From Armatimonadota bacterium (GTDB lineage: Bacteria; Armatimonadota; UBA5829): a stretch of 64,000 nucleotides of DNA. The stretch spans positions 1 to 64,000 of the forward strand of contig JBDKUO010000025.1 in NCBI GenBank assembly GCA_039679645.1. The letters are read 5' to 3'. Of the stretch, positions 1 to 64,000 are shown piece after piece (within the stretch, counting starts at the first letter, position 1; every line of letters starts with the position of its first letter). A model generated the notes under the pieces. It was not told where the DNA came from and searched no databases. It saw only the letters and a list, made by a program, of their open reading frames with translations. The position numbers and the translations under genes are program-made.

Positions 1-8
1 ATACACAA

Positions 9-83
9 AGTCGGCCTTCGCCGACTGAAATCTCAGTGTCCGAAGGGACACTTCGTGTTTTTCTTAGCCGCGGTTTTAACCGC
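9..83. repeat. three short palindromes
   Basis: Three perfect short hairpins lie in 75 bases: 9-26 (7-bp stem, CTTC loop), 35-52 (AGTGTCC/GGACACT, GAAG loop) and 70-83 (GCGGTT/AACCGC). No T tract follows in the direction of a known gene. They resemble the palindrome clusters in other spacers of this window. No gene is seen in bases 1-130. Confidence 0.6.
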
Positions 84-129
84 AGAGGCCAAAACAAGGT
101 GGATAGCATTTTGATGCGTTCGCCCTGTG

Positions 130-160
130 CAAAAAGGCGGCGATTCGGAGATCGCCGCCT
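130..160 (-). terminator. rho-independent terminator of dnaN
   Basis: On the minus strand a perfect 10-bp stem (AGGCGGCGAT/ATCGCCGCCT) with a 6-base loop is followed by TTTTT. It lies 42 bases past the dnaN stop, so it should end that transcript. Confidence 0.9.
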
Positions 161-179
161 ATCAATATTTCACAATCTA

Positions 180-207
180 ACTGCCGACTGCCGACAGCCA
201 ACTAATC
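180..207. repeat. short heptad array at the dnaN 3' end
   Basis: Four in-phase 7-nt units, ACTGCCG twice followed by two degenerate copies, run across the dnaN stop codon (202-204). It is the shortest member of the array family described in the findings. Confidence 0.5.
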
Positions 208-1302
208 TATCTGCATAGGCATAAGGACATATGTATAATCAAACTGTCCCTGCGGTCTGATAACTGCCGGGCTGGACTCGCCTGAAAGCTCTACATCAAT
301 CGCCTCGGTGTCGATCACATTCAAAACATCCAGCAGGTAACGAGCATTGAAAGCCATTTTAATGTCGTCGCCCTCTTTAATGACCTCGACCTCTTCATGC
401 GCTCTGCCGACGTTTCCACTCTCAGCGGTAACCGTCAGAGTACCGTCCTCGATACTTAGAATAGTCTTGTGTGAGTTCTCGCGAGCGACGATCTCGACGC
501 GCTTTACGCTCTGCAGTAACTGGTCTGTGGGAATTGTAAGCTTCTTATTATGCTCCTGAGGGATAACTTTCTCGTAGTTCGGGAACTGGCCCTCGATCAG
601 CCTGGAAATAAGGCTTGTCTCGCCTATCTGGAACATAATCTGACTCGCAGCGATCTTGATCTCGATTGTGCCCTTGCCCTCCGGGACGATGCGTGTCAGT
701 TCGTTCATTGCCCTGCCGGGGATTATCGCATTCACACTCCCATGGCTCTCTGCAACTGCGCACTCCTGCAGGCACAGCCTATGGCCGTCCGTCGATACCA
801 GCTTGGCTCCGTCATCGGTAACCTGCATCAGGATCCCTGTGAGGATTGCGCGGGACTCGTCCTGGCTGATCGCAAAGGACGTTCTCTTGATCGCGTCGCG
901 CAGAGCATCGTGCTCAATTGTCAGGCTGACATCTTCGTGTATCTCAGGCAGCATTGGGAACTCTTCAGCAGGCAAGCCAAGAATCGAATAATCGGATGTT
1001 CCGCACTGCAAGCTGATCGTATTTGCATCATCAACCGAAAGGGTCACGTCCGTATCCGGCAGCGCCGCAAGGATTTCAGTCAGAGTCTTAGACGGGACCG
1101 CCATCTGGCCCGGCTCCTCAATCTTTGCCTCCACCACACACTCCATGCCGATCTCAAGGTCGGTTGCGGCGATTCTGATCTTGTCTTCCTCAGCCGTAAT
1201 CAGCAAGTGCCCGAGAATCGGAAGTGACGTGCGTGGACTGACCGCTCTTCCCGCTGTCTGCACGCCCTCGAATATATCCTTTCTAGCGCATATAACCTTC
1301 AA
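202..1302 (-). CDS. dnaN: DNA polymerase III beta subunit (sliding clamp)
   Basis: This is the ring-shaped processivity clamp that tethers DNA polymerase III and mismatch-repair proteins to DNA. The product is 366 aa, normal for the family, with the usual three repeated clamp domains and the typical opening KVICARKDIFEGVQ and C-terminal end YVLMPMQ. An in-frame ATG exists at 1362, but it falls inside the promoter at 1340-1368. A TTG at 1302 lies 7 nt after AAGGGGG and gives the family-typical N-terminus, so I chose TTG. It is transcribed alone with its own promoter and terminator. dnaA and gyrB are not next to it and I saw no DnaA-box cluster, so this need not be the replication origin. Identity is certain. 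Confidence 0.97.
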   Translation of the reverse strand: MKVICARKDIFEGVQTAGRAVSPRTSLPILGHLLITAEEDKIRIAATDLEIGMECVVEAKIEEPGQMAVPSKTLTEILAALPDTDVTLSVDDANTISLQCGTSDYSILGLPAEEFPMLPEIHEDVSLTIEHDALRDAIKRTSFAISQDESRAILTGILMQVTDDGAKLVSTDGHRLCLQECAVAESHGSVNAIIPGRAMNELTRIVPEGKGTIEIKIAASQIMFQIGETSLISRLIEGQFPNYEKVIPQEHNKKLTIPTDQLLQSVKRVEIVARENSHKTILSIEDGTLTVTAESGNVGRAHEEVEVIKEGDDIKMAFNARYLLDVLNVIDTEAIDVELSGESSPAVIRPQGQFDYTYVLMPMQID

Positions 1303-1339
1303 CGACTGTTCCCCCTTAATCTGCTTCAAATCTTGCGTT

Positions 1340-1368
1340 AGTATAGCACAGCAGGCCGACACTTACAA
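1340..1368 (-). promoter_or_regulatory. sigma-70 promoter of dnaN
   Basis: Minus strand TTGTAA (1368-1363), 17-bp spacer, TATACT (1345-1340). Transcription would begin near 1333, about 30 nt before the TTG start. This excludes the longer ATG start. Confidence 0.8.
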
Positions 1369-1375
1369 GACGCCG

Positions 1376-2953
1376 TCACTTATACTTCTGGAGATATTCA
1401 GGGTTACAAGTCAGCGTTATGGGGCTTGTGGACGTATTCAATATGCCTCTGGCCGAGATGTAATTACCGGTCGTAATACCGGTGTATCCGGGCGCATATA
1501 CTCTGATCTTCGTTCCGGAGCCGTCATCGATGTCGAAGTAGTTTGTATTTGGGTTCTCTACTTTTCCCCAGACCTTAAAAAGATAGTACTGACCGGCAGT
1601 GCTCGATATGGCGTCTTTAATGCGGCGTCCATTTACGCCTACAACTTCAGCGGTTCGGTAACTGAGATTGGAGTTCGTTACCTGGTTACCAGCCGCATCA
1701 CGAGCAACAACTGCTACAGAATGCAGGCCGAGTGTGGAATCAGCGGCGATATTTCCACTCCATACGCCGTTCGAATCTGTCAGAGCCGTGCCGTTGGCCG
1801 TAACGGACGTGACGCCTACATTGTCCGCCGCATTGACCGTCACACTGACGGTGTCGCTTTTGGCAGCCATTGCGGGGCTTATACTTGAAGAACTGATCGT
1901 CGGCGAGGCGATGTCTGTAATCCACACACGAAGCGCTTCAAGACGCTTGCTCTGCCCCGTGGTTCCTGCAACAGCGCCATTCGCAACAACGGGCTGCCAG
2001 CCGATATCCTGAACGTTGGCCTGGTAGCTGACCGAATAACCTGTGCCGACTGTGATCTGTATGGCTTCAAGCCTTCGATTAATACCCGTAGTGCCGGCCA
2101 TTGCTCCATTTGATACCCAACCTTGCCAACCATAACTCTGCACGTTGGCACGGTAGGAAACAGTGGTATTAAGTGAGCGTATGCAAAGAGCCTGTATTGC
2201 CTTGCTTTGCCCTGTTGTGCCGGCAGTAGAGCCATTCTGGACCCAACTCTGCCATCCGATATTTGCAACATGTGCTACATATTGGATGCACGCACCTGAT
2301 CCGGGATTGGGTGCGGATGGTGGGGGCTGCGGCGTGTTGTAGAAGCCTTTTAATACTCCGCAACCTGCATCATTCATTGCCTTAATCATATCTGCATTGC
2401 TGTAGTATTTGCGATACCCCAGATAGGTTCCAGGATCGTTGCAGATAAGGTAGTCGGAATTATACCCGACAGCCACTATGTAATGGCCCCCGGTGTAGGT
2501 GTAGCCGCGGTTAGTCAAATCACCAGCTTTTACATGGACCAGAACCGGATTTCCGGCGGCTATCTCGTTTTTGATATTCGCGAGAGTAGATGTAGTCTGA
2601 TAGACAGTGCCTATACCAAAAACTCCATTCGCAGCGCTTACCAACTGACTCAAGCTGGTTCCATTCGAATCGTTTCCATTTGGGTTGCCGCCCAGGTAAT
2701 TCCAAATATTTATAATATCCTGTGTCACTGGCACCCCGCTTATGCCGGAATAACCCCAAACATAGCGGCAGCACATGGCTGTCGAAGCCGGACCACAGGA
2801 GCCCTTGCCGCATGTGTCATTATTCCAGAATTGCTCTAGAAACCCTACGGGCAGAATCACATCTGCGAATGTCGGCAGAGTCATCGACAACACAAAGATT
2901 GATATCAAAGCTGTTATAATGCGCCTATGCCTATTCATTCTATGTCCTCTCAT
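1376..2953 (-). CDS. secreted C39-like cysteine peptidase with ChW repeats
   Basis: A 525-aa exported protein. A signal peptide covers about residues 6-30 (hydrophobic core, cleavage after TFA). Residues 35-205 look like a C39-type papain-like domain: Cys53 in GSCGPAST, His157 in GGHYIVAVGY, then Asn172-Asp173. Three ChW (clostridial hydrophobic, Trp) repeats follow at about 223-259, 265-301 and 308-344, each with GWQ and GTTG. Next come an Ig-like domain (350-435) and a C-terminal OB-like module rich in Gly and Tyr. C39-like domains cleave peptides, and ChW repeats are known mostly from clostridial surface proteins. I infer a surface or secreted peptidase or adhesin; the substrate is unknown. 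ATGs at residues 1 and 6 are both possible starts. Its own promoter lies at 3037-3065. Confidence 0.85.
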   Translation of the reverse strand: MRGHRMNRHRRIITALISIFVLSMTLPTFADVILPVGFLEQFWNNDTCGKGSCGPASTAMCCRYVWGYSGISGVPVTQDIINIWNYLGGNPNGNDSNGTSLSQLVSAANGVFGIGTVYQTTSTLANIKNEIAAGNPVLVHVKAGDLTNRGYTYTGGHYIVAVGYNSDYLICNDPGTYLGYRKYYSNADMIKAMNDAGCGVLKGFYNTPQPPPSAPNPGSGACIQYVAHVANIGWQSWVQNGSTAGTTGQSKAIQALCIRSLNTTVSYRANVQSYGWQGWVSNGAMAGTTGINRRLEAIQITVGTGYSVSYQANVQDIGWQPVVANGAVAGTTGQSKRLEALRVWITDIASPTISSSSISPAMAAKSDTVSVTVNAADNVGVTSVTANGTALTDSNGVWSGNIAADSTLGLHSVAVVARDAAGNQVTNSNLSYRTAEVVGVNGRRIKDAISSTAGQYYLFKVWGKVENPNTNYFDIDDGSGTKIRVYAPGYTGITTGNYISARGILNTSTSPITLTCNPEYLQKYK

Positions 2954-3036
2954 TCTGGCTCTTACAATTAGCGCGCTCTATGCATGTTCAAATTTCAAAT
3001 TACCTCATATTTGAATACGCATAGTATCTTGACAGA

Positions 3037-3065
3037 GTTATACTACATGTTCGCTAGGTTGTCAA
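3037..3065 (-). promoter_or_regulatory. sigma-70 promoter of the secreted C39-like gene
   Basis: Minus strand TTGACA (3065-3060), 17-bp spacer, TATAAC (3042-3037). It precedes the gene ending at 2953 by about 80 nt. Confidence 0.75.
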
Positions 3066-3095
3066 AGTGCTTTTCACCGTGAGGGTGAGGAAAAC

Positions 3096-3127
3096 ACAAA
3101 AAAGGGCACCCAAAGGCACCCTTTTGT
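3096..3127 (-). terminator. terminator of the glycolytic operon
   Basis: Minus-strand hairpin AAAAGGG...CCCTTTT, extended by wobble pairs, followed by TTTTTTG. It lies 22 bases past the tpiA stop and marks the end of the gap-pgk-tpiA transcript. Confidence 0.8.
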
Positions 3128-3148
3128 CTTATTTGTATGTGTTGATCT

Positions 3149-3949
3149 CTATTTTACGGCCTTGATTATCCCAGTGAAATCGGCAGCCTTAAGAGCAGCG
3201 CCGCCTATCAGACCGCCATCAATGTTTGGCTTGCTGAGCAGTTCAGCAGCATTACTCGGCTTCATACTGCCGCCATATTGAATGCGAACCGCATCCGCCA
3301 CATCAGCGCCGTACATCTCCTTTACAACTCCACGGATCACGCCGCAAACTCTGTCGGCCTCATCAGCATCACAGGTCTTGCCGGTTCCGATAGCCCACAC
3401 AGGCTCGTATGCGATTACCATCTGCATAGCCTGCTCTTTTGTGAAACCGGCGAGGTCGGCTTTCATCTGTGCGGAAATAACCTCATCGGTCTTACCGGCT
3501 TCACGCTCAGAGAGCATCTCGCCGCAGGCAATGATCGGCTTGAGACCGGCGGCAAATGCGAATTTGGCTTTCATGTTCACAGTCGCGTCGCTCTCACCAA
3601 AATATGCGAGGACTTTGGCAAGCTCGCCATCAACAGTGCCGAAGCGTCCACGGGTCTCGGAGTGACCGATAATGACCCACTGGCAGCCTGCATCCACCAG
3701 CATCTGCGGTGAGACCTGGCTGGTCCACGCGCCGGACTCTTTCCAGAATGTGTTCTGACCGCCGAGCATGATGTTTGAACCCTTGATCGCATCACCGACC
3801 TTAGCGAGCGACACGAAAGTCGGGCACACGGCTATGTCTACATTGTCGATACCAGCGACAAGACCCTTAAGCTCATTGACCAGGGCGACGCCCTCGTCAA
3901 TGGTCTTGTTCATTTTCCAGTTTCCAGCTATAAACGGTTTTCTTGACAT
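3149..3949 (-). CDS. tpiA: triosephosphate isomerase
   Basis: Interconverts dihydroxyacetone phosphate and glyceraldehyde 3-phosphate in glycolysis. 266 aa, slightly long for the family (about 250). Catalytic residues are visible: Lys12 in NWKMNK, His96 in IIGHSETR and Glu182 in AYEPVWAIGTG. The extra length comes from about 14-16 residues inserted between SETR and the usual FGESD. The start ATG at 3949 follows AGAGGAAA and overlaps the stop of the upstream nucleotidyltransferase (TAATG), so translation is probably coupled. It is the last gene of the glycolytic operon. Confidence 0.97.
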   Translation of the reverse strand: MSRKPFIAGNWKMNKTIDEGVALVNELKGLVAGIDNVDIAVCPTFVSLAKVGDAIKGSNIMLGGQNTFWKESGAWTSQVSPQMLVDAGCQWVIIGHSETRGRFGTVDGELAKVLAYFGESDATVNMKAKFAFAAGLKPIIACGEMLSEREAGKTDEVISAQMKADLAGFTKEQAMQMVIAYEPVWAIGTGKTCDADEADRVCGVIRGVVKEMYGADVADAVRIQYGGSMKPSNAAELLSKPNIDGGLIGGAALKAADFTGIIKAVK

Positions 3950-4509
3950 TAGTTTTCCTCTATAAGTCTTTCCAACGTATCGAGCACGGCTTTTTTTGCC
4001 GCCCAATCTCGCAGGTAGGAGTAATCCAATTTCTCTTTCCTGATCTTCAGTATACCTGCAATATCTTTCAATTGTCTCTCTGATGGGCTGATTTGGTTCC
4101 AGAGCAGTTTTGATATGATCGTATCCTCAGCAGACTCGACATATGCCTGCAACGTCCCCCAAGCATTACTTGACTGTCTGCGGGCAAACTGTGTCCGGCT
4201 CAACTCATCATCCTTTAGCACCCAAAAATCCACCTTGAAGCTGCTTGCATAATGAATAATGTTGAACATATCAACATTCCTGACAGCTTCTTCGGCTGCT
4301 TCAGTGTCGAAATAGAACTCATTGCCCAAACGCCTGGCAAGTCGGTGCATGGAATCGACATCCAGCACGATCACCATGTCCATATCGTGCGTATCACGTA
4401 TCTCACCATAAGCGGATGCAGCCATTGAACCGACGATCATATATGAGATGCGCTCTTCATTCAGAGCCGATATCACCATTTCGATAACTGCAGTTTGGCT
4501 GACTACCAT
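3949..4509 (-). CDS. nucleotidyltransferase-fold protein inside the glycolytic operon
   Basis: 186 aa. The N-terminal half matches the minimal nucleotidyltransferase fold of AbiEii/MNT-like proteins: a helix, then MIVGSMAASAYGEIRDTHD followed by DMVIVL, giving the GS(M)A and DxD-like pattern. The C-terminal half is helical, with an ISKLLWNQ...RQLKDIAGIL region typical of this group. Such proteins transfer nucleotides or act in toxin-antitoxin pairs, and the target here is unknown. The start ATG at 4509 follows AAGG and overlaps the stop of the small upstream gene by 7 nt. Its stop overlaps the tpiA start. The two genes thus form a coupled pair between pgk and tpiA. Confidence 0.75.
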   Translation of the reverse strand: MVVSQTAVIEMVISALNEERISYMIVGSMAASAYGEIRDTHDMDMVIVLDVDSMHRLARRLGNEFYFDTEAAEEAVRNVDMFNIIHYASSFKVDFWVLKDDELSRTQFARRQSSNAWGTLQAYVESAEDTIISKLLWNQISPSERQLKDIAGILKIRKEKLDYSYLRDWAAKKAVLDTLERLIEEN

Positions 4510-4745
4510 CCGTATGCCTTTTTACGAATATCCTCCGGCAAAACACGCATGGAAAGCTCCTTGAGTATGTCCATCTCAGACGCGTCAGGATTTTCAGAGC
4601 GTATTGCAGATATGACCATCTCACGCATCGCATCACAGAACGACGCCGTAATCTCCAGCTTGCGCCCGATTGGAATGCTTCGCAATATCTCCAGATACTT
4701 TTCTCTTGCTTCTGGAGACATTCTGTCGAGTTCTTCAAGACCCAT
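4503..4745 (-). CDS. small helical protein paired with the nucleotidyltransferase
   Basis: About 80 aa if the ATG at 4745 is used. A longer in-frame start at 4796 would run into an inverted repeat and is less likely. The protein is charged and predicted helical (MSPEAREKYLEILRS... near the start). I do not recognise a named family. It overlaps the following nucleotidyltransferase gene by 7 nt, the arrangement of many two-gene toxin-antitoxin modules, so it may be the partner or antitoxin. That role is inference from layout only. Confidence 0.6.
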   Translation of the reverse strand: MGLEELDRMSPEAREKYLEILRSIPIGRKLEITASFCDAMREMVISAIRSENPDASEMDILKELSMRVLPEDIRKKAYGW

Positions 4746-4776
4746 TGCAGCACGCCTTTTGCTTGTATCCACCAAA

Positions 4777-4813
4777 CCCCTTCCCTCTCCCGCCAACGGG
4801 GAGACGGAAGGGG
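4777..4813 (-). repeat. strong inverted repeat between pgk and the small gene
   Basis: Arms CCCCTTCCCTCTCCC and its near-complement pair over about 15 bp with one mismatch around a short loop. On the minus strand it is followed by TTTGG. It could be a dispersed repeat, an mRNA-processing hairpin or a weak attenuator that lowers expression of the genes after pgk. Confidence 0.65.
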
Positions 4814-4846
4814 ATCTGTTGCCAATTGCCTATCTTACTTATCCTG
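4812..4846. repeat. short heptad array at the pgk 3' end
   Basis: About five 7-nt units (TTGCCAA, TTGCCTA and degenerate neighbours) run across the pgk stop codon at 4835-4837. The unit resembles that at the mutL 3' end (11528-11569). Confidence 0.45.
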
Positions 4847-6043
4847 CAGAGCGACCACACCCGGCAGTTCCTTGCCCTCGAGGAATTCGAGAGAGGCGCC
4901 GCCGCCGGTGGATACATGGCTCATCTTGTCTGCAAAGCCCATCTGTTCGACTGCAGCAGCGGAGTCACCGCCGCCGATGATCGTGGTTGCGGAAGCATTG
5001 GCCAGAGCCTCAGCTACTGCCTTTGTGCCGACCGCGAAGTTAGGCATCTCGAAGACACCCATCGGGCCGTTCCAGACGATAGTCTTGGACTTTGCGATCA
5101 CTGCCTTGAACTTCTCGATCGAGGCGGGACCGATGTCCATACCCATCCAGTCGGCGGGAATGCCGTCAACAGGAACGACCTTGCGCTCTGCATCGTTTGA
5201 GAACTCAGTCGCCACAACCACATCTACCGGCAAAACAAGCTCTACGCCAAGCTCTTTGGCTTTTGCCATAGCGTTCTTAGCGAGGTCCAGGCCCTCGGCA
5301 TCCAGAAGTGACTTGCCGATCTCATAGCCCTGCGCCTTGAAGAAAGTATAAGCCATGCCGCCGCCTATAATCAGGCTGTTCACTTTGGTGAGCAGGTTGT
5401 CGATTACAGGGATCTTGTCAGCGACTTTCGCGCCGCCAAGGATCGCCAAGAATGGCCTTTCGGGGTTGCCTATGGCCCTGCCAAGGTAATCGAGTTCTTT
5501 CTCCATAAGAAAGCCCGCGACGCCCGGCAGATACTTGGTCACGCCCTCAGTGGAAGCATGCGCTCTATGAGCGGTGCCGAACGCGTCGTTCACGTAAAGC
5601 TCGCCAAGGCTTGCAAGCTGCTCGGCGAACTTCGGATCGTTCTTGGTCTCTTTCTTGTAGAACCTGACATTCTCAAGGAGCAGCACATCGCCGTCCGCAA
5701 GGCTCATCGCTGCCTGCTTTACCTCGTCGCCTATGCAGTCGTCGGCTTTCTTGACGGTCTTACCCAGCAGGTCCGAAAGGCGCTGGGCGACAGGGTCCAG
5801 GTTAAACTTTTTAACCGAATCAGGGGTCACATTGCCGTTTTCATCGGTCTCAGGGCGGCCAAGGTGAGACATTAGTATCACCCTGGCGCCATTATCTATC
5901 AGATATTTGATGGTAGGAAGCGCCGCAACGATTCGCCGATCATCGGTAATGTTGCGGTCCGAATCCAGCGGCACGTTGAAGTCCACACGGACCAGAACGC
6001 GCTTCCCGCGAACGTCGATATCCTTTACGGTCTTCTTATTCAT
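4835..6043 (-). CDS. pgk: phosphoglycerate kinase
   Basis: Transfers phosphate from 1,3-bisphosphoglycerate to ADP in glycolysis. 402 aa, normal length. The N-terminal substrate-binding signature [15 protein letters not shown], the GGAKVADKI hinge region and the C-terminal nucleotide-binding [10 protein letters not shown] are all present. The start ATG is one base after the gap stop, with AAGAAGGG inside the gap 3' end as ribosome-binding site. Second gene of the operon. Confidence 0.98.
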
Positions 6044-6044
6044 C

Positions 6045-7058
6045 TTAGAGACCCTTCTTGACCATGAACATGATGAGGTCGCCTACTCTCATGGAGTATG
6101 CCCACTCATTGTCATACCAGCTCAAAACCTTGGCATACTTGTCGCCGATCATCATTGTGGACAGACCATCGAAGATCGAGCTTCTGGGGTCGCCCTTGAA
6201 GTCGGTCGAAACAACTGCGTCTTCGGTGTAACCAAGGATGCCCTTCATAGGACCATCGGCAGCGGCCTTGACAGCGGCGTTGATCTCTTCAACCGTGGTC
6301 GCTCTCTTGAAGTTGACGGTAAGGTCAACCATGGAGACGGTCGGTGTCGGGACGCGCAGTGAAAGACCGTGCAGTTTGCCCTTAAGCTCAGGTATAACAA
6401 GACCGATGGCCTTGGCAGCGCCTGTGCTGGTCGGGATGATATTGACGGCGGCTGCGCGGGCACGTCTTGGATCCTTGTGAGCCTGGTCGGCGGTCTTCTG
6501 GTCATTGGTGTATGAGTGGATCGTGTTCATGAAACCGTTCTCAATACCAATGGCATCATTGAGGACCTTTGTGAACGGAGCAAGGCAGTTGGTTGTGCAG
6601 CTTGCGTTCGACACGACGCTGTCCTTGGACGGATCGTAGACGTCTTCGTTCACGCCCATAACGATGGTGGCATCCTCATTCTTCGCAGGGGCGGAGATGA
6701 TGACTTTCTTTACTGTGCCGTGCTTGTGAGCGGCAGCCTTGGTGGCGTCTGTGAATACACCGGTGCTTTCGACAACGATCTCAACACCATGATTCTGCCA
6801 CGGAATGTTCGCAGGATCCTTCTCGGCATAAACAGCAATCTTCTTGCCGTCGATGATGATTCCGTCTTCGACTGCCTCTACGGTTCCCTTCCAGGGACCA
6901 TAGTTGCTGTCATACTTGAAGAGATGGGCGTTTGTTTTGGAGTCGAACAGATCGTTAATGGCAACGACTTCGATATCGTTGGGATAATTCTCTAGCATCC
7001 CTCTGAGGGACAACCGGCCGATTCTGCCGAATCCATTGATTCCGACTTTAACTGACAT
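6045..7058 (-). CDS. gap: glyceraldehyde-3-phosphate dehydrogenase
   Basis: NAD-dependent oxidation of glyceraldehyde 3-phosphate. 337 aa. The Rossmann motif [10 protein letters not shown] is at residue 7. Catalytic Cys154 lies in SNASCTTNC. Asp36 after AIN is consistent with NAD preference. The start ATG follows a very strong AGGAGGAACG. It is the first gene of the gap-pgk-X-Y-tpiA operon, with a consensus promoter about 100 nt upstream. Confidence 0.98.
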
Positions 7059-7117
7059 TTTGTTTTCGTTCCTCCTGTCATCGGTTGTTTGTGGGCTGGA
7101 TTTATACGTGCCAAAAT

Positions 7118-7146
7118 AGCCCGGGGGCTCAATAAGCTGCCGGGCT
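7118..7146 (-). promoter_or_regulatory. hairpin in the gap leader
   Basis: AGCCCGG/CCGGGCT stem within the roughly 95-nt untranslated leader of the gap operon, followed by ATTTTGG rather than a true T tract. It may stabilise the mRNA or weakly attenuate; its role is not known. Confidence 0.5.
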
Positions 7147-7160
7147 TCCTAAACCTATAT

Positions 7161-7189
7161 ATTTTATCCAGCTAGAAGAGAAGTGTCAA
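7161..7189 (-). promoter_or_regulatory. near-consensus promoter of the glycolytic operon
   Basis: Minus strand TTGACA (7189-7184), 17-bp spacer, TAAAAT (7166-7161). This is one of the best sigma-70 matches in the window, as expected for a highly expressed operon. Confidence 0.88.
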
Positions 7190-7223
7190 ACTTTTAATCT
7201 GAAGGCATTCAAAACCGGCTGAA

Positions 7224-7838
7224 CTAGCACCCGTCGTGTACGTAGTAATCACCGTAAGGCATGAGTTTGCGGTCACGCACCTTCTTCCCATCAATCCAAG
7301 TCCACCATATATCACCACGGGGTATAACTGTGCTATTATAACCGCAAGCTTGTAATGCATAAATACGTACCGCAGCTTCTGCTATGGCCTTTGTAAGGAT
7401 TTGCTTTACGCCAAACGCATTGTGAAATTTCTCAGTTGCCAGCTCGATAAGCTCAATGAGATAATCCTGCTTTTCATAAGCCGAGCATAGATCAAGACGA
7501 AGAATGCCGATGTCTTTGGTCTTGTCGAACATCTCGATAGTGCCGACGGCTGTATTGTTCTGAGTATCGATGATTGAGAACCGTATGCACGCGCCCCCTT
7601 CATACGCTCCCCATCGTGATTCATATGCCCCAATCCATCCCCGGATCATCTCAGTCATCTCGTTTAGCGTTTTGAAATAAAAATCGCATGAGCAGTTATC
7701 TGAATTCATTAATCGGACAGCCGAGGGGTCGGAATAGCATTGATGCAAATTCTCCGCGTCTTCTTGCTCAACTAATCGAAGCTTGAAATGGCCTGACTTA
7801 TAAACCGGGCAGTTGTCAAAAATTGTTGTATCTTTCAC
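7224..7838 (-). CDS. GNAT-family acetyltransferase
   Basis: 204 aa, RimJ/RimL-like GNAT fold. It starts with a beta strand FKLRLVEQEDAENLHQCY, and the acyl-CoA core region is TAVGTIEMFD. Likely transfers an acetyl group to an amine; the substrate cannot be told. The start is a GTG at 7838 preceded by GGGAGGGG. The C-terminus is Cys- and Tyr-rich (YYVHDGC). Monocistronic by its surroundings. Confidence 0.8.
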   Translation of the reverse strand: MKDTTIFDNCPVYKSGHFKLRLVEQEDAENLHQCYSDPSAVRLMNSDNCSCDFYFKTLNEMTEMIRGWIGAYESRWGAYEGGACIRFSIIDTQNNTAVGTIEMFDKTKDIGILRLDLCSAYEKQDYLIELIELATEKFHNAFGVKQILTKAIAEAAVRIYALQACGYNSTVIPRGDIWWTWIDGKKVRDRKLMPYGDYYVHDGC

Positions 7839-8100
7839 GTTAACCCCTCCCTTGGGATGTGCTTTGCATCCCTCTCATAAATTGTAGCAGGATAACATTG
7901 AGTGCATATTGGAGCAGCTATAAAACCACATAATATTTTTGTGCGAACGGGGGCATGATAGCACATGGCCGATTGCCATGATTAGTCACAGGAACATAGC
8001 GGCTTCGGCATCGAGATCGTACAAGATTGATTGCAAATGGCGAATTGAGACTGGTGCCAAAATAAAAAATAGTGAGAAATCTACTTTTTGAGATGTCTGG

Positions 8101-8135
8101 TTCAAAGCAGATTCCTCACATTCGTTCGGAATGAC
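8101..8135. repeat. dispersed element ending TTCGGAATGAC (copy 1)
   Basis: A 35-bp unit beginning TTCAAAGCAG and ending TTCGGAATGAC. Near-identical copies lie at 16670-16705 and 45871-45905, with a diverged one at 13667-13747. The 337-bp spacer 7839-8175 holds this element and no gene that I can see. Confidence 0.85.
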
Positions 8136-8175
8136 TATATTTGATTGGTCTGCGGTTTTGCAATTCGCTGTATGA

Positions 8176-8745
8176 TCACCGCATTTTTCGTCTCGCAACA
8201 AGCGCCGCGCATCCGCATATGAGCGCAACAATGCTTGCAGGCTCAGGGGTCTCGGGAACCTCGGGGGCGCTGCCCGATGGTACAGCGACACTGCCGAGCA
8301 TTACCAACGTGCCGCCGCTTGTAAACGAATCGTAACCCCAGTTGCCTACGGGAAAGTCTTCCAGAACATAGTCGTCGACTTTGGTTGTGTAAGCCGACGG
8401 AACAGTCATAGAGGCTGTAAGAATTTCGCCGTAATCAATGCCGCTGACTATTGGATTGCTTGTATACCAATAGATGTCGGACGCTCCCGTAGGGTCGACT
8501 TCAACACTGAAGCTCCATCCGGTATCAGCGCTCCAGCCTGTAATCAGAGTCGAGTCGACCGGCGCATAAACGTGAAGTGCGGTGATGGTGTCGGAGGACT
8601 CTTCAGTGTTGAGATAGGAGTAAGTGTAGGTAGTATTGCCGCCGGAACTTTGGACATCGCAGCCTATGGAGCCTATGGCTCCTGAAGCAAACATTGCCAC
8701 CAGCAGGGCGGCCACAAAAACAGTGCGCACAAACATGAATATCAA
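8176..8745 (-). CDS. PEP-CTERM sorted exoprotein
   Basis: 189 aa. Signal peptide at residues 1-25, then a beta-rich Ser/Thr/Tyr-rich body, then a C-terminal sorting signal: TPEPAS, a short hydrophobic helix and the basic end ARRKMR. PEP-CTERM proteins are cut and anchored or released by exosortase, usually in bacteria with exopolysaccharide or biofilm. The exosortase gene is not in this window. The start ATG follows AGGAGG. The body gives no clear function. Confidence 0.88.
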   Translation of the reverse strand: MIFMFVRTVFVAALLVAMFASGAIGSIGCDVQSSGGNTTYTYSYLNTEESSDTITALHVYAPVDSTLITGWSADTGWSFSVEVDPTGASDIYWYTSNPIVSGIDYGEILTASMTVPSAYTTKVDDYVLEDFPVGNWGYDSFTSGGTLVMLGSVAVPSGSAPEVPETPEPASIVALICGCAALVARRKMR

Positions 8746-8853
8746 CCTCCTGTTTTGTATAGCCCCCCAGCCACAAAACCAATTTGCACAAATCGTGCCA
8801 ATTGCAGAGATTCAATATTAATGTGTTAATTATATGTGATTATATGGCTGAGG

Positions 8854-9366
8854 TTAATAATATCTCAGCACTTCAAAACGGTAGAGCTTGATCGGATCAT
8901 TGCTGCGTATGTATGCTTTTCGACGGGCTATGTCTATCTGTTGCTCAACTGTGTCGACTCCATCCAGATCAGGAAGCAGCAGACCGCGCCGTCCTCCGCT
9001 CTCCACTATCACGCCATATCTCTTGGGATCGAGTTTCCTGAGGTCATGAACCTGCTCAGACGGGCTGAGAACATCCACGCTGCACTCTATCCCGTCAAGC
9101 TCTCGCGTCTCAACAGGCATAAACCTAGGATCGCGTGTTGCTGCGCTTACTGCATTCTCCATAATCTCAAGAGCGAGGTTATCCATCACAGGCTCAATCG
9201 TGCCGATACAACCTCGAAGCTGGCCGTCGCGTTTGAGGCATACGAACGCCCCTGCCCGGGTCGCGAGCAATTCACTAGGAGTATTCGCAGGCACACCCGG
9301 CAGGCTGCCTTCTCGCAGATAATTTTCTATAGCAGTCATCGCGAGCATGACATGAGGACTGTTCAT
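8854..9366 (-). CDS. amrA: AMMECR1-domain protein (AmmeMemoRadiSam system protein A)
   Basis: 170 aa. The AMMECR1 hallmark is visible: GAFVCLKRDGQLRGCIG, then RDPRF and the C-terminal YRFEVLRY. Some bacteria encode this with a Memo-like protein and a radical SAM enzyme; those partners are not adjacent here. The biochemical role is not settled. The start ATG overlaps the plsY stop (ATGA), so it is translated with plsY as the last gene of der-plsY-amrA. Confidence 0.88.
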   Translation of the reverse strand: MNSPHVMLAMTAIENYLREGSLPGVPANTPSELLATRAGAFVCLKRDGQLRGCIGTIEPVMDNLALEIMENAVSAATRDPRFMPVETRELDGIECSVDVLSPSEQVHDLRKLDPKRYGVIVESGGRRGLLLPDLDGVDTVEQQIDIARRKAYIRSNDPIKLYRFEVLRYY

Positions 9367-9992
9367 TGAGAGATTTCTTCCTTTGCTTTCGAAGTATCCA
9401 CTTTCTGGCCGATTTTTGATTCGGTGCCCTGCATAAGCCGCTTCATATTGGATTTGTGCTTTATTACTATCGCGAGAGCGGCCAATACAGCCAAAGCCTG
9501 ATATGCCGGAGGCACATGCTGAGCTTTCCAGCAAATCATCATCACCGGAACTGACATAGCCGCAATCATGGACGCTATCGACACGTATCTGGTGATCGCC
9601 ACCAACGCGCACCAGACTAGAAAAGCGATCAGCGCTATGATCCAGTTAAGGCCTATAATCACACCGAGACTGGTTGAAACGGCCTTACCGCCGGTAAACT
9701 TCAGGAACACTGAGAATGTGTGACCAACAATCGCAAGCAGCGCGCCGGCGACCACTATATATTGACCCATATGCAGTGAGTCGCAGATCAAAACCGCCGC
9801 GCAACCCTTCATCGCATCGAGAATGAAAACAATGATCGCCGGGACAACGCCCAGTGTGCGGAGGACGTTGGTCGCGCCTATATTGCCGCTACCATGTTTT
9901 TGTATATCGATCCCGCGCAGCCTGCCCATTATCACGCCGAATGGGATGGAACCTATCAAATAACAGAGTGCGAGTATGAGCGCAGTTTTCAA
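9363..9992 (-). CDS. plsY: glycerol-3-phosphate acyltransferase PlsY
   Basis: Integral membrane enzyme that acylates glycerol 3-phosphate from acyl-phosphate, the first step of phospholipid synthesis. 209 aa with about five to six membrane helices. Family motifs GSIPFGVIMGRL, HGSGNIGATNVLR and FTGGKAVSTSLG are all present. The start is TTG at 9992, directly after the der stop (TAG-TTG), with GGAGATAG as ribosome-binding site. The C-terminus carries a short charged tail (SKAKEEISQ) beyond the usual end. Confidence 0.95.
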   Translation of the reverse strand: MKTALILALCYLIGSIPFGVIMGRLRGIDIQKHGSGNIGATNVLRTLGVVPAIIVFILDAMKGCAAVLICDSLHMGQYIVVAGALLAIVGHTFSVFLKFTGGKAVSTSLGVIIGLNWIIALIAFLVWCALVAITRYVSIASMIAAMSVPVMMICWKAQHVPPAYQALAVLAALAIVIKHKSNMKRLMQGTESKIGQKVDTSKAKEEISQ

Positions 9993-11309
9993 CTATCTCT
10001 CCTTTTTCGCCTTTCGTATGATTAGCTTCAGAGGAGTGCCCTCATATGAATACTCCCGCCTTATCCTGTTTTCAAGATATCGCACATACGAAAAATGCGC
10101 AAGGTCAGGATTGTTGACGAAGATCACGATAGTCGGCGGCTTGACATCAGTCATGGTCGCATAGCGCACGCGAAAGTCCTTGCCTTTGCGCGAATACGGG
10201 TGCTCGTCTACAGCATCCTGCAATATTCTATTCAACTCGCCCGTGGAAATCCGCAGAGCGTGATTTGCAGCGGCGTCAATCGCCGTATCGACCGCATCGG
10301 TGATGCCGGTCCCTTTCAAAGCCGATGTAAAAACAACCGGAGCGTAGTCTAAAAATGGTATCTGCCTTTTCACATTTTCCGCAAACGCATGCATGTCCTC
10401 TTCCGAGACCAGGTCCCACTTGTTTACAACCACAACGCACGCCCTGCCCGCCTCATGGGCGAAACCCGCGACACGCTTGTCGCCGTCACGCAGACCGTCG
10501 AACGCGTCGATAACTACCATTGCCACATCCGCGCGTTCCATCGCTCGGACCGCGCGCAGGACTGTATAATACTCCACCGAGCCCTGGATCTTGCCAGATT
10601 TTCTGATCCCGGCGGTATCGATTAGCACCAGTTCGTCATCGCCGCGTCGAAGGACAGTATCGACAGCATCGCGCGTGGTGCCGGGTATATCCGAGACTAT
10701 TGCGCGCTTCTCTCCGAGAATGGCATTCACCAGCGATGACTTGCCGACATTCGGGCGGCCTATGATCGCTATTCTGATCGCGTCTTCAGGATATGCTGGT
10801 TCTTTTCCCTCATCAGGCAGTGCTCTGACGACTTCATCGAGCAGATCGGCAACAGACCTGCCGTTAAGAGATGAGACCGGGTGAATATCGCCCAGGCCCA
10901 GTGCATAAAACTCTGCGGCGTCCTGTTCGCGAGCGGTATTGTCGGCCTTATTGGCGGCCAGCAGCACCGGCTTGTGTGACCCTCGGAGCTGCTCGGCTAT
11001 GTCTTCGTCGCCAGGAGTGATACCGGTGGTGGTATCCACCATGAAAACTATTACGTCGGCCTCGTCCAGCGCGACCTGCGCTTGAATCGTTACCTCCGAC
11101 TTGAGCGGGTCGCTCTCGTTGAGCAGAATCCCGCCGGTGTCGATCATCACAAACTCGCGGCCGTTCCACTCTGCCTCGGCATAGATCCGATCACGAGTGA
11201 TCCCGGCTGTATCCTCGACAATTGCGATCCTGCGGCCCACTATCCTATTAAAGAGAGTCGATTTGCCTACATTCGGCCTACCGACTATTGCTACTAACGG
11301 TTTATCCAT
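9993..11309 (-). CDS. der: ribosome-assembly GTPase Der (EngA)
   Basis: Double GTPase needed for 50S subunit maturation. 438 aa. The first G domain starts GRPNVGKSTLFNR (residue 10), the second GRPNVGKSSLVNAI (about 183), each with DTAG and NKAD/NKWD motifs, followed by the C-terminal KH-like domain ending LIIRKAKKER. First gene of der-plsY-amrA, with a promoter at 11341-11369. ATG start with AAGGGG upstream. Confidence 0.97.
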   Translation of the reverse strand: MDKPLVAIVGRPNVGKSTLFNRIVGRRIAIVEDTAGITRDRIYAEAEWNGREFVMIDTGGILLNESDPLKSEVTIQAQVALDEADVIVFMVDTTTGITPGDEDIAEQLRGSHKPVLLAANKADNTAREQDAAEFYALGLGDIHPVSSLNGRSVADLLDEVVRALPDEGKEPAYPEDAIRIAIIGRPNVGKSSLVNAILGEKRAIVSDIPGTTRDAVDTVLRRGDDELVLIDTAGIRKSGKIQGSVEYYTVLRAVRAMERADVAMVVIDAFDGLRDGDKRVAGFAHEAGRACVVVVNKWDLVSEEDMHAFAENVKRQIPFLDYAPVVFTSALKGTGITDAVDTAIDAAANHALRISTGELNRILQDAVDEHPYSRKGKDFRVRYATMTDVKPPTIVIFVNNPDLAHFSYVRYLENRIRREYSYEGTPLKLIIRKAKKER

Positions 11310-11340
11310 GTGATTCGTTTTCCCCTTGTTTACGAATCAG

Positions 11341-11369
11341 ATGGTACCATAGAGCGGGGTTTGAGTCAA
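11341..11369 (-). promoter_or_regulatory. sigma-70 promoter of der-plsY-amrA
   Basis: Minus strand TTGACT (11369-11364), 17-bp spacer, TACCAT (11346-11341), about 32 bp before the der start. Confidence 0.7.
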
Positions 11370-11376
11370 ACAAGTA

Positions 11377-11423
11377 GTTTAGTATTTTGGGATTTTGTAT
11401 TGATTATCGGATTGTTGATTGCG
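11377..11423. repeat. ATTTNGT-type heptad array (copy 1)
   Basis: Seven-base units such as ATTTTGT and ATTGATT. The first about 29 bases recur almost exactly at 33508-33549, 22 kb away, so this one is also a dispersed repeat. Confidence 0.65.
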
Positions 11424-11425
11424 CG

Positions 11426-11510
11426 CGATATCTGATCGCGTGCGAAACGAAATCTCGGGATTTCAAATCCCCAAAGTTCTGTTTCGGGCGTCATCGGATA
11501 TAACGCCCGA
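11426..11510. repeat. palindrome cluster before the mutL 3' end
   Basis: Three hairpins: GCGATATCTGATCGC (11426-11440), GGGATTTCAAATCCC (11457-11471) and TCGGGCG...CGCCCGA (11484-11510). The first shares its core with 13477-13495 and 28353-28378. No gene is seen in 11370-11527. Confidence 0.7.
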
Positions 11511-11527
11511 TCAACATGTCGTTGACC

Positions 11528-11569
11528 GAAACTGTTGCCTGTGCCCTATTGCCTGTTACCTATATTCTA
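11528..11569. repeat. heptad array across the mutL stop
   Basis: Six in-phase 7-nt units (TTGCCTG, TGCCCTA, TTACCTA and relatives). The mutL stop codon at 11560-11562 and its last codons lie inside it. Confidence 0.7.
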
Positions 11570-13407
11570 TGAAACTTGCGGTCGAGTTCCCAGTTTGACA
11601 GACTGATGATTATCGGCCTGCCATGCGGGCAGACGAAGGGGTTGTCGGTCTGCATGAGGTCCTCGACGAGCCGCTCCATCTCAGGCATTGAGAGTTGCTC
11701 ACCAGCCTTGATCGCCATCTTGCAGGACGCAGTGATCAAGACCTGGTCCGGTCGAACGAGCAAGTGCTTGGATATACTCAAATCCACTAGTTCCTGGATC
11801 ATATCGCGCAGAGTGCTTTCGGCCTCTTCGAGTTTTACATTGGCGGGCGCGCCGCGCATAACAAATGTGTTCTGCCCAAAAGGTTCAAGCTCGTAGCCTG
11901 ATTTGTGGATATCCTCCAACCTCTGCTTGACGATTGCGCTCTCCTTTGCGCTCAGTGAGAGCGTAATTGGAACAACCAGACCCTGAATAGCGATCCCGCG
12001 CTCTTCACGTGACTTCATCATACGCTCAAAGAGCACCCGCTCATGCGCGACATGCTGGTCTATGATGAGTACGCCGTCGTCGCACTGTGCAAGTATGTAT
12101 AAGTTTCTAGCCTGACCTATTACTTTTACTCCATGGAGCGATACTGCACGCGCTGCATCAAAATCGGCCTCCGGTACAGGTGACTCTTCAATGGGGACGC
12201 CCTGCCCTTTTGTCCAGACGAATGGATCATCAGTTGCTGACTCGGATATGGCGACCTCACGTCTCTCTGCCAAAGCCTGCTTAAAAGCCTCCAGATCGGT
12301 CTCTGACGGCTCTATCAGGCTGCCCTGATGAGCCTGCCTGGGCATGAAATCGGGGATTGGGCGATGCTGCTGTGCCGAACCGGTGTTGGAAATCGTCGGA
12401 GCGGCTGCGCCCTCCATCAGAGCCTCGTTCACCGCTCTGTGAACCGCGCTGTGTATCTCATTTTCGCTGGAGAACTTAACTTCAGTCTTGGTGGGGTGGA
12501 CATTGACATCGACAAGCTCGGGCACAAGGTCAATAAAGAGCACGGCGACAGCAAAGCGTCCTGGCTGCAGCAGACCGCGATATGCCTGGTCGAGAGCGTG
12601 AGTAATCGTGCGGCTCTTTATCGGCCTGCCGTTTACAAAGAAGACCTGGTCGCGGCGGTTGATCTTGGTGAGCTGCGGGTTGGATACAAAACCCTCGACT
12701 TTCATCACGGTTGTCTCGAACTTGACCGGCGCAAGCTGCCTGGCGATATCTTTTCCCATAACCTGAGTGATGCTGTTCAGGCGAATGCCGGTCCCGGGTG
12801 AGAGCAAGACTTCGCGGCCGCCATGGATCAGCCTGAAATGGATAGACGGATACGCCATGGCAAACCAGCCGACAATCTCGGCTATGTGGGACAACTCTGT
12901 TTGAGAAGATTTCAAAAACTTTAACCGCGCCGGGGTATTAAAGAAGAGTTTCTTTACAGATATTGCGGTTCCTTGCGGTGCGCCGACTGATTCTAGATTG
13001 GTGATAGTCCCTGCCTCCACCTCCAGCCGGACGCCGTCTGACGATTCGCTCTTGGTAATCATTTCGATCACCGAAACTGAGGCAATACTCGGCAGGGCCT
13101 CACCGCGAAAACCCAGGGTGCTGATAGACTCCAAATCCTCCGCGTCCCTGATCTTGGAAGTGGCGTGGCGCTGAAGGGAGAGCACTGCATCGTCACGACC
13201 CATGCCGCAGCCGTTATCGACTATCTTGATAAGGTCCTTGCCACCTTCTTCAAGGGTGATGCTGATGGAAGATGCCCCTGCATCAATCGAATTCTCTACA
13301 AGCTCCTTAACCACCGAAGCCGGGCGTTCGACAACCTCGCCCGCCGCTATACGGTTTGCGGTGTGCTCGTCGAGGAGGGATATTTTGTTGTGCGTTACAC
13401 TTTCCAA
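11560..13407 (-). CDS. mutL: DNA mismatch repair protein MutL (endonuclease type)
   Basis: 615 aa. The GHKL ATPase N-terminus has ELVENSIDAGA, DNGCGM and GFRGEALPSI. The C-terminal dimer domain carries DQHVAHERVLFE near residue 450, with ASCK and CPHGRP near the end. These are the metal-binding motifs of nicking MutL proteins from bacteria without MutH, so it is expected to nick the new strand itself. The start is TTG at 13407; a GTG three codons later is an alternative. Order is mutS then mutL, co-oriented but separated by a 429-bp repeat-filled spacer, so they may not be one transcript. Confidence 0.96.
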   Translation of the reverse strand: MESVTHNKISLLDEHTANRIAAGEVVERPASVVKELVENSIDAGASSISITLEEGGKDLIKIVDNGCGMGRDDAVLSLQRHATSKIRDAEDLESISTLGFRGEALPSIASVSVIEMITKSESSDGVRLEVEAGTITNLESVGAPQGTAISVKKLFFNTPARLKFLKSSQTELSHIAEIVGWFAMAYPSIHFRLIHGGREVLLSPGTGIRLNSITQVMGKDIARQLAPVKFETTVMKVEGFVSNPQLTKINRRDQVFFVNGRPIKSRTITHALDQAYRGLLQPGRFAVAVLFIDLVPELVDVNVHPTKTEVKFSSENEIHSAVHRAVNEALMEGAAAPTISNTGSAQQHRPIPDFMPRQAHQGSLIEPSETDLEAFKQALAERREVAISESATDDPFVWTKGQGVPIEESPVPEADFDAARAVSLHGVKVIGQARNLYILAQCDDGVLIIDQHVAHERVLFERMMKSREERGIAIQGLVVPITLSLSAKESAIVKQRLEDIHKSGYELEPFGQNTFVMRGAPANVKLEEAESTLRDMIQELVDLSISKHLLVRPDQVLITASCKMAIKAGEQLSMPEMERLVEDLMQTDNPFVCPHGRPIIISLSNWELDRKFHRI

Positions 13408-13426
13408 AGATAATTCTTTCTTATCA

Positions 13427-13458
13427 CGAAAACACGAAAGGGTGAAAACACGAAATTA
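13427..13458. repeat. CGAAANNN octad array upstream of mutL
   Basis: Four in-phase 8-nt units: CGAAAACA, CGAAAGGG, TGAAAACA and CGAAATTA, 20 bases upstream of the mutL start. A matching array is placed the same way before mutS (16468-16499). Confidence 0.75.
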
Positions 13459-13476
13459 TTTTTCAAATGCCCATGT

Positions 13477-13635
13477 TCGGGCGCGATATCCGATCAGTTG
13501 TGTTGCAGATCGTCGGGGATTTTAATCCCCGACGCACGTATTAGGACTTTAGTCCTCGAACCGGCGTCTAGTTTATTGATAACTTGCCAAGGATTAAAAT
13601 CCTTGATATTTTTGTCCGGGATTCAAATCCCGGAC
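13477..13635. repeat. palindrome mosaic in the mutS-mutL spacer
   Basis: Starts with TCGGGCGCGATATC (shared with 28353). It then holds four perfect palindromes of one design with different arms: GTCGGGGATT/AATCCCCGAC at 13512-13533, AGGACT/AGTCCT at 13543-13556, CAAGGATT/AATCCTTG at 13588-13605 and GTCCGGGATT/AATCCCGGAC at 13614-13635. No coding sequence is convincing in 13408-13836. Confidence 0.75.
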
Positions 13636-13666
13636 CATCGGGGCACTTATTACAAATCAGAATTGT

Positions 13667-13747
13667 TAAAAGCAGACCCCTCACGTTCGGCGAGTTAATA
13701 CGCATGGCTTCGAGCGCCACGTCATATTTCGCCGCGTTCGGAATGAC
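13667..13747. repeat. diverged element ending TTCGGAATGAC (copy 2)
   Basis: Begins AAAGCAGACCCCTCACGTTCGG and ends GCGTTCGGAATGAC, so both ends resemble the 35-bp element at 8101-8135. It is expanded in the middle by about 40 bp. Confidence 0.55.
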
Positions 13748-13776
13748 ATATGCGGAACCACGTCATGATAATTCGG

Positions 13777-13860
13777 ACTTTCCACTTTCCACTTTCAGCT
13801 TTCCGCTCTGGACTCTTTACTCTCCACCCTCCACTCTCAACTCTTCACTATCTGCTTCTG
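13777..13860. repeat. long heptad array across the mutS stop
   Basis: Twelve consecutive 7-nt units in perfect phase, from ACTTTCC through ACTCTCC to ACTATCT. Nearly all follow RCTNTNN. It is the clearest array in the window. The mutS stop (13837-13839) and the last seven codons lie inside it. Confidence 0.9.
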
Positions 13861-16443
13861 CAGCTCATAGAGCTTATTCATAGCCTCAATCGGCGACATG
13901 GTAGCGATATCCAACTTTTCGATCTCATCAACTACCGGGTGCTTCTCACCCTCAAAAAGAGTAAGCTGAAGAGTCTCGCGCTTGGCGTTTACTTTTGCGC
14001 CTTTGCCGGTGGCTTTAGAGCCTGCACCATTGGATTCAAGGTCTTTGAGGATTTCTTTCGCCCGCTCGATTGCGTCATTTGGCAAGCCGGCAAGCCGGGC
14101 GACTTCTATACCGTAGCTCCTATCCGTGCCGCCTGGCATGATCTTGCGCAGCCATACTATCCGGTCTTTTTCCTCGCGCACTGCAATACGATAGTTCTTG
14201 ACCCCCTTGAGCTGTTTTTCAAGGTCATTGAGCTGGTGATAGTGCGTAGCAAAGAGTGTCTTTGCGCTGAGTTTGTTGATTTCTTCAGCAACTGCCCATG
14301 CAATCGAGAGGCCGTCGTAGGTGGATGTCCCCCGCCCTATCTCGTCAAGCACGATCAGAGACCGGCGTGTGGCATTATTTAAGATGTTGGCGGTCTCGTT
14401 CATTTCGACCATAAACGTCGATTGGCCACTGGCAAGCTCATCATGTGCTCCGACGCGTGTGAATATGCGGTCCACCACGCCGATTTGAGCCTCATCCGCC
14501 GGGACAAAGCTTCCCATCTGAGCCAGCAGCACGATCAGCGCGACCTGGCGCAGATACGTCGATTTGCCCGCCATGTTCGGGCCGGTGATGATCAATAGTT
14601 CATCCGAATCGCAGTTGACCAGCGTGTCGTTCGGGACAAAGCGCTCCTCTATGAAGTGCTCGACCACAGGATGGCGTCCATTTTCGATCCTGAGTTCCTC
14701 GCCGTCGGTAACGACCGGCTTTACGAAACCTTTTATAGAGGCTATCTCGGCAAGAGAGGCCAATACGTCTATCTCTGCCACTGCCCGCGCTACTTTTGCG
14801 ACCTTGAGAGCCTCATCTGCAACGGAGCTCCTCACCTCGCAAAACACTTTGTATTCGAGGTCGGCGGCTTTTTCGTCCGCACCCAGAACTTTCGCCTCCA
14901 TCTCCTTCAGACCCGGAGTAATGAAGCGCTCGGCGTTGGTGGTGGTCTGCTTGCGAATGTAGTCCTCGGGCACCAAGCTTAGATTGGGCTTGGTGACCTC
15001 CAGATAATAGCCGAAGACCGAATTATAGCCAACCTTGAGGTTCTTGATGCATGTGCGCTCGCGCTCGCCGGCCTCCAGGCTTGCTATCCAACTCTTGCCG
15101 TCTCGTGAGGCATGACGAAGCTCGTCCAGGTCGGTATTATAACCCTCGGCGATGATCCCGCCCTCACGGATTTGAATCGGAGGGTCGGGCACTATAGCTT
15201 TGTCGATCAGTTCAACCAGCGGGTCGAGAAACTCGATTGCCGACGAAAGAGTCTTTAAGCGCTCTGTCGATACATTTTGAAGGGCGGTTACGAGCCTCGG
15301 AAGCTGTTTAAGTGAGAGCGCCAGACCGACCAGATCGCGAGCATTAGCGCTCTCGGCAACTATTCGCGACATCAGCCTTTCGAGGTCCTGCACGCCGCCC
15401 AGTATCTCACGGACCTCGCCGCGCATCATTGCATCGTTATAAAGCTCCTCAACGCTATCCAGACGCCTGTTGATCTGTCGGATATCCAGCAATGGCTGAT
15501 CGAGCCACTTGCGCAGGGTGCGTCCGCCCATCGCCGTGCAGGTCTTATCTATAATCGAAAGGAGGCTTGCGCCGCGAGTCTCGGCGGACATAGAGTGTGT
15601 TAGCTCCAAATTTCGGCGTGCGGCCGCGTCCAGAACCATAAACCCGCTGGTCGAGTATGTGGACATAGTAGAGACGGACTGCAGCGCGTTGGCATTGGTC
15701 TGCTTGAGGTAATCCAGGACCATTGCAGCCGCTTCGAGGCCAGCAGTCATATCCTCAGCGCCGAAGCCGCGCAGTGAATCCGTGTGGAAGTGCTCGGTTA
15801 GCATCTCCTTGGCGGCTTTGCGATAGATAGAGTTGTCCTCGTATCGAGTGACTGCCGCGCCTGTCGTGCGGCGTATCGGATCGGAAAGGTCAAGCTCCAT
15901 CTCCTTTATCAGAACTTCGGCGGGAGAGAGCCTGCCAAGCTCCTCAATGAGCTTTTGAGAGCCGTGCTTGGCGTCGATCTCGGTCACGGCGAACTCGCCC
16001 GTGGAGATATCGACCACCGCCACTCCGTATATATCAGGCTCGCTGGCCAATGCGACCAGATAATTATTTGCCTTTGCATCAAGCATGCCGTCTTCGAGGA
16101 CTGTGCCGGGTGTGACTACACGGGTGACGCCGCGCTTAACTATCTTCTTGGTCTTTTTTGGGTCTTCGAGCTGATCGCATATCGCGACGCGATAGCCCTT
16201 GGATATAAGCCTGGCGACATATCTCTCGACGGCATGATGCGGAAAGCCGCACATAGGCACATCGACAGCATAGCCCTGGGACCGGCTGGTAAGCACGATC
16301 TCAAGCTCGCGGCTGGCAGTGGCGGCATCGTCCCCGAACATCTCATAGAAGTCGCCGAGGCGGAACATCAGTATAACATCAGGATATTGCTCCTTGATGG
16401 CCTGATACTGAGCCACCATAGGAGTTACTTTTTTTGCGTCCAA
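13837..16443 (-). CDS. mutS: DNA mismatch recognition protein MutS
   Basis: 868 aa, normal length. Mismatch-reading Phe-x-Glu is F32-Y-E34 in GDFYEMF. The ABC-type ATPase has Walker A GPNMAGKST near residue 620, then LDEIGRGTST and ATHYHQL. It binds mismatches and recruits MutL. The start is TTG at 16443, 7 nt after TGGAGAATC-type ribosome-binding bases. The last residues (KQIVKS) are encoded by the heptad array. Confidence 0.97.
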   Translation of the reverse strand: MDAKKVTPMVAQYQAIKEQYPDVILMFRLGDFYEMFGDDAATASRELEIVLTSRSQGYAVDVPMCGFPHHAVERYVARLISKGYRVAICDQLEDPKKTKKIVKRGVTRVVTPGTVLEDGMLDAKANNYLVALASEPDIYGVAVVDISTGEFAVTEIDAKHGSQKLIEELGRLSPAEVLIKEMELDLSDPIRRTTGAAVTRYEDNSIYRKAAKEMLTEHFHTDSLRGFGAEDMTAGLEAAAMVLDYLKQTNANALQSVSTMSTYSTSGFMVLDAAARRNLELTHSMSAETRGASLLSIIDKTCTAMGGRTLRKWLDQPLLDIRQINRRLDSVEELYNDAMMRGEVREILGGVQDLERLMSRIVAESANARDLVGLALSLKQLPRLVTALQNVSTERLKTLSSAIEFLDPLVELIDKAIVPDPPIQIREGGIIAEGYNTDLDELRHASRDGKSWIASLEAGERERTCIKNLKVGYNSVFGYYLEVTKPNLSLVPEDYIRKQTTTNAERFITPGLKEMEAKVLGADEKAADLEYKVFCEVRSSVADEALKVAKVARAVAEIDVLASLAEIASIKGFVKPVVTDGEELRIENGRHPVVEHFIEERFVPNDTLVNCDSDELLIITGPNMAGKSTYLRQVALIVLLAQMGSFVPADEAQIGVVDRIFTRVGAHDELASGQSTFMVEMNETANILNNATRRSLIVLDEIGRGTSTYDGLSIAWAVAEEINKLSAKTLFATHYHQLNDLEKQLKGVKNYRIAVREEKDRIVWLRKIMPGGTDRSYGIEVARLAGLPNDAIERAKEILKDLESNGAGSKATGKGAKVNAKRETLQLTLFEGEKHPVVDEIEKLDIATMSPIEAMNKLYELQKQIVKS

Positions 16444-16467
16444 TCAGATTCTCCAGAGATTTAATCG

Positions 16468-16499
16468 CGAAAACACGAAAGAGCGAAAGCACGAAATCT
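16468..16499. repeat. CGAAANNN octad array upstream of mutS
   Basis: Four in-phase 8-nt units: CGAAAACA, CGAAAGAG, CGAAAGCA and CGAAATCT, 25 bases upstream of the mutS start. It matches the array before mutL in unit, number and position. Confidence 0.75.
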
Positions 16500-16511
16500 T
16501 TTTTTGTTTAT

Positions 16512-16568
16512 CCCTCCAGGAATCTTTCCTGGAGGGTTTCTCCGGCCTCCAGGTAGGATACCTGGAGG
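16512..16568. repeat. two CCTCCAGG palindromes
   Basis: Hairpins at 16512-16536 (CCCTCCAGGAA/TTCCTGGAGGG) and 16546-16568 (CCTCCAGGTA/TACCTGGAGG). The same arms form the hairpins after clpC (38711) and tkt (57973), where they sit at terminator positions. Confidence 0.75.
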
Positions 16569-16585
16569 CATAAGACCGTTTGTTT

Positions 16586-16705
16586 GTCATCCGCACATAG
16601 ACGTTTTCTTAGAAAGATGAACGACAAGGAATCTGCTTTGAACCATAGTGATAACCATATCCGACGAGCTTCAAAAGCAGATTCCTCACATTCGTTCGGA
16701 ATGAC
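16586..16705. repeat. paired, inverted TTCGGAATGAC element (copy 3)
   Basis: The right part (16670-16705) is the 35-bp element. The left part (16586-16642) carries AAGGAATCTGCTTTGAA, the inverted core, and begins GTCATCC. The whole is a roughly 120-bp imperfect palindrome, like a miniature inverted-repeat element. No transposase is present. Confidence 0.75.
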
Positions 16706-16761
16706 AGGACTAAAGCTTTGACGTGAAATCCAACCACATTGCTGATCGACAATATCGATAC

Positions 16762-16793
16762 ACGATCAGACGATCAAACCATCAAACGATATC
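16762..16793. repeat. ACGATCAA octad array across the miaB stop
   Basis: Four in-phase 8-nt units ACGATCAG, ACGATCAA, ACCATCAA and ACGATATC. The miaB stop (16782-16784) lies inside. Confidence 0.65.
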
Positions 16794-18116
16794 CCCAACA
16801 TATCCGTACAAATGCCCTTCGGTTGCTCTAACAATCACCAGCTTGCCGACAAGGCTTGCATCACCCTTGAAGTTCACTGTCTTGTTCTGGCGGGTGAGGC
16901 CTGTGACTCGCGTGCGGTCCTTCTGACTCACTCCCTCTACCAAAACCTCGTATACATTGCCGACCTGACTCTCGTTGATCTCACAGGTGATGCGATTTTG
17001 AATGTCTATAAGGCGGCCAAGACGCTCATTTTTGACTTTCTTCGTGAGCTGGCCTTCGAGCTTTTCGGCAGCAGTGTTTGGGATCACGTTATAGGCGAAC
17101 ATAAACGCCGCATCGAACCGGATATCCTCAGCCAGGCGCAGAGTGTTTGCGAACTGCTCGTCTGTCTCACCAGGAAAGCCTACCAGGAAATCGGTGGTAA
17201 TTGCAATATCCGGCACGGCATTTCTCAGAGCAGCGACGCGCTCACGAAAGTGCTCTGATGTATATTTGCGGTTCATCCGCCGCAGGACCTCGTCATCGCC
17301 GGACTGGACGGCAAGGTGAATGTGCTCACAGACATTGGGCAGGTCATGCATGGCCTCTATCAGGCGGTCCGAAAGGTCTTTTGGATGAGATGTGGTGAAC
17401 CTGATCCTCTCGATCCCGGGAACGGCGCTCACTGCACGCAGCAGATCGGCAAAATCGACATGCTCGTCAAGTGTAGCCCCATATGAGTTGACATTCTGGC
17501 CAAGGAGAGTGATTTCTTTGCGCCCGTTTGATGTCAGTCTTTCGACCTCGGCGACGACATCCGCCAGATGACGGCTTCTCTCACGACCACGAACATACGG
17601 CACCACACAGTATGCGCAGAAGTTGTTGCAGCCATACATCACAGGCACAAAGCTCTTCAGAGCCTGCCCTGCCCTGTCTACTCTGGGAGGAACCGTCAGA
17701 GCATCGGCTTTAGTCTCAGGCAGATCGAGGGCATGTTTGAACTTGCGATTGCTTTGAACCTCTTGAATCAGGCTGGGGATCTGCCAAATATTAGCAGTGC
17801 CAATTACGAGATCGAGATATGGCCGGCCTTTTTTGAGCTTTTCGCCCTCGCGCTGGGCCATGCATCCGCACACCCCGATGATCATATCCGGCTTATCGGC
17901 TTTGATCTCGCGAAGTATGCCGAGTTTGCTTTTGGCCTTCTGTTCAGGTTTTTCGCGGACGCTGCATGTGACGAGCATCGCTATATCGGCCTCCTGCTCA
18001 TCTTGAGTCGGCGAATAGCCCATGCTCATGAGAAGGTTTGCTATCTGCTCGGCGTCGTCCTCGTTCATCTGGCAGCCCCAGGTGAATATGATAAATTTGC
18101 GGTCAGTGACGGTCAT
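16782..18116 (-). CDS. miaB: tRNA-2-methylthio-N6-isopentenyladenosine synthase MiaB
   Basis: 444 aa methylthiotransferase that adds the 2-methylthio group to A37 of tRNAs reading UNN codons. The N-terminal UPF0004 domain carries cluster cysteines in TWGCQMNEDD, VTCSVRE and VCGCMAQRE. The radical SAM motif is CNNFCAYC near residue 160. A C-terminal TRAM domain follows. The N-terminal pattern favours MiaB over MtaB or RimO. ATG start after GGAGCAAA. Confidence 0.94.
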   Translation of the reverse strand: MTVTDRKFIIFTWGCQMNEDDAEQIANLLMSMGYSPTQDEQEADIAMLVTCSVREKPEQKAKSKLGILREIKADKPDMIIGVCGCMAQREGEKLKKGRPYLDLVIGTANIWQIPSLIQEVQSNRKFKHALDLPETKADALTVPPRVDRAGQALKSFVPVMYGCNNFCAYCVVPYVRGRERSRHLADVVAEVERLTSNGRKEITLLGQNVNSYGATLDEHVDFADLLRAVSAVPGIERIRFTTSHPKDLSDRLIEAMHDLPNVCEHIHLAVQSGDDEVLRRMNRKYTSEHFRERVAALRNAVPDIAITTDFLVGFPGETDEQFANTLRLAEDIRFDAAFMFAYNVIPNTAAEKLEGQLTKKVKNERLGRLIDIQNRITCEINESQVGNVYEVLVEGVSQKDRTRVTGLTRQNKTVNFKGDASLVGKLVIVRATEGHLYGYVGDIV

Positions 18117-18188
18117 TTTGCTCCAGTTACAGGTGGATTAGCTGTATTCATGGTAGCAAAACGAGAATGTACGTGCAAGGATTGAGTA

Positions 18189-19067
18189 TTAATTGGAGCC
18201 GCTCATGCCGATGGGGTCTGACGAGTCTATGCCTGATTGAACGCCTTTAGAGCTTGTTCCCACTGCCTTATCGACTGCTGTGCCGACGGCAGGCACTTCA
18301 CCCATACCATCCATCACAACAATAATACTCACACGTCGGTTGGAAAAATGCTCCGGGTGTGCAGGGTCTCGCGGATGAGTTGCAGCATAGCCGCGGACCT
18401 GGTCGATCTGCTTCTGCCTTAGGCCTGAGCCTTCCATTATCTGCCTTGCCCTGTTGGCGCGGTCGGCTGAAAGCTCCCAGTTTGTGTAGCCGTCAGTGCG
18501 AGCCAGCGGTCTGCTGTCCGTATGGCCTTCGATAATCACTTTATTGGGCAGCTTTCTAAGTTCTTCAGACAGGCGCGCCAAAAGCTGTTTTGTAGCAGGC
18601 TTGATCTTAGCGCTGCCACTGTCGAAAAACAGAGATTTCTCCGCATCGAGCAGGTCGATCTCAAGCCCTTCGTTTACAAGCTTGATCTCTACATATTTTT
18701 TTACCTCTTTAAACTCAGGGGTTGCCGCGATAATGTTTTCGATTGCCTGTTTTGTCTTTGCCAGACGGACTCTTTCCGCTGCCTGTTCCTTAGGTTTGGT
18801 GCCAGGTCCGCCTTTATCCAGGTTAGAAACACTGAATGGCGACTTACCACCATTGACAGCGCTCATGAAACCTACAGGATCTTTGAAGTAACCGGCCACA
18901 GCTTCTTTAATATTCTGGCTCATACCGGAAATCCACATTACCAAGAAAAACGCCATCATAGCAGTCATAAAGTCGGCATATGCGACCTTCCATGCTCCGC
19001 CATGATGGCCGGCATGCGCTTTTCCCCTCTTAATCACTCGGATTTCCGCTGTATTTTTTTCAGCCAA
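18189..19067 (-). CDS. motB: flagellar motor stator protein MotB
   Basis: 292 aa. One membrane helix contains the proton-relay Asp32 (AYADFMTAMMAFFLVMW). The C-terminal OmpA/peptidoglycan-binding domain has IEGHTDSRPL and NRRVSIIV. With MotA it forms the stator that drives flagellar rotation. The start is TTG at 19067, 18 nt after the motA stop. No other flagellar gene is in the window, so I cannot say whether this is the main motor pair. Paralogous roles such as gliding are possible. Confidence 0.93.
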   Translation of the reverse strand: MAEKNTAEIRVIKRGKAHAGHHGGAWKVAYADFMTAMMAFFLVMWISGMSQNIKEAVAGYFKDPVGFMSAVNGGKSPFSVSNLDKGGPGTKPKEQAAERVRLAKTKQAIENIIAATPEFKEVKKYVEIKLVNEGLEIDLLDAEKSLFFDSGSAKIKPATKQLLARLSEELRKLPNKVIIEGHTDSRPLARTDGYTNWELSADRANRARQIMEGSGLRQKQIDQVRGYAATHPRDPAHPEHFSNRRVSIIVVMDGMGEVPAVGTAVDKAVGTSSKGVQSGIDSSDPIGMSGSN

Positions 19068-19085
19068 TTACTTTTCTCTTTCCGG

Positions 19086-19976
19086 CTATGCGGCTTTCTT
19101 TGCTTCTTCTGCGCCTTCGGCTTTGTTGCGGCCTCTGCAGGTGTCTTCCATCTCTGAGAAGCTGGGTCTGAGCTCAGGTTCGATATTTCGGCGAGCAAAC
19201 TCAACGCATATCAGCGGCGCATCGCCTCTGGCAAACCCCACTACAGCGTTCTTGATACAAGCCAGATACTGCGCCTCGCACTTGGCGATAGCTTCGCAGG
19301 CTTTTGCCATAGGCGCGAACAGCCCATAGGCTAAAAGAATGCCAAGGAACGTGCCGACAAGAGCTGCCGCAACTTTTTCACCGATGATCTCCGGCGGACC
19401 GCCGATTGCCTGCATGGTGATGACAACACCAAGGACTGCGGCCACAATTCCGAAACCCGGCATGGAATCGGCCACCATAGTGAGAACGCCGCTCATCTTC
19501 ATAGCTTCTTCATGCTGCGCTTCGAGGTCGATATCCATCATATCCGAAAGATCATAGACGCTGATGCCGCCCATTACGACCAGTTTGAGCGTGTCTGCAA
19601 AGAGATTGAGAGCATGGTGGTTCTTTAGAAACGATGGGTATTTCTGGAAAATCTCGGATTCTTCCGGATTTTCCACATGCTTTTCCAGCGAGATGAGTCC
19701 GCCTTTGCGGCCGACCATGAAAAACTCATACATAGCCTGAAGGAGTTCGAGGAAGACTTCCTTCTTGAATGGGTTGCCCTTCATGAGCTTCATGCCCACT
19801 GTGAGCATACCTATGGCGTCTTTGAGAGAGTAGGCTATTACAACGCTTCCAAACCCGGCGCCGCCTATAATAATAAACTCAGTATATTGCATGAGGGCGG
19901 CAACTTTGCCCCCGTGCATTGTATATCCCACCAAAATACTGGCGAATACTATACCTATTCCGACGAGCACAAACAT
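19086..19976 (-). CDS. motA: flagellar motor stator protein MotA
   Basis: 296 aa with four membrane helices: about residues 3-22, 32-55, and two around 165-215 containing MPGFGIVAAVLGVVI. The cytoplasmic loop with charged residues lies between helices 2 and 3. The C-terminus is a charged Glu/Lys/Ala tail. First gene of motA-motB. ATG start; the ribosome-binding site is weak and distant (AAGGAAGG). Confidence 0.94.
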   Translation of the reverse strand: MFVLVGIGIVFASILVGYTMHGGKVAALMQYTEFIIIGGAGFGSVVIAYSLKDAIGMLTVGMKLMKGNPFKKEVFLELLQAMYEFFMVGRKGGLISLEKHVENPEESEIFQKYPSFLKNHHALNLFADTLKLVVMGGISVYDLSDMMDIDLEAQHEEAMKMSGVLTMVADSMPGFGIVAAVLGVVITMQAIGGPPEIIGEKVAAALVGTFLGILLAYGLFAPMAKACEAIAKCEAQYLACIKNAVVGFARGDAPLICVEFARRNIEPELRPSFSEMEDTCRGRNKAEGAEEAKKAA

Positions 19977-20132
19977 CAGGCAAAAAGACCTTCCTTGGAG
20001 CGTTAATTCCGGAAATTGTGCACTATATAAATCATTCCATCAATAATGTGGCAAGCTACAAGGTAATTTGGCTTTTATCTCAGAGAAGGTGCTTGAAGCC
20101 AAAAAGGGGAACATAAGAGCGGAGGTTCGCTG

Positions 20133-21215
20133 ATGCCGATTATAGCCGACATAATAGAACAACTGGAAACCTGGGCGCCGCCAGATCTTGCTGAAGATGG
20201 TGACCCTATCGGGCTGCATGTGGGAGATAAGAGCCGCGGTGTAACGAAAATCTGCGTATGTGTCGACACATCGCCCAGGATCATAGACTGCGCTCTGGAG
20301 ATGAAAGCCGACATGATAGTCGCGCACCACCCGCTGATATATGCGCCTCTCAGGTCGCTGTCGCCCGGTGAAATAGTTGCTGATCGCGTGATCAAGCTTA
20401 TTAAGGCCGACACAGCGCTCTATGTAATGCACACAAACTACGACACCGCACCCGCCGGTATAAACGATATATTGGCTGATCTGCTTGGCGTCAACGGGTG
20501 CAAGCCCCTTACAAACCGCAAGCAGGATGCATTTTATAAAATAGTAACGTTTGTCCCGGAAGAAGCCGTGGAGAGTGTTCGCAACGCCATGGCCGAGGCC
20601 GGAGCGGGCAGGATAGGCCAGTATACTCACTGCAGCTTCCGTGTGAGCGGGACAGGGTCGTTCGTGCCGCTGCCGATGGCCGAGCCCTATGTGGGTGATA
20701 TAGGCAAACTTGCAGAGGTCGAAGAATATCGGCTTGAAATGATATGTGCGGAGTCGTGGCTGGATAATGTAGTGGAAGCTATGATAGAAAAGCACCCGTA
20801 TGATGAGGTCGCATATGATCTCTATCAGCTCGCAAACGACCCGATTATATACGGTTACGGACGCGTCGGCACGCTTGAACGCGAGATGAGCCTTAAGGAC
20901 TTTGCCGAGAAGGTGCGCACTGATCTGGCTGTGAAATGCCTGAAAGTGGATGGCGACTTCAAAAAACCGATACGAAAGGTCGCGGTTTTGGGGGGCAGCG
21001 GTTCATCGCACTTCAAAGATGCGCTGAGCGCCGGAGCGGACGTATTTGTAACCGGCGACACCAAGCATCACGACATACTGGACGCAAACGCATATGGGCT
21101 GGCTATTATCGACGCAGGCCATTTCGAGACAGAAAGACCCGGCATGATCGCCATAACCCAGAGGCTCAAGAGTAATTACGCGTGCAGTGGAATGGAGATT
21201 CACTATATCGAGTAG
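20133..21215 (+). CDS. Nif3-like dinuclear metal protein (YqfO type)
   Basis: 360 aa. Nif3 halves at about 1-125 and 235-360 supply the metal ligands (AHHPLIY, GDTKHHD, DAGHFETE). Between them, at about 130-232, is a PII/CutA-like insert (KIVTFVPEEAVESVRNAM), as in Bacillus YqfO. The family is often annotated as GTP cyclohydrolase I type 2, but its true activity is unclear. ATG start after GGAGG. It is divergent from motA. The hairpin at 21267-21297 may also end this transcript. Confidence 0.92.
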   Translation: MPIIADIIEQLETWAPPDLAEDGDPIGLHVGDKSRGVTKICVCVDTSPRIIDCALEMKADMIVAHHPLIYAPLRSLSPGEIVADRVIKLIKADTALYVMHTNYDTAPAGINDILADLLGVNGCKPLTNRKQDAFYKIVTFVPEEAVESVRNAMAEAGAGRIGQYTHCSFRVSGTGSFVPLPMAEPYVGDIGKLAEVEEYRLEMICAESWLDNVVEAMIEKHPYDEVAYDLYQLANDPIIYGYGRVGTLEREMSLKDFAEKVRTDLAVKCLKVDGDFKKPIRKVAVLGGSGSSHFKDALSAGADVFVTGDTKHHDILDANAYGLAIIDAGHFETERPGMIAITQRLKSNYACSGMEIHYIE

Positions 21216-21266
21216 CTAAACTGGATGAAATAATGGTTGAGAGAACAAGTCCTAACTACCTAAGCG

Positions 21267-21297
21267 AAAAGGGGTCCGCCCATTTGGACGAACCCCC
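21267..21297 (-). terminator. terminator of the small zinc protein gene
   Basis: Minus strand GGGGTTCGTCC paired with GGGCGGACCCC (11 bp with wobble), followed by TTTT. It also faces the end of the Nif3 gene and may work both ways. Confidence 0.8.
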
Positions 21298-21330
21298 AAG
21301 TCTTTTATCGGTCTACTTTCTTGTAAGATT

Positions 21331-21498
21331 TTATGCTGCCTTTTTCTTTTGCGACAGAACAGCCTGTCTTTTCTTCTCCTCATCAGCAACCGCAGTTGCT
21401 TTCGGAGCAACGTTAGTGCACTGTTGACACACCCAGTTCGCCAGATCACGAAGGTGCTCCGGAACATGTGTTATCTCATTTCCACACCTGCAACGCAT
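21331..21498 (-). CDS. small zinc-ribbon protein
   Basis: 55 aa. It has a CxC/CxxC pair set: Cys3 and Cys5 (MRCRCGNEI), then CQQC 20 residues on, and a Lys/Ala-rich tail (QKKKAA). Likely binds one zinc. The gene is real by context: a clear AGAGG 8 nt before ATG, a dedicated terminator, and a promoter-like TTAACA-16-TATATA about 120 nt upstream. Function unknown; such small ribbons often bind RNA or ribosomes. Confidence 0.7.
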   Translation of the reverse strand: MRCRCGNEITHVPEHLRDLANWVCQQCTNVAPKATAVADEEKKRQAVLSQKKKAA

Positions 21499-21687
21499 AG
21501 TTATACCTCTTTCCACTGCCCCCTGGCCGGTTTCCCGACCGCCCGCTAGTTGCGCATTAGTGGTGTGACCTACCGGACTCGCCCGGCTGCAAGCACATCC
21601 TTAACTTATATACCCCATTGAGGGTAGTTGTTAATATGACGAAGCCAAATTTTGATTAGTTCCGGTATATGTACGAGGGAAAACATA

Positions 21688-21696
21688 TGCTATAAT
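21688..21696 (+). promoter_or_regulatory. extended -10 promoter of the mntA-hepT pair
   Basis: TGCTATAAT, an extended -10, with no good -35. Transcription would start about 50 nt before the first gene. Confidence 0.55.
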
Positions 21697-21752
21697 GCTG
21701 TCGAGGATTATTAGACCCAATGGGCCTATTTTTGCGCGAGGAGATTGTACCA

Positions 21753-22067
21753 ATGCTCACAGATGATAAGATTGCCGATTTGGTAAAGCGAATCGTGGAA
21801 GCTGTTGAGCCTCTGCGCATCATCCTGTTCGGCTCAACCGCTAGGGGCGATACTGGGCCTTATAGCGATATCGATGTTCTGGTCGTTGTGAATGAAGGTA
21901 TGCACAGACGAAAGTCAGCGCAGCATATATACAGTCGTTTGCTCGGCTTTGGCATTCCAGTCGATGTTGTTGTCGCAACACCATCAGACTTAGAACTATA
22001 TGGCGGCTCACCGGGTTTGGTATATCGTGAGGCAATTAAAGAAGGGCGAGAGCTATATGCAGCATAA
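21753..22067 (+). CDS. mntA: MNT-type nucleotidyltransferase (antitoxin candidate)
   Basis: 104 aa. The minimal nucleotidyltransferase motif GSTARGDTGPYSDIDVLV gives GSx10DxD. In HEPN-MNT modules this protein adds nucleotides to and silences the HEPN ribonuclease. ATG at 21753 chosen because AGGAG lies just upstream; an earlier in-frame ATG at 21720 has no such site. It overlaps the HEPN gene by 11 nt. Confidence 0.85.
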   Translation: MLTDDKIADLVKRIVEAVEPLRIILFGSTARGDTGPYSDIDVLVVVNEGMHRRKSAQHIYSRLLGFGIPVDVVVATPSDLELYGGSPGLVYREAIKEGRELYAA

Positions 22068-22455
22068 CTCAGATCGAGCAGATTCACCATTGAGATGGCT
22101 GGATACAGCCTGCGCCGACCTTGCGATTGCAAAGATAACACTGCCTCAAGGCGGAATGTATGAACAATTGTGCTTCCATGCACAGCAAGCAGTAGAAAAA
22201 AGCATAAAGGCTGTCTTGTTGAAAGTTGGAATCGACTTTCCGTTCACGCACAATCTTCAGCCCTTGATCGATATTCTTCCGCAAGAACTCTCAGATAATC
22301 CTGTCCTGGCCGAATCAGTATTTCTCAATCCTTATGCGGTTGCTACAAGATATCCCGGCGAATTCGAACCTGTAACTGAGGAAGAATACCTGGAAGCGCT
22401 GCGAATTGCCGAGAATATTGTCAACTGGGCACAGACCATCATACACGAAAAATGA
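22057..22455 (+). CDS. HEPN-domain protein (toxin candidate)
   Basis: 132 aa, all-helical HEPN fold with CFHAQQAVEKSIKAVLL and FTHNLQPLIDIL, then ATRYPGEF, the usual late motif of this subfamily. It is the partner of the MNT gene before it; HEPN members are often ribonucleases. The typical RxxxxxH catalytic motif is not obvious to me, so activity is uncertain. Start ATG at 22057 follows GAAGGG and overlaps the mntA stop. Confidence 0.82.
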   Translation: MQHNSDRADSPLRWLDTACADLAIAKITLPQGGMYEQLCFHAQQAVEKSIKAVLLKVGIDFPFTHNLQPLIDILPQELSDNPVLAESVFLNPYAVATRYPGEFEPVTEEEYLEALRIAENIVNWAQTIIHEK

Positions 22456-22456
22456 G

Positions 22457-23458
22457 CTAACTCAGCTCATCTTTCTGATCACGACACATCAGGTCATAAA
22501 CTGCCTGTTTTGGTGACTTGCCCTCGGACAGGACTGCATGGATCTGCTCGGTAATCGGCATGTAGACGCCATGTTTTTTGCTTAGTAGATATGCAGCCTC
22601 GCATGTGGGCATGCCTTCGGCGACCTGACCGAGAGCATGCAAACTCTCATCGAGCCCTTTCCCCTGCCCCAACATCAAACCTAGACGTAAATTGCGAGAG
22701 AGACGGCTTGCGCATGTAGCCATAAGATCGCCAAAGCCGGACAGGCCCGTAAATGTCTTTGGGTCTGCTCCGAGAGCCGCTCCCAAACGGGTCATCTCAG
22801 CCAGGCCGCGAGTGACAAGAGTAGCCTTGGTGTTGTCGCCGTAACCCATGCCGTCGGATATCCCCGCGCCTATGGCAAAGACATTCTTCAGCGCGCCGCC
22901 AAGCTCTACGCCGATAATATCCGGGTTGCGATAGACCCTCAGGCTCTGCGACGAGAAAAGCTCCTGCGCTTTTGCGGCGCGGTTCATGTCGAAAGACGCG
23001 ACAACGGTCGCGGTGGGTATATCGTGCGCAAGCTCCACTGCCAAATTCGGACCTGATAATGCTACGCATCCTCTGCCGATCTCATCGCCCAAGACCTCTG
23101 AGATCACTTCCGAACCGCTCAAGCCGGTCTCGCTCTCAAGGCCCTTACCCGCGTGAATCAGAAGTGTGTCGGCGTCGATCTTGCCGCGGATTGCAGAAAC
23201 CACTTCGCGTACGCCCGTGCTGGGCACCGCAAGAACAACAGCGTCTGCTCCGTTCAGCGCTTCGTCAAAACACGAAGTGCTCACGACTGTCTCAGGCAGC
23301 CGGACATCCGGCAGATACTGCGTATTCTGACGGTCGCGTTCAATAGCGTCCGCTAGCTCCCTGCGCCTGCTCCAAAGCCTGACATTATATCCTTTTTTAC
23401 CTAACACTACAGCCAAGGCAGTGCCCCAGCTTCCCGATCCGATTACTGCTATATTCAT
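22457..23458 (-). CDS. gpsA: glycerol-3-phosphate dehydrogenase [NAD(P)+]
   Basis: 333 aa. Reduces dihydroxyacetone phosphate to glycerol 3-phosphate for phospholipid synthesis, the substrate of PlsY encoded earlier. NAD(P)-binding GSGSWGTALA starts at residue 7; ALSGPNLAVE and the helical C-terminal domain with GLAEMTRLGAALGA are typical. ATG start with AGGT upstream. It converges with the HEPN gene with one base between the stops. Confidence 0.96.
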   Translation of the reverse strand: MNIAVIGSGSWGTALAVVLGKKGYNVRLWSRRRELADAIERDRQNTQYLPDVRLPETVVSTSCFDEALNGADAVVLAVPSTGVREVVSAIRGKIDADTLLIHAGKGLESETGLSGSEVISEVLGDEIGRGCVALSGPNLAVELAHDIPTATVVASFDMNRAAKAQELFSSQSLRVYRNPDIIGVELGGALKNVFAIGAGISDGMGYGDNTKATLVTRGLAEMTRLGAALGADPKTFTGLSGFGDLMATCASRLSRNLRLGLMLGQGKGLDESLHALGQVAEGMPTCEAAYLLSKKHGVYMPITEQIHAVLSEGKSPKQAVYDLMCRDQKDELS

Positions 23459-23466
23459 ATTTACCT

Positions 23467-23539
23467 GCGTTATGAGTTATGGGTTATGAGTTGTGAGTTA
23501 TGGGTTACCTGATTGTCTGGGTTACGAGTTTTAAGTTAC
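23467..23539. repeat. GAGTTAT heptad array upstream of gpsA
   Basis: Six perfect-phase 7-nt units (GCGTTAT, GAGTTAT, GGGTTAT, GAGTTGT, GAGTTAT, GGGTTAC). A 10-nt break is followed by three more. It sits 9 bases before the gpsA start, in its untranslated or promoter region. Confidence 0.88.
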
Positions 23540-23545
23540 ACGATG

Positions 23546-23595
23546 GTCGGGGGTGTTCCTGCCTCCGACTAATCTTCGCGGGCATTCTTGCCCGC
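23546..23595. repeat. two palindromes before the alr 3' end
   Basis: GTCGGGGG...CCTCCGAC (23546-23569) and GCGGGCA/TGCCCGC (23578-23595). Both have the central TTC-T pattern seen in other palindromes of this window. The second could act as a weak terminator for alr. Confidence 0.65.
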
Positions 23596-23615
23596 TTACC
23601 GCATAGAAAAAGGAG

Positions 23616-24731
23616 TCACTCATTCAGATAGACTCTCGGGACGCGCTGACCGATATCGCACAGAACCTCATAAGATATAGTGCCGATCATATCGGCTATG
23701 CGCGCGACACTCAGATAATCATATCCGCCGCCATAGAAAACTACTTCATCGCCGACAGAGACATCCGGGACGTCTGTGACATCAAACATGCACTGGTCCA
23801 TGCACACCCGCCCGATCAAAGGCACTCTGACCCCATTTATCGCCGCCTCGGCTTTGTTTGAGAAGTACCGACAATAGCCGTCGCCGTAACCGATGGGGAC
23901 GGTCGCAATCTTTGACCGGCGTTTTAGTATATGCGTGCGGCCATAACTGATGCTCGTGCCGCGCTCGGCTTCCTTAAGAAAGACAATGCGACTCTTAAGC
24001 GTCAGAGCCTCACGGATAGGGATACTCTTTACCACTTCATTAGACGGATAGTAGCCGTAGACCATAATACCCGGGCGCACGGCATTGAAATAGGCCTCGG
24101 GATACGCAAGGATGGCCGCGCTGTTGGATGTGTGCAGCAACGGGATCTCGATACCGATGTGTTTGAGACGTATTGCTGTCTGCCTGAATGTCTCGATCTG
24201 TGAAAGCGTGAATGATCTGTCCGTTTCGTCCGAGCAGGGGAAGTGAGTGAACATTCCATCTATTTTTATTCCAGGCAGGGATGCGGCTGCTTTGACCAGA
24301 TCGACAACTTCGTCCGGGCGCACGCCAATGCGGCCCATTCCTGTGTCAACTTTGATGTGGACCGACGCCTTTTTGCCGATCTTGGCCGATGCGCTGGAAA
24401 GTGCTTTTGCAAAGTTAAGATCGCAGAGCGCGGTGGATATTCCATACTCGACGATAGGCTCTGCGGCGTCGTGCAGTGAACAGCCGAGTATAAGTATCGG
24501 CGCATCCAGACCCGCATCTCGAAGCTCAATCCCCTCCTCCACGCATGAAACGCACAGCGCATCCGCTCCTGCCTGCATGCATGCCCGGCTGACCTGAATT
24601 GCGCCATGACCATATCCGTTTGCCTTGACTGCAGGCATTATCTTAACGCGCTCACCGACACGTGCGCGTATTGCTTTTATATTGTCTCTTATTGCCGAGA
24701 GATCGACCTCGGCGTGTGTTAAACTGCTCAT
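23616..24731 (-). CDS. alr: alanine racemase
   Basis: 371 aa PLP enzyme making D-alanine for peptidoglycan. PLP lysine is Lys36 in AVKANGYGHG. The second catalytic residue, Tyr, lies in SISYGRTH near residue 265, and the C-terminal beta domain is present (RVCMDQCMFDV). ATG start. Adjacent gpsA is downstream in the same direction but a repeat-rich 157-bp spacer separates them. Confidence 0.96.
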   Translation of the reverse strand: MSSLTHAEVDLSAIRDNIKAIRARVGERVKIMPAVKANGYGHGAIQVSRACMQAGADALCVSCVEEGIELRDAGLDAPILILGCSLHDAAEPIVEYGISTALCDLNFAKALSSASAKIGKKASVHIKVDTGMGRIGVRPDEVVDLVKAAASLPGIKIDGMFTHFPCSDETDRSFTLSQIETFRQTAIRLKHIGIEIPLLHTSNSAAILAYPEAYFNAVRPGIMVYGYYPSNEVVKSIPIREALTLKSRIVFLKEAERGTSISYGRTHILKRRSKIATVPIGYGDGYCRYFSNKAEAAINGVRVPLIGRVCMDQCMFDVTDVPDVSVGDEVVFYGGGYDYLSVARIADMIGTISYEVLCDIGQRVPRVYLNE

Positions 24732-24761
24732 GACTGATAATATGTTACTCCAAACTAGATA

Positions 24762-26597
24762 CTATTGCCGGCCTTTGTCTTCTTTTGGCCTATTGTCTTT
24801 TGGTTCTTCAATCTTTGGCGGTAAATATTTGGGTGTTATAAACGAATATGTTATGGAAGAACCGATATCGCTAGCGGTGGCTGTCAGGGTGTATTTGAAT
24901 TGCTTTCCTACCTGCTCACGCCTGCCACGAAGCTTGATATCTGCATAAGGATCTTTCGTAAATGCTGCTTTACCACGAAAGACCCTGGATATTGTATCAA
25001 ACTGAGCAGGCATCACTGTACTTAGGTCAAGCCCTTCCTTTGAATAGAAAGCAGCACTTTGAACCTCGTTCAGGCAGGCACAGGCTCTAATTGTATCACC
25101 ACTTTTGAAAGTCAGCCAGGATAACGGAATATCCACGTTTCCAAGAATCTCATCAGGCAGTATATTTTCTGAAAACTGGTCGTAGTCAAGCGCCGCAATC
25201 TGGCCAAGCTGGTCTATATCCAGTGTGCCTGTGTTCTTCAAACTTTTACGCCACGCCTCCAGCCATGCCTCGGGAATCTGTGCAGCGCGCTTTCTGAACC
25301 AGTCTCTGTCTCTGAACTCGATAATTGAGCCCTGCTTTTGCCAGTTGTGGCGGCTGGACTCGATCACATATAAAATATCTTTAAGTCGTTTATCGACATC
25401 TTTGGAATATTGATACTTGGAATAGGACCAAAAACTATCAGAGACAATCGTGTATCCGGATGCTGTTGCCAGCGCTGCCAACAGATCGACAAAACTGCTC
25501 CCCTCCATGTTCAGCTTCACCTTCACATCCAGAGCAGGATCAGCTTCATGCTCGATCAATGGCTCTCCGAAATCCGTCTTCTGCTCATCCTTAGGTTTCA
25601 TCTGATCTGGATTGACAGTCATGCCGTCCAACATCTGAATCTCACCTATAGCTTTTGCTTTTGCAGATTCATCGTCCGGACTCCTAAATAGACCATAGGC
25701 TCCATCTTTTCCCTGGCAGGAAAGATATACATCACCAATATATGTGTCGCCTCTATACCCCATTACCTCTTTTGCATAGTTGATTAAAATTGCAGTTTGA
25801 TCAATACTATCTGAAGCGCTTACCGGTCTGTCTGCTCCTTTACCTGTGAGTTCTTTGGTAATGGTATTTCTGGCCTGAAGAACATTCAGTATAGACTGCC
25901 GGACCTCGGGAGACATGTCAGAAGAATTCAACCGCAGCATCTCACCGGAAAGCCATGCCTGTTTAGCCGCAGGGACTTGCTCGAATAAAGCCGGCAGCAG
26001 TTCTTGATATCCCATTTTGCACTGCATATAAAGTAATGGATTATCGTTCTTGAGCTTTTCTATCTCCTCAGCATTCATAGTAGACGCCGTTGTAAGATCG
26101 TCCAGGACTTTAGCGCGCCCTTCTGTTTCTATTTTTTTGAGACGCTCCTCTTCAATAAACCTCTGGCGATCCGCGCCCAGCAGAGTCTTGCGATCCATAT
26201 ATAATCTGTAACTAACTACGCCGCCGTCATCACTCTTGCTCCACTTAAACTTCATCACACCGGCAATCGAGTTCATAAGGCTCGCAAGTGGAATATCCTT
26301 AGCAAAAATGTTCATTTTGCGGTCGCGTACCTGCCAGTCTAGATTGTTGTAACCGGCATAGAGCTTGACGCCCGTCATTTTGCTCAGATCGGCTAGTATC
26401 GACAAAACAGTCTTCCGTCTTGCCTCATATGTCACTTTTTGCGCGACATCGTCACTTGTGAGTATCGGTTCCGATGCGGCCATTTGACCTGAGTTCGGAT
26501 CGACAGTCAACTTCCCACTCGCAGCCAGAGGCGACGAAATACAGATAGCCAAGAAAATAACTGCAGCAAAGTAGCGGAGTATCAATGACTCACCCAT
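24762..26597 (-). CDS. secreted protein with an STN/secretin-N-like start
   Basis: 611 aa. Signal peptide at residues 1-27. Residues about 50-110 resemble the STN/secretin-N fold (TVLSILADLSKMTGVKLY ... DIPLASLMNSIAGV), which in outer-membrane secretins and TonB receptors docks partner proteins. A second such unit appears near 365-420 (FVDLLAALATASGYTIVSDS). No secretin barrel is seen, and the C-terminus is charged and Pro-rich. Function unknown; a periplasmic protein is likely. ATG or the nearby TTG could be the start. It lies between alr and a UbiB kinase gene. Confidence 0.7.
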   Translation of the reverse strand: MGESLILRYFAAVIFLAICISSPLAASGKLTVDPNSGQMAASEPILTSDDVAQKVTYEARRKTVLSILADLSKMTGVKLYAGYNNLDWQVRDRKMNIFAKDIPLASLMNSIAGVMKFKWSKSDDGGVVSYRLYMDRKTLLGADRQRFIEEERLKKIETEGRAKVLDDLTTASTMNAEEIEKLKNDNPLLYMQCKMGYQELLPALFEQVPAAKQAWLSGEMLRLNSSDMSPEVRQSILNVLQARNTITKELTGKGADRPVSASDSIDQTAILINYAKEVMGYRGDTYIGDVYLSCQGKDGAYGLFRSPDDESAKAKAIGEIQMLDGMTVNPDQMKPKDEQKTDFGEPLIEHEADPALDVKVKLNMEGSSFVDLLAALATASGYTIVSDSFWSYSKYQYSKDVDKRLKDILYVIESSRHNWQKQGSIIEFRDRDWFRKRAAQIPEAWLEAWRKSLKNTGTLDIDQLGQIAALDYDQFSENILPDEILGNVDIPLSWLTFKSGDTIRACACLNEVQSAAFYSKEGLDLSTVMPAQFDTISRVFRGKAAFTKDPYADIKLRGRREQVGKQFKYTLTATASDIGSSITYSFITPKYLPPKIEEPKDNRPKEDKGRQ

Positions 26598-26614
26598 CCT
26601 GTTATTGTAGTGTC

Positions 26615-28273
26615 TTACTTGTGCTTACCGGACCGCATTATCGCCACTATCAGCCAGACGCCGAATACCAGGGCTACTATATAGCCGAGCACGCCAAGAG
26701 TCGGCAGGCCGAAAAGTGAAACAGGCCCCTTTCCCGCAGTGACTACCAGCGATGAGCCTACAATCGTGCCCGCGACAATCAGTGCTATGGATATGCGATT
26801 TGCTGCGCTCTGGAATGTGCGCGAGACTTCATCAAGCCCCTGATGCTTGAACTCGACACGCAGTGTCCCTTCAACAGCCTTACGGACCAGCTTGTCAAGA
26901 TGTTCCGGCAGAGTAAATAGAAAGTCTCTGGCAGCTACCAATGCGCGAAAGAGCTCGGTTACATTGTTTTCGGAACGCAGTTCGCTCCTTACAGCCTTCC
27001 CCACATAGCCCCGGGCTACCTCCGTAAAATTGAAGTCCGTGTCGAGCTGGCGGCAAATTCCCTCCACGTTGGCAAACACTTTGCCTAACACGGCAAAACT
27101 TGCCGGAAGACGGACTTTATAACTCGCCGAAACATTCAGCACACGGGTCAGCAGTTGACCCATATTTACAGAACGCGCAGGGACATTATAATACGAACGC
27201 AGCACCTTGCCCAGGTCTTGAGTAAATCTGCGAACATCGACCTCATTTTGAGATATACCGAGATTAAGTATCTCGTCGGCAAGTATACGCGCATCCTGCT
27301 GCTCAAAGGCCATCAGCATCCTGATCGCGCCCGCCCTGTTCTCTGGGTCGAGATGACCTACTTGACCACAGTCGAGCAGAGCAATTTCACCCTCTTTTGT
27401 GACCAGTACATTACCAGGATGCGGATCAGCATGAAAAAATCCATCGACAAAGACCTGTTCAAAGAAAGACGCGGCAAAACGCTTTGAAAGTTCTTTATTG
27501 TCCACGCCTGGAATCGGGTTCTGTGCGACTTCCGTTATTTTAATGCCGTCGATTGCCTGAAGGGTAAGCACTTTTCCGGTCGTCAGATGCCAGTATACGT
27601 GCGGAACATGCACATGTCGCTCGTCCGATATGATCTCACGAAGGCGATCCGTATTTCTGGCTTCGCGGCTATAATCCAATTCCTCGCGTATCGTGATTGC
27701 GAACTCATCCACAATATCGAGAATGCCGTATGTACGAGCCCTCTCCCAATGCTGCTCCAGAAACTGGGCGCGTTTGTACATGATCTCCAGATCCGTATCG
27801 ACAACATCGCGTATATGAGGCCGCTGGACTTTTACGATCACCTGCGTGCCGTCGAGAAGTTTGGCGCAGTGGACTTGTGCAAGAGATGCTGCAGCAAGCG
27901 GCTCGACACTGAACTCCTTATACAGCTCCTCAAGACCAATTCCGAACTCGGACTCGATAACCTCTCGAATCTGCGCAAAATCGACCGTCGGCGCCGTATC
28001 CTGAAGCTTGGCTAACTCACTTATATACGGCTCGGGGATTATGTCGGGACGTGTTGAGAGGATCTGGCCCATCTTGACGAAAGTCGGACCCAGCTCTTCG
28101 AGTATTTCGCGGATATGAGCAGGAGCACCGACTTTCTCCTGAATATGCGGGACTTTACCCAGATGCTCAGCAAGACCAAGCCTGCCGACCATCCAGCCCC
28201 AGCCGTGTTTGGCCAGAATTCTCGCTATCTGCCGGTATCGCTGAAGATGCCGGCGGCTTTTGTCGAGTAACAA
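26615..28273 (-). CDS. ubiB: UbiB/ABC1/AarF-family protein kinase-like
   Basis: 552 aa. The family signature KMGQILSTRPDI occupies the N-terminal extension. VKVQRP, HADPHPGNVLV and LLDCGQVG form the atypical kinase core. Two membrane helices end the protein (about 490-550). Family members support quinone synthesis or lipid handling; the genome also encodes prenyl synthase and UbiE/MenG at 44.8-46.7 kb. The start is TTG at 28273 after GGAG. Confidence 0.93.
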   Translation of the reverse strand: MLLDKSRRHLQRYRQIARILAKHGWGWMVGRLGLAEHLGKVPHIQEKVGAPAHIREILEELGPTFVKMGQILSTRPDIIPEPYISELAKLQDTAPTVDFAQIREVIESEFGIGLEELYKEFSVEPLAAASLAQVHCAKLLDGTQVIVKVQRPHIRDVVDTDLEIMYKRAQFLEQHWERARTYGILDIVDEFAITIREELDYSREARNTDRLREIISDERHVHVPHVYWHLTTGKVLTLQAIDGIKITEVAQNPIPGVDNKELSKRFAASFFEQVFVDGFFHADPHPGNVLVTKEGEIALLDCGQVGHLDPENRAGAIRMLMAFEQQDARILADEILNLGISQNEVDVRRFTQDLGKVLRSYYNVPARSVNMGQLLTRVLNVSASYKVRLPASFAVLGKVFANVEGICRQLDTDFNFTEVARGYVGKAVRSELRSENNVTELFRALVAARDFLFTLPEHLDKLVRKAVEGTLRVEFKHQGLDEVSRTFQSAANRISIALIVAGTIVGSSLVVTAGKGPVSLFGLPTLGVLGYIVALVFGVWLIVAIMRSGKHK

Positions 28274-28288
28274 TTATTTACTCCTTAA

Positions 28289-28323
28289 AGTGGAGAGCGG
28301 AGAGTTGAGAGTGGAGAGCCCGG
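28289..28323. repeat. AGTGGAG heptad array upstream of ubiB
   Basis: Five in-phase 7-nt units (AGTGGAG, AGCGGAG, AGTTGAG, AGTGGAG, AGCCCGG). The unit is close to that at 51524-51565 and to the complement of the mutS array. Confidence 0.78.
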
Positions 28324-28352
28324 AACAGACACCACTCAGTTATACCCAATGA

Positions 28353-28378
28353 TCGGGCGCGATATCTGATCGCGACCG
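28353..28378. repeat. TCGGGCGCGATATC palindrome
   Basis: Shares TCGGGCGCGATATCNGATC with 13477-13495, and a shorter core with 11426-11440. Confidence 0.65.
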
Positions 28379-28414
28379 CAAAAAACTCTGCAATTTGAAA
28401 TCGCAACATTTTTG

Positions 28415-28480
28415 TATGCCGCGAGAATGGCGATTTACGCTATTTCAACGATATTCACTAACTCTGAGTTCCGCGGCATG
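28415..28480. repeat. 66-bp palindromic element, copy A
   Basis: Ends ATGCCGCG and CGCGGCAT are inverted repeats. The interior is about 70 percent identical to copy B (29022-29089) in the same orientation. It overlaps the last codons of the 186-aa gene. Confidence 0.65.
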
Positions 28481-29005
28481 TTGTAGATCTCTTGCCAGCA
28501 TACTTCCTAAGCCCCCAAGATCGGTGCAACAAGTTATAACAAGTCCCAATATACCGGTAAAACAGGCGGACGGGCTATTATGGCAAAATCCTGCTGATGC
28601 ACCTAATGCCAACGGGATAATCAGACGGAAAACAGGCATTCTAGAAACACTGAGAACAGTGATGCCCTCAACATCACGTATCTTTAGAGAATACATAAAG
28701 TTCCATGCTACAACAATCTTGAATTGCTTGCTGCCTAATCGACTCACATCTATATTTTCTCGTTCACTTGCCTGCAGATAATGCGGCGTCCACACGCGCC
28801 ATTTCTTGACTACATTAGAAGCTATCTCACGTAGTTCTTCATTTCCTAAATGTACACCAGGCGAGAGACAGACATTTTGAGTTCTCAATAAAACACGTAT
28901 GCCCGACTGCCTTACTTCATTGCGAGTCATGTGTATAAGCCATGGCAAGTTGAGTAATAGTATCAGGACTAAAGAACCCCACATAGTCCAAATGATGATC
29001 AACAT
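28445..29005 (-). CDS. membrane protein of unknown function
   Basis: 186 aa. The first helix, residues 2-25, is strongly hydrophobic (LVLILLLNLPWLI). Another hydrophobic stretch at about 128-165 contains four Cys and is broken by Pro. I recognise no family. The last 11 residues are encoded by a repeat element. Start ATG at 29005 has AGGAAA about 13 nt upstream, so ATG at residue 8 is an alternative. Direct copies of one element flank the gene on both sides, which suggests that it may have moved or been duplicated. Confidence 0.55.
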   Translation of the reverse strand: MLIIIWTMWGSLVLILLLNLPWLIHMTRNEVRQSGIRVLLRTQNVCLSPGVHLGNEELREIASNVVKKWRVWTPHYLQASERENIDVSRLGSKQFKIVVAWNFMYSLKIRDVEGITVLSVSRMPVFRLIIPLALGASAGFCHNSPSACFTGILGLVITCCTDLGGLGSMLARDLQHAAELRVSEYR

Positions 29006-29021
29006 GATATTTACTGTTTCC

Positions 29022-29089
29022 TATGCTGCGGGAATGACGCTTTTCACTTACTCCCCCAATATTCAACGTTCACAAGTTCCCGCAGCTTG
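29022..29089. repeat. 68-bp palindromic element, copy B
   Basis: Terminal inverted repeat GCTGCGGGAA/TTCCCGCAGC. It contains GGAATGAC, also found at the end of the 35-bp elements. It lies just upstream of the 186-aa gene, in its leader. Confidence 0.65.
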
Positions 29090-29194
29090 CACTATATTGC
29101 TCAAATGAAGGGCTTCGGATACTCATATCCCTCGATAATCTACATTAATCAGGGAATATTCACTCTCGAAATGTATCAAGCGCTGAATTTATTT

Positions 29195-29217
29195 CGGGCC
29201 GGAAAGCATCCGGCCCG
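29195..29217 (-). terminator. hairpin after the phasin-like gene
   Basis: CGGGCCGG/CCGGCCCG stem, 21 bases past the stop. No T tract follows, so it may be a stability element rather than a full terminator. Confidence 0.6.
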
Positions 29218-29237
29218 ATCAACATCATCAACCAATA

Positions 29238-29591
29238 TTATTCGCACTTGGAAGGACACACAATGCCGATCTCTTCGACCTGCTTTTCAAGATGGCTGAG
29301 GCGTTTTTCAAGCATGTCTATCTCCTGCTCCAGCTCGATCACCTTTGCCGACTCGGCGGCTCCAGCCTGCTGGAGCATTTTCGACATCTGCTCACGCAGC
29401 CACTCCTGCACGGACTTCTTCTCCTCTTCAGCCTTTTTGGTGACATCATCGACGAACTGCTTTGCCTCATCAGAGCTCATTTCACCCCTGGAGACGGCCT
29501 CATCCGCGAATTGCTTGAGCTTTTCTGCGCTCAGCGCCGCCGCACCAAGGCCAAAGTTCATTGATTTTTTAATAAGGTCCATCATATTCAA
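29238..29591 (-). CDS. phasin-like coiled-coil protein
   Basis: 117 aa. It opens with a short amphipathic segment (LIKKSMNFGLGAAALSAEKL) and a charged helix typical of phasin/PhaF-like proteins. It ends in a heptad coiled coil (about 80-108) and a CPSKCE tail. Such proteins coat polyhydroxyalkanoate granules or act as general helical scaffolds. They are often found near ubiB genes, as here. No PHA synthase is in the window, so a granule role is only a guess. Confidence 0.7.
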   Translation of the reverse strand: MNMMDLIKKSMNFGLGAAALSAEKLKQFADEAVSRGEMSSDEAKQFVDDVTKKAEEEKKSVQEWLREQMSKMLQQAGAAESAKVIELEQEIDMLEKRLSHLEKQVEEIGIVCPSKCE

Positions 29592-29624
29592 CGCGCCATA
29601 CCCCCTAAATCTAGAAGTTAGATA

Positions 29625-30128
29625 TTATGCATCTCTGTGCCAGTTTACTCTTGCCAGTTTATCGTCTCCAGGCCACTTATATTCAATGCTGCCTCTGTAT
29701 GCCCTGTGTATCGCCTTGCCTAACCTTTGTGCAAGCTTTTCATTTGTCGTCGCTATCTCGATGCCGCCCCTTACCGTCTCCAGACTCATGATCCTCTGCA
29801 AAGGATTATCAGCAAGCGCCTGATTGCTTTCATTGCGGATAAGGCTCAAAATTTCATCTTTATGAGCGTCTATAAACCTGCCGCTCAACTTTAGTATGCC
29901 GCCTGGAACATGGTCTCTCTGCTTCCTACAGGCCGGGCACAACGTTTCATGCTGAATTCCTTCAGCTCTTTTTTCTTTAGTCAGATCAGCCTGCGTATAC
30001 CAGCGCCCAGCCGTATATACAAAGCCGCACTTTCCACAAATGCTGTTCTCTTCTATGGACTCCTCGTCGATATAAGGGTCGGTGTATGATTCAACGTTGC
30101 GTCTGATGGTAACCGGCGATTTATTCAC
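29625..30128 (-). CDS. BCAM0308-family zinc protein
   Basis: 167 aa. The pattern matches the BCAM0308 family: an N-terminal RRNVESYTDPY, a zinc-binding set CGKCGFVY...CPACRKQRD, then GGILKLSGRF, IRNESNQ, NPLQRIMSLE and a C-terminal alpha/beta part ending RVNWHRD. Function unknown; the layout hints at RNA or nucleotide binding. I chose GTG at 30128 because AAGGAGG lies 9 nt upstream; longer ATG starts have no site. Confidence 0.82.
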   Translation of the reverse strand: MNKSPVTIRRNVESYTDPYIDEESIEENSICGKCGFVYTAGRWYTQADLTKEKRAEGIQHETLCPACRKQRDHVPGGILKLSGRFIDAHKDEILSLIRNESNQALADNPLQRIMSLETVRGGIEIATTNEKLAQRLGKAIHRAYRGSIEYKWPGDDKLARVNWHRDA

Positions 30129-30231
30129 TGTCGTGTACCTCCTTAGCATAATGACTGTGAGGTCACTACTGTGGCTCATTATTAGCTTACCCGACCGCTG
30201 AAAGCGTTCAAACGAAAAGCAGGGGCTGTTT

Positions 30232-30954
30232 TTATGATCGAGCCGAACTTATCATCGACCACCCGATCATCGCCGCACAAAGCAGCGCAGCCGGAATGAG
30301 CGCATACTTGAGCGGCAGCAGCATCACCGATATACCGACCAAAGCAACACCAAAGAGTAAAAGTATATAATAGCGAATTCCCGGCGCACTGCCGCCGGAG
30401 AGCCACCTGCTGAACGAACTCTGATATGACAGATGCGATCCGCATTTCTTGCAGACACGCGTGCCGCTGGGATAGTCGACAAGACATATCTTGCAGTATG
30501 GGTTCACAGTGTCTCTTATATGGCGCTCCCGCGACCATGCCGCAAGCATGTACTCGCATTCCATCCCCGCGCCCATATCGACTGCAACCTGCATCTCATC
30601 TATTGATCGGTCAAGCTCACCCAGCTTGTATAGAGTATCTGCCAGATATTGCCTGGCGGCGACATTGGTGGGATCTATATGCACTGTGTCCACATATTTA
30701 TCCATCTGGCCCTTATAAAAAGATCTCATGCCGCCTATCCTGAACGAATAGGCCACATACCCCCCGACACCGGCAAGTGGAAAGAAAGCAACCACCCACT
30801 GCCAAAATGTATGCGCTTTAGCCAGCCCAAGCGATGTCCAGCACAAAATAGACGCAAGGATAACTGCGTCCGAGAACTCGATCATTCCCTCCGACCACCA
30901 ATGTGCAATCATTATCAAAAAAGCGCAGGCAAGCAATACGCCAACAATAATCAT
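30232..30954 (-). CDS. membrane protein with TPR and zinc ribbon
   Basis: 240 aa. N-terminal membrane helices at about 1-15, 27-48 and 50-70. Then a TPR-like pair around 88-140 (TNVAARQYLADTLYKLGELDRSIDEM), a CKIC...CKKC zinc ribbon at about 154-173, and two C-terminal helices (190-237). Likely a membrane-anchored adaptor; the partner is unknown. ATG start. No clear homologue comes to mind. Confidence 0.72.
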   Translation of the reverse strand: MIIVGVLLACAFLIMIAHWWSEGMIEFSDAVILASILCWTSLGLAKAHTFWQWVVAFFPLAGVGGYVAYSFRIGGMRSFYKGQMDKYVDTVHIDPTNVAARQYLADTLYKLGELDRSIDEMQVAVDMGAGMECEYMLAAWSRERHIRDTVNPYCKICLVDYPSGTRVCKKCGSHLSYQSSFSRWLSGGSAPGIRYYILLLFGVALVGISVMLLPLKYALIPAALLCAAMIGWSMISSARS

Positions 30955-31120
30955 TTTGTATCTGATATTTAATATTGATTATATGAATAGGATTATGTGC
31001 ATGTTGATTTGCGTTATGGACTTTGGGTCAGCCACAACCGACGATGCCTATATTTTCGCCGCCGGAGGTCTCAATTCCTTTTAATGTGTTTACTGCGGTC
31101 AAGATCAGCTAAAAAAAGTG

Positions 31121-31149
31121 TTGACGTTCAGAGCATCCGATAGTAAAAT
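31121..31149 (+). promoter_or_regulatory. promoter of tRNA-Leu
   Basis: TTGACG, 17-bp spacer, TAAAAT; transcription would start just ahead of the mature 5' end at 31161. Confidence 0.85.
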
Positions 31150-31160
31150 ATATCTGCCAT

Positions 31161-31247
31161 GGGGACGTGGCGGAATGGCAGACGCGCTTGGTTGAGGGCC
31201 AAGTGAGCTTAACGCTCATATGAGTTCGACTCTCATCGTCCCCACCA
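31161..31247 (+). tRNA. tRNA-Leu (GAG)
   Basis: 87 nt with a long variable arm, as expected for leucine. Acceptor GGGGACG pairs with CGTCCCC, followed by A and an encoded CCA. The anticodon stem CTTGG/CCAAG holds loop TTGAGGG, so the anticodon is GAG (reads CUC/CUU). The T arm contains TTCGACTCT. The preceding 30955-31120 holds no gene that I can support. Confidence 0.95.
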
Positions 31248-31329
31248 CAAGATTAAAATCCGACCTCACATGGTTTTTGTTTCAACCGCTAACACGCTTG
31301 GTTCGTTATTGCCGTGGTTCTTAACCAAT

Positions 31330-32394
31330 TCAGCAGCTAAGCGCTGTCTCTACCTCCACAGCACGGTGAGCGTAAGTATGATTGGCGATAGCCCTCTCAT
31401 GTGCAGCCCTGCCTATCAGAAGGGCACGAGATGGGTTCAGCTCACGCATATGATGGGCTACTTCGACTCCGCTCTGGGCCGTCAGAATCTCCTTTCCCGG
31501 CTCAAAAAACTTCTCCAGACCGTCCCAACGCTCACTGATAATACAGGCGCCAGTCGCGGCAGCCTGAAATACTCGCGCAGCAGGTGAAAAACCGTAATGC
31601 GCCACAGCCTCCCATGCGACATTTAGAATTGCGACTGGGGTGCTGTTGAATGCGTTGATATCCCATGAATATATCTCTCCCGCCAGTTTCACGTTATCAG
31701 GCATATGTCTGCTTCCCCACCCGCTTCCGGCAAGCACAAACTTGGCATAAGGCATTTCCCGTGCAGCGCCGAAAAAGAACTCATCTACTCGGATCTCACG
31801 GCCCGGCAGCCTGTCACCGCAAAAACCCAAATCGCCTTTGAATCTTTCTTCAGGACTGACATGGTGATAAACCTTCGGATCAATTGCATCGTGTATCGGA
31901 ACGGACTTTCGTGCGCCTAATACGTCATATGCGTTTTGTACCGCATCTCCGCCGCTGTGAGTAAGTATAAGGTCATATCTAGATATTTGTGCGCGAAGAG
32001 GGTCATTCGGACTCTTTTCAATGCGGTCCAGTGTGCCCGGCGCATCGATGTCCCAAAAGACACATATAGAATTCGGCCGCTTCATGCAAGGAACTGCTGC
32101 CTCAAGCAGTTCGTCGAAAACCCCTACCCCGCTCGCTTTTATAATCACATCGGCATCCCGCGCGTCGTCCAGGGCACTGTGAACACCGTCTTCGCCATCA
32201 GCCGAATATACGACCACACGCGCCCAGTCAGGCTCGTCCAGATCACGATGCAGTTGGCGGTCGAATGCGTCAGGTTCATAAAATGTAATGGAGTGTCCGC
32301 GATCATGCAGCGCTCGGATAATTCCCCTAAAATAAGCCGCAGGCGGGTTAAAATGTGCAGAAACCAGGCTCGATCCAAAGAATGCGATTTTCAT
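31330..32394 (-). CDS. CgeB-like glycosyltransferase
   Basis: 354 aa. GT-B-like: an N-terminal Rossmann half (MKIAFFGSSLVSAH), FWDIDAPGTLDRI in the middle and a C-terminal half with FQAAATGACIISERWDGLEKFFEPGKE. This matches the CgeB/spore maturation glycosyltransferase group. These modify surface or secreted molecules; donor and acceptor are unknown. The presence of a CgeB homologue does not imply sporulation. ATG start after AGGAGGATAT. Confidence 0.85.
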   Translation of the reverse strand: MKIAFFGSSLVSAHFNPPAAYFRGIIRALHDRGHSITFYEPDAFDRQLHRDLDEPDWARVVVYSADGEDGVHSALDDARDADVIIKASGVGVFDELLEAAVPCMKRPNSICVFWDIDAPGTLDRIEKSPNDPLRAQISRYDLILTHSGGDAVQNAYDVLGARKSVPIHDAIDPKVYHHVSPEERFKGDLGFCGDRLPGREIRVDEFFFGAAREMPYAKFVLAGSGWGSRHMPDNVKLAGEIYSWDINAFNSTPVAILNVAWEAVAHYGFSPAARVFQAAATGACIISERWDGLEKFFEPGKEILTAQSGVEVAHHMRELNPSRALLIGRAAHERAIANHTYAHRAVEVETALSC

Positions 32395-32434
32395 CGGTCA
32401 TATCCTCCGTTTCTACTGGGAAGTATTACAAGAC

Positions 32435-32463
32435 AGTATATCCTCCAATCAAGCAATCGGCAA
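32435..32463 (-). promoter_or_regulatory. promoter of the CgeB-like gene
   Basis: Minus strand TTGCCG, 17-bp spacer, TATACT. Divergent from the promoter at 32471-32499, with only 7 bp between them. Confidence 0.65.
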
Positions 32464-32470
32464 TGATGAC

Positions 32471-32499
32471 TTGATTTACGCACATAAAGTTACTATAAT
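32471..32499 (+). promoter_or_regulatory. promoter of the sugar isomerase gene
   Basis: TTGATT, 17-bp spacer, TATAAT; about 35 nt to the start codon. Confidence 0.75.
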
Positions 32500-32541
32500 T
32501 CCTCATAATGGCAATCAAATGGGGAGGCCGGAATATATAAT

Positions 32542-33504
32542 ATGAAGATAGGCGTGTTTGAAGTGCTTTTTGCCGGGCAGCCGTTCGAGGCGGCTCTTGA
32601 CTATATAGCAGCCTCCGGCGTTCAGATGGTCGAGTTGGGCTGCGGCAATTATCCGGGAAATGCGCACTGTAATGTCGATGAGCTTCTCGGAAACTCTGCT
32701 GCTCAAAAGAACCTGCTCAACGCTATAAGTTCACGACGGCTTCAGATCAGCGCGCTGTCATGCCACGGCAATCCCGTCCACCCAAACAAAGATTTCGCCG
32801 CCAAAGACCGCGACACGTTCAACAAGACCGTTCGGCTGGCAAGAGAGCTTGGGGTCGAGGTGGTCGCCAACTTTTCCGGCTGCCCCGGCGATGGGCCCAA
32901 TGCTACCGGACCTAACTGGGTAACATGCGCATGGCCGCCCGATTATGTAGACATACTTAACTGGCAGTGGAACGAAATCCTGATACCATACTGGCGCGAG
33001 CAGGCCAAATTCCTAAAGGATAACGGCGTCAAAGTCGCTCTGGAAATGCATCCAGGTTTTTGTGTATATAATGTAGAGACTATGCTCAAGCTGCGCGACG
33101 CATGCGGCGAAGCCATAGGCTGTAACTTTGATCCAAGTCATCTTTTCTGGAACGGCGTTGACCCGTGCATGGCTATCCGCAAGCTAGGTGGCGCTATCTA
33201 TCATGCACATGCCAAAGATTGCCTTATTGATAAGCACAACACTTCGATCAACGGCTGCAATGATACCAAACACTACGGAGATGTACTGGGCAGGAGCTGG
33301 GTCTTTCGCACTATCGGCTACGGGCACGACCTTAAGGTTTGGAAGGACATTGTGAGCACGCTCAAGTCGGTCGGCTACGATTTTGTTCTGTCCATCGAAC
33401 ACGAAGACGGTCTGATGTCGGTCAACGAAGGCTTCCAGAAGGCTGTCTCCCTCCTTAAAGAAGCAATTATCACCGAGCAGCCCGGCGAAATGTGGTGGGC
33501 CTAA
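32542..33504 (+). CDS. sugar phosphate isomerase/epimerase (TIM barrel)
   Basis: 320 aa xylose-isomerase-like barrel. Typical metal-binding positions are seen: VALEMHPGF (Glu, His), GCNFDPSHLFW (Asp, His), YHAHAKDC (His) and LSIEHEDG (Glu). Members isomerise or epimerise sugars or inositol derivatives; the substrate is not predictable. ATG start with a GGAGG-like site. Its promoter is back-to-back with that of the CgeB-like gene. Confidence 0.88.
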   Translation: MKIGVFEVLFAGQPFEAALDYIAASGVQMVELGCGNYPGNAHCNVDELLGNSAAQKNLLNAISSRRLQISALSCHGNPVHPNKDFAAKDRDTFNKTVRLARELGVEVVANFSGCPGDGPNATGPNWVTCAWPPDYVDILNWQWNEILIPYWREQAKFLKDNGVKVALEMHPGFCVYNVETMLKLRDACGEAIGCNFDPSHLFWNGVDPCMAIRKLGGAIYHAHAKDCLIDKHNTSINGCNDTKHYGDVLGRSWVFRTIGYGHDLKVWKDIVSTLKSVGYDFVLSIEHEDGLMSVNEGFQKAVSLLKEAIITEQPGEMWWA

Positions 33505-33507
33505 TAC

Positions 33508-33549
33508 ATTTAGTATTTGGGATTTTGTATTGATTATTTGATTGTTTGA
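33508..33549. repeat. ATTTNGT-type heptad array (copy 2)
   Basis: Five in-phase 7-nt units (ATTTAGT, ATTTGGG, ATTTTGT, ATTGATT, ATTTGAT) just after the isomerase stop. The first about 29 bases match 11377-11405. Confidence 0.75.
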
Positions 33550-33616
33550 CTATGGGTGAGCGATATAGAAATAAAGCATACGCGCTCACATCGGGTTTTC
33601 CCTCATGCCTCGTTGT

Positions 33617-33645
33617 TTGTGACGAGAATATGAGTGTGTTATACT
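33617..33645 (+). promoter_or_regulatory. promoter of ilvE
   Basis: TTGTGA, 17-bp spacer, TATACT, 22 bp before the start codon. It may also serve mcsA-mcsB-clpC if the hairpin at 34535-34613 is read through. Confidence 0.7.
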
Positions 33646-33666
33646 AATATCATCAGGAGCATTTCA

Positions 33667-34533
33667 ATGGATAAATGGGTTTTTCTCAATGGCGATTTTG
33701 TGCGTTCCGAAGATGCACACCTCTCGATCTATGATCATGGCTTTCTCTATGGAGACGGCGCTTTTGAAGGCATAAGAGCATATAACGGCAAGGCATTCAA
33801 GCTCAAGGAGCATGTAGCCCGTATATTTAACTCTCTTAAAGCGCTGTGGATCCAGATGCCGATGGATCAGGCTGCATTCGCAGGCAGCGTTGAAAAGCTT
33901 CTGGAAATGAATGAAGTGACCGACGGCTATATAAGAGTAAGCATCTCGCGAGGACTGGCTCTGGGTCTGGACCCGAGAAACGTCAAGGGGCAGCCGACAA
34001 TCGTTGTCTCGACCGACAAGCTCTCTCTCTACGCGCAGTCGATGTATGATAACGGCCTCGAAGTGGTCACAGTGGCCACCAGAGTGGCGAACCCGCAGGT
34101 GCTGGAGCCCAGGATCAAATCGCTGGGTAAATACGTCGGCAATATTCAGGCAAAGCTTGAAGCCAACCATGCAGGCGCAGGCGAAGGCCTGATGCTCACC
34201 GAAGACGGCCATGTGGCTGAGTGCACCGGCGATAATATTTTCTTTATAAAGAACGGCGTCGTAAATACTCCTGCCGCTCACCTCGGAATCCTCGAGGGTA
34301 TAACCCGGCAGACGGCTATGGCTCTGCTCGAAGAGATGGGCATCAAAGTTGTTGAAGGAATCTATACGCGCTTTGACTTGTATTCGGCTGATGAAGCGTT
34401 TCTTACCGGCACAGCCGCAGAGGTTATACCGATGACAATGTTGGATAAGCGTCCGATAGGCGATGGAACACCAGGACCGATCACCAAGAAGCTTATGAAG
34501 GTCTTCCACGAATATGCGGTAAGTCAGGCATAA
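33667..34533 (+). CDS. ilvE: branched-chain amino acid aminotransferase
   Basis: 288 aa fold-type IV PLP enzyme; last step of Ile, Leu and Val synthesis. N-terminal WVFLNGDFV, YGDGAFEGIRAY, PLP lysine Lys151 in EPRIKSLGKY, then EGLMLTEDGHVAECTGDNIF and TGTAAEV. D-amino acid transaminase is the main alternative in this fold; the EGIRAYNGKAF pattern favours IlvE. ATG at 33667 after CAGGAG. Confidence 0.92.
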   Translation: MDKWVFLNGDFVRSEDAHLSIYDHGFLYGDGAFEGIRAYNGKAFKLKEHVARIFNSLKALWIQMPMDQAAFAGSVEKLLEMNEVTDGYIRVSISRGLALGLDPRNVKGQPTIVVSTDKLSLYAQSMYDNGLEVVTVATRVANPQVLEPRIKSLGKYVGNIQAKLEANHAGAGEGLMLTEDGHVAECTGDNIFFIKNGVVNTPAAHLGILEGITRQTAMALLEEMGIKVVEGIYTRFDLYSADEAFLTGTAAEVIPMTMLDKRPIGDGTPGPITKKLMKVFHEYAVSQA

Positions 34534-34534
34534 T

Positions 34535-34613
34535 GTCATAACGTCATGCGTCATAGCGTCGTGCGTCAAATCGTCTCGACGTTATGACGTTGTGACATTA
34601 TGACTTTGTGACG
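34535..34613. repeat. mixed 7/8-nt array forming a long hairpin before mcsA
   Basis: The left half repeats GTC every 7 or 8 nt (34535, 34543, 34550, 34558, 34565, 34573). The right half repeats GAC every 8 nt (34578 to 34610). The halves are complementary (AATGTCATAACGTC against GACGTTGTGACATT), so one imperfect hairpin spans the ilvE-mcsA spacer. The place is where CtsR operators stand in Bacillus, but GGTCAAA repeats are absent. Confidence 0.8.
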
Positions 34614-34622
34614 GAGGTTCTC

Positions 34623-34985
34623 TTGATCAGCGACCCTGTAAAATGTGAGATATGTGCCAGCCAGCCGGCAAAGGTAGTTATGGTCCGCCGCAGGGGTGAA
34701 GATATATACCGAACGTTTGTTTGCGAAGGGTGCGCAAATGAACGCACCAGGATTTATGCGGGCGGCTCTTTGAATATCGATCGCATAGTATCGACTGTGC
34801 AAAAATCTGAGGTCTCTGAGTCTTCTGCATACAGTTGTAGGTTCTGTGGAACGACTTTGGCTGATATTGTTGTTGACGGCAAGCCCGGATGCTGTCTGTG
34901 TTACGCTCGGTTTGCCGGTGAAATCGAGCATGCCCTGAAAGCTGCGCAGGGCAGCACATTTCATGTCGGCAAGTCGCTCAAATGA
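34623..34985 (+). CDS. mcsA: McsA-like zinc activator of protein arginine kinase
   Basis: 120 aa. Zinc pairs CEICAS...CEGC, then CRFC...CLCYARF, as in McsA. In Bacillus McsA activates McsB. TTG at 34623 is the start, since GGAGG lies 5 nt upstream; a GTG 15 nt earlier lacks a site. The stop overlaps the mcsB start (ATGA). The usual C-terminal UVR motif is weak (FAGEIEHALKAAQ). Confidence 0.85.
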   Translation: MISDPVKCEICASQPAKVVMVRRRGEDIYRTFVCEGCANERTRIYAGGSLNIDRIVSTVQKSEVSESSAYSCRFCGTTLADIVVDGKPGCCLCYARFAGEIEHALKAAQGSTFHVGKSLK

Positions 34986-36016
34986 TGAGTGATAATCTCC
35001 CCGATTGGATAAAAGGCGGCGGTCCCGATGCCGATGTGGTAATCTCCACCCGAGCCAGGTTAGCCAGAAGTCTGGCGGACTATCCGTTTCCATCGCGCGC
35101 CAGTGGGGAAGATTTATCCATGGTGGTGTCCGAAGTGCGCAGAGCCAGTTCGGGACTGACTTCTCGTTTCCCTAAGCTAAAGCTGATAAATGTCGACAAA
35201 CTCAGCAAACAGGATAAATATTTCCTGCTGGACTCACATTTAGCGAGCGTGGAACAAATAAGTGGCGGAAATGGACGGGCAGTCATACTAGAGCCGAGCG
35301 GCACACTTTCCATAATGATAAATGAGGAAGATCATGTAAGGCTGCAAACGGTTCTCTCGGGACTGGCATGCCGGCAGGCTTGGGAACTGGTTGATTGGGC
35401 GGACGATGTCCTTGCAGAGGGGTTGAATTACGGTCATTCGGGAAAGTATGGATATCTTACCGCGAGCCTGAGCAACGTCGGGACCGGCCTGAGAGTATCG
35501 ACCATGATGCACCTTGCCGGACTTTCGCTTAAGCGGAAGGTCAATACGCAGCTCAGAGCGGCATATGACCTTGGAGTATCGGTCAGAGGCCTCTTCGGCG
35601 AGGGCACCGGATGGCTGGGAGACATGTTTCAGGTCTCCAACGAAGTTACTTTGGGCGTGAGCGAGCAGGAAATCGTCGAGAGAGTGCGGTCAGTCGTGCA
35701 ATATTTACTTGCCCAAGAGAGGCTTGCGCGGAAGGAACTATTAAACGAAGAGAGAAGTCGTTTGTTGGATATCGCGCGAAGGTCTCTTAAAACACTAAAG
35801 AGCGCGATGTCTGTAAAGCCGCAGGAGGCAGTGACTTTGATGTCACCAATTCGTCTTGCGGCAGCGCTTGGACTGGTAGAAAACTGCACCGGCGCGCTGA
35901 TGAATGAACTTTTGATTGGAATGCAGGCTGGCGCAGGTGATGACGGCGGCGTTAGTATCGAACGGGCGGCATTGCTTAGAAAGAAATTGACCGATGTCGA
36001 CATATTACCCGGCTAG
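34982..36016 (+). CDS. mcsB: protein arginine kinase McsB
   Basis: 344 aa, guanido-kinase fold. Key motifs are present: STRARLARSLADYPFP, LEPSGTLSIMINEEDHVRL, and YGHSGKYGYLTASLSNVGTG with RVSTMMHLAG. McsB phosphorylates arginines of damaged or regulatory proteins and marks them for ClpC. Start ATG overlaps the mcsA stop. Operon mcsA-mcsB-clpC, without ctsR. Confidence 0.93.
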   Translation: MMSDNLPDWIKGGGPDADVVISTRARLARSLADYPFPSRASGEDLSMVVSEVRRASSGLTSRFPKLKLINVDKLSKQDKYFLLDSHLASVEQISGGNGRAVILEPSGTLSIMINEEDHVRLQTVLSGLACRQAWELVDWADDVLAEGLNYGHSGKYGYLTASLSNVGTGLRVSTMMHLAGLSLKRKVNTQLRAAYDLGVSVRGLFGEGTGWLGDMFQVSNEVTLGVSEQEIVERVRSVVQYLLAQERLARKELLNEERSRLLDIARRSLKTLKSAMSVKPQEAVTLMSPIRLAAALGLVENCTGALMNELLIGMQAGAGDDGGVSIERAALLRKKLTDVDILPG

Positions 36017-36073
36017 CTCGGGTATACTAATAACGCCGAACAGAACAAGCAAACAATTATGGCCGTCTAATTA

Positions 36074-36158
36074 ATTAAGAGTTTAGAATTAAGAGTTAAG
36101 AATTATAGCGCTTGCCGGCCTTTGGAATTCTTAATTCCTAATTCTCAATTCTTAACTA
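36074..36158. repeat. paired inverted heptad arrays before clpC
   Basis: Left: five 7-nt units of the ATTAAGA/GTTAAGA type (36074-36108). Right: five units of the TTAATTC/CTAATTC type (36124-36158), which are the complement. The two arrays face each other across 15 bp and could fold into a long hairpin between mcsB and clpC. Confidence 0.85.
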
Positions 36159-36202
36159 GCGAAGCGTTGAGAATCCCATCAGTAAAGGGGGGAAACTGTA
36201 AG

Positions 36203-38680
36203 ATGTGGCAAAGATTTACCGAACGAGCGCGTAGAGTCGTGTTTTTCGCGCAGGAAGAAGCGGGTAGGTTGGGAGAGAACTATGTATCAACCGAGCATCT
36301 GCTTTTAGGTCTTGTGCGGGAAAATGACAGCGTTGCCGCCAGAATTTTAGATAGAATGGGCGTGAGTCTGGGCAGGATCCGCTCCGATATAGAGCGCCAG
36401 GTCACCAGGGGTGACGGGCGTCTGGGGCAGGATATGCAGCTCACCCCGAGAGCAAAACGAGTTATCGACCTTGCTTATGACGAAGCAAGGAATTTGAACA
36501 ATAACTATATCGGCACGGAACACCTGCTCCTGGGTCTTATACGCGAGGGAGAAGGAATGGCTGCCCGCGTTCTGCAGAGACTTGGAGTAGACCTCGAACG
36601 AACTCGTAGAGAGGTGATGAACTTGCAGGACGGCGAGACAACGGCTATTACCTCAACCCGCACGCGTTCCAGAACACCTACGCTGGATGAGTTCGGCAGA
36701 GATTACACCGAACTTGCCAGGCAGGAGAAGATGGACCCGTGCATCGGACGCGACACTGAGATCGAACGCGTCGTCCAGATCCTTTCGCGCCGGACCAAGA
36801 ACAATCCATGTCTTATAGGCGAACCGGGTGTCGGTAAGACGGCTATCGCCGAAGGGCTTGCGCAGAGGATCATCAGCGGCGACACACCCGAGACTCTCAA
36901 AGATAAGCGGATTGTCGCTCTAGACCTTGCCGGGCTGGTCGCGGGGACAAAATACCGCGGTGAGTTTGAAGAGAGAATGAAGCGCGTTATGGAAGAAGTG
37001 CGCAAGGCCGCGGGTGAAGTGATCCTCTTCATCGACGAGCTGCACACTCTGGTAGGCGCGGGAGCAGCCGAGGGGGCAATCGACGCCTCCAACATACTTA
37101 AGCCTGCGCTGGCGCGAGGCGAACTGCAGTGCATCGGCGCGACCACAATGGACGAGTACCGCAAATACATCGAGCGTGACGCGGCTTTGGAGCGCAGGTT
37201 CCAGCCGGTCCAGGTCCGTGAGCCGAACATTGAAGAGACGATCCAGATTCTCAAGGGTCTGCGCGACCGCTATGAGAAGCATCATAACGTAACCATAGAA
37301 GACATCGCGCTGATATCGGCGGCGCAGCTCTCCGACAGGTATATTACCGACAGAGCGCTGCCGGACAAGGCGATTGACCTGATCGACGAGGCATCATCCA
37401 GAGTAAGACTTCGGATGGCAATGCCTCCGGCTGAACTCAGGCATGCCAAGCAGGAGTTGGCGAGCATACAGTCTCAGCTTAATTCGATACCCGCCGGGTC
37501 CAACTATGACCAGGCAGCCGAACTAAGGGCAAAAGAGCACGACTTCAGCGAAAAAGTAGATGAACTCGACCGCAAGTGGAAAGAGGACAAGGCGAGCCAG
37601 TCGACAGTTGTGGGTGAAGATGAGATCGCTCACATAGTCTACAGTTGGACCGGGATCCCTGTCTCAAGACTGGTCGAGGGCGAGTCGAGCAAGCTCCTTA
37701 AGATGGAGGATGTCCTGCACGGCAGGCTCATAGGCCAGCACGACGCGGTTGTAGCAGTATCTAAGGCTATCAGAAGAGCGCGGTCCGGTATGAAGGACCC
37801 GAAGAGGCCGATGGGCAGCTTCGTATTCCTCGGCCCGACAGGCGTCGGCAAGACGGAACTGGCCAGAGCGCTGGCGCAGTATCTCTTTGAGACTGAAGAT
37901 GCGATTATCAGGATCGATATGTCCGAGTATATGGAGAGGTTCTCCGTGTCCAGACTGGTCGGAGCGCCTCCCGGATACGTCGGTTACGATGAGGGCGGCC
38001 AGCTCACAGAGGCCGTGCGTAGAAGACCGTATTCGGTGGTGCTGCTCGACGAGATCGAGAAAGCCCATCCTGAGGTCTTCAACATCCTGCTGCAGGTTAT
38101 GGAGGACGGCCGGCTTACTGACTCGCAGGGCCGGATAGTGGACTTTAAGAACACGATCATAATCATGACCAGCAACATCGGCGCACAGTCGATCCAGGGT
38201 GGACCATCCATCGGCTTCATACCGGAGGAGTCGCCTACAGAGTCTGAACGGGCGTATGAGAGTATGAAGCACCGCATCACAGAAGAGATGAAGCGGACAT
38301 TCAGACCAGAGTTCTTGAACCGTGTGGACGACGTAATTGTCTTCCATCAGCTTACACGCGACGAGATCCTGCAGATTGTCGATCTGATGGTTGACAGGGT
38401 TCGCAAGCAGGTCTCCAGCCAGGGTATGGAACTCGAGGTCACTCGCGAGGTCAAGGAACTGCTTGGGGCGGAAGGGTTCGATCCTCAGTTCGGCGCAAGA
38501 CCTCTTAGGCGCGCAGTGCAGCGGCTGATTGAGGACCCATTGGCAGAAGAGATTCTGTTGGGCAGGTTCAGCGCAGGAGACACGATCCGTGCGGAACTCG
38601 AAGACGGCAAGATATTCTTCACCAAGGCTGCAGACCTCAAGGCGCTGCCTATGGAGTCGCAATCGTCTGCGTCTTCGTAG
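36203..38680 (+). CDS. clpC: AAA+ protease chaperone ClpC
   Basis: 825 aa. N domain about 1-145 with two Clp_N repeats ([28 protein letters not shown]). Two AAA+ modules have Walker [14 protein letters not shown] and [18 protein letters not shown]-like coiled segment lies in between near residues 415-470. It unfolds arginine-phosphorylated or adaptor-bound proteins for ClpP. ATG at 36203 chosen after AGGGGGG; an earlier ATG at 36122 lies in the repeat array. Confidence 0.96.
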
Positions 38681-38710
38681 ATTGACTATCACAATAACAA
38701 TCACAACAAT

Positions 38711-38735
38711 CCCTCCTGGTATCTTACCTGGAGGG
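38711..38735 (+). terminator. terminator-like hairpin after clpC
   Basis: CCCTCCTGGTA/TACCTGGAGGG stem followed by ATTGTTT. It has the same arm sequence as palindromes at 16512-16568 and 57973-58006. Confidence 0.75.
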
Positions 38736-38793
38736 ATTGTTTATGTATGTACTGTGTTATGATTTCCGAATCCTGAACCTACTGCACAAACAA

Positions 38794-38824
38794 AAGCGCA
38801 CCCGATATATAGTCGGGTGCGCTT
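38794..38824. terminator. bidirectional terminator
   Basis: Perfect AAGCGCACCCGA/TCGGGTGCGCTT stem, with TTTTG on the minus side and TTATTAAT on the plus side. It ends the radical SAM gene and backs up the clpC terminator. Confidence 0.88.
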
Positions 38825-38843
38825 ATTAATATAGGCTGCAATC

Positions 38844-40139
38844 TCACCCATTTCCAATCATTTTTTGCAGCCGGTGAAGAAAGCTAGCGCCATGTTTGAA
38901 TGTATTCGCGATTTGCCATGCCAGACGTGTACGAGGGTCCTTGAATTTATAATCAAGCTTAATACCCTTCTCTATAAGCAGTCCATCGGCTCTAAGCTGC
39001 TCCACAAGCGGCACACCCTGGAAGAGTTCAATTCTATGGACCGGCGCGACCTGACCCAACTCCCGCATGAACTTCATATTCTCCTGCAGTTCCTCGATGG
39101 TCGTATATGGATCGAACAGAATAAAGCCGAGTTCCACCTGCAAATCCAACTTCTTTAGAACATCCAATGCCCGCCTGTTTTGCACAACCGTGATCTGCTT
39201 GTTAAACGTGTCCAAAGACCGCTGGACACCTGATTCGATACCGACAAACACACATGTCAGGCCAGCTTCCTTGAGGAGTTTGAGCACATCCTCATCGATT
39301 TCGTCGGCGCGGCAGTCGATAGTGAATGTGATGTCGAGTTTGCGATCACGTATACCCTCGACTATTTTTATTGCGCGCTCACGGCTTTTCTCACCCGGTC
39401 CAATAAAGTCGTCATCAACAAAAACGAACTTGCGCAGGCCTGTTGACGCGACCACTGATTCCAACTCATCAACGACATTTTCAGCGCTGCGAAAGCGCGC
39501 CGCGTGCCCGCCTGAGAGCGCAAAAAATGAGTTGACCGAGCAAAATGAGCACCGGTGATAGCATCCTCTGCTGCTGCTTATGGCTGCCATATCAAACTCG
39601 GGTGATTGACTGAGAGCGTCGCGCGCGGGAAACGGGATCGAATCGAGGTCCTTAATCAGAGGTGGCATCGGGTTGAGAACCGGAATACCGTCTTGAAGAT
39701 ACGCAATGCCTGGGACATCGCGCCAGTCCTGCCCGCGCGCAATCCGCCCGAACAGCTCCGGAGCAACGTTTTCTCCTTCTCCTCTAGCCAGGACGCTTAT
39801 TTCAGGACATATTTGGAGTAGTTGCTCGGCGGCTAAAGTCGGCAGATAACCTCCGGCGACAACAGTCGCATTCTTTTTGTGTGCCCGAACCGCGCGGGCG
39901 ACAGCCGTCAGCGAAACTCTGTGTTTATGCATTGCGGTGATTCCCAGGCAATCGAAATCCCGCGCAAGAACCTCGCGGATTATGCTCTTTACACTCAAAC
40001 GCTGAAGCTGCGCATCGAGCACTTCAACCTCATGTCCTTCACGCCTGAGCACAGCGGCCATATAGCCTATGCCAAGGCTTTCGCTCGTATAGCCCGCAAT
40101 CTCACTTAGCGCAGGCGGATGCAAGAGAAGGATTCTCAA
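38844..40139 (-). CDS. B12-binding radical SAM protein
   Basis: 431 aa. N-terminal cobalamin-binding Rossmann domain (RILLLHPPALSEIAGY), then the radical SAM cluster CYHRCSFC and the SAM barrel (FVDDDFI, GIESGVQRSLDTFNK). Members methylate or rearrange inert carbons in natural-product or lipid synthesis; the target is unknown. I chose TTG at 40139 because GGAGGG lies 7 nt upstream and this gives the usual N-terminus. A longer ATG frame to 40295 overlaps the divergent gene and has no family match. Confidence 0.9.
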   Translation of the reverse strand: MRILLLHPPALSEIAGYTSESLGIGYMAAVLRREGHEVEVLDAQLQRLSVKSIIREVLARDFDCLGITAMHKHRVSLTAVARAVRAHKKNATVVAGGYLPTLAAEQLLQICPEISVLARGEGENVAPELFGRIARGQDWRDVPGIAYLQDGIPVLNPMPPLIKDLDSIPFPARDALSQSPEFDMAAISSSRGCYHRCSFCSVNSFFALSGGHAARFRSAENVVDELESVVASTGLRKFVFVDDDFIGPGEKSRERAIKIVEGIRDRKLDITFTIDCRADEIDEDVLKLLKEAGLTCVFVGIESGVQRSLDTFNKQITVVQNRRALDVLKKLDLQVELGFILFDPYTTIEELQENMKFMRELGQVAPVHRIELFQGVPLVEQLRADGLLIEKGIKLDYKFKDPRTRLAWQIANTFKHGASFLHRLQKMIGNG

Positions 40140-40288
40140 CAGCTTACCCTCCGGAAAAATAAATGAGCCAATACAATGATTCCAGAACTCAGGCATATAG
40201 TCAAACTCGATTGCAATGTTCGCAAAAAACAATTTGTCACGAAAAATAGCACCTTTTTGCCTTTCAAACATTAAGCTGCACCGCAAAA

Positions 40289-41788
40289 ATGCCAAAAATA
40301 CAAGTTAGAGCAGCAATGCAGACTGCCGCTCTACGTCGGAGCGGTGTAATCGAGTCTCACCCGAAGGTGAGTAAGTTGGTAGTAACCGAAGGCAAAAGGA
40401 GCGCCAATCCAAACATTGAATCCCTGCATGAACGCAGGGTCACGTATCGCCGTCTTATAGCGGGGATACTGATGACCGTAGTAGTATCTATTGCGGCCAA
40501 AATGATGCTGCCTGAGCGCTGTTTTGATGCTCTTAGGAGCATATCAACTCTGATGCTTTTCGCGGGTGCATGCGCGGGATTTGGCGGCGCCACATATCTG
40601 TTTGCCAGGTTCGTTCTCACTTGTGAGCTTCGACACCTGGTCCTTGCAACCGCCTTTACCGTTATCGGCGGAGGGCTTGGGCTACAACTTGTTGTAAACA
40701 TGCGCACGCCAGGATCATCATCGGCCGGATGGGTGTCATCGGCAGCCTGGACGATATCCGGTATACTATTCGCTTCTTCGGCATACGCCAATACCACCTG
40801 CAAAGCAAGTTCGCGCCGAGCCGCATTTGTTCAATCTCTGATAGCATGCCTGCTCGTATTACTATGCCCGCTGATTGCACTGCCATATGTGATAGATGGA
40901 TCCCTGAGCGCCTATCTTGCAACCGCGGCGAACCAATCTCTGCCTTTTATGACAGCAGGTATATTTGCAAAACTGGCTGCCGTCATGCTCTATTTAATTG
41001 CGCTTGTCGGTTTCCGCCGCCGCACTAATACACATAACGATCGCATGGCCGGGATGCTGTGTTTCTCATTTGTTCCACTGCTTGTCAGCCTTGTCTTTCG
41101 GCTGGCCTCCGAAGTCCAATTTGATGATTGGTGGACAATAAGCTCAGCCCTTCAATCACTATCATGGTTCGTTCTAATGAGCGGATTTTGCATTGAAAAT
41201 GCCATCATGCAGCGCGAAGGTCAGGATCGGCTGCAAGAACTCGACGCTCTGCATCAGGTGTCCTGGTCGGTCGTCGGCACGGGAACCCTGCACGATTTGC
41301 TTGATCTTTATGCGCGAACGCATCAGGAACAGCTCGGGGTTAAAGTAGCTGCTGTCTATCTTGCGGACGAGGCAGGTGAAAACTTGGAGTTGTTCGCGAT
41401 TCGTGGTCCGGCCGATTGCCCCGGCACAATCGGCAAGAAGTATCCGGTCATTTCAGCCAATCGCTGGCCGGGATTTCATACCGGCCACACTGCAAAGGCA
41501 TTCCTCAGCCAGGAAGTGCAAGTCGTCAATGATGTCTTCGTGGATGTGGAGTTCATACCTTGGAGAATGGTCGCTGCTGATGACGGATGCGCGGTCTCTC
41601 TGCCGCTTGTCACTCGCGATAAACCGATAGGAGTCGTGAACCTGTATTTCGAAGACAGCAAACAATTGACTCGACAGCGGCTTCGACTGCTGACCATAAT
41701 CGCTGGCGCAGCCGCGCCTGCAATCGCGAGCGCAATGGAGAAAAAAAACACCGAGGAGTGGACCTCAGACCTCGATATGGCAGCATAA
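40289..41788 (+). CDS. membrane-anchored GAF-domain protein
   Basis: 499 aa. About seven or eight membrane helices between residues 50 and 310 (ILMTVVVSIAAKMML near the first). A cytoplasmic GAF domain follows at about 335-485 (VKVAAVYLADEAGENLELF ... GVVNLYFE). No kinase, GGDEF or other output domain follows, so it is a sensor-like protein without an obvious effector. The N-terminal 45 residues are basic and low in structure; the start may be later, as no good ribosome-binding site is seen. Confidence 0.78.
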   Translation: MPKIQVRAAMQTAALRRSGVIESHPKVSKLVVTEGKRSANPNIESLHERRVTYRRLIAGILMTVVVSIAAKMMLPERCFDALRSISTLMLFAGACAGFGGATYLFARFVLTCELRHLVLATAFTVIGGGLGLQLVVNMRTPGSSSAGWVSSAAWTISGILFASSAYANTTCKASSRRAAFVQSLIACLLVLLCPLIALPYVIDGSLSAYLATAANQSLPFMTAGIFAKLAAVMLYLIALVGFRRRTNTHNDRMAGMLCFSFVPLLVSLVFRLASEVQFDDWWTISSALQSLSWFVLMSGFCIENAIMQREGQDRLQELDALHQVSWSVVGTGTLHDLLDLYARTHQEQLGVKVAAVYLADEAGENLELFAIRGPADCPGTIGKKYPVISANRWPGFHTGHTAKAFLSQEVQVVNDVFVDVEFIPWRMVAADDGCAVSLPLVTRDKPIGVVNLYFEDSKQLTRQRLRLLTIIAGAAAPAIASAMEKKNTEEWTSDLDMAA

Positions 41789-41794
41789 TTAAAA

Positions 41795-41820
41795 TATGGG
41801 AAGCCAAGCGGCTTCCCATA
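41795..41820 (-). terminator. terminator of the L25/Ctc gene
   Basis: TATGGGAAGCC/GGCTTCCCATA stem with a 4-base loop. On the minus strand ATTTTAATT follows. It may also close the GAF gene on the plus strand. Confidence 0.85.
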
Positions 41821-41840
41821 CATTCTCATTGATTTTATTA

Positions 41841-42485
41841 CTAAGCTTCGCCTTCAGCGGTGGTCTCAGCGCCCGGCGCTTCCTCTTCAACCGCTTCTGC
41901 CTCTTCCAGTTCAGCCGCGTGAGGAGCCCTGCAATTAACGACCAGTGTTTCAGGATCGGCAAGCACATCGACACCTTCGGCAATAGGAAGTTGGTCAACT
42001 CGGATATGGCAACCCAATTCAAGCCCACTTACATCCACATCGATTTTAGAAGGAATATCGCCCGGTAAACAGCTTACCGGCAGTTCGTCGAGCATCTGCT
42101 CAAGTGTGCCGCCGCTTTTTATTCCCGGCGCCTCACCGATCAGTTCGATCGGAACCCCGACATGTATCTTTTCTTTCATCGAGACCCGCTGGAATTGAAC
42201 ATCCAACAGCTTACGTGTAAGCGGGTCCTTGATAAAATTCTTGATAATAACGGTGCCGTCCGACTTTTTGGGCGCTCCATTGATCTTGAGATCAATAAGA
42301 GACTTGACACCCGTATCGGTTTTTTTTATCTGGTCCAGCAAATCCTGGAGATTTACTTCAACTGCTACAGATTCCGAACCGTGGCCAAAGACGTTCGCGG
42401 TCACAAAGCCTGTGCGCCTGAGCTCTTTAGTGCGGCCTTTGCTCGTATCCGAGCGGTAATTCGCTTCGAGTTGCAACTTATCCAT
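41841..42485 (-). CDS. rplY: ribosomal protein L25 / general stress protein Ctc
   Basis: 214 aa, the long two-domain (TL5/Ctc) form: an N-terminal 5S rRNA-binding barrel (KGRTKELRRTGFVTANVFG), a C-terminal beta domain (GVPIELIGEAPGIKSGGTLEQ, ADPETLVV) and an acidic tail of Glu and Ala. ATG at 42485 chosen after GGGAGG. The promoter is just upstream. pth, a common neighbour, is not adjacent. Confidence 0.93.
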   Translation of the reverse strand: MDKLQLEANYRSDTSKGRTKELRRTGFVTANVFGHGSESVAVEVNLQDLLDQIKKTDTGVKSLIDLKINGAPKKSDGTVIIKNFIKDPLTRKLLDVQFQRVSMKEKIHVGVPIELIGEAPGIKSGGTLEQMLDELPVSCLPGDIPSKIDVDVSGLELGCHIRVDQLPIAEGVDVLADPETLVVNCRAPHAAELEEAEAVEEEAPGAETTAEGEA

Positions 42486-42516
42486 TGTAATTGAATCCTC
42501 CCGATCACTCCTCACA

Positions 42517-42546
42517 AGTATACTCATATAGACCCCTTTTCGTCAA
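42517..42546 (-). promoter_or_regulatory. promoter of the L25/Ctc gene
   Basis: Minus strand TTGACG, 18-bp spacer, TATACT. Confidence 0.75.
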
Positions 42547-42574
42547 GTCTTCTCTCATGCCTTCTCTCATGCCA

Positions 42575-42603
42575 TTGACACTGCTGTTGGCCTCGGATAT
42601 ACT
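42575..42603 (+). promoter_or_regulatory. consensus promoter of the TPR gene
   Basis: TTGACA, 17-bp spacer, TATACT, about 50 nt before the start codon. Divergent from the L25/Ctc promoter. Confidence 0.82.
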
Positions 42604-42651
42604 GAAACCGGATGGCATACAGCCATCACTACTCACCATTGGTGACCCAAA

Positions 42652-43020
42652 ATGGCGGAAGCAATGGAACACTACAAGCTCGGAGTCGAAGCATTCAAGG
42701 CGGGTAATATCGAGACCGCTATTGAGCAGCTTGAAGCCGCAGCCCACATGGATCACGAAAACTACAAGGCTTTTACCTATCTTGGAGCGGCATATTCGGC
42801 ACAGGAGCGCTACAACGCGGCAATTGGAGCGTTCAAGACAGCCGAGCAGATAGCCCCCGGCGTCGCGAGTATTCACTATAATATCGCTCAGGCCTACGAA
42901 GCGAGCGGTATACAGTCCGAAGCTGAGTTTGAATACGAACGCGCGCTGGAAATTGACCCAGACTACTTGAAAGCAAAGGAAGCGCTGGATGCGCTGAAGA
43001 AGAGACTTCATCACATCTAA
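42652..43020 (+). CDS. small TPR protein
   Basis: 122 aa made almost wholly of three tetratricopeptide repeats: about residues 3-36 (AFKAGNIETAIEQLEAA), 37-70 (YLGAAYSAQERYNAAIGAF) and 71-106 (YNIAQAYEASGIQSEAEFEY). A helical scaffold for protein binding; the partner is unknown. It has its own consensus promoter. Its stop codon abuts the stop of the convergent helicase gene with no base between. Confidence 0.85.
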   Translation: MAEAMEHYKLGVEAFKAGNIETAIEQLEAAAHMDHENYKAFTYLGAAYSAQERYNAAIGAFKTAEQIAPGVASIHYNIAQAYEASGIQSEAEFEYERALEIDPDYLKAKEALDALKKRLHHI

Positions 43021-44616
43021 CTAATGCCTTGCGTGAACCGAAACCATTCCATTCCGTTTGGTTGATCTTGGCCTGCCCTGTTGAATAGGACCGCGCTTGA
43101 ACTCGGTTAGTGTTGTAGGGCGCGCCGAGTAGTCGAAATCATCGAGTTTTCTACGCTCTATAGGCCCGCCGAGAGCTTTCTCTATATCCCAGACGATACC
43201 TGCGTCTTCTTTTGTTATCAGAGTGATCGCATCGCCCTCACGCTCTGCCCTGCCCGTTCGCCCGATCCGATGAATGTATGTGTCAGCCGTATCCGGGATA
43301 TCGTAGTTGATTACATGCGATATGCTGTCCACATCCAGCCCGCGCGCCGCAATATCGGTCGCAACCAATATCTGGCAGCGGCCCAGACGAAAATCGTCCA
43401 GAGCAGCCTGTCTCTGGTTCTGAGACTTGTTTGAGTGCAGCGCGGATGCGCCATAACCCGCCTTCACGATCTGTTCAGCCACCCGATTTGCCCGGTGCTT
43501 TGTGCGAGTGAAGATCAGCACTGAGTTCGTATCGGCCTCATCGAGAATCTTAAGGACCAGAGAAGTCTTCAAATGCTGAGGACAAGGGTATAGAGCGTGC
43601 GCAACGGTTTTCGCGGGAGCACAGATATCCACTTTCACACGCTTTGGATCATTAAGAGTATCCGCCGCGAGCTTTGTAAGCTCGGGCGCAAATGTAGCAG
43701 AGAAGAGCATGTTCTGGCGATTGCGCGGCAGACGCTTAATAATACGCTTGATGGATGGAAGAAAGCCCATGTCCAGCATCCTGTCCGCCTCGTCGATTAC
43801 CAATTTTTCAACATTCGAGAAGTCGGTGTTGCCGCGTTCCATATGATCGAGCAGCCTGCCCGGGCATGCGATTATCACAGTGGCTCCACCTCGAAGCGCA
43901 CGTTCCTGAGGAATCATGCTGACCCCTCCATAAACGGTTGCGCTCTTGATCTTAGCATACTTGCCCAGTTGCTTGAACGATTCGTTGATCTGCTCGGCAA
44001 GCTCTCGGGTAGGCGTCAACACAATGGCTCTTGTGCGCGCGGTGTTCACCGGGTTATCGAGCAAATGCTGGAGGATAGGCAGCACAAACGCGGCTGTCTT
44101 GCCTGTGCCGGTCTGAGCAGTGCCTATGAGATCACGTCCGGCCAGACAAATAGGGATAGCCTCCGCCTGCACAGGCGTGGGAGTCTCATATCCTGCATCA
44201 CGAATCGCGCGTTCAAGACGTGCATCGAATTTGAAGCTGCCGAAAGTCGACTCAGTTGCAGCCGATGCGGTCTCCTGAGCCGGTTTATCCGACTTGCGCA
44301 GCACGAATTTTCTGCGTATGGGCTTTTCTTTAGCGGCGAGTTGCTTCTTGAAGCAGTCGGCACAATATGCGGGTTTATCATCTGACGGCTTGAAAGGAAG
44401 AATGGCATCTTTTCCACAGATTGAGCACTGTACTACATGTGTTGTGCAATCGCCTCCACGGCTGTGCCTGCGCCTGGCGCTGCGCCGCTCGTGACAGTCC
44501 ACGCATCTGGTCGGCGGGTTAAAACCCAGTCTGGCGAATTCTTTCTGCTCCTTCACGCTGAACGTGAACTCCTGCCCGCAATCGCGGCAGACGCAGATTT
44601 TGTCCTGATAGTTCAA
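43021..44616 (-). CDS. DEAD-box RNA helicase with two N-terminal zinc fingers
   Basis: 531 aa. Two zinc modules come first: Cys10, 13, 38, 41 (CRDCGQEF ... CVDC, zf-trcl-like) and Cys64, 67, 85, 88 (CSICGKDA ... CADCF). The helicase core runs from about 125: PTPVQAEAIP, AQTGTGKT, VIDEADRMLD and HRIGRTGR. The C-terminus is basic. The usual DEAD helicase lacks the zinc part, which may target a specific RNA or the ribosome. The start is TTG at 44616 after AGGAG. A leader of over 100 nt suggests regulation, for example by cold. Confidence 0.92.
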   Translation of the reverse strand: MNYQDKICVCRDCGQEFTFSVKEQKEFARLGFNPPTRCVDCHERRSARRRHSRGGDCTTHVVQCSICGKDAILPFKPSDDKPAYCADCFKKQLAAKEKPIRRKFVLRKSDKPAQETASAATESTFGSFKFDARLERAIRDAGYETPTPVQAEAIPICLAGRDLIGTAQTGTGKTAAFVLPILQHLLDNPVNTARTRAIVLTPTRELAEQINESFKQLGKYAKIKSATVYGGVSMIPQERALRGGATVIIACPGRLLDHMERGNTDFSNVEKLVIDEADRMLDMGFLPSIKRIIKRLPRNRQNMLFSATFAPELTKLAADTLNDPKRVKVDICAPAKTVAHALYPCPQHLKTSLVLKILDEADTNSVLIFTRTKHRANRVAEQIVKAGYGASALHSNKSQNQRQAALDDFRLGRCQILVATDIAARGLDVDSISHVINYDIPDTADTYIHRIGRTGRAEREGDAITLITKEDAGIVWDIEKALGGPIERRKLDDFDYSARPTTLTEFKRGPIQQGRPRSTKRNGMVSVHARH

Positions 44617-44738
44617 TCAATATACTCCTGGTCGGTTGTTATACTATTGTATTCGAGGCTTGAAACGAGTGAACCAGTGGGACCGATTTTTTCGCGAACA
44701 ACCAGGCCAGTGCCAAACCAACGTAACAATGCACTTAC

Positions 44739-44747
44739 ATTATAGCA
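44739..44747 (-). promoter_or_regulatory. extended -10 promoter of the helicase gene
   Basis: Minus strand TGCTATAAT with no good -35. The start point near 44731 gives a leader of about 115 nt. Confidence 0.6.
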
Positions 44748-44765
44748 CACATAGGGATTTGAGGT

Positions 44766-45770
44766 TTATACTCTACGGCTGATAACGAACTCAGCCAGCG
44801 ATTCCAGCGCCAAGGTGTAATCGGATACAGGCAGCTTTTTGAGTCGAGTGCAGGCGTCGGATGCGAGCCGGCGTGCCGATTGAAGCGCTTCGTCTACTGC
44901 CCCGCACTCTATAATCCGACGCGCGATAAATGCCGCGTTTTCATATACTGCGGGCTTTTCCAGCAGAAGCGGCTTAACTGGTCCGAACGCAGGCTTCTTT
45001 ATAGCAAGCAGCACCGGAAGCGTGAACTTGCCGTTGATGATGTCCGACCCCACATCCTTGCCTGTCTGCGCAGGGTCGCCAACGATATCCAGAACATCAT
45101 CCGTGATCTGAAAAGCCTGACCGAGCAGCAGGCCATATTCGGCAAGCGCCTGCCGCGCCTCGACATCCGCCCCTCCCAGCATCGCGCCGCACTCGCAGCA
45201 TGCGCGCATAAAAGAGGCGGTCTTGCCATGGATTATCCTGTCATAGTTTTCCTGCCACGCCTCAATGCTGCCTTCACTCTGAGCCTGGAGCATTTCGCTT
45301 TCCGCCATGCCAACAGCCATCCCAGAAAGCGCTTGCAATATCTCTATGTCGCCATTTGCACCAAGCAGAGAGAATGCCTTCGAGAGCATGAAGTCACCGC
45401 CCAGCACGCTCATCTTGTTGCCCCAGACGCTGTTTGCAGTGCTTTCACCTCTACGCTCATGCGTCTCATCTACAACATCATCATGCACGAGCGAGGCCAT
45501 ATGGACAAGCTCTGTGGCGGCGGCTAGACTGCCGGCCCTGTCCATATCCGCATTTGCATTGCAGGCCAATGCGCTGAGCAATACAAGCGTGGGCCGAATT
45601 CGTTTGCCGCCCGCCGAATAAAGATGCATGGAAAGGTCAAATGCCACTGAGACTTCGGACCTTATCGCGGATTCTATTATCCGTTCGACCTGGTCCATCT
45701 CAGTAGCAATTGGCACAGCCCAAGGGCAGCATATATCTTCGCTTCTCGAACTAAGAACACGAGCGTTCAT
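44766..45770 (-). CDS. polyprenyl diphosphate synthase
   Basis: 334 aa trans-prenyl transferase. First Asp-rich motif HDDVVDETHERRGE, second DDVLDIVGD, and GGKRIRPTLVLL near the N-terminus: the long-chain (C30-C50) type. It probably makes the quinone side chain, in keeping with the ubiE/menG gene 166 bp upstream in the same direction. ATG at 45770 after GGAGTT; ATG codons further upstream have no site. The 45771-45935 spacer holds a repeat. Confidence 0.92.
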   Translation of the reverse strand: MNARVLSSRSEDICCPWAVPIATEMDQVERIIESAIRSEVSVAFDLSMHLYSAGGKRIRPTLVLLSALACNANADMDRAGSLAAATELVHMASLVHDDVVDETHERRGESTANSVWGNKMSVLGGDFMLSKAFSLLGANGDIEILQALSGMAVGMAESEMLQAQSEGSIEAWQENYDRIIHGKTASFMRACCECGAMLGGADVEARQALAEYGLLLGQAFQITDDVLDIVGDPAQTGKDVGSDIINGKFTLPVLLAIKKPAFGPVKPLLLEKPAVYENAAFIARRIIECGAVDEALQSARRLASDACTRLKKLPVSDYTLALESLAEFVISRRV

Positions 45771-45870
45771 CAGCAACTCCAAAAATCTTGCAGCCGTACT
45801 TTTATCATGGGAGTAATTACAAACTCGCCATTTCAAGTACAGCGAAAAACCTGTATTTTACAGCGTCAGG

Positions 45871-45905
45871 TTCAAAGCAAATTCCTCACATTCGTTCGGA
45901 ATGAC
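45871..45905. repeat. dispersed element ending TTCGGAATGAC (copy 4)
   Basis: Differs from 8101-8135 at one base (CAAA for CAGA near the start). It lies in the spacer between ubiE and the prenyl synthase. Confidence 0.85.
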
Positions 45906-45935
45906 TAAATGTGAAGCGTTATCTTTTGCACCTGT

Positions 45936-46646
45936 TTATGGCATTTTGCCGACATGCACACACACGGCGCCGAACATGAGGTCATAAAACCTCACATCTC
46001 GCAGCCCGCTCGACTCCATGCGCTTCGCCAGTTCCTCGCGTGAGATAAACCCTCGCACGGACTCCGGCAAATACTCATAAGCGCTTCGCTTCGCGCGAAA
46101 CAACGATGCAGTGCGCGGCGTCAAATAATAGAAATAAAGCTTCCATAATGGCCGCAGCAGAGGCGAACGAACGCGGCTGATCTCCAGGTTAACCACTCTG
46201 CCCCCGGGTTTCACCACCCGTGTCATCTCGTCAAGCGCCTTTGATAGATCCGCAACGTTGCGCAGGCCGAAGCCCACTGTCGCGCAGTCAAACGAATTGT
46301 CTGCAAAAGGCAGCGCGCATGCATTTGCCGCGAAGAAATCCACATTCGTAAGCCCGATACGCTGTGCCTTTTTCTTTGCGATCTCAAGCATTGGGACTGA
46401 AAAGTCCACTCCGATAACACTGCCATTATGGCCCACTTCTCGTGCAAGCTCGAACGCAAAGTCTCCTGTCCCGCAGCATACATCCAGCGCATGACCGCCC
46501 TGCTCTATCCCGGACTTCGATACTGCAAACCGCCGCCACGCCCTGTGCCTGGTCAGGCTCAATACGCTGTTGAGCAGATCATACTTGGACGCAATAGACG
46601 AAAAGAGGCTTTCAACATAAGCCTCTTTGAGATCATTCTTGCTCAT
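45936..46646 (-). CDS. ubiE: UbiE/MenG methyltransferase (quinone synthesis)
   Basis: 236 aa SAM-dependent methyltransferase. The family opening FSSIASKYDLLNSVLSL, SAM motif ALDVCCGTGDFAFEL and the late GGRVVNLEISR and YLPESVRGF motifs match MenG/UbiE. It methylates demethylmenaquinone (or the ubiquinone precursor). ATG at 46646; the ribosome-binding site is weak. Promoter at 46684-46713. Confidence 0.94.
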   Translation of the reverse strand: MSKNDLKEAYVESLFSSIASKYDLLNSVLSLTRHRAWRRFAVSKSGIEQGGHALDVCCGTGDFAFELAREVGHNGSVIGVDFSVPMLEIAKKKAQRIGLTNVDFFAANACALPFADNSFDCATVGFGLRNVADLSKALDEMTRVVKPGGRVVNLEISRVRSPLLRPLWKLYFYYLTPRTASLFRAKRSAYEYLPESVRGFISREELAKRMESSGLRDVRFYDLMFGAVCVHVGKMP

Positions 46647-46683
46647 ATTACCGCCGCAATGCTCCCGTTCCATCGACCGTAGC

Positions 46684-46713
46684 ATTATATCTAAAACGTG
46701 AGGGGACAGTCAA
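46684..46713 (-). promoter_or_regulatory. promoter of ubiE
   Basis: Minus strand TTGACT, 18-bp spacer, TATAAT. Confidence 0.78.
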
Positions 46714-46721
46714 CCAAAAGT

Positions 46722-47453
46722 CTATCGCGATGAGACTGTCTGCACTTCTATCCGCCAGGACTCGATGTCAAGATCGGCGTCTGATGGAACGAGATTCGAT
46801 GAGTCGGTATCATCACCCGAATATGTCTGGTCCGTTGTGGTGGAAATTGTGATATAATCCTGCCCGGCGGAACCAAGGCCATCGATCTCACGGCCATTAA
46901 TCACCTGCCCGGCATTTGTGGGAAGCGCATTGGCTGTGATAAAGTTAATATCGAGCTGTGTGATCTTGTCCGCTGGAATGGCAGTCGTCCCAATCTGGCT
47001 GAAGTCGATTACAAGCCTGATCGTGGAACCGCCGTCCTGAAGATCATGGCTGATGAGAGGCTGCGGAGAAGTGCGGTTCAAAAAATAACTGCCGGAAAGC
47101 ACGCCGTATATATAACCATCAGGATTGTCGGCGTCATATTCGATGAATGAGGTCATACCGACGCTGTGTGCGGCGTCTGACGAGGTAACCCAACCCGTGC
47201 CGCCGTAAGGCGAATAAAATGCCCCCAGAGGCCCTGTGGTGGAGTCGTTGTCATTATCGATTGCAACGAAATAGTGGTGCACCAGTCCAGGATATACAGA
47301 ATCTGTGGTAGATATGCTTCCACGGACTTTCAGGGTTATTATGAGCTGCCTGCCGGTTGTCACAGCCGTGGTGGGATACTTTGCACAGCCTGTCAGCGTA
47401 TATAATATAATAGTAATGCTTATTATTAATGATGCGATACGAAGTCTACTCAT
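46722..47453 (-). CDS. lipoprotein of unknown function
   Basis: 243 aa. A signal peptide with lipobox LTGC puts the lipid-bearing cysteine at residue 23. The mature part is rich in Asp, Ser, Thr and Tyr, with acidic runs DNDNDSTTG and DADNPDG that could bind calcium, and looks all-beta. No family recognised. Its neighbour lnt, transcribed divergently, encodes the enzyme that finishes lipoprotein acylation. Confidence 0.8.
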   Translation of the reverse strand: MSRLRIASLIISITIILYTLTGCAKYPTTAVTTGRQLIITLKVRGSISTTDSVYPGLVHHYFVAIDNDNDSTTGPLGAFYSPYGGTGWVTSSDAAHSVGMTSFIEYDADNPDGYIYGVLSGSYFLNRTSPQPLISHDLQDGGSTIRLVIDFSQIGTTAIPADKITQLDINFITANALPTNAGQVINGREIDGLGSAGQDYITISTTTDQTYSGDDTDSSNLVPSDADLDIESWRIEVQTVSSR

Positions 47454-47482
47454 GAGCTTATGGAGCCATTATAACGCAAAGA

Positions 47483-48958
47483 ATGCAAAAACGTAATCTC
47501 TTATTAGCAATCATATCGGGACTGATTTTGGCGCTGTCCATGCCCAGGCCGGGAATATGGCCCCTGGCATGGATAGGACTTGCGCCTCTGCTTATAGCGA
47601 TCAACAATAAAAGAATGCGTCAGGCTGCTTTCTGCGGCCTTATTACGGGACTGATTTACTTCGGCGCGATACTATACTGGATATCAATATTCGGATATCT
47701 GCCGTGGATTTTGGTCGCTATAATAGAAGCAGCGATTTTTGCTGCATTTGCTGCTGCCGTAACCAAATTCGCGCCTCGAAGAATAGGACCAATAGGATAC
47801 ATTGTAGTGCCAGCCGTATGGACAACTCTGCAGTGGCTGCGCTCACTGGGCCCATACGCATTCAATTGGGGAAGCTTCGCACACACACAGGCCGCTAATC
47901 TTCCCATACTGCAGCTTGCCTCACTGGCCGGGCCCTGGGTTATAGACTTTCTCGTCTGCCTTGTAAGCCTGTCACTGGCGGAAAGTATATTATCCAAATC
48001 TAAAAGACGAGTATGCGCAGCAGCAATTGCACTTATTTCACTGCTGACGGCATGGAGCGCCGGAACCGCCATAATACGGATGGCGCCCCGCATGCATCCG
48101 GACACAAAAGTCGCGATAATCCAGGGCGATGTCGATCAGGATGTGGTGCCTGATATGGACTATCTCGCCGACACATACGTCACATACTCCACAATGAGCA
48201 GTGATGCAGTCGATAAGGGCGCAAAAATTATAGTGTGGCCCGAGACTACTCTTCCTACAACAATAACCGACTCCGCCTGGGGAAGTATCCTCTCCGGCCT
48301 CGCATATAAAAGCAAGGCGACTTATATCATAGGCTGCTACACTCCATCGTCCGATCCGCACAATCCGCTGAACTATAACAGCGCTATGTGCTATGGCCCA
48401 GATGGAGAGAATATGGGGACATACCACAAGGTGCGTCTGGTGCCGTTTGGCGAGTTTGTGCCCTTGAGGAATTACCTGCCGTTTTTGAAATACTACGGCA
48501 TTCGCGATCAGGATGTATTGCCTGGAAGATCTCACCATCTGGTAGAAACAAGTATCGGCAGGATCGGTGTCAGCATCTGCTTTGAGTCTTTGTTTGCCGA
48601 TATATCGCGCAACGAAACGAAAAACGGCGCGCATGCCCTGTTTGTGATAACCAATGACGCCTGGTTTGAGCGCACTTCGGCTGCGCAGGGACACCTGATG
48701 ATGTCACAGTTGAGAGCTGTCGAAAACAGGCGCTATGTCGTGCGGGGAGCTGCAACCGGCATCTCGGCTATAATCGACCCATACGGGCGAGTGCGAACCG
48801 ACCTCGGCATATTCAAGCGGGGAATCGTATCCGGCAAGATCGAGCCGCTGACTGATCTCACCCCATACACACGCTCAGGAGACTGGCTGGCGTACGCTTG
48901 CGCACTTATCAGCGCCGTAATGATTATCAAAGAAGGTCGTGGAAGGCGAAAGAAGTAG
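47483..48958 (+). CDS. lnt: apolipoprotein N-acyltransferase
   Basis: 491 aa. N-terminal membrane helices at about 5-190. Then a nitrilase-like periplasmic domain with the Glu-Lys-Cys triad in VWPETTLPT, YHKVRLVPFGEF and SICFESLF. It adds the third acyl chain to lipoproteins at the inner membrane; Lnt is mainly found in diderm bacteria, which supports an outer membrane here. One C-terminal helix closes the protein. ATG start. Confidence 0.95.
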   Translation: MQKRNLLLAIISGLILALSMPRPGIWPLAWIGLAPLLIAINNKRMRQAAFCGLITGLIYFGAILYWISIFGYLPWILVAIIEAAIFAAFAAAVTKFAPRRIGPIGYIVVPAVWTTLQWLRSLGPYAFNWGSFAHTQAANLPILQLASLAGPWVIDFLVCLVSLSLAESILSKSKRRVCAAAIALISLLTAWSAGTAIIRMAPRMHPDTKVAIIQGDVDQDVVPDMDYLADTYVTYSTMSSDAVDKGAKIIVWPETTLPTTITDSAWGSILSGLAYKSKATYIIGCYTPSSDPHNPLNYNSAMCYGPDGENMGTYHKVRLVPFGEFVPLRNYLPFLKYYGIRDQDVLPGRSHHLVETSIGRIGVSICFESLFADISRNETKNGAHALFVITNDAWFERTSAAQGHLMMSQLRAVENRRYVVRGAATGISAIIDPYGRVRTDLGIFKRGIVSGKIEPLTDLTPYTRSGDWLAYACALISAVMIIKEGRGRRKK

Positions 48959-49147
48959 CTAGCCAAGGTCACCAGTACGCATTACAGAATCCGGAAAGTG
49001 GACAATTAGGGGCGATGGCGACTCATCCTCATCATCCTTGTTTGTTACTATCTCATCAGTGCGCTTGGACAGCATCAATGCGCTGTATATAGAAATGCCC
49101 GTAAGAAGCACCAGCCCGCTCAACAAAACAACTGCAATAGTCGCCAT
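48959..49147 (-). CDS. small single-pass membrane protein
   Basis: 62 aa. One membrane helix at about residues 3-26 (IAVVLLSGLVLLTGISIYSA), then a short acidic tail (DDEDESPSP). A very good GGGAGG site lies 8 nt before the ATG, which makes it a likely gene. It starts right after lnt on the opposite strand. No function assigned. Confidence 0.62.
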   Translation of the reverse strand: MATIAVVLLSGLVLLTGISIYSALMLSKRTDEIVTNKDDEDESPSPLIVHFPDSVMRTGDLG

Positions 49148-49255
49148 TACAACAACCTCCCACCCTGCATTAACTGCTTTTTTCCCAGAATATGCGGGAT
49201 CTGAAACAGGGCAGGATGTGTAGCACAGGCTGGTGCTTCTTATGTTTATTGCTTT

Positions 49256-50293
49256 TTACATGGTAAGCGTTACTTTGCTCAGTCCTCTCGGTCGGTCCGG
49301 GTCGTAACCCTTTGCGTTTGCAAGATAGTATGCAATCAACTGTCCCGGTATGATATATGCCAGCGGGCTGAGTTCTTCATCGACGGTAAAAGGCATCTTG
49401 ATCGGCCTTGTGGCCAGCTCCAAGATTTCATCTTCACTGCTGATTATAATGGTCTCCGCATGTCGCTCTTTCAACTTCTGAGCAATCTCTTTCATGTTTT
49501 CGAAGGCCTTGCCTGGAGGCGCAATCAGGAAGCACGGTTGGTCTTCCTGGACTGCAGCAATCGGGCCATGCTGGAAATCAGCAGATGAATAGCCGAGCAT
49601 ACCTACATAGCAGGTCTCAGCCAGCTTCAGAGACATTTCCTTTGCATTACAGTAGTTGAGGCCACGAGAAATCACATAGCCGTTTCCCATATATCTAAAA
49701 CGCTCGGCATGGTCCTTAATCTGCTCTTCAGTTTCAAATGCAGCCTGCATTGCAGACGCAGCAGCAGATAGCTTTTCAACTTCTGATTTATCATCGCGGA
49801 GTGATGCACTCAACAGATAGAGCACTGCCAGTGTGGAAGTATAAGTTTTTGTTGCTGCAACCGCCAATTCCTTGCCGGCATGGCAAAGCAGAGTATGATC
49901 AGCAACCTTGGTCAACTTGGAGCCGGGCTCGTTAGTGATCGTGAGAGTGATCGCACCCATTTTTTTTGAATCTTCTAGGTATTCGGCGACATCGGTAGCT
50001 TCACCGGACTGCGAAATACCGATGACAAGCGCCTTGTCTAGCTTCATCTTGGCGTGATAGAGAGTAAACGACGAGCAATCTGCAAGCGCTGTAGTCAGAC
50101 CATTATTGATCTCGAACAGATACTTGCCGTAGATCGCTGCGTGATCCGATGTGCCGCGGGCGGCAATCAAAATCTTGTCTACGTCCTTTGCCTTGATTTC
50201 GGCAGCCAATTTGGCAGCCGCTTCCAGCTCTTCTTTCGCAAGCTTGTTTACGATACCGGGCTGGGCATGGACTTCATCGAACATGTACGACAT
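49256..50293 (-). CDS. SIS-domain sugar isomerase/deaminase
   Basis: 345 aa, two SIS domains and no glutaminase: similar to the isomerase half of GlmS and to AgaS-like enzymes. Motifs ARGTSDHAAIYGKY, GISQSGEATDVAEYL and LGYSSADFQHGP. It probably converts an amino-sugar or sugar-amine phosphate to fructose 6-phosphate. ATG start after GAGGAAAG. It lies 51 bp downstream of mtlD in the same direction, so the two may act in one hexose-phosphate pathway. Confidence 0.88.
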   Translation of the reverse strand: MSYMFDEVHAQPGIVNKLAKEELEAAAKLAAEIKAKDVDKILIAARGTSDHAAIYGKYLFEINNGLTTALADCSSFTLYHAKMKLDKALVIGISQSGEATDVAEYLEDSKKMGAITLTITNEPGSKLTKVADHTLLCHAGKELAVAATKTYTSTLAVLYLLSASLRDDKSEVEKLSAAASAMQAAFETEEQIKDHAERFRYMGNGYVISRGLNYCNAKEMSLKLAETCYVGMLGYSSADFQHGPIAAVQEDQPCFLIAPPGKAFENMKEIAQKLKERHAETIIISSEDEILELATRPIKMPFTVDEELSPLAYIIPGQLIAYYLANAKGYDPDRPRGLSKVTLTM

Positions 50294-50344
50294 ATTACTT
50301 TCCTCTTTCTTTACTTCACACCATTAAACCGCGTTCAATGGCGT

Positions 50345-51511
50345 TTATTGCTTATGCACCAGGTCGTATTGCCTTACGACCTCATTGGTTATCTGTGAGT
50401 CTTCCGACAGTTTGCTGATCTCGCTGAGCGCTCCTGCCACACCACGTTCTTTAACGATTTGCTGAACCTTTGGGGCTGTAGGGTCGGTCGGCAAGTCGAA
50501 ATGAAGCGCTGCAGCGATCGCTCTGCACATATGCTCAGGGAACATGCCGCACTCCTCAACAAGTTTCGCGCCGCCCACAAGACGGTCATTTGGACCGAGT
50601 TTACGCATAGGATCGCCCCCTACCCTTGCGACCTGGTCGCCCAGCGCTGCATTGGCGAACCGGCTGAGCAGATCGTCTACATGTGCCTGGTGAGCCTTTG
50701 GGTCGAGATTGTGTTTCTTTACCAGCGCTCTGCCCGTCTCTTCCATAGCGGCTCTGACCTCTTTGGCTATCTGCTCATCTCCCATAGCTTCCCAAACAAA
50801 TTTATGGCCCTTGAGATAGCCCAGGTAGGCGGCTGTCGCATGACCGGCGTTATGCGCATAAAGCTTGCGGTCCACAAAACTCTGGAAATTGTCCGCAGGC
50901 TCTATGTTCGCTATATCAAACCACTCGCCCTTGATGGCTGCTTTGGATATTGGCAGATGCTTATAAGGCTCGACTATGACCAGCAGCGGATCTTCACTCT
51001 TCTGCTCTGCGCTCATAACCGGAACCATCCGCCCGACCACGCTCTCAACAAAGCCTATCTTATCCTCAAGATAGGCATGATACTCCTCGGGCAGAGCCTT
51101 TTTGACCTCACCCTTAAGGAACGGACCCATATTCTGCAGGTTTTCGCAGATGATTATGTTGATCGGTTTATCGATACCCGCTTCGGCCCGCGCCTTAACG
51201 CCGGCTGCTATAGTCGGGGCAATCTTAGGTAGGACATTTACACCTACTGCAGTGCACATAAGGTCGGCTGTCTTTATCTCTTCTGCCACTGCAGGGATAT
51301 CCAGCCCGCTCACTGCCCGGACATTGTTGATAGTTACTGTCCACGGCTGATCACATGCCATTCTGATCGGGTATGACCTGCGCTCATTTATAAGATCGAC
51401 CAAGTCCTTCACGACATCTACGAACACTACCTCGAAGCCGGACTCGCTGAATAATTGCCCTGCAAAACCTCGCCCGATATTGCCGGCTCCGAACTGAATT
51501 GCCTTTCTCAC
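50345..51511 (-). CDS. mtlD: mannitol-1-phosphate 5-dehydrogenase
   Basis: 388 aa. The NAD-binding opening is FGAGNIGRGF. KGEWFDIANIEPADNFQSF and ALVKKHNLDPKAH match MtlD of the mannitol dehydrogenase family. It interconverts mannitol 1-phosphate and fructose 6-phosphate. No mannitol PTS is nearby, so the source of its substrate is unclear. GTG start after GGGAGAG. Confidence 0.92.
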   Translation of the reverse strand: MRKAIQFGAGNIGRGFAGQLFSESGFEVVFVDVVKDLVDLINERRSYPIRMACDQPWTVTINNVRAVSGLDIPAVAEEIKTADLMCTAVGVNVLPKIAPTIAAGVKARAEAGIDKPINIIICENLQNMGPFLKGEVKKALPEEYHAYLEDKIGFVESVVGRMVPVMSAEQKSEDPLLVIVEPYKHLPISKAAIKGEWFDIANIEPADNFQSFVDRKLYAHNAGHATAAYLGYLKGHKFVWEAMGDEQIAKEVRAAMEETGRALVKKHNLDPKAHQAHVDDLLSRFANAALGDQVARVGGDPMRKLGPNDRLVGGAKLVEECGMFPEHMCRAIAAALHFDLPTDPTAPKVQQIVKERGVAGALSEISKLSEDSQITNEVVRQYDLVHKQ

Positions 51512-51523
51512 AATACTCTCCCA

Positions 51524-51565
51524 AGATAGCTGAGAGTGGAGAGTGGAGAGCTAAGAGTCCTGACT
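51524..51565. repeat. GGAGAGT heptad array upstream of mtlD
   Basis: Six in-phase 7-nt units (AGATAGC, TGAGAGT, GGAGAGT, GGAGAGC, TAAGAGT, CCTGACT), 13 bases before the mtlD start. Confidence 0.75.
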
Positions 51566-51595
51566 CGTAACCGCTCAGTCAGCTGTTTTTTTGAT

Positions 51596-51716
51596 GGTCC
51601 AGGATTTGAATCCTGGACCTATGTATGGGGGATATACATCCCCTCTTAGTCCTGCATCTTTCTACATTGACTAAGGGACTAAAGTTCCGGTAACAGGCGT
51701 CTGGGATTCAAATCCC
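51596..51716. repeat. palindrome mosaic in the cdd-mtlD spacer
   Basis: Four palindromes: GGTCCAGGATT/AATCCTGGACC at 51596-51619, GGGGGAT/ATCCCCC at 51627-51644, GGGACT/AGTTCC at 51675-51688 and GGGATT/AATCCC at 51703-51716. The last is an inverted near-copy of 13508-13533. No gene is seen in 51566-51729. Confidence 0.75.
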
Positions 51717-51729
51717 CGACGATCGACTT

Positions 51730-52149
51730 TCAATCCTCACATTTATTTAGATGAAACGGCCTGGGCAGGTAATCCGCCAGATCGAAGATATCATAATCCA
51801 ATCTCACATTACCCGATGCAATGACAACAGGATCATTCTCATCACTAAACTCGGCGATCACCTGCAAGCACGCTCCGCATGGGCGCGCAATCTCAGGGCC
51901 GTCCGTCACTATCGCGACCGCTTTTATATGTCTCTCGCCTTCTGACACAGCTTTCAGGATGGCGATGCGCTCCGCACAGACAGTCAGACCGTATGACGCA
52001 TTCTCGACATTGCAGCCCGCATATACTTTGCCCGAATCGCACAAGACGGCAGCGCCGACTTTGAAACCAGAATACGGCGCATATGCGTTCTCACGAGCTT
52101 CTCGCGCCGCTGTTAATAATCCTCGTATGTCTTCCCGGGAAACTGGCAT
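51730..52149 (-). CDS. cdd: cytidine deaminase
   Basis: 139 aa, the small homotetrameric type. Zinc site CNVENASYG, CAERIAI (catalytic Glu) and PCGACLQ. It salvages cytidine and deoxycytidine to uridine forms. ATG at 52149 after AAGAGG, one base after the stop of the metallophosphatase gene, so it is translated with it. Confidence 0.95.
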   Translation of the reverse strand: MPVSREDIRGLLTAAREARENAYAPYSGFKVGAAVLCDSGKVYAGCNVENASYGLTVCAERIAILKAVSEGERHIKAVAIVTDGPEIARPCGACLQVIAEFSDENDPVVIASGNVRLDYDIFDLADYLPRPFHLNKCED

Positions 52150-52150
52150 T

Positions 52151-53449
52151 TTACCTCTTCCCCAAACTATGCGAAGTATCCGAATTGATATCTTTCTTTT
52201 TATCGATAAAAAACTCATCTATTATGGCGCCGTCAGTCTTTAACGCTGTGATTGTGAGCTTAGCGCCGGCCACTTCTACGACCAGATAGTCCGGCTGATC
52301 CGTCGGATTATAAAAGAACTTGCTCCAGTCTCTTTTACATACTTGATTGTAATATTTAGTGCCGCTGCGCCCGGCGCTGTAATATATAGTCCCCTGCGAC
52401 GGCTTTGACATATAGGCCTCATTCTTAATCGGAAATGTGCGCCCTACTGAATGATCGTGTCCGTTGAATACGACATCGACATGATATCGGTCATATACAG
52501 GACAAAATGCATTCCGAATGTCTTTGTTCTCTCGGCCGACCATAAGCGAGTAAGCGCTTTTGTGCAGGAAGACAATCTTCCAGGGCGATTTGGATGCGGC
52601 AAGGTCGGCGGCAAGCCATTTCTTCTGCGGAGTAAGTATGTCGCCATACTGCTTTTCTTCACTCTGCTGGCTATCGAGAACCACAAAATGGACGGGGCCA
52701 TAATCGTACGAATAAGCCTGGTCTTTCAGGTCCGACGGGCCATTTTGCGGCAGATAAAACTGGGCTTTCCAGTATGCAGGTCTTCTCGTATCCAAAGAAC
52801 CGCGCGTTTCATGGTTGCCTACCACAGGCATTATCGGGATTGTGTCGATAACCCCGGCTGCAGCGCTAAACCATGCATTCCAGTGCGCACCGCTCTGACC
52901 CGTGTCGACGAGGTCTCCCATATTTACAAAGAACCTGGCGTCAGGATTTGCGCTATAGGCATTGTGCAGAGTCTTGCTCCAGACTCCATACGGAAAATTG
53001 CCGTCGGCAACACTCTGGCTGTCACCAAAGACAAGAAATTTGAAACTCTTGGAACTCGGGTTAGCGGTTGTAAATGAATGGTTGGCGCTCCAATGGCCTT
53101 GATTTCCGACTCGATACAGATACTTGGTGTTGGGTTCGAGACCTTTAAGTGTGGCTGTAAAGAGATGGGTCGCCTGAAGGTCGGTAGTGAAGTCCGCTGA
53201 GTGAGAGGTTGCATACTTGGCATTGGCAGTAAACGCTGCTGACTTTTGATATTTCTGATACTCAACTGAGCCTGTTGCTGTAGTATTATCGGTCCGCCAT
53301 GTGACTGTCATCGTGGTTGCCGGGTTGTCTGCCCAGGTCAGTGTGACATGATCGGGCGATGCGCTCGCGCTGCCTGCTGCCAGACAGGCGGTCGGACTAG
53401 CGATAACATACAACAGAATCAATATCGCCAGAACGAATTTGTGTTTCAT
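52151..53449 (-). CDS. secreted purple-acid-phosphatase-like metallophosphatase
   Basis: 432 aa. Signal peptide at residues 1-25. Fibronectin-like N-terminal domain of purple acid phosphatases (HVTLTWADNPATTMTVTWR, PNTKYLYRVG). Metallophosphatase core FGDSQS, NMGDLVDTG, VVGNHETRG, VFLHKSAYS and NGHDHSVGRT. It hydrolyses phosphate esters outside the cell or in the periplasm; the exact substrate is unknown. It is co-transcribed with cdd, which may reflect nucleoside salvage (inference). Confidence 0.88.
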   Translation of the reverse strand: MKHKFVLAILILLYVIASPTACLAAGSASASPDHVTLTWADNPATTMTVTWRTDNTTATGSVEYQKYQKSAAFTANAKYATSHSADFTTDLQATHLFTATLKGLEPNTKYLYRVGNQGHWSANHSFTTANPSSKSFKFLVFGDSQSVADGNFPYGVWSKTLHNAYSANPDARFFVNMGDLVDTGQSGAHWNAWFSAAAGVIDTIPIMPVVGNHETRGSLDTRRPAYWKAQFYLPQNGPSDLKDQAYSYDYGPVHFVVLDSQQSEEKQYGDILTPQKKWLAADLAASKSPWKIVFLHKSAYSLMVGRENKDIRNAFCPVYDRYHVDVVFNGHDHSVGRTFPIKNEAYMSKPSQGTIYYSAGRSGTKYYNQVCKRDWSKFFYNPTDQPDYLVVEVAGAKLTITALKTDGAIIDEFFIDKKKDINSDTSHSLGKR

Positions 53450-53458
53450 AATAATAAA

Positions 53459-55825
53459 CTACCTTTTCATCTCTGCAATCGTGACCCCGGAACCGCCCTC
53501 TTCCTGCTCGCCGAGACGGTATGAGCCCACTCCCTTATGAGTCCGCAGATACTCCCAGACGGCCTGGCGCATCTGGCCGGTCCCTTTGCCGTGCACTATG
53601 CGAACGGACATCGCTCCCGCCGCCAGCGCATCGTCAATATATTTGTCCAGCTCGATCAGAGCAGGCTCGACACGCATGCCCCGCAGATGAATCTCGGAAT
53701 GAAAATCCCGTGCCTTTTGCAGACTGATACTTTCCTGTGATCTCTGCGGACGAATCTCTTGCACGGACTGCGAGCGCGGCTTGCGCAGTGACGATAGCGG
53801 GACACTTACCCGCATAGCGCCGATCATAACTACGACCTTACCGGCTTCCGGCGGCTCCACTATCTCACCGTCCTGGTTTACTCCGGCTATTCCTACGCGG
53901 GTCCCGGGCGATAGAGCCGTGCCATTATCCAGTTTCTCTTCTTTTTGCTCGGCAACTTCTACGCGTTTGACTGTCTGCTCATCGAGCTGGTCTATAAGTT
54001 TCTCGGCTTTCTTCTTGAGATCCTGGGCGCGTTTTGTATCCGCCTTTTGCGCTGCGAGCTGTTCGAGAGTGTTTTCGAGTTTTCTGGAATAGGCTTCGAT
54101 AATGCTTTCGGCGCGCTGCTTGGTCTTGGTCTCGACGCGGCTCTTTATGCTCTCTATTCCGCCGAGCTGCTGCTCATAGCGCTGACGCAGAAGTTCGGCA
54201 TCACGGGCATGGCGCTCCGCGGCTTTTCTCTGCTCTGCTGCCGCCTTGTGGCTCTCCTCAATCTGGCGGATAAGCTCTTCTGATGCCTGCTCTTGATTGC
54301 CGATGCTCTCTTTTGCGGCATCTATTATCAACTTATCCAGGCCAAGACGCCCGGCAATAGCAAACGCATTGCTGCTGCCAGGAATACCTATCATCAGCCT
54401 GTATGTGGGCCGCAGACTTTCAGGGTCGAACTCGACACATGCGTTTTCAACACCATCGCGCAGATACGCATATTCCTTAAGCTCGCCGTAGTGAGTCGTC
54501 GCTATAACACGCGAGCCTTTGTTAAGCAGATAATCGACAATAGACTTTGCAAGCGCCGCACCTTCGGCTGGGTCAGTCCCCGCACCTACTTCGTCCATCA
54601 GCACCAGCGTATTTCTATTGGATCCGCCTGTGATGCGCACGATATTGTTCATGTGCGAAGAAAAGGTCGACAAGGACTGCTCGATGCTCTGCTCGTCACC
54701 AATATCTGCGTAAACATTTTCAAAGATCGCAAGCTCTGTGCCCGGTTCAGCCGGAACATGCATTCCGCTGGCAGCCATAAGGGTAAGCAGGCCGACAGTC
54801 TTCAAAGCAACCGTCTTACCGCCCGTGTTGGGGCCGGTAATGAGCAGCGCATTGAAATCTTTGCCCAGGCTCATATCAATAGGGACAACCTCGCCCTCAA
54901 GCAGGGGGTGGCGCGCCGACATCAGATCGATCATGCCGGTGTCATTCAAAAATGGTGAAGTCGCGCGCTGTTCGATACTGAGTTTAGCTCGGGCTGCGAT
55001 GGCGTCGATCAGGCCGACTACATTTAGCGTGGCTAGAATTCGACTGCCATACTCGCCAACACGAGATGTAAGCCCTGCAAGTACTTTTTCGACCTCTTCG
55101 CGCTCTTTCACGACAAGCTGCTTGCGTTTGTTTCCGAGTTCGACTACAGCCGCCGGTTCTATGAAGAGTGTAGCGCCGGATGCGCTGGCATCGTGCACTA
55201 TTCCTGGGAACTGGCCCCTGTGGTCGGATTTGATCGGGATGCAATAGCGGTCACTGCGGATTGTTATGACCGGCTCTTGAATAATTGTCTTATAAGCGCT
55301 GCCCTGGAGATATGAGTTCATCTTCTCAGTAAGGCGTGACTGGACCGTCCGAAGCTCTGAGCGTACACGACCAAGAGAGGCGCTCGCGGAGTCGAGCACA
55401 TCCCCGCTCTGCGCAATTGAGCCGGAGATAGCGTTCTCAATCGGCACGAAGAACTCGATCTCACTGCCGAGCCCGCCCATGATAGGGTATTTCTCACCCT
55501 GTCTGCGCAGAAATGTGCCGAGGCGCTTGGTGCCCTGCAGAGTGTTGAGAATCGCGAGCAGGTCTGAAGGCTGCAACAGCGCTTCGACAGACGCTCGCTC
55601 GACATAGTTCCGCACATCTTCGATCCCGCCGAATGGTATATTGCCCTCGTATTGAAGTATTGCGCGGGCTTCACTCGTCTCCTGCTGCTTGCGCCTGGCA
55701 ATATCCAGATGAGTGGTCGGGTACGAAAGGCTGGCGACCTCCCGCCCCAGGGCGCAGGCCGCCTGGCTCTGCAGTTTCGTTATTATTTTTTCGAACTCAA
55801 GAACTTTGAGTGTATGCTGCTCCAT
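53459..55825 (-). CDS. mutS2: MutS2 ATPase/endonuclease
   Basis: 788 aa. Clamp and core helices, then Walker A GPNTGGKTVALKT, LMDEVGAGTDP and ATTHYGELK. A long coiled region and a C-terminal Smr nuclease domain follow (LRGMRVEPALIELDKY, IVHGKGTGQMRQAVW). It acts in ribosome-collision rescue or in blocking recombination, not in mismatch repair. ATG at 55825; an in-frame start at 55882 lacks family similarity. Confidence 0.95.
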   Translation of the reverse strand: MEQHTLKVLEFEKIITKLQSQAACALGREVASLSYPTTHLDIARRKQQETSEARAILQYEGNIPFGGIEDVRNYVERASVEALLQPSDLLAILNTLQGTKRLGTFLRRQGEKYPIMGGLGSEIEFFVPIENAISGSIAQSGDVLDSASASLGRVRSELRTVQSRLTEKMNSYLQGSAYKTIIQEPVITIRSDRYCIPIKSDHRGQFPGIVHDASASGATLFIEPAAVVELGNKRKQLVVKEREEVEKVLAGLTSRVGEYGSRILATLNVVGLIDAIAARAKLSIEQRATSPFLNDTGMIDLMSARHPLLEGEVVPIDMSLGKDFNALLITGPNTGGKTVALKTVGLLTLMAASGMHVPAEPGTELAIFENVYADIGDEQSIEQSLSTFSSHMNNIVRITGGSNRNTLVLMDEVGAGTDPAEGAALAKSIVDYLLNKGSRVIATTHYGELKEYAYLRDGVENACVEFDPESLRPTYRLMIGIPGSSNAFAIAGRLGLDKLIIDAAKESIGNQEQASEELIRQIEESHKAAAEQRKAAERHARDAELLRQRYEQQLGGIESIKSRVETKTKQRAESIIEAYSRKLENTLEQLAAQKADTKRAQDLKKKAEKLIDQLDEQTVKRVEVAEQKEEKLDNGTALSPGTRVGIAGVNQDGEIVEPPEAGKVVVMIGAMRVSVPLSSLRKPRSQSVQEIRPQRSQESISLQKARDFHSEIHLRGMRVEPALIELDKYIDDALAAGAMSVRIVHGKGTGQMRQAVWEYLRTHKGVGSYRLGEQEEGGSGVTIAEMKR

Positions 55826-55866
55826 TTTTCCAAAATTATTATAGCACTTTTCGCTTAGCGCCTCCA

Positions 55867-55895
55867 TCGACACTTCGGCCAATACGCGCTACAAT
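55867..55895 (+). promoter_or_regulatory. promoter of tkt
   Basis: TCGACA, 17-bp spacer, TACAAT, about 39 nt before the tkt start. Confidence 0.7.
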
Positions 55896-55934
55896 ATATG
55901 AGGTTTAGACAAAAACATACTCTGGAGTGAATTA

Positions 55935-57941
55935 ATGTCGCAAGCGATTATAGACGCGAGGCTCGACGACCTCGCCGTAAACACAATTAAGTTCCTGGCG
56001 GTCGACGGCATCGAAAAGGCTAAGAGCGGCCATCCAGGTCTGCCAATGGGCGCGGCAGACTATGCCTATGTGCTATGGACAAAGTTTCTGCGCTACAACC
56101 CAAAGGACCCAAAATGGCCGAACAGAGACAGGTTTGTCCTTTCCGGCGGCCATGGCTCTATGCTGCTGTATTCGCTGCTTCATCTTGCCGGTTTTAATAT
56201 ACCTTACGAAGAGCTGCAGCAGTTTAGACAGTGGGGCAGCGCCACACCAGGCCACCCTGAGTTCGATCTTGACAGAGGAATCGAAACTACAACCGGCCCG
56301 CTTGGCCAGGGAATTGCCAATGCCGTTGGTATGGGCATGGCAGCAAGCCGATTGTCGGCAATATTCAACAAGCCCGGCTATGACGTGATCAACCATTGGA
56401 TTTATGTGATCCTTGGTGACGGCGACATGATGGAAGGCCTCAGCCACGAAACGTGCAGTCTGGCTGGACATCTCGGCCTGGGAAATATCATAGCGATATA
56501 TGATGACAACCAGATCTGTATAGAAGGCTCTACCTGCCTGACATATTCGGATGATGTAAAGATGCGCTTTGAGTCCTACGGCTGGCATGTGCAGATGATT
56601 GACGGTCACGACAGGTGCGCCGCATCCGAAGCTCTTGCCAAGGCTAAGGCAGTAACCGATAAACCGAGCCTGATTATTGCTCGAACCAAGATCGGCAACG
56701 GCGCTCCCAACAAGTGTGGAAAAGCATGCGCTCACGGTGAACCTCTCGGACCCGATGAGGCAAAAGCTGCCAAGGAATGCGCCGGATGGCCCACAGACAA
56801 GCCGTTTTATATCCCCGATGAAGTAAAAGAACTCTTCGCCGCTCGCGCCAAGGAGCTTTTACCCGATTATGACGCATGGCAGGAGATGTTCAAGAAATAT
56901 AAACAGGAATTCCCGGAACTTGCCGACCTCTGGAATAAGATGATGAGCAAAGAAGTTCCCGCTGACCTTGCTGACCAGCTTCTGGGTAAGCTCGACTGTG
57001 TAAAGCCTACCGCAACCCGCGCTTCATCCGGTTCAGCGATTCAGGAACTCGCCAAGCTGGTCCCATCACTTTGGGGCGGATCGGCTGACCTCTGCCCAAG
57101 CAACAAGACGGATGTCAAAGGCGGCGGAGACTTTTCAAAAGAGAACCCGCTCGGCAAAAACATTCACTTCGGTGTCCGTGAGCACGCTATGGGTTCGGCG
57201 ATGAACGGAATGGCCGTATACGGCGGCGTAATCCCCTACGGCGGAACATTCCTGGTTTTCTGTGACTATATGCGCCCGACAATCCGCCTGGCCGCCCTTA
57301 TGAAGCAGCAGGTGGTCTATGTATTTACTCACGACAGCATCTTTGTCGGTGAGGACGGCCCGACTCATGAGCCTATCGAGCAGATAGCTTCCATGAGAAT
57401 GATCCCGAACGTCACAGTGATCCGGCCTGCCGACACAGCCGAGACTGCGATGGCATGGACATGGGCGCTGGAGCACAGGGACGGCCCGACAGTGCTCGCT
57501 CTCACCAGACAGAACCTCAGCCCGGTAAACGACGACCCTGCAAAGGCCAAGCAGCTTGCCAAAGGCGCATATGTTGTGCGCGATGCCGATAAGATCGATG
57601 TTGTGCTGATCGCTACCGGTTCGGAAGTAGGGACAGCTCTTGGAGCGGCTGATATAATTGCTGAAAAGGGTATCAAGGCGCGAGTGGTGTCTATGCCGTC
57701 CATGGAGATATTCAAGGCTCAGGACAAAGCCTATCAGGACAGCGTGATCCCGCCGTCCATCAGCAAGCGGATAGTTGTCGAGGCCGGAATACCATTCGGA
57801 TGGGACAAATATGCAGGCGACGAAGGCTTGATTATCGGCATGGACCGCTTCGGAGCGTCTGCGCCGTATAAGGTGCTTGCCGAAAAATTCGGCTTCACGC
57901 CTGAATCAGTGGCAGCGAAAACTCTGGCCTATATGAAGTAG
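55935..57941 (+). CDS. tkt: transketolase
   Basis: 668 aa thiamine diphosphate enzyme of the pentose phosphate pathway. Substrate loop KSGHPGLPMGAAD, ThDP motif LGDGDMMEG, and HDSIFVGEDGPTHEP with GGDF-type central and C-terminal domains. ATG start after GGAG. Terminator hairpin 32 bases past the stop. Monocistronic. Confidence 0.97.
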   Translation: MSQAIIDARLDDLAVNTIKFLAVDGIEKAKSGHPGLPMGAADYAYVLWTKFLRYNPKDPKWPNRDRFVLSGGHGSMLLYSLLHLAGFNIPYEELQQFRQWGSATPGHPEFDLDRGIETTTGPLGQGIANAVGMGMAASRLSAIFNKPGYDVINHWIYVILGDGDMMEGLSHETCSLAGHLGLGNIIAIYDDNQICIEGSTCLTYSDDVKMRFESYGWHVQMIDGHDRCAASEALAKAKAVTDKPSLIIARTKIGNGAPNKCGKACAHGEPLGPDEAKAAKECAGWPTDKPFYIPDEVKELFAARAKELLPDYDAWQEMFKKYKQEFPELADLWNKMMSKEVPADLADQLLGKLDCVKPTATRASSGSAIQELAKLVPSLWGGSADLCPSNKTDVKGGGDFSKENPLGKNIHFGVREHAMGSAMNGMAVYGGVIPYGGTFLVFCDYMRPTIRLAALMKQQVVYVFTHDSIFVGEDGPTHEPIEQIASMRMIPNVTVIRPADTAETAMAWTWALEHRDGPTVLALTRQNLSPVNDDPAKAKQLAKGAYVVRDADKIDVVLIATGSEVGTALGAADIIAEKGIKARVVSMPSMEIFKAQDKAYQDSVIPPSISKRIVVEAGIPFGWDKYAGDEGLIIGMDRFGASAPYKVLAEKFGFTPESVAAKTLAYMK

Positions 57942-57972
57942 TTATAGCTAAAATAACCATAGTTGATTTTAT

Positions 57973-58006
57973 AAATCCCTCCATGCAAAATGCCTGGAGG
58001 GATTTT
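57973..58006 (+). terminator. terminator of tkt
   Basis: AAATCCCTCCATGCA paired with TGCCTGGAGGGATTT (one mismatch), then TT. The arms belong to the CCTCCAGG palindrome family. Confidence 0.85.
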
Positions 58007-58116
58007 TCAAATTCTGACCTCATAAATCATGGACTTATTACTGTAAGATTGCTCACTATAACCTTGAGAGAGCGCCTGTGAATTCCGATATTTAACTTAG
58101 AGGTGTTTACTAAACA

Positions 58117-59799
58117 ATGTGTAAAGCTATATCCTCATTGCATAATACCGTCGAAAACGAGCAAATACTTAAATCTATTCTGAATACTGTTCAGATTGGT
58201 GTAATAATTGTCGACCCGAAAAAACATACCATAGTAGATGCGAATGCAACTGCTGTTAAGATGATCGGCGCAACTGAAGACGAAATCGCAGGCCATATAT
58301 GTCACAAATGCATCTGTCCATCGGATGTCGGGCACTGTCCGATCACCGACCTCAATCAGACCATCGACAACTCTGAACGTGTGCTGTTGAGAATAGACGG
58401 TTCGAAGATTCCAGTGCTAAAAACAGTGGCATCAACAATAATCGATGGGCAGCCACTACTGGTTGAGAGTTTCGTAGACATCACTGAACTCAAAAAAGCA
58501 AAAGAAGCATTGCAAAGAGCGCACGATGAACTTGAGGTCAGGGTCGAAGAAAGAACTGATGAACTCGCCAAAACAAACACTGCGCTGATAAACGAAATTA
58601 GTGAAAACGAAAGACTGCTGTCATCCATATCCTCAGCGCTTATCTTATGCGATTCAAAAGGCATTATCCGCAAGTGGAACAAGGCTGCTGAAAACATGCT
58701 CGGCATAGAGGCTGCCGTGGCTATCGGACGAGAATTGCTCGATGCCGGACTGAGATTTGAAGATACTGAAACGCCAAGAGAAATACTGAACGCAATACAC
58801 GCGGCTGAGCCGACTAAACTTGGTAATGTAACTGTGATATGCCCCGATGAAAGATCAATTGCACTGATGCTGACAATAGCTCCCATTTTGGACGAAGAGG
58901 GCAATGCTTGGGAATTTTTGGTGGTCGGTTCCGACATCACCGAGGTCCGATCACTTGAGATGCAACTTCTGCACGCGCAGAGACTTGAGTCAATAGGTCA
59001 ATTAGCTGCGGGTATTGCCCATGAAGTAAATACGCCTATTCAGTATGTCGGTGACAATGCTCGGTTCATTCAAGATTCGCTTGGCCAGGTTTTGGATTTG
59101 CTCGATGCCCAGACTCGGGCGCTTGCAAAAGCAAGGGAAGGCACTCTCAATAATGAAACGCTCGATGAGATTGATCGGAAAGCAGATGAAGCCGACATAG
59201 AGTATTTGGCTCAGGAGATTCCAAAGGCTGCCCAACAGTCACTTGAAGGAGTCAATCGTGTCGCAAAAATCGTGCGCGCTCTAAAGCAGTTCTCCCACCC
59301 GGGCGGCGCGGAAAAATCCGATGAGGACCTTAACGGCGCCATAGAAAGCACCGTTGCCGTATCAAGACACGAGTGGAAGTATGTCGCGATCCTTGAAACA
59401 AAACTCGATCCAAATCTGCCGCTGGTGCCATGCATGATAAACGATCTTAATCAGGTAGTGCTGAACTTAATAGTTAATGCATCACATGCCATTACGGATG
59501 CGCGCGAAGCAAGAGGCACTGAGGAAAAGGGGATAATAACTGTAAGCACTTTGCACGCCGGAGACTGGGCTGAAATACGAGTCAGCGACACCGGCACAGG
59601 CATCCCTGAAGCTATACGCCAGAGGATATTCGAGCCGTTCTTCACAACTAAGAGTGTCGGCAAAGGGACCGGGCAAGGGCTGGCGATGGCCAGATCGATT
59701 GTGGTGAACAAGCACAATGGCACGATCTCATTTGAATCCAAGGAAGGTGAAGGCACCACGTTCATCATCCGAATACCATTAATGCGTCAGGCGGCATAA
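58117..59799 (+). CDS. soluble PAS-PAS sensor histidine kinase
   Basis: 560 aa without membrane helices. PAS 1 at about 15-125 with a Cys-rich loop (CHKCICPSDVGHCPITD), a coiled coil (125-165), PAS 2 (165-285), and HisKA with His302 in AAGIAHEVNTPIQY. The HATPase domain ends in GTGIPEAIRQRIFEPFFTT and GQGLAMARSIV. It would sense a cytoplasmic signal through PAS. It starts an operon with two response regulators, spaced 9 nt and then overlapping. ATG start after AGAGG. Confidence 0.93.
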   Translation: MCKAISSLHNTVENEQILKSILNTVQIGVIIVDPKKHTIVDANATAVKMIGATEDEIAGHICHKCICPSDVGHCPITDLNQTIDNSERVLLRIDGSKIPVLKTVASTIIDGQPLLVESFVDITELKKAKEALQRAHDELEVRVEERTDELAKTNTALINEISENERLLSSISSALILCDSKGIIRKWNKAAENMLGIEAAVAIGRELLDAGLRFEDTETPREILNAIHAAEPTKLGNVTVICPDERSIALMLTIAPILDEEGNAWEFLVVGSDITEVRSLEMQLLHAQRLESIGQLAAGIAHEVNTPIQYVGDNARFIQDSLGQVLDLLDAQTRALAKAREGTLNNETLDEIDRKADEADIEYLAQEIPKAAQQSLEGVNRVAKIVRALKQFSHPGGAEKSDEDLNGAIESTVAVSRHEWKYVAILETKLDPNLPLVPCMINDLNQVVLNLIVNASHAITDAREARGTEEKGIITVSTLHAGDWAEIRVSDTGTGIPEAIRQRIFEPFFTTKSVGKGTGQGLAMARSIVVNKHNGTISFESKEGEGTTFIIRIPLMRQAA

Positions 59800-59808
59800 T
59801 CACAACAT

Positions 59809-60960
59809 ATGGAGTCTCGAAAACACATACTTTTTGTAGATGACGACCAGAACTTCTTGGCGGGTTTGTTCCGCTCACTTCACACAAAGGCCGGACAGTG
59901 GAAGATGAGCAGCGCGAACAGCGCCGACGAGGCTATTGAAGCGCTGGCGCAAGAGAGCACGGATGTGGTCGTCACGGATTTCCGCATGGGTGTGAAAGAC
60001 GGCTTGGAACTGCTGCAAATGATTATGTCGTCCGAACTCACATGTGATATCCCGGTGATTATGCTCACAGGCAGTGATGAGAGCACCCTAAAACAGCGTG
60101 CGCTTGAACTTGGCGCTACCGATCTTCTTGGCAAGCCGGTAGTGCGCGAAGACTTGATCGCGCGTATCAGCAGCGCAATAAGACTAAAGGAATCCCAGGA
60201 CGAACTCAAAACTATGAATCAGAGCCTGGAAACCAGAGTTCGGGATCGCACTGCCGAGCTTGAGCAATCACGGCTTGAAATGATCTGGCGGCTGGCAAAA
60301 GCCGGAGAATACCGAGACGAAGGAACAGGCAATCACGTGCTGCGCGTCGGATACTATTGCAAAACAATTGCTGAAGAGATGGGCGCGGATCAAGATTTCA
60401 TTAGGCGTCTGTTTCTTACCAGCCCGCTGCATGACATCGGCAAGATCGGGATTCCCGATGCGATATTGAAAAAATGCGGGACTTTGACGCCTGAAGAACG
60501 CGCTATCATGCAGAAACATTGTGAAATTGGAGCCAAGATTCTGGCTCAGCCGCATTCGGACCAATGCTCGCCATGGATATCGTCCACTTCTGCGCAAGCT
60601 GGTTGCGCATCCGATGATAACGATCTCATTGAGATGGCTGCGTCAATTGCTCTGGCTCATCACGAACGCTGGGATGGGGATGGATATCCACGGCAATTAG
60701 CAGGAAACCAAATACCAATTGAAGCGCTTATAGTTGCTATAGCCGATGTATATGACGCGTTAAGCACGGCGCGTACATATAAACCGGCTTTCTCACATGA
60801 AAAGGCTTTGGAAATTATGCGAAGTGAACAAGGCACTCATTATAGTCCTGATGTATTTGCAGCCTTCGAAGCTTCATTGAACAGAATATTCACAATCCAG
60901 GATGAGATCAAAGACCAGTTCCATGACGAAAGCTTGGATGTTGCAAGGAAGGCAGCATAA
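59809..60960 (+). CDS. HD-GYP response regulator
   Basis: 383 aa. Receiver domain 1-125 with phospho-acceptor Asp57 (VVVTDFRMG) and Lys in LLGKPV. A short coiled coil, then an HD-GYP phosphodiesterase with LHDIGKIGIPDAIL and HHERWDGDGYP, so it should break down cyclic di-GMP. A 20-25-residue segment (CSPWISSTSAQAGCASDD) is inserted just before that last motif. Its stop overlaps the next start (TAATG). Confidence 0.94.
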   Translation: MESRKHILFVDDDQNFLAGLFRSLHTKAGQWKMSSANSADEAIEALAQESTDVVVTDFRMGVKDGLELLQMIMSSELTCDIPVIMLTGSDESTLKQRALELGATDLLGKPVVREDLIARISSAIRLKESQDELKTMNQSLETRVRDRTAELEQSRLEMIWRLAKAGEYRDEGTGNHVLRVGYYCKTIAEEMGADQDFIRRLFLTSPLHDIGKIGIPDAILKKCGTLTPEERAIMQKHCEIGAKILAQPHSDQCSPWISSTSAQAGCASDDNDLIEMAASIALAHHERWDGDGYPRQLAGNQIPIEALIVAIADVYDALSTARTYKPAFSHEKALEIMRSEQGTHYSPDVFAAFEASLNRIFTIQDEIKDQFHDESLDVARKAA

Positions 60961-62150
60961 TGGTTAGAATACTCTTCGTTGACGATGATCCATGTGTCCT
61001 CCAGGGCCTAGAGAGACTACTGCACAATATGCGCAATGAATGGGAAATGCATTTTGTGCAGAGTGCTAAAGAGGGATTGGACTTGGTTTCACAGTCTGAC
61101 TACGATGTTGTGGTCTCGGACATCCAGATGCCTGAGATGGATGGAATACAGTTTCTCTCTGAGCTAAAGATTCATCACCCGCGCATTGTGAGAATAGCGC
61201 TGTCCGGGCATGCGGAGCGTCGAGCAATCATAAAAAGCCTCGGCTACACACACAGGTTTCTATCAAAGCCGTGCGAACCGGACACGCTCAAATCTACCGT
61301 TACTACCGCCTGCGCTCTCCGTGACTTGCTCGACAGCGAACATCTCAGAGAAGTAGTAACAGGCATGGACGTGTTGCCAAGCTCATCAATTATAAGTCAG
61401 GAACTCAACAAAGAGCTCGAAAAACCTGAACCGTCGATAGCACGTATAGGCGCAACAATAGAAAAGGATCCGGCCATCACTGCAAAAATTCTCCAAATGT
61501 CAAACTCAGCTTTCTTTGGAGTAAGACAGCGAGTCTCAGATGCCGCGCAGGCAGTCTCGATCCTGGGAATAGACTCCATAAAGATGCTGTTGTCGATAAC
61601 TGAGGTCTTCTCATCATTCGCATCCAAAAAAACGAATGCTGTCGATATCGAACAGATCTATGAACATAGTCTGCGCGTGGGCAGCCTGGTGCGGGTATTA
61701 TTGAAGGCCGAACGCTTTGATGTACAGGCAACGGAAGAAACGATAGCGAGCGGATTGCTCCATGATATCGGTAAACTCGTGCTTGCATGGAAATCGCCCG
61801 ATGATTACCACAAAGCCATGAATATTGCCAAATCCGACGACTGCCATTCTTATAGCGCAGAAAAGGCTGTATTTAATGCCACTCATGCAGAAGTCGGGGC
61901 ATATCTATTGGGGCTCTGGGGCCTGCCGGAAACAATTGTTGAGATCATTGCATTCCACCACAAACTTGACAACAGCGGAGCAACAACGTTTAATCCGCTG
62001 ATTGCCGTTCATTTTGCCGACGCCTATGATCATGCAGCCAATGGCCATAATCTGGAGAACTACCTGGACATGGAATATCTTATGAACATTGGTTTGACGG
62101 AACGCATTCCTCAATGGCGTGATTCATGCGACGAACTGCAACTCATCTAG
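60960..62150 (+). CDS. response regulator with HDOD domain
   Basis: 396 aa. Receiver domain 1-125 with Asp54 (VVVSDIQMPEMDG) and FLSKPCEP. HDOD domain from about 135 (SSSIISQELNKELEKPEPS, KILQMSNSAFFGVRQ, GLLHDIGKLVLAW). HDOD domains resemble HD phosphohydrolases without full activity and are linked to signalling. Third gene of the kinase operon; start overlaps the HD-GYP stop. Confidence 0.93.
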   Translation: MVRILFVDDDPCVLQGLERLLHNMRNEWEMHFVQSAKEGLDLVSQSDYDVVVSDIQMPEMDGIQFLSELKIHHPRIVRIALSGHAERRAIIKSLGYTHRFLSKPCEPDTLKSTVTTACALRDLLDSEHLREVVTGMDVLPSSSIISQELNKELEKPEPSIARIGATIEKDPAITAKILQMSNSAFFGVRQRVSDAAQAVSILGIDSIKMLLSITEVFSSFASKKTNAVDIEQIYEHSLRVGSLVRVLLKAERFDVQATEETIASGLLHDIGKLVLAWKSPDDYHKAMNIAKSDDCHSYSAEKAVFNATHAEVGAYLLGLWGLPETIVEIIAFHHKLDNSGATTFNPLIAVHFADAYDHAANGHNLENYLDMEYLMNIGLTERIPQWRDSCDELQLI

Positions 62151-62222
62151 ATATCTGCTGACACACGCCTGGATGATTAGATGTAATTAATGACCCACCC
62201 AATCCATCCAGAATATTTATAC

Positions 62223-63101
62223 CTACGCAGCTTGCTTCTGGCTCGGCATCCTGTCCGCCCATGATAGAAGCTCGCCACACTGCTTCATCCTGTCACGCAC
62301 TTGATCGACCACGAAACTTACATCCCCAATCGGCATTCCGGCGGCTTCAGCAATATCGCTCAGACTTATATCAATCGGGACTCCCACCAGATAGTTCCTG
62401 CCGAGTCTCTTGGCAAGCATATTCGCCGCTTGGACGACCCTGGCAAGGTCCTCGTGCTCACAGGCATCCTCGGGCATGTGATGATATGCTATTCCCGCGC
62501 TTATTTTTTCAGGAAAGTCCCACTGCTGAGCAAGATCATAGCCTATCTTACTGTGGTTTGTACTCAGGTAGTTATTTTCAGCACGCACCATCTCGAAATT
62601 ATATTCTCTGCAGGCTTCGACTATCTGCATAAACCGATTGGGAAGGGCACGAGCTATTATAAGCTTGCCTATATCATGAAGCAGCCCGGCAAGAAAAGCG
62701 GACTCGTTGCTCTCCTGCGAACTCATGCCGACACAGCCATAAATACACTCGGCCGCCACTGCGCATGTAACTGAGTGAGTCCACATGTCCTGCCAGTTGA
62801 AACCAACAAACAATCTCTTCGGAAAGAGCGCCTCAACCACAGACGCCGAAGCTGCAAGGTTTCTCACCGATGCAAATCCCAATGTCACTACAGCTTCTGT
62901 TATGGTCTCTGCTTTTGTACGTCTGCCGAAATACGCCGAGTTGGCCAGGCGCAGCACTTTAGTGGCTAAAGACTGGTCAAACATTACAGCTTTTGAGAGC
63001 TGTTCTGCTGTGGAATCCGGCGTATTAGTAACTTGTATTATACGCGCCAATGTGGCCGGCATGCTTGGCAGGTCAATCTTTCTTGAAGAACGGCCGAACA
63101 T
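62223..63101 (-). CDS. stand-alone HDOD protein
   Basis: 292 aa. One HDOD domain (LPSMPATLARIIQVTN, VLRLANSAYFGRR, AGLLHDIGKLIIARA), like the C-terminal half of the REC-HDOD neighbour, with which it converges. No receiver domain. It could act with the kinase cluster as an output or scaffold. ATG at 63101 after AGGAGG. Confidence 0.9.
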   Translation of the reverse strand: MFGRSSRKIDLPSMPATLARIIQVTNTPDSTAEQLSKAVMFDQSLATKVLRLANSAYFGRRTKAETITEAVVTLGFASVRNLAASASVVEALFPKRLFVGFNWQDMWTHSVTCAVAAECIYGCVGMSSQESNESAFLAGLLHDIGKLIIARALPNRFMQIVEACREYNFEMVRAENNYLSTNHSKIGYDLAQQWDFPEKISAGIAYHHMPEDACEHEDLARVVQAANMLAKRLGRNYLVGVPIDISLSDIAEAAGMPIGDVSFVVDQVRDRMKQCGELLSWADRMPSQKQAA

Positions 63102-63261
63102 TAATGCCTCCTTGCAGTTGCTATCATGGGTATCGAAATCTCTGCAATCCATATCTATTTTTCCTCAGTTGGGCTGAATTCTCAATACCGGATTTGCCGT
63201 AGATAATGCGTCGGTCTATATAGGTCTTAGAAGAAGCTGTGGCTGGATAAGAGTTCAGTTA

Positions 63262-63345
63262 GCCGGAAAGCAGGAGCTTTGTTCTCCCAATGACGAGCTT
63301 GCCGGGAGGGCGAGGCTCACGCCGAGCTTTCTTTGTTCCCATAAA
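63262..63345. other. G+C-rich structured spacer before metY
   Basis: Contains hairpin AAAGC/GCTTT (63266-63280), then GGGAGGGCGAGGCTCACGCC with GAGC on both sides. It does not match the SAM-I consensus (no CTTATC...AGAG start). It reads like a mobile or dispersed repeat; I cannot assign it. Confidence 0.35.
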
Positions 63346-63362
63346 TTGAACTGTCTCATAGA

Positions 63363-63391
63363 TTGCAAGTCATTCGCAAAAGTGGTATGCT
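63363..63391 (+). promoter_or_regulatory. promoter of metY
   Basis: TTGCAA, 17-bp spacer, TATGCT; the predicted start point is about 25 nt before the ATG. Confidence 0.7.
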
Positions 63392-63421
63392 CTCAAATAG
63401 CTGGAGGATTAAGCACGAATC

Positions 63422-64000
63422 ATGTCTGAAAACTACGCATTTGACACAAACGCTCTGCATGCGGGCCATGAGATAGACCCTACAGGCTCCAGAGCTGTAC
63501 CTATATATCAAACGACATCCTACGTCTTTAAGGATACAGACCAGGCTGCCGGTCTCTTTGCGCTGGAAAAGCCCGGCTATATGTACACAAGGCTTCAAAA
63601 CCCGACCCTGGAAGTGCTCGAAAAACGCGTGGCTGCACTTGAAGGTGGAGCCGCCGCACTGGTGACTGCATCCGGTCAGGCAGCGGAGACACTGGCGGTC
63701 GTCAACATCGCAAAAGCTGGAGACGACATAGTCTCTTCGACGGCTCTCTACGGCGGCACATACACGCTCTTTAACAGCACACTTCGCAGGCTCGGGATAA
63801 ACGCCATATTCGTCGACGCGACCGACCCTGAAAACTTCCGCAGGGCGCTTACACCCAAGACAAAGCTTTTGTATATGGAAACGCTCGGCAACCCAAAGCT
63901 GGATGTGGTCGATATCGAGGCGATAGCGAATATCGCTCATGAGGCAGGCATTCCTCTTATTATCGATAATACCGTCGCGACGCCGTATCTATGCAGACCC
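63422..64000 (+). CDS. metY: O-acetylhomoserine sulfhydrylase-like PLP enzyme (partial)
   Basis: First 193 codons; the gene runs off the window. N-terminus: [30 protein letters not shown], then [10 protein letters not shown] and [11 protein letters not shown], the Cys/Met PLP family with the longer MetY-type LHAG opening. It would make homocysteine or methionine precursors from O-acetylhomoserine. The PLP lysine lies beyond the window. ATG chosen; the GGAGG is 14 nt upstream, a long spacing, and no other start is open (TAA four codons before). Confidence 0.85.

Follow-up and report, generated by a model that had tools for sequence, protein, structure and literature searches.

The palindromes clustered in the spacers of this Armatimonadota genome are very probably non-autonomous REP/BIME-like elements spread by REP-associated tyrosine transposases (RAYTs), and we hold this general reading with more confidence than the assignment of any particular RAYT as the mover. 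The window, by which we mean the whole stretch of 64,000 nucleotides that was analysed, lies on contig C25 of a genome (G000) of 3.41 Mb that is 99.7% complete, and the spacer under study is flanked by mutL (11560–13407, minus strand) and mutS (13837–16443, minus strand). In favour of the reading we counted the covariation of the stems, the presence of elements and RAYTs in the same 5 of 15 genomes, the matches of a half-unit model at RAYT flanks, the inverted repeats at those flanks, the correlation between RAYT and REP similarity and the lack of target duplications. Against it we counted that no RAYT goes with the exact family, that the GTAG foot is missing, that 2 of 12 loci failed the flank test, that the genomes are akin, and that the homology in two of them (G002 and G005) is one of layout only. 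The reading would supply an origin for mixed spacer palindromes in a little-studied lineage.

Hairpins in the spacers of the window

Perfect hairpins with loops of 2–5 bases were counted in the 36 spacers of the window (7,324 bases), which hold 11, 8 and 7 of them at arms of at least 7, 8 and 9 bp, compared with means of 1.48, 0.43 and 0.10 and maxima of 6, 3 and 2 in 200 shuffles of the same spacers; the coding DNA of the window (56,739 bases) holds 10, 3 and 0. This statistic refers to the window only, because most of the other stretches scanned were picked for their palindrome content and densities there are biased. A sequence-only reading of the window had proposed that its view be dropped if spacers showed no excess over base composition, and since 8 hairpins against 0.43 at arms of at least 8 bp is far above the shuffles, that refutation fails. 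Moreover, GGNNTTNNAANNCC occurs 97 times genome-wide and its reversed control 36 times.

Hairpin clusters are present in all six spacers which that reading had named, and 51698–51724 is indeed an inverted near-copy of 13508–13534, as it had noticed. The list was incomplete, with further members in the window at 139–165, 28349–28378 and 38709–38737, and the hairpins, described as perfect, are imperfect at 11426–11510, 23546–23570 and 51698–51721. A single design with different arms had been proposed, and this holds at the level of layout but not of sequence, where several families are mixed: the GGGATT/GGACT design is found in two of the six spacers (13508–13639 and 51593–51724), with a partial likeness at 11457–11471, and the rest belong to other families. 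The unit is also larger than one palindrome, comprising two hairpins and a GAT foot, and usually two such units stand inverted. Features are collected in Table 1, in which R1 is a covariance model made from six full copies and R2 is a half-unit model built only from units of this genome.

Table 1. Elements and hairpins located in the window, with the evidence for each
Feature	Position	Strand	Evidence
Full two-unit element, GGGATT family, mutL-mutS spacer	13508–13639	-	R1 123.4 bits; R1 training row, found by construction
Unit A of first element: GAT foot, hairpin 1, linker, hairpin 2	13586–13639	-	R2 68.5 bits; training row
Unit B of first element, inverted relative to unit A; second hairpin GGACT-type	13508–13560	+	R2 65.1 bits; training row
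Second full element, adjoining mtlD	51593–51724	+	R1 126.1 bits; training row
Unit A of second element	51593–51646	+	R2 69.3 bits; training row
Unit B of second element	51671–51724	-	R2 61.2 bits; training row
Truncated REP, family of RAYT own_C66	13475–13495	+	21 of 21 bases same as RAYT flank
Inverted pair of own_C66-type two-hairpin units	11413–11516	.	Alignment score 28 vs shuffle maximum 12; fold z -5.17
Another own_C66-type hairpin, absent from sequence-only reading	28349–28378	+	96% over 25–26 bases, both RAYT flanks
Two-hairpin unit, family flanking G004:C3 RAYT	23541–23597	+	85% over 54 bases, E 7e-7; R2 23.8 bits
Hairpin, family flanking G004:C19 RAYT	139–165	-	92.6% over 27 bases, E 4.3e-5
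Two CTCCAGG hairpins, separate dispersed family	16510–16569	.	Cognate RAYT not found
CTCCAGG hairpin copy with one mismatch	38709–38737	-	96.6% over 29 bases

Members of the CTCCAGG family were counted 59 times in this genome, 27 times in G003, 14 times in G004 and once in G001, with none in the other 11 of 15 genomes. The pair at 16510–16569 matches a CTCCAGG hairpin that merely sits upstream of the RAYT on contig C60, and the CTCCAGG hairpins form a separate family. Around the GGGATT element, a CTCCAGG hairpin lies within 250 bp at 3 of 36 places and the GATATCNGATC core at 4 of 36, a modest clustering with other families.

Several further features were seen in spacers. Two 7-bp hairpins (AGTCGGCCTTCGCCGACT and AGTGTCCGAAGGGACACT) lie at 9–52 of the window, and similar ones occur at L087:14425 and, in L142, upstream of the C60 RAYT. 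Two more long perfect hairpins, with arms of 10 and 11 bp, lie in the window spacers at 29194–29218 and 41795–41820, outside the families found. Stuttering word-like stretches (GAGAGTGGAGAGTGG, CTGAAAGTGGAAAGT, ATGAGTTATGGGTTATGAG, TTGCCTGTTACCTAT) adjoin many palindromes, at 51532–51551, 13780–13800, 28280–28330 and 23470–23540 of the window and in other spacers too, and a dispersed phrase like TCATTCCGAGCGAATGCGAGGAATCTGC recurs in several spacers of the genomes of L104 and L106 (miaB-mutS and mutS-flanking spacers). Fragments of tRNA T-arms were considered and set aside: a GGGGTTCGAATCCC match at C32:15865 resembles a tRNA arm by eye, and the GGGATT family is not compatible with such an arm. 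A plasmid- or virus-borne origin was likewise dismissed, with no match in plasmids and none for GTCCGGGATTNNAATCCCGGAC in viral contigs.

Architecture, covariation and turnover of the GGGATT element

Lining up the surroundings of GGGATTnnAATCCC revealed the layout of the GGGATT element, which begins with GAT, continues with a first hairpin of about 11 bp, a linker of 7–9 nt and a second hairpin of 7–8 bp, and after about 20–30 variable bases is completed by an inverse unit with other arms that ends in ATC, so that two units usually face each other within an element of about 130 bp. R1 found 38 distinct places in the scanned stretches of this genome, two of which (L085:3830 and L259) belong to another family by eye and were excluded both from the alignment A3 and from the 36 places whose placement is given below; because R1 recognises an element on each of its two strands, its raw counts are doubled. 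Among the 38 places are 13 two-unit copies with a best R1 score of at least 88 bits, six of them training rows. A short variant was also seen in L086 (G000:C10), where two near-identical 86-bp copies with changed arms (1426–1511 and 2044–2129) lie 618 bp apart.

A3 consists of 41 half-units from 38 places, aligned by sequence alone after degenerate half-units and the second 86-bp copy of L086 had been removed by hand, and 39 of the 41 start with GAT. In this alignment 15 of the 19 base pairs changed on both sides, the covariation was 0.331 compared with 0.140 in shuffles, and 91.2% of cells were paired compared with 80.0% in shuffles; sliding the partners by 1–3 columns lowered pairing to 25–61%. 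None of 500 shuffles equalled the real alignment in two-sided pairs, pairing or covariation, and 35 of 500 did so in the number of further pair types. Covariation is in part the difference between A and B units, hence the cells are not independent events, and pairs 13–20, 40–53 and 43–50 vary beyond that difference. In the second hairpin the two outermost pairs are frequently open (in 27 and 18 of the 41 half-units). Folded as single-stranded DNA, both window elements do far better than their shuffles, whichever strand is taken (z -5.1 to -6.5). The two-sided changes and the pairing support selection on structure, one of two origins that the sequence-only reading had offered for complementary arms. 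Covariation alone cannot separate selection from correction, and matching arms might have arisen by mutation, through template switching within quasi-palindromes during replication. We consider this improbable, since it leaves dispersal, the GAT foot, the linker and the RAYT link unexplained, and one-sided and broken cells exist.

Conserved structure would also be expected of elements that act at the level of RNA, as intrinsic terminators or mRNA-stabilising hairpins selected in transcripts. Placement could be read in the same direction: of the 36 places, 7 fall inside short ORF calls and one at an edge, and the 28 that could be classed comprise 19 unidirectional, 6 convergent and 3 divergent spacers. 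Other spacers at these loci are, however, placed much alike (99 unidirectional, 31 convergent and 32 divergent). Terminator-like sites between 11300 and 16800 are at the chance level (5 compared with 4.9 in shuffles), two of the five being the palindromes at 13588–13605 and 11475–11454, and the region 50300–53500 has 6 such sites against 2.7, none of them inside the element. No Rfam family was matched except a tRNA, and orthologous spacers of sister species do without the element. We thus rejected rho-independent terminators, on the chance-level sites in 11300–16800 and their lack in the element at 51593–51724, and known RNA families, on the Rfam result, and regard selection at the RNA level as an unlikely explanation on the whole. 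Covarying spacer hairpins need not be functional RNAs.

The orthologous sites point to turnover of the elements. The distance from mtlD to its upstream neighbour, which we take to be a cytidine-deaminase-like protein, is 221 bp with the element here and 41 bp without it in G004 and G003. The mutS-mutL gap is 432 bp here compared with 18, 42, 54 and 36 bp in G002, G006, G010 and G011; the corresponding spacers of G003 and G004 stand outside this comparison because the flanking genes there are not adjacent to mutS. Across the mtlD and mutS-mutL loci R2 found the element in this genome only, besides weak matches (E 0.005–0.03) in L105 and L265. Dispersed inverted two-unit copies, together with empty orthologous sites in sister species, bear out the other suggested origin, copying as inverted units.

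The mode of dispersal was considered as well. With ends that are inverted copies of GATSGTC, a length of about 130 bp and a dispersed occurrence, the element has the look of a classical MITE, whose terminal inverted repeats (GATSGTCSGGGATT) would be moved by a DDE transposase. But none of the 13 two-unit copies has a target-site duplication of at least 2 bp, on which ground we rejected this identity; moreover, single units exist, the terminal repeats are themselves hairpins, and homologous units flank Y1 RAYT genes, leaving a MITE with very little probability. The lack of target duplication fits enzymes of the IS200/IS605 type.

RAYT genes, their repeats and their distribution

This genome carries four intact RAYT-type genes for tyrosine transposases (on contigs C66, C60, C21 and C26). 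In L148 (G000:C68, about 1440–1900) only the first 25–28 residues of a RAYT are left, most of the gene having apparently been deleted; GGGTGGCGATTTCCGAATCCC-type repeats lie nearby, and the whole looks like a decaying RAYT-repeat unit. Inverted hairpin repeats above the shuffle maximum flank 10 of 12 RAYT loci from this and related genomes, each locus with its own sequence; in this automatic test the loci own_C21 and G003:C93 stayed below threshold. All 8 RAYTs of profile A1 match NF047646 (REP-associated tyrosine transposase; score 108 against a cut-off of 80, shown for member 1 only) and Y1_Tnp, their best PDB match is the TnpAREP structure 4er8, and H60, H62, Y131, N135 and P136 of the HxH and Y---NP motifs are invariant. 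Over 10 pairs, RAYT similarity and REP similarity are correlated (r 0.73, 12 of 10,000 permutations).

R2 matches both flanks, in inverted orientation, of the RAYTs G002:C174 (L175; 29.0 and 29.0 bits) and G004:C3 (L180; 30.4 and 24.5 bits), which share about 50% identity (49–52%); at other RAYT loci the one match was marginal (L176, E 0.15), and the remaining 13 of 16 gave nothing at E≤1. Aligned over their full lengths, the G002:C174 repeat and the window unit at 51593 show gaps of a single base in the loops and reach a score of 19, compared with a shuffle maximum of 12. Judged from these matches, the GGGATT element is related to the repeats that the clade of these two RAYTs serves. In none of the genomes searched did we find a RAYT with the exact GGGATT family at its flanks, and the own four intact RAYTs are flanked by other repeats, none by a GGGATT unit; the best own match to the G002:C174 RAYT is that of C60 (50% identity), which another repeat flanks. 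Searches of this genome with PF01797, the RAYT alignment or the G002:C174 protein did not reveal a hidden cognate; RAYT remnants are present at C3, C69 and C68. Hence the mobilisation of the GGGATT family by a RAYT is something we infer, as is the strand that the enzyme would cut. The element appears to be orphaned in this genome or served in trans, in that its cognate RAYT may have been lost or another may act on it; in pseudomonads and stenotrophomonads, deviating numbers of REPs have been attributed to the loss of RAYTs (PMC3686654).

Elements and RAYTs share their distribution. R1 matches occur in 5 of the 15 genomes of the family and A1 (E≤1e-8) matches in the same five, and neither was found in the other 10, the same-genus G001 included; a looser Pfam RAYT model also matches G010, which has no R1 matches. 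Because four of the five genomes share a genus, this co-occurrence is not phylogenetically independent. R2 gave at least 87 matches in this genome, at least 26 in G003, 27 in G004, 23 in G002 and 41 in G005, one each in G001 and G021 and none in the other 8; where a first look gave more than 150 candidates, 150 were scored, so that the R1 and R2 counts are minimum values there. In a search of 291 genomes across the phylum, several matches to the GATSGTCSGGGATT pattern or GGGATT unit were found only in G000, G003 and G004, with one place in G016 and two in G027. Elements in G002 and G005 have the same layout and other loops, and their R1 and R2 matches are homologous in layout, not the same sequence. 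In G005 (L152, L156, L158, L162 and L166) we saw about 20 copies of an element of about 131 bp with this layout and ATCYG loops.

In the mechanism that we propose, a RAYT, that is, a single-strand HuH/tyrosine transposase (TnpAREP), probably recognises the folded strand of a unit, and by cutting and rejoining it would copy units or facing pairs into spacers. The arms would be free to differ as long as the two sides of a stem change together and the loop and layout stay the same.

The tips of the two hairpins in a unit are alike: TATCTGA is found twice in the unit of own C66 and CTCCGAA twice in that of G004:C19, and ATTCTTG accompanies ATTCCTG in that of G004:C3; own C60 is without this likeness (0.27). 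Loop similarity was 0.60 within units and 0.35 between them (1 of 50,000 permutations with 10 units and 2 of 720 with 6), in a test that was made after the pattern had been noticed and on units that are partly related. In one group that has been studied, TnpAREPs depend on individual bases of the loop (PMC8266576), which makes a loop code that is read twice plausible. We tentatively suggest, with the balance somewhat against it, that a clade of RAYTs reads the same loop sequence twice, as a two-hairpin code in which each subunit of a RAYT dimer grips one hairpin, and that new orthogonal RAYT/REP pairs could form within one genus by joint change of the tips. With several RAYT/repeat pairs in a few related genomes, RAYT recognition is testable by loop swaps.

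Comparison with described REP systems

The origin of such palindromes had been called poorly understood, which is too pessimistic: the link to RAYTs seen here is known for REPs elsewhere (PMC3733652, PMC6006769). As in the REPs, BIMEs and REPINs of TnpAREP/RAYT described for E. coli, Pseudomonas and Stenotrophomonas (PMC3116915, PMC3686654, PMC8266576), which are short extragenic palindromes in many copies, occur in inverted pairs, show compensatory stem changes and come in several classes within one genome, each class linked to a RAYT, we found extragenic palindromes in many copies, inverted unit pairs, and a homologous repeat flanking a RAYT of a sister species. A GTAG or GT[AG]G foot and the same repeat flanking a RAYT of the same genome were not found. 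Hence the element is not a canonical GTAG REP: it differs from described REPs in a GAT foot instead of GTAG, in two hairpins per unit and, usually, in one loop sequence common to both, and its cognate RAYT was not found in the same genome.

Two further kinds of repeat invite comparison. CGTC-tagged REPs are likewise short palindromes and mostly head-to-head dimers, and unit B here starts with GATCGTC; but their tag is unpaired (PMC3733652), whereas CGTC here lies inside the stem of the first hairpin, paired with GACG, and only in some units, and this identity was ruled out for want of an unpaired CGTC tag. TIRtrons with double palindromic TIRs, which have a GGGGWSAS motif and were compared by their description only (PMC3733652), are alike in that a tyrosine transposase gene lies between inverted repeats that are long and in part self-complementary. 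A two-hairpin layout of a RAYT repeat was not found described in the open-access literature on RAYTs, which is no proof of its absence.

The nearest described case is TnpAREP subclass 2.6, or RAYT group 5, with its 'atypical secondary structures', whose protein motifs fit only in part. RAYTs of this subclass, described mainly in Bacteroidetes, are some 180 aa long, carry W and Y-H-NP motifs, and are flanked by non-GTAG hairpins of which the genome holds copies elsewhere (PMC6006769). Its HuH consensus NH[LIV]H fits none of the 8 RAYTs here and strict YIH[QN]NP fits 2 of the 8, both read by eye from the alignment. Non-GTAG hairpins are also seen at most RAYT loci here, and with the present elements the repertoire of REPs would gain a GAT-footed two-hairpin layout.

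Follow-up and report, generated by a model that had tools for sequence, protein, structure and literature searches.

Why should spacers that share no obvious sequence share a period? In the window, a 64,000-nucleotide stretch of contig C25 from a 3.41-Mb genome bin (labelled G000), an earlier note had listed fifteen spacers or gene ends holding arrays of degenerate 7- or 8-nt units, several of them around mutS and mutL. The literature has recorded an excess of heptamers in the spacers of bacteria since 2007. As cited in PMC4679880 and PMC4692102, Mrazek 2007 reported heptamers as the most abundant longer-SSR class in most bacterial genomes and proposed polymerase slippage as their cause; such repeats are thus peculiar neither to G000 nor to cyanobacteria.

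Period and position of the arrays

Of the genome bin, 1.08 of 3.41 Mb was examined. Periodicity was scored as maximal lag-k self-match segments (match +1, mismatch -1, score of at least 11), with segments attributable to a shorter period discarded. Genes were called with a home-made hexamer caller, and distances to gene edges may be off where starts are wrong. A first set of 77.3 kb of called intergenic DNA, taken from 0.70 Mb of G000, contained 48 lag-7 segments, compared with 0.2 in dinucleotide shuffles and 0.9 in length-scaled coding DNA; lag 8 gave 13 segments, compared with 0.1 and 0, and the remaining lags gave 0 (lag 5), 6 (lag 6), 2 (lag 9) and 5 (lag 10). In a larger set of 135.6 kb, 89 segments were found at lag 7 and 27 at lag 8, and no other lag between 4 and 13 gave more than 7. 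Coding DNA is almost free of lag-7 and lag-8 segments. The global autocorrelation peaks at lag 7 (z 5.6) and lag 14 (z 7.0), and more weakly at lag 8 (z 3.7); it is also raised at lags 2, 3, 9, 12, 15 and 21, those at multiples of 3 probably reflecting uncalled genes.

The 7- and 8-nt intergenic arrays are real. The period is intergenic and sharply 7, then 8, and the phase is retained over several units, both as had been proposed. Ten of the fifteen listed sites were recovered by period and four more as copies of recurrent families (Table 1), while 4812-4846 drops out, with only about two TTGCCWA units and a lag-7 identity of 0.36. An assembly artefact was ruled out by the presence of the same families at related sites in the separately assembled genomes G001, G003, G004 and G005. 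A search of Rfam gave no match to the arrays.

Table 1. Arrays, hairpins and context genes in the window; the nhmmer E-values of 11378, 11532, 13423 and 33508 come from models hand-built from family members, with 11378 and 33508 among the seeds, and are therefore partly circular.
Feature	Position	Strand	Support
Short ACTGCCG heptad array, 3' end of gene 202-1362	180..202	+	lag-7 score 12
ATTTAGT-family array, mutL-der spacer	11378..11416	+	nhmmer E 1e-5
CAGGTAA-family arm, mutL 3' end	11532..11563	-	nhmmer E 1.5e-6
mutL (context)	11560..13407	-	NCBIfam TIGR00585, 551 bits
CACGAAAA-family octads, upstream of mutL	13423..13456	+	nhmmer E 1.7e-5
GAGTGG-family heptad array, 10.4 units	13777..13849	-	lag-7 score 34, strongest of the listed sites
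mutS (context)	13837..16443	-	NCBIfam TIGR01070, 1029 bits
CACGAAAA-family octads, 19 nt upstream of mutS start	16463..16496	+	lag-8 score 12; nhmmer E 4.5e-7
GATCAAAC/TTTGATCG octads, miaB 3' end	16762..16790	-	lag-8 score 15
TGAGTTA heptads, 7 nt upstream of gpsA-like gene	23466..23507	+	lag-7 score 23
GAGTGG-family element (4 heptads + CCCGGA..CTCAGTTA), upstream of ubiB-like gene	28289..28344	+	nhmmer E 2.6e-8; heptads 28289-28318 pass period test
ATTTAGT-family array, directly after stop codon	33508..33545	+	nhmmer E 2e-6
Complete octad-arm hairpin (GTCATAAC.. / ..GTTATGAC), upstream of probable mcs-clpC operon	34535..34612	+	MFE -39.8 kcal/mol, z -4.9; lag-8 score 17; 34578-34612 passes period test
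Complete heptad-arm hairpin (arms 36075-36105 and 36126-36155), between mcsB-like and clp-like genes	36075..36155	+	inverted score 22 vs control mean 6.7; MFE -29.5, z -4.8; both arms pass period test
GAGTGG-family element, ~16 nt upstream of mannitol-1-phosphate 5-dehydrogenase-like gene	51525..51584	+	nhmmer E 1.8e-16; heptads 51525-51557 pass period test

The arrays keep close to genes: among those with room to move, 32 of 49 have a gene edge no more than 25 nt away, compared with 12.3 expected, a preference that purifying selection against gene damage would in part produce on its own. Co-oriented junctions are favoured (81/358 vs 15/147, p 0.001), and the neighbouring genes have no function in common.

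Recurrent families and complementary arms

When aligned outward from the nearest gene, the arrays sort into a limited set of dispersed, recurrent families. The unit thus varies from site to site, as had been described, although only among these families. The largest, GAGTGG, has the form (GAGAGYK)n-CCCGGAC and, in full, AGCTGAGAGCGGAGAGTGGAGAGCTAAGAGCCCGGAC-N9-CGCTCAGTTA. By profile, 29 copies of this element were found in 1.08 Mb of G000, all intergenic; the sister genome G004 (0.9 Mb searched) yielded 7 and G001 (0.12 Mb) yielded 3. The heptad part is mostly 28 nt long, with variants near 21, 35 and 70 nt. The family consists mainly of single arms with a conserved 57-nt extension, set at a fixed distance from start codons: 16 of the 21 start-side copies stand 14-21 nt upstream of the start codon. 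This spares the ribosome-binding site, immediately ahead of which the leader carries the pyrimidine-rich strand. The stop-side copies (8/29) have the opposite sense, and seven of these eight are no more than 6 nt from the stop codon.

The second family keeps the unit order ATTTAGT-ATTTGGG-ATTTTGT-ATTGATT at unrelated loci in both G000 and G004; the others are CAGGTAA, the octads CACGAAAA and the octads GTCATAAC. Since copies at unrelated loci agree both in how their distinct units are ordered and in their conserved flanks, sequence, including unit order, has been copied between loci. This does not support the suggestion that length is copied rather than sequence. Arrays of four units make up 43 of 89 in G000, a count in which the score threshold hides shorter arrays and which is therefore partly an effect of that threshold; the predominance of 28-nt heptad parts among GAGTGG copies is independent of it.

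Single-linkage clustering of units at 6/7 joined 135 of 140 arrays together; chance links are frequent, which makes the result uninformative. Exact heptads are common to different genera in 2.5% of G000-G005 pairs, compared with 0 in the reversed control. Pattern scans across the phylum (291 genomes) found CAGGTAA in 9 and GAGTGG in 14, with a reversed control that was empty for CAGGTAA and not for GAGTGG; the scans therefore point to recurrence of a sporadic kind and not to homology.

Many arrays have a complementary partner. An inverted partner in the same spacer (score of at least 12) was found for 27 of 102 arrays and a direct one for 6 of 102 (p 9e-5); with matched controls, a partner arm is present at p<=0.05 for 15 of 46 heptad and 5 of 13 octad arrays. 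Pure length copying would not predict two complementary arms. Four of five complete hairpins fold, relative to shuffles, at z -4.5 to -5.5 (the fifth at z -1.6), and lone arms show no such folding. About three quarters of the arrays have no recognisable partner arm, and the hairpin origin of most arrays is for this reason a matter of inference. The array at 13777..13849, which overlaps the last 13 nt of mutS and runs outward from there, is probably a lone arm; its single strand does not fold.

The G-rich strand points outward from the nearer gene edge in ratios of 69:17 (G000), 36:15 (G004) and 26:9 (G017), a polarity that comes mainly from two families (17:10, p 0.25 without them) and from which the octads depart. 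A general rule of strand polarity is not claimed, as the trend is non-significant outside the two families. The outward polarity would follow from the hairpins, because their 5' arm is G-rich in most families.

Filled and empty junctions in related genomes

Complete hairpins are present or absent as blocks between congeners. An octad hairpin occupies a 92-nt spacer that measures 3 nt in the relative, a CAGGCAA hairpin an 84-nt spacer that measures 2 nt, a TGATGGTT/ACCATCAA hairpin has overlapping genes as its empty counterpart, and a hairpin of G001 corresponds to 12 nt. Inspection by eye of five filled/empty pairs, whose flanks have diverged, showed no target-site duplication.

The mutL-der spacer holds a complete CAGGTAA hairpin in G004 and one arm plus other insertions in G000, the partner of the arm at 11532..11563 being present in G004 and absent in G000 by ortholog alignment. 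The G000 arm directly illustrates how a lone arm can be what is left of a hairpin. The DNA bearing the ATTTAGT array at 11378..11416 in the same spacer is missing from G004, G001 and G002.

The mutS-mutL junction is empty (6 nt) in G002, and in several other relatives a mutL-like start follows mutS. It is filled differently in each of G000, G003, G004, G001 and G005: the gap measures 429 nt in G000 and 2.8 kb in G003, both with GAGTGG heptads, 1.6 kb in G004, with ATTTAGT heptads, and 0.5 kb in G001, without heptads of either family. The GAGTGG family recurs at this junction in G005, which belongs to another genus, and a TTTCGAGTTTTCGCG relative occupies in G004 the position equivalent to 13423..13456. 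The junction gives the impression of having received insertions repeatedly. At the upstream edge of mutS, three families are found in four array-bearing species (CACGAAAA octads in G000, a CAGGTAA hairpin in G004, CTCTCC heptads in G001 and G003), and none in G002.

The extra DNA at the mutS-mutL junction differs in each species (L100 in G004, L101 in G003, L102 in G001) and apparently includes small, unrelated genes that by eye look acetyltransferase-like and membrane-like. In the window, 13505-13640 of the same spacer carries a row of differing palindromes with a GGATTnnAATCC-like core; about 20 such palindromes match a loose pattern across 1.08 Mb. The segment 16500-16700 contains CATTCCGAR..GGAATCTGC hairpin repeats, with 13 in 1.08 Mb by a loose pattern.

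Elsewhere in the window, conservation is mixed. The GAGTGG element at 28289..28344 is kept in place in G004, and the array at 33508..33545 has the same place and unit order there; the place of 23466..23507 is taken in G004 by a diverged array (AGTTTTT AGTCATT GGTTATT), and G003 has a similar TGATCGTTGATCGTTTGATCG at the miaB edge matching 16762..16790. Most of the arms of the hairpin at 34535..34612 are not conserved in G004, and the G004 spacer orthologous to 51525..51584 is 29 nt long and lacks the element.

Among 131 orthologous G000/G004 spacers, arrays occur in 23 and 16, respectively, and in both genomes in 10. With one 100%-identical locus excluded, arrays stand at the same junction in both genomes 9 times, compared with 2.5 expected (p 6e-5).

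A separate observation concerns G000:C23:3060-4119, where G000 and G004 match at 100% identity over a 1059-nt spacer and the gene on either side of it. Identity between their other proteins is about 86%, and the match would be either a recent transfer or cross-binning.

Origin of the arrays and comparison with known repeats

It is proposed, with moderate confidence, that short, non-autonomous insertion elements of hairpin shape lie in the gene junctions and that each array is an arm of such an element, often without its partner. Several families of elements, each of about 60-110 nt, would enter gene junctions. A complete element would consist of a 28-34 nt arm (about four 7/8-nt units), usually G-rich on the 5' side, a loop of about 8-40 nt and the complementary arm. 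Insertions would survive where the stop codon and the ribosome-binding site are spared, leaving arms that abut gene edges, and later insertions and decay would turn complete elements into lone arms, the majority of visible arrays. The copies would disperse within the genome in a transposition-like manner, presumably through an enzyme, carrying their unit pattern with them, so that the period would be inherited by copying; slippage of whole units would then lengthen or shorten single arrays. Dispersal is inferred here because of the families and the filled/empty sites. Against hairpin elements, the single arms of the GAGTGG family and their fixed distance to start codons also fit a leader element.

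In-place polymerase slippage that favours 7-nt steps, followed by decay through point mutation, with selection yielding the inverted pairs and the edge positions, is possible but rather unlikely as the main origin. It agrees with the excess of lag 7 in a mixed sample of 80 MutS-neighbour loci (1.44 Mb; 42 segments vs at most 15 at the other tested lags), with the dominance of period 7 in unrelated bacteria reported in the literature, as relayed in PMC4679880 and PMC4692102, and with the unit-number variants among the GAGTGG copies. Long regular arrays reach about 31 units in G005 and 13 in G017, and similarity within the G005 and G017 arrays falls with distance, from 0.83 (lag 7) to 0.59 (lag 35), the pattern expected of local duplication. 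The arrays of G000 and G004 behave differently, their internal similarity remaining almost flat (0.73 to 0.68 over lags 14-35). Slippage, which the earlier note had put forward, is among the processes involved and is visible in the long graded arrays; against it as the main origin stand the unit order and flanks that unrelated loci have in common and the presence or absence of complete hairpins as blocks.

Alternatively, the arrays could be selected regulatory modules at transcript ends, such as sites for an RNA-binding protein (S1, for example) or hairpins of transcript ends, spread by selection and recombination and not by transposition. The precise placing of the start-side GAGTGG copies, the preference for co-oriented junctions, the recurrence at the same junctions in G000 and G004, and the retention of place and order by two families in both genomes all point in this direction, and S1 has been proposed for the TAACTGA repeats (PMC4679880). 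This origin is nevertheless doubtful: the GAGTGG element also stands at stop codons in the opposite sense, several start-side copies are missing in the sister species, different families occupy one edge in different species, and the neighbouring genes are functionally unrelated. Templated or length-copying synthesis, in which a reverse transcriptase or an end-healing enzyme would add 7-nt units of drifting sequence, is very improbable, since the outward G-rich polarity that it shares with telomere-like 3'-end addition is mainly that of two families and follows anyway from G-rich 5' hairpin arms, sequence is copied between loci, and a search of the genome bin for the RVT_1 family returned no match, leaving no visible enzyme for synthesis templated by a reverse transcriptase.

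Dispersal of hairpin elements copies a period, yet it does not create one in several unrelated families, and neither dispersal nor slippage accounts for the 7/8-nt unit that these families have in common. Tentatively, what is recognised or mobilised could be a hairpin with four 7/8-nt units per arm, of any sequence, an architecture kept in several phyla; we regard this as a long shot.

The closest likeness is to the repeats of Rehm 2015 (PMC4692102), intergenic GGGAATC / GGGGA(C/T)T heptamer repeats of Xanthomonas and Nostoc, mostly of four units. They form 70-75 convergent inverted pairs per Xanthomonas genome, have the G-rich strand close to its 5' gene and at a greater distance from the 3' one, lie mainly in co-oriented junctions, with divergent ones under-represented, and turn over between close species. 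The arrays described here are likewise intergenic heptamers with inverted pairs, a G-rich strand near the 5' gene (mainly in two families), co-oriented junctions and turnover between species. The repeats of Rehm 2015 have one G-quadruplex-capable unit per genome, whereas several families are found here, many AT-rich or without GGG, together with octads and filled/empty sites. Runs of at least three G are lacking in the GAGTGGA, CAGGTAA, ATTTAGT and CACGAAAA units, and G-quadruplexes were set aside as an explanation, most units being without GGG. By analogy, the arrays may work like Rehm-type repeats without being of the same family.

As over-represented, intergenic, tandem 7-nt units, the arrays fall within the LSSR/STRR class. 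They share with STRR and TAACTGA repeats (PMC4679880) a position that is often just upstream of start codons, and differ in that those repeats have one or few fixed units per genome and are mostly direct, as in the Beggiatoaceae TAACTGA set of 169 direct and 1 indirect repeats (MacGregor 2015, PMC4679880). STRR in the narrow sense, as in the described examples, have one fixed unit per genome; G000 has several families, and its arrays are for that reason not classed with them.

Dispersed copies, complementary ends and presence/absence between close genomes are also the marks of MITE/REPIN-like elements. REPINs are thought to be mobilised by RAYT transposases, with hairpin doublets spreading and singlets as remnants (PMC3116915). 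Doublets as the likely spreading unit, lone-arm remnants, intergenic position and multiple families are common to both; REPs, however, are short palindromes without heptad arms. A RAYT was considered as mobiliser and rejected: three Y1_Tnp proteins were found, and the locus read closely (L159) has its own palindrome and not heptads, the one heptad array there lying several hundred nt from the Y1_Tnp gene. As the transposase is not flanked by the same repeat, the arrays are not filed as REPINs. At L159:1340-2030 itself, copies of CTTCGGGGCATACGCCCGCGAAG stand on both sides of a RAYT-sized Y1-transposase gene and likely form a RAYT-REP pair with it.

The small dispersed repeats of cyanobacteria, which Elhai is said to have described in 2008, are reportedly very short intergenic elements thought to be mobile, like these; a heptad arm structure is not known to define them. 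What is new here is the occurrence of several families within a single genome, octads beside heptads, a conserved unit order and filled/empty sites.

The trait is patchy. In the DNA sampled, arrays are frequent in G000 and G004 and also in G005, G017 and G074, for which contigs had been selected because they hold such repeats, and are absent from G002 (same genus, 8 kb of intergenic DNA), G006, G011, G026 and 16 Lachnospiraceae loci. A genus with several families, filled/empty congeners and the array-free G002 makes slippage and a mobile hairpin testable against each other. If a mobile hairpin carries the period, part of the catalogued simple repeats would be mobile-element debris that shapes operon spacing.

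Finally, dispersed heptads with a conserved unit order (AAAAGCG-AATATCG-AACACCG-..-AAGTCCG) were noticed at a locus of the anammox group, L050:8314-10700.
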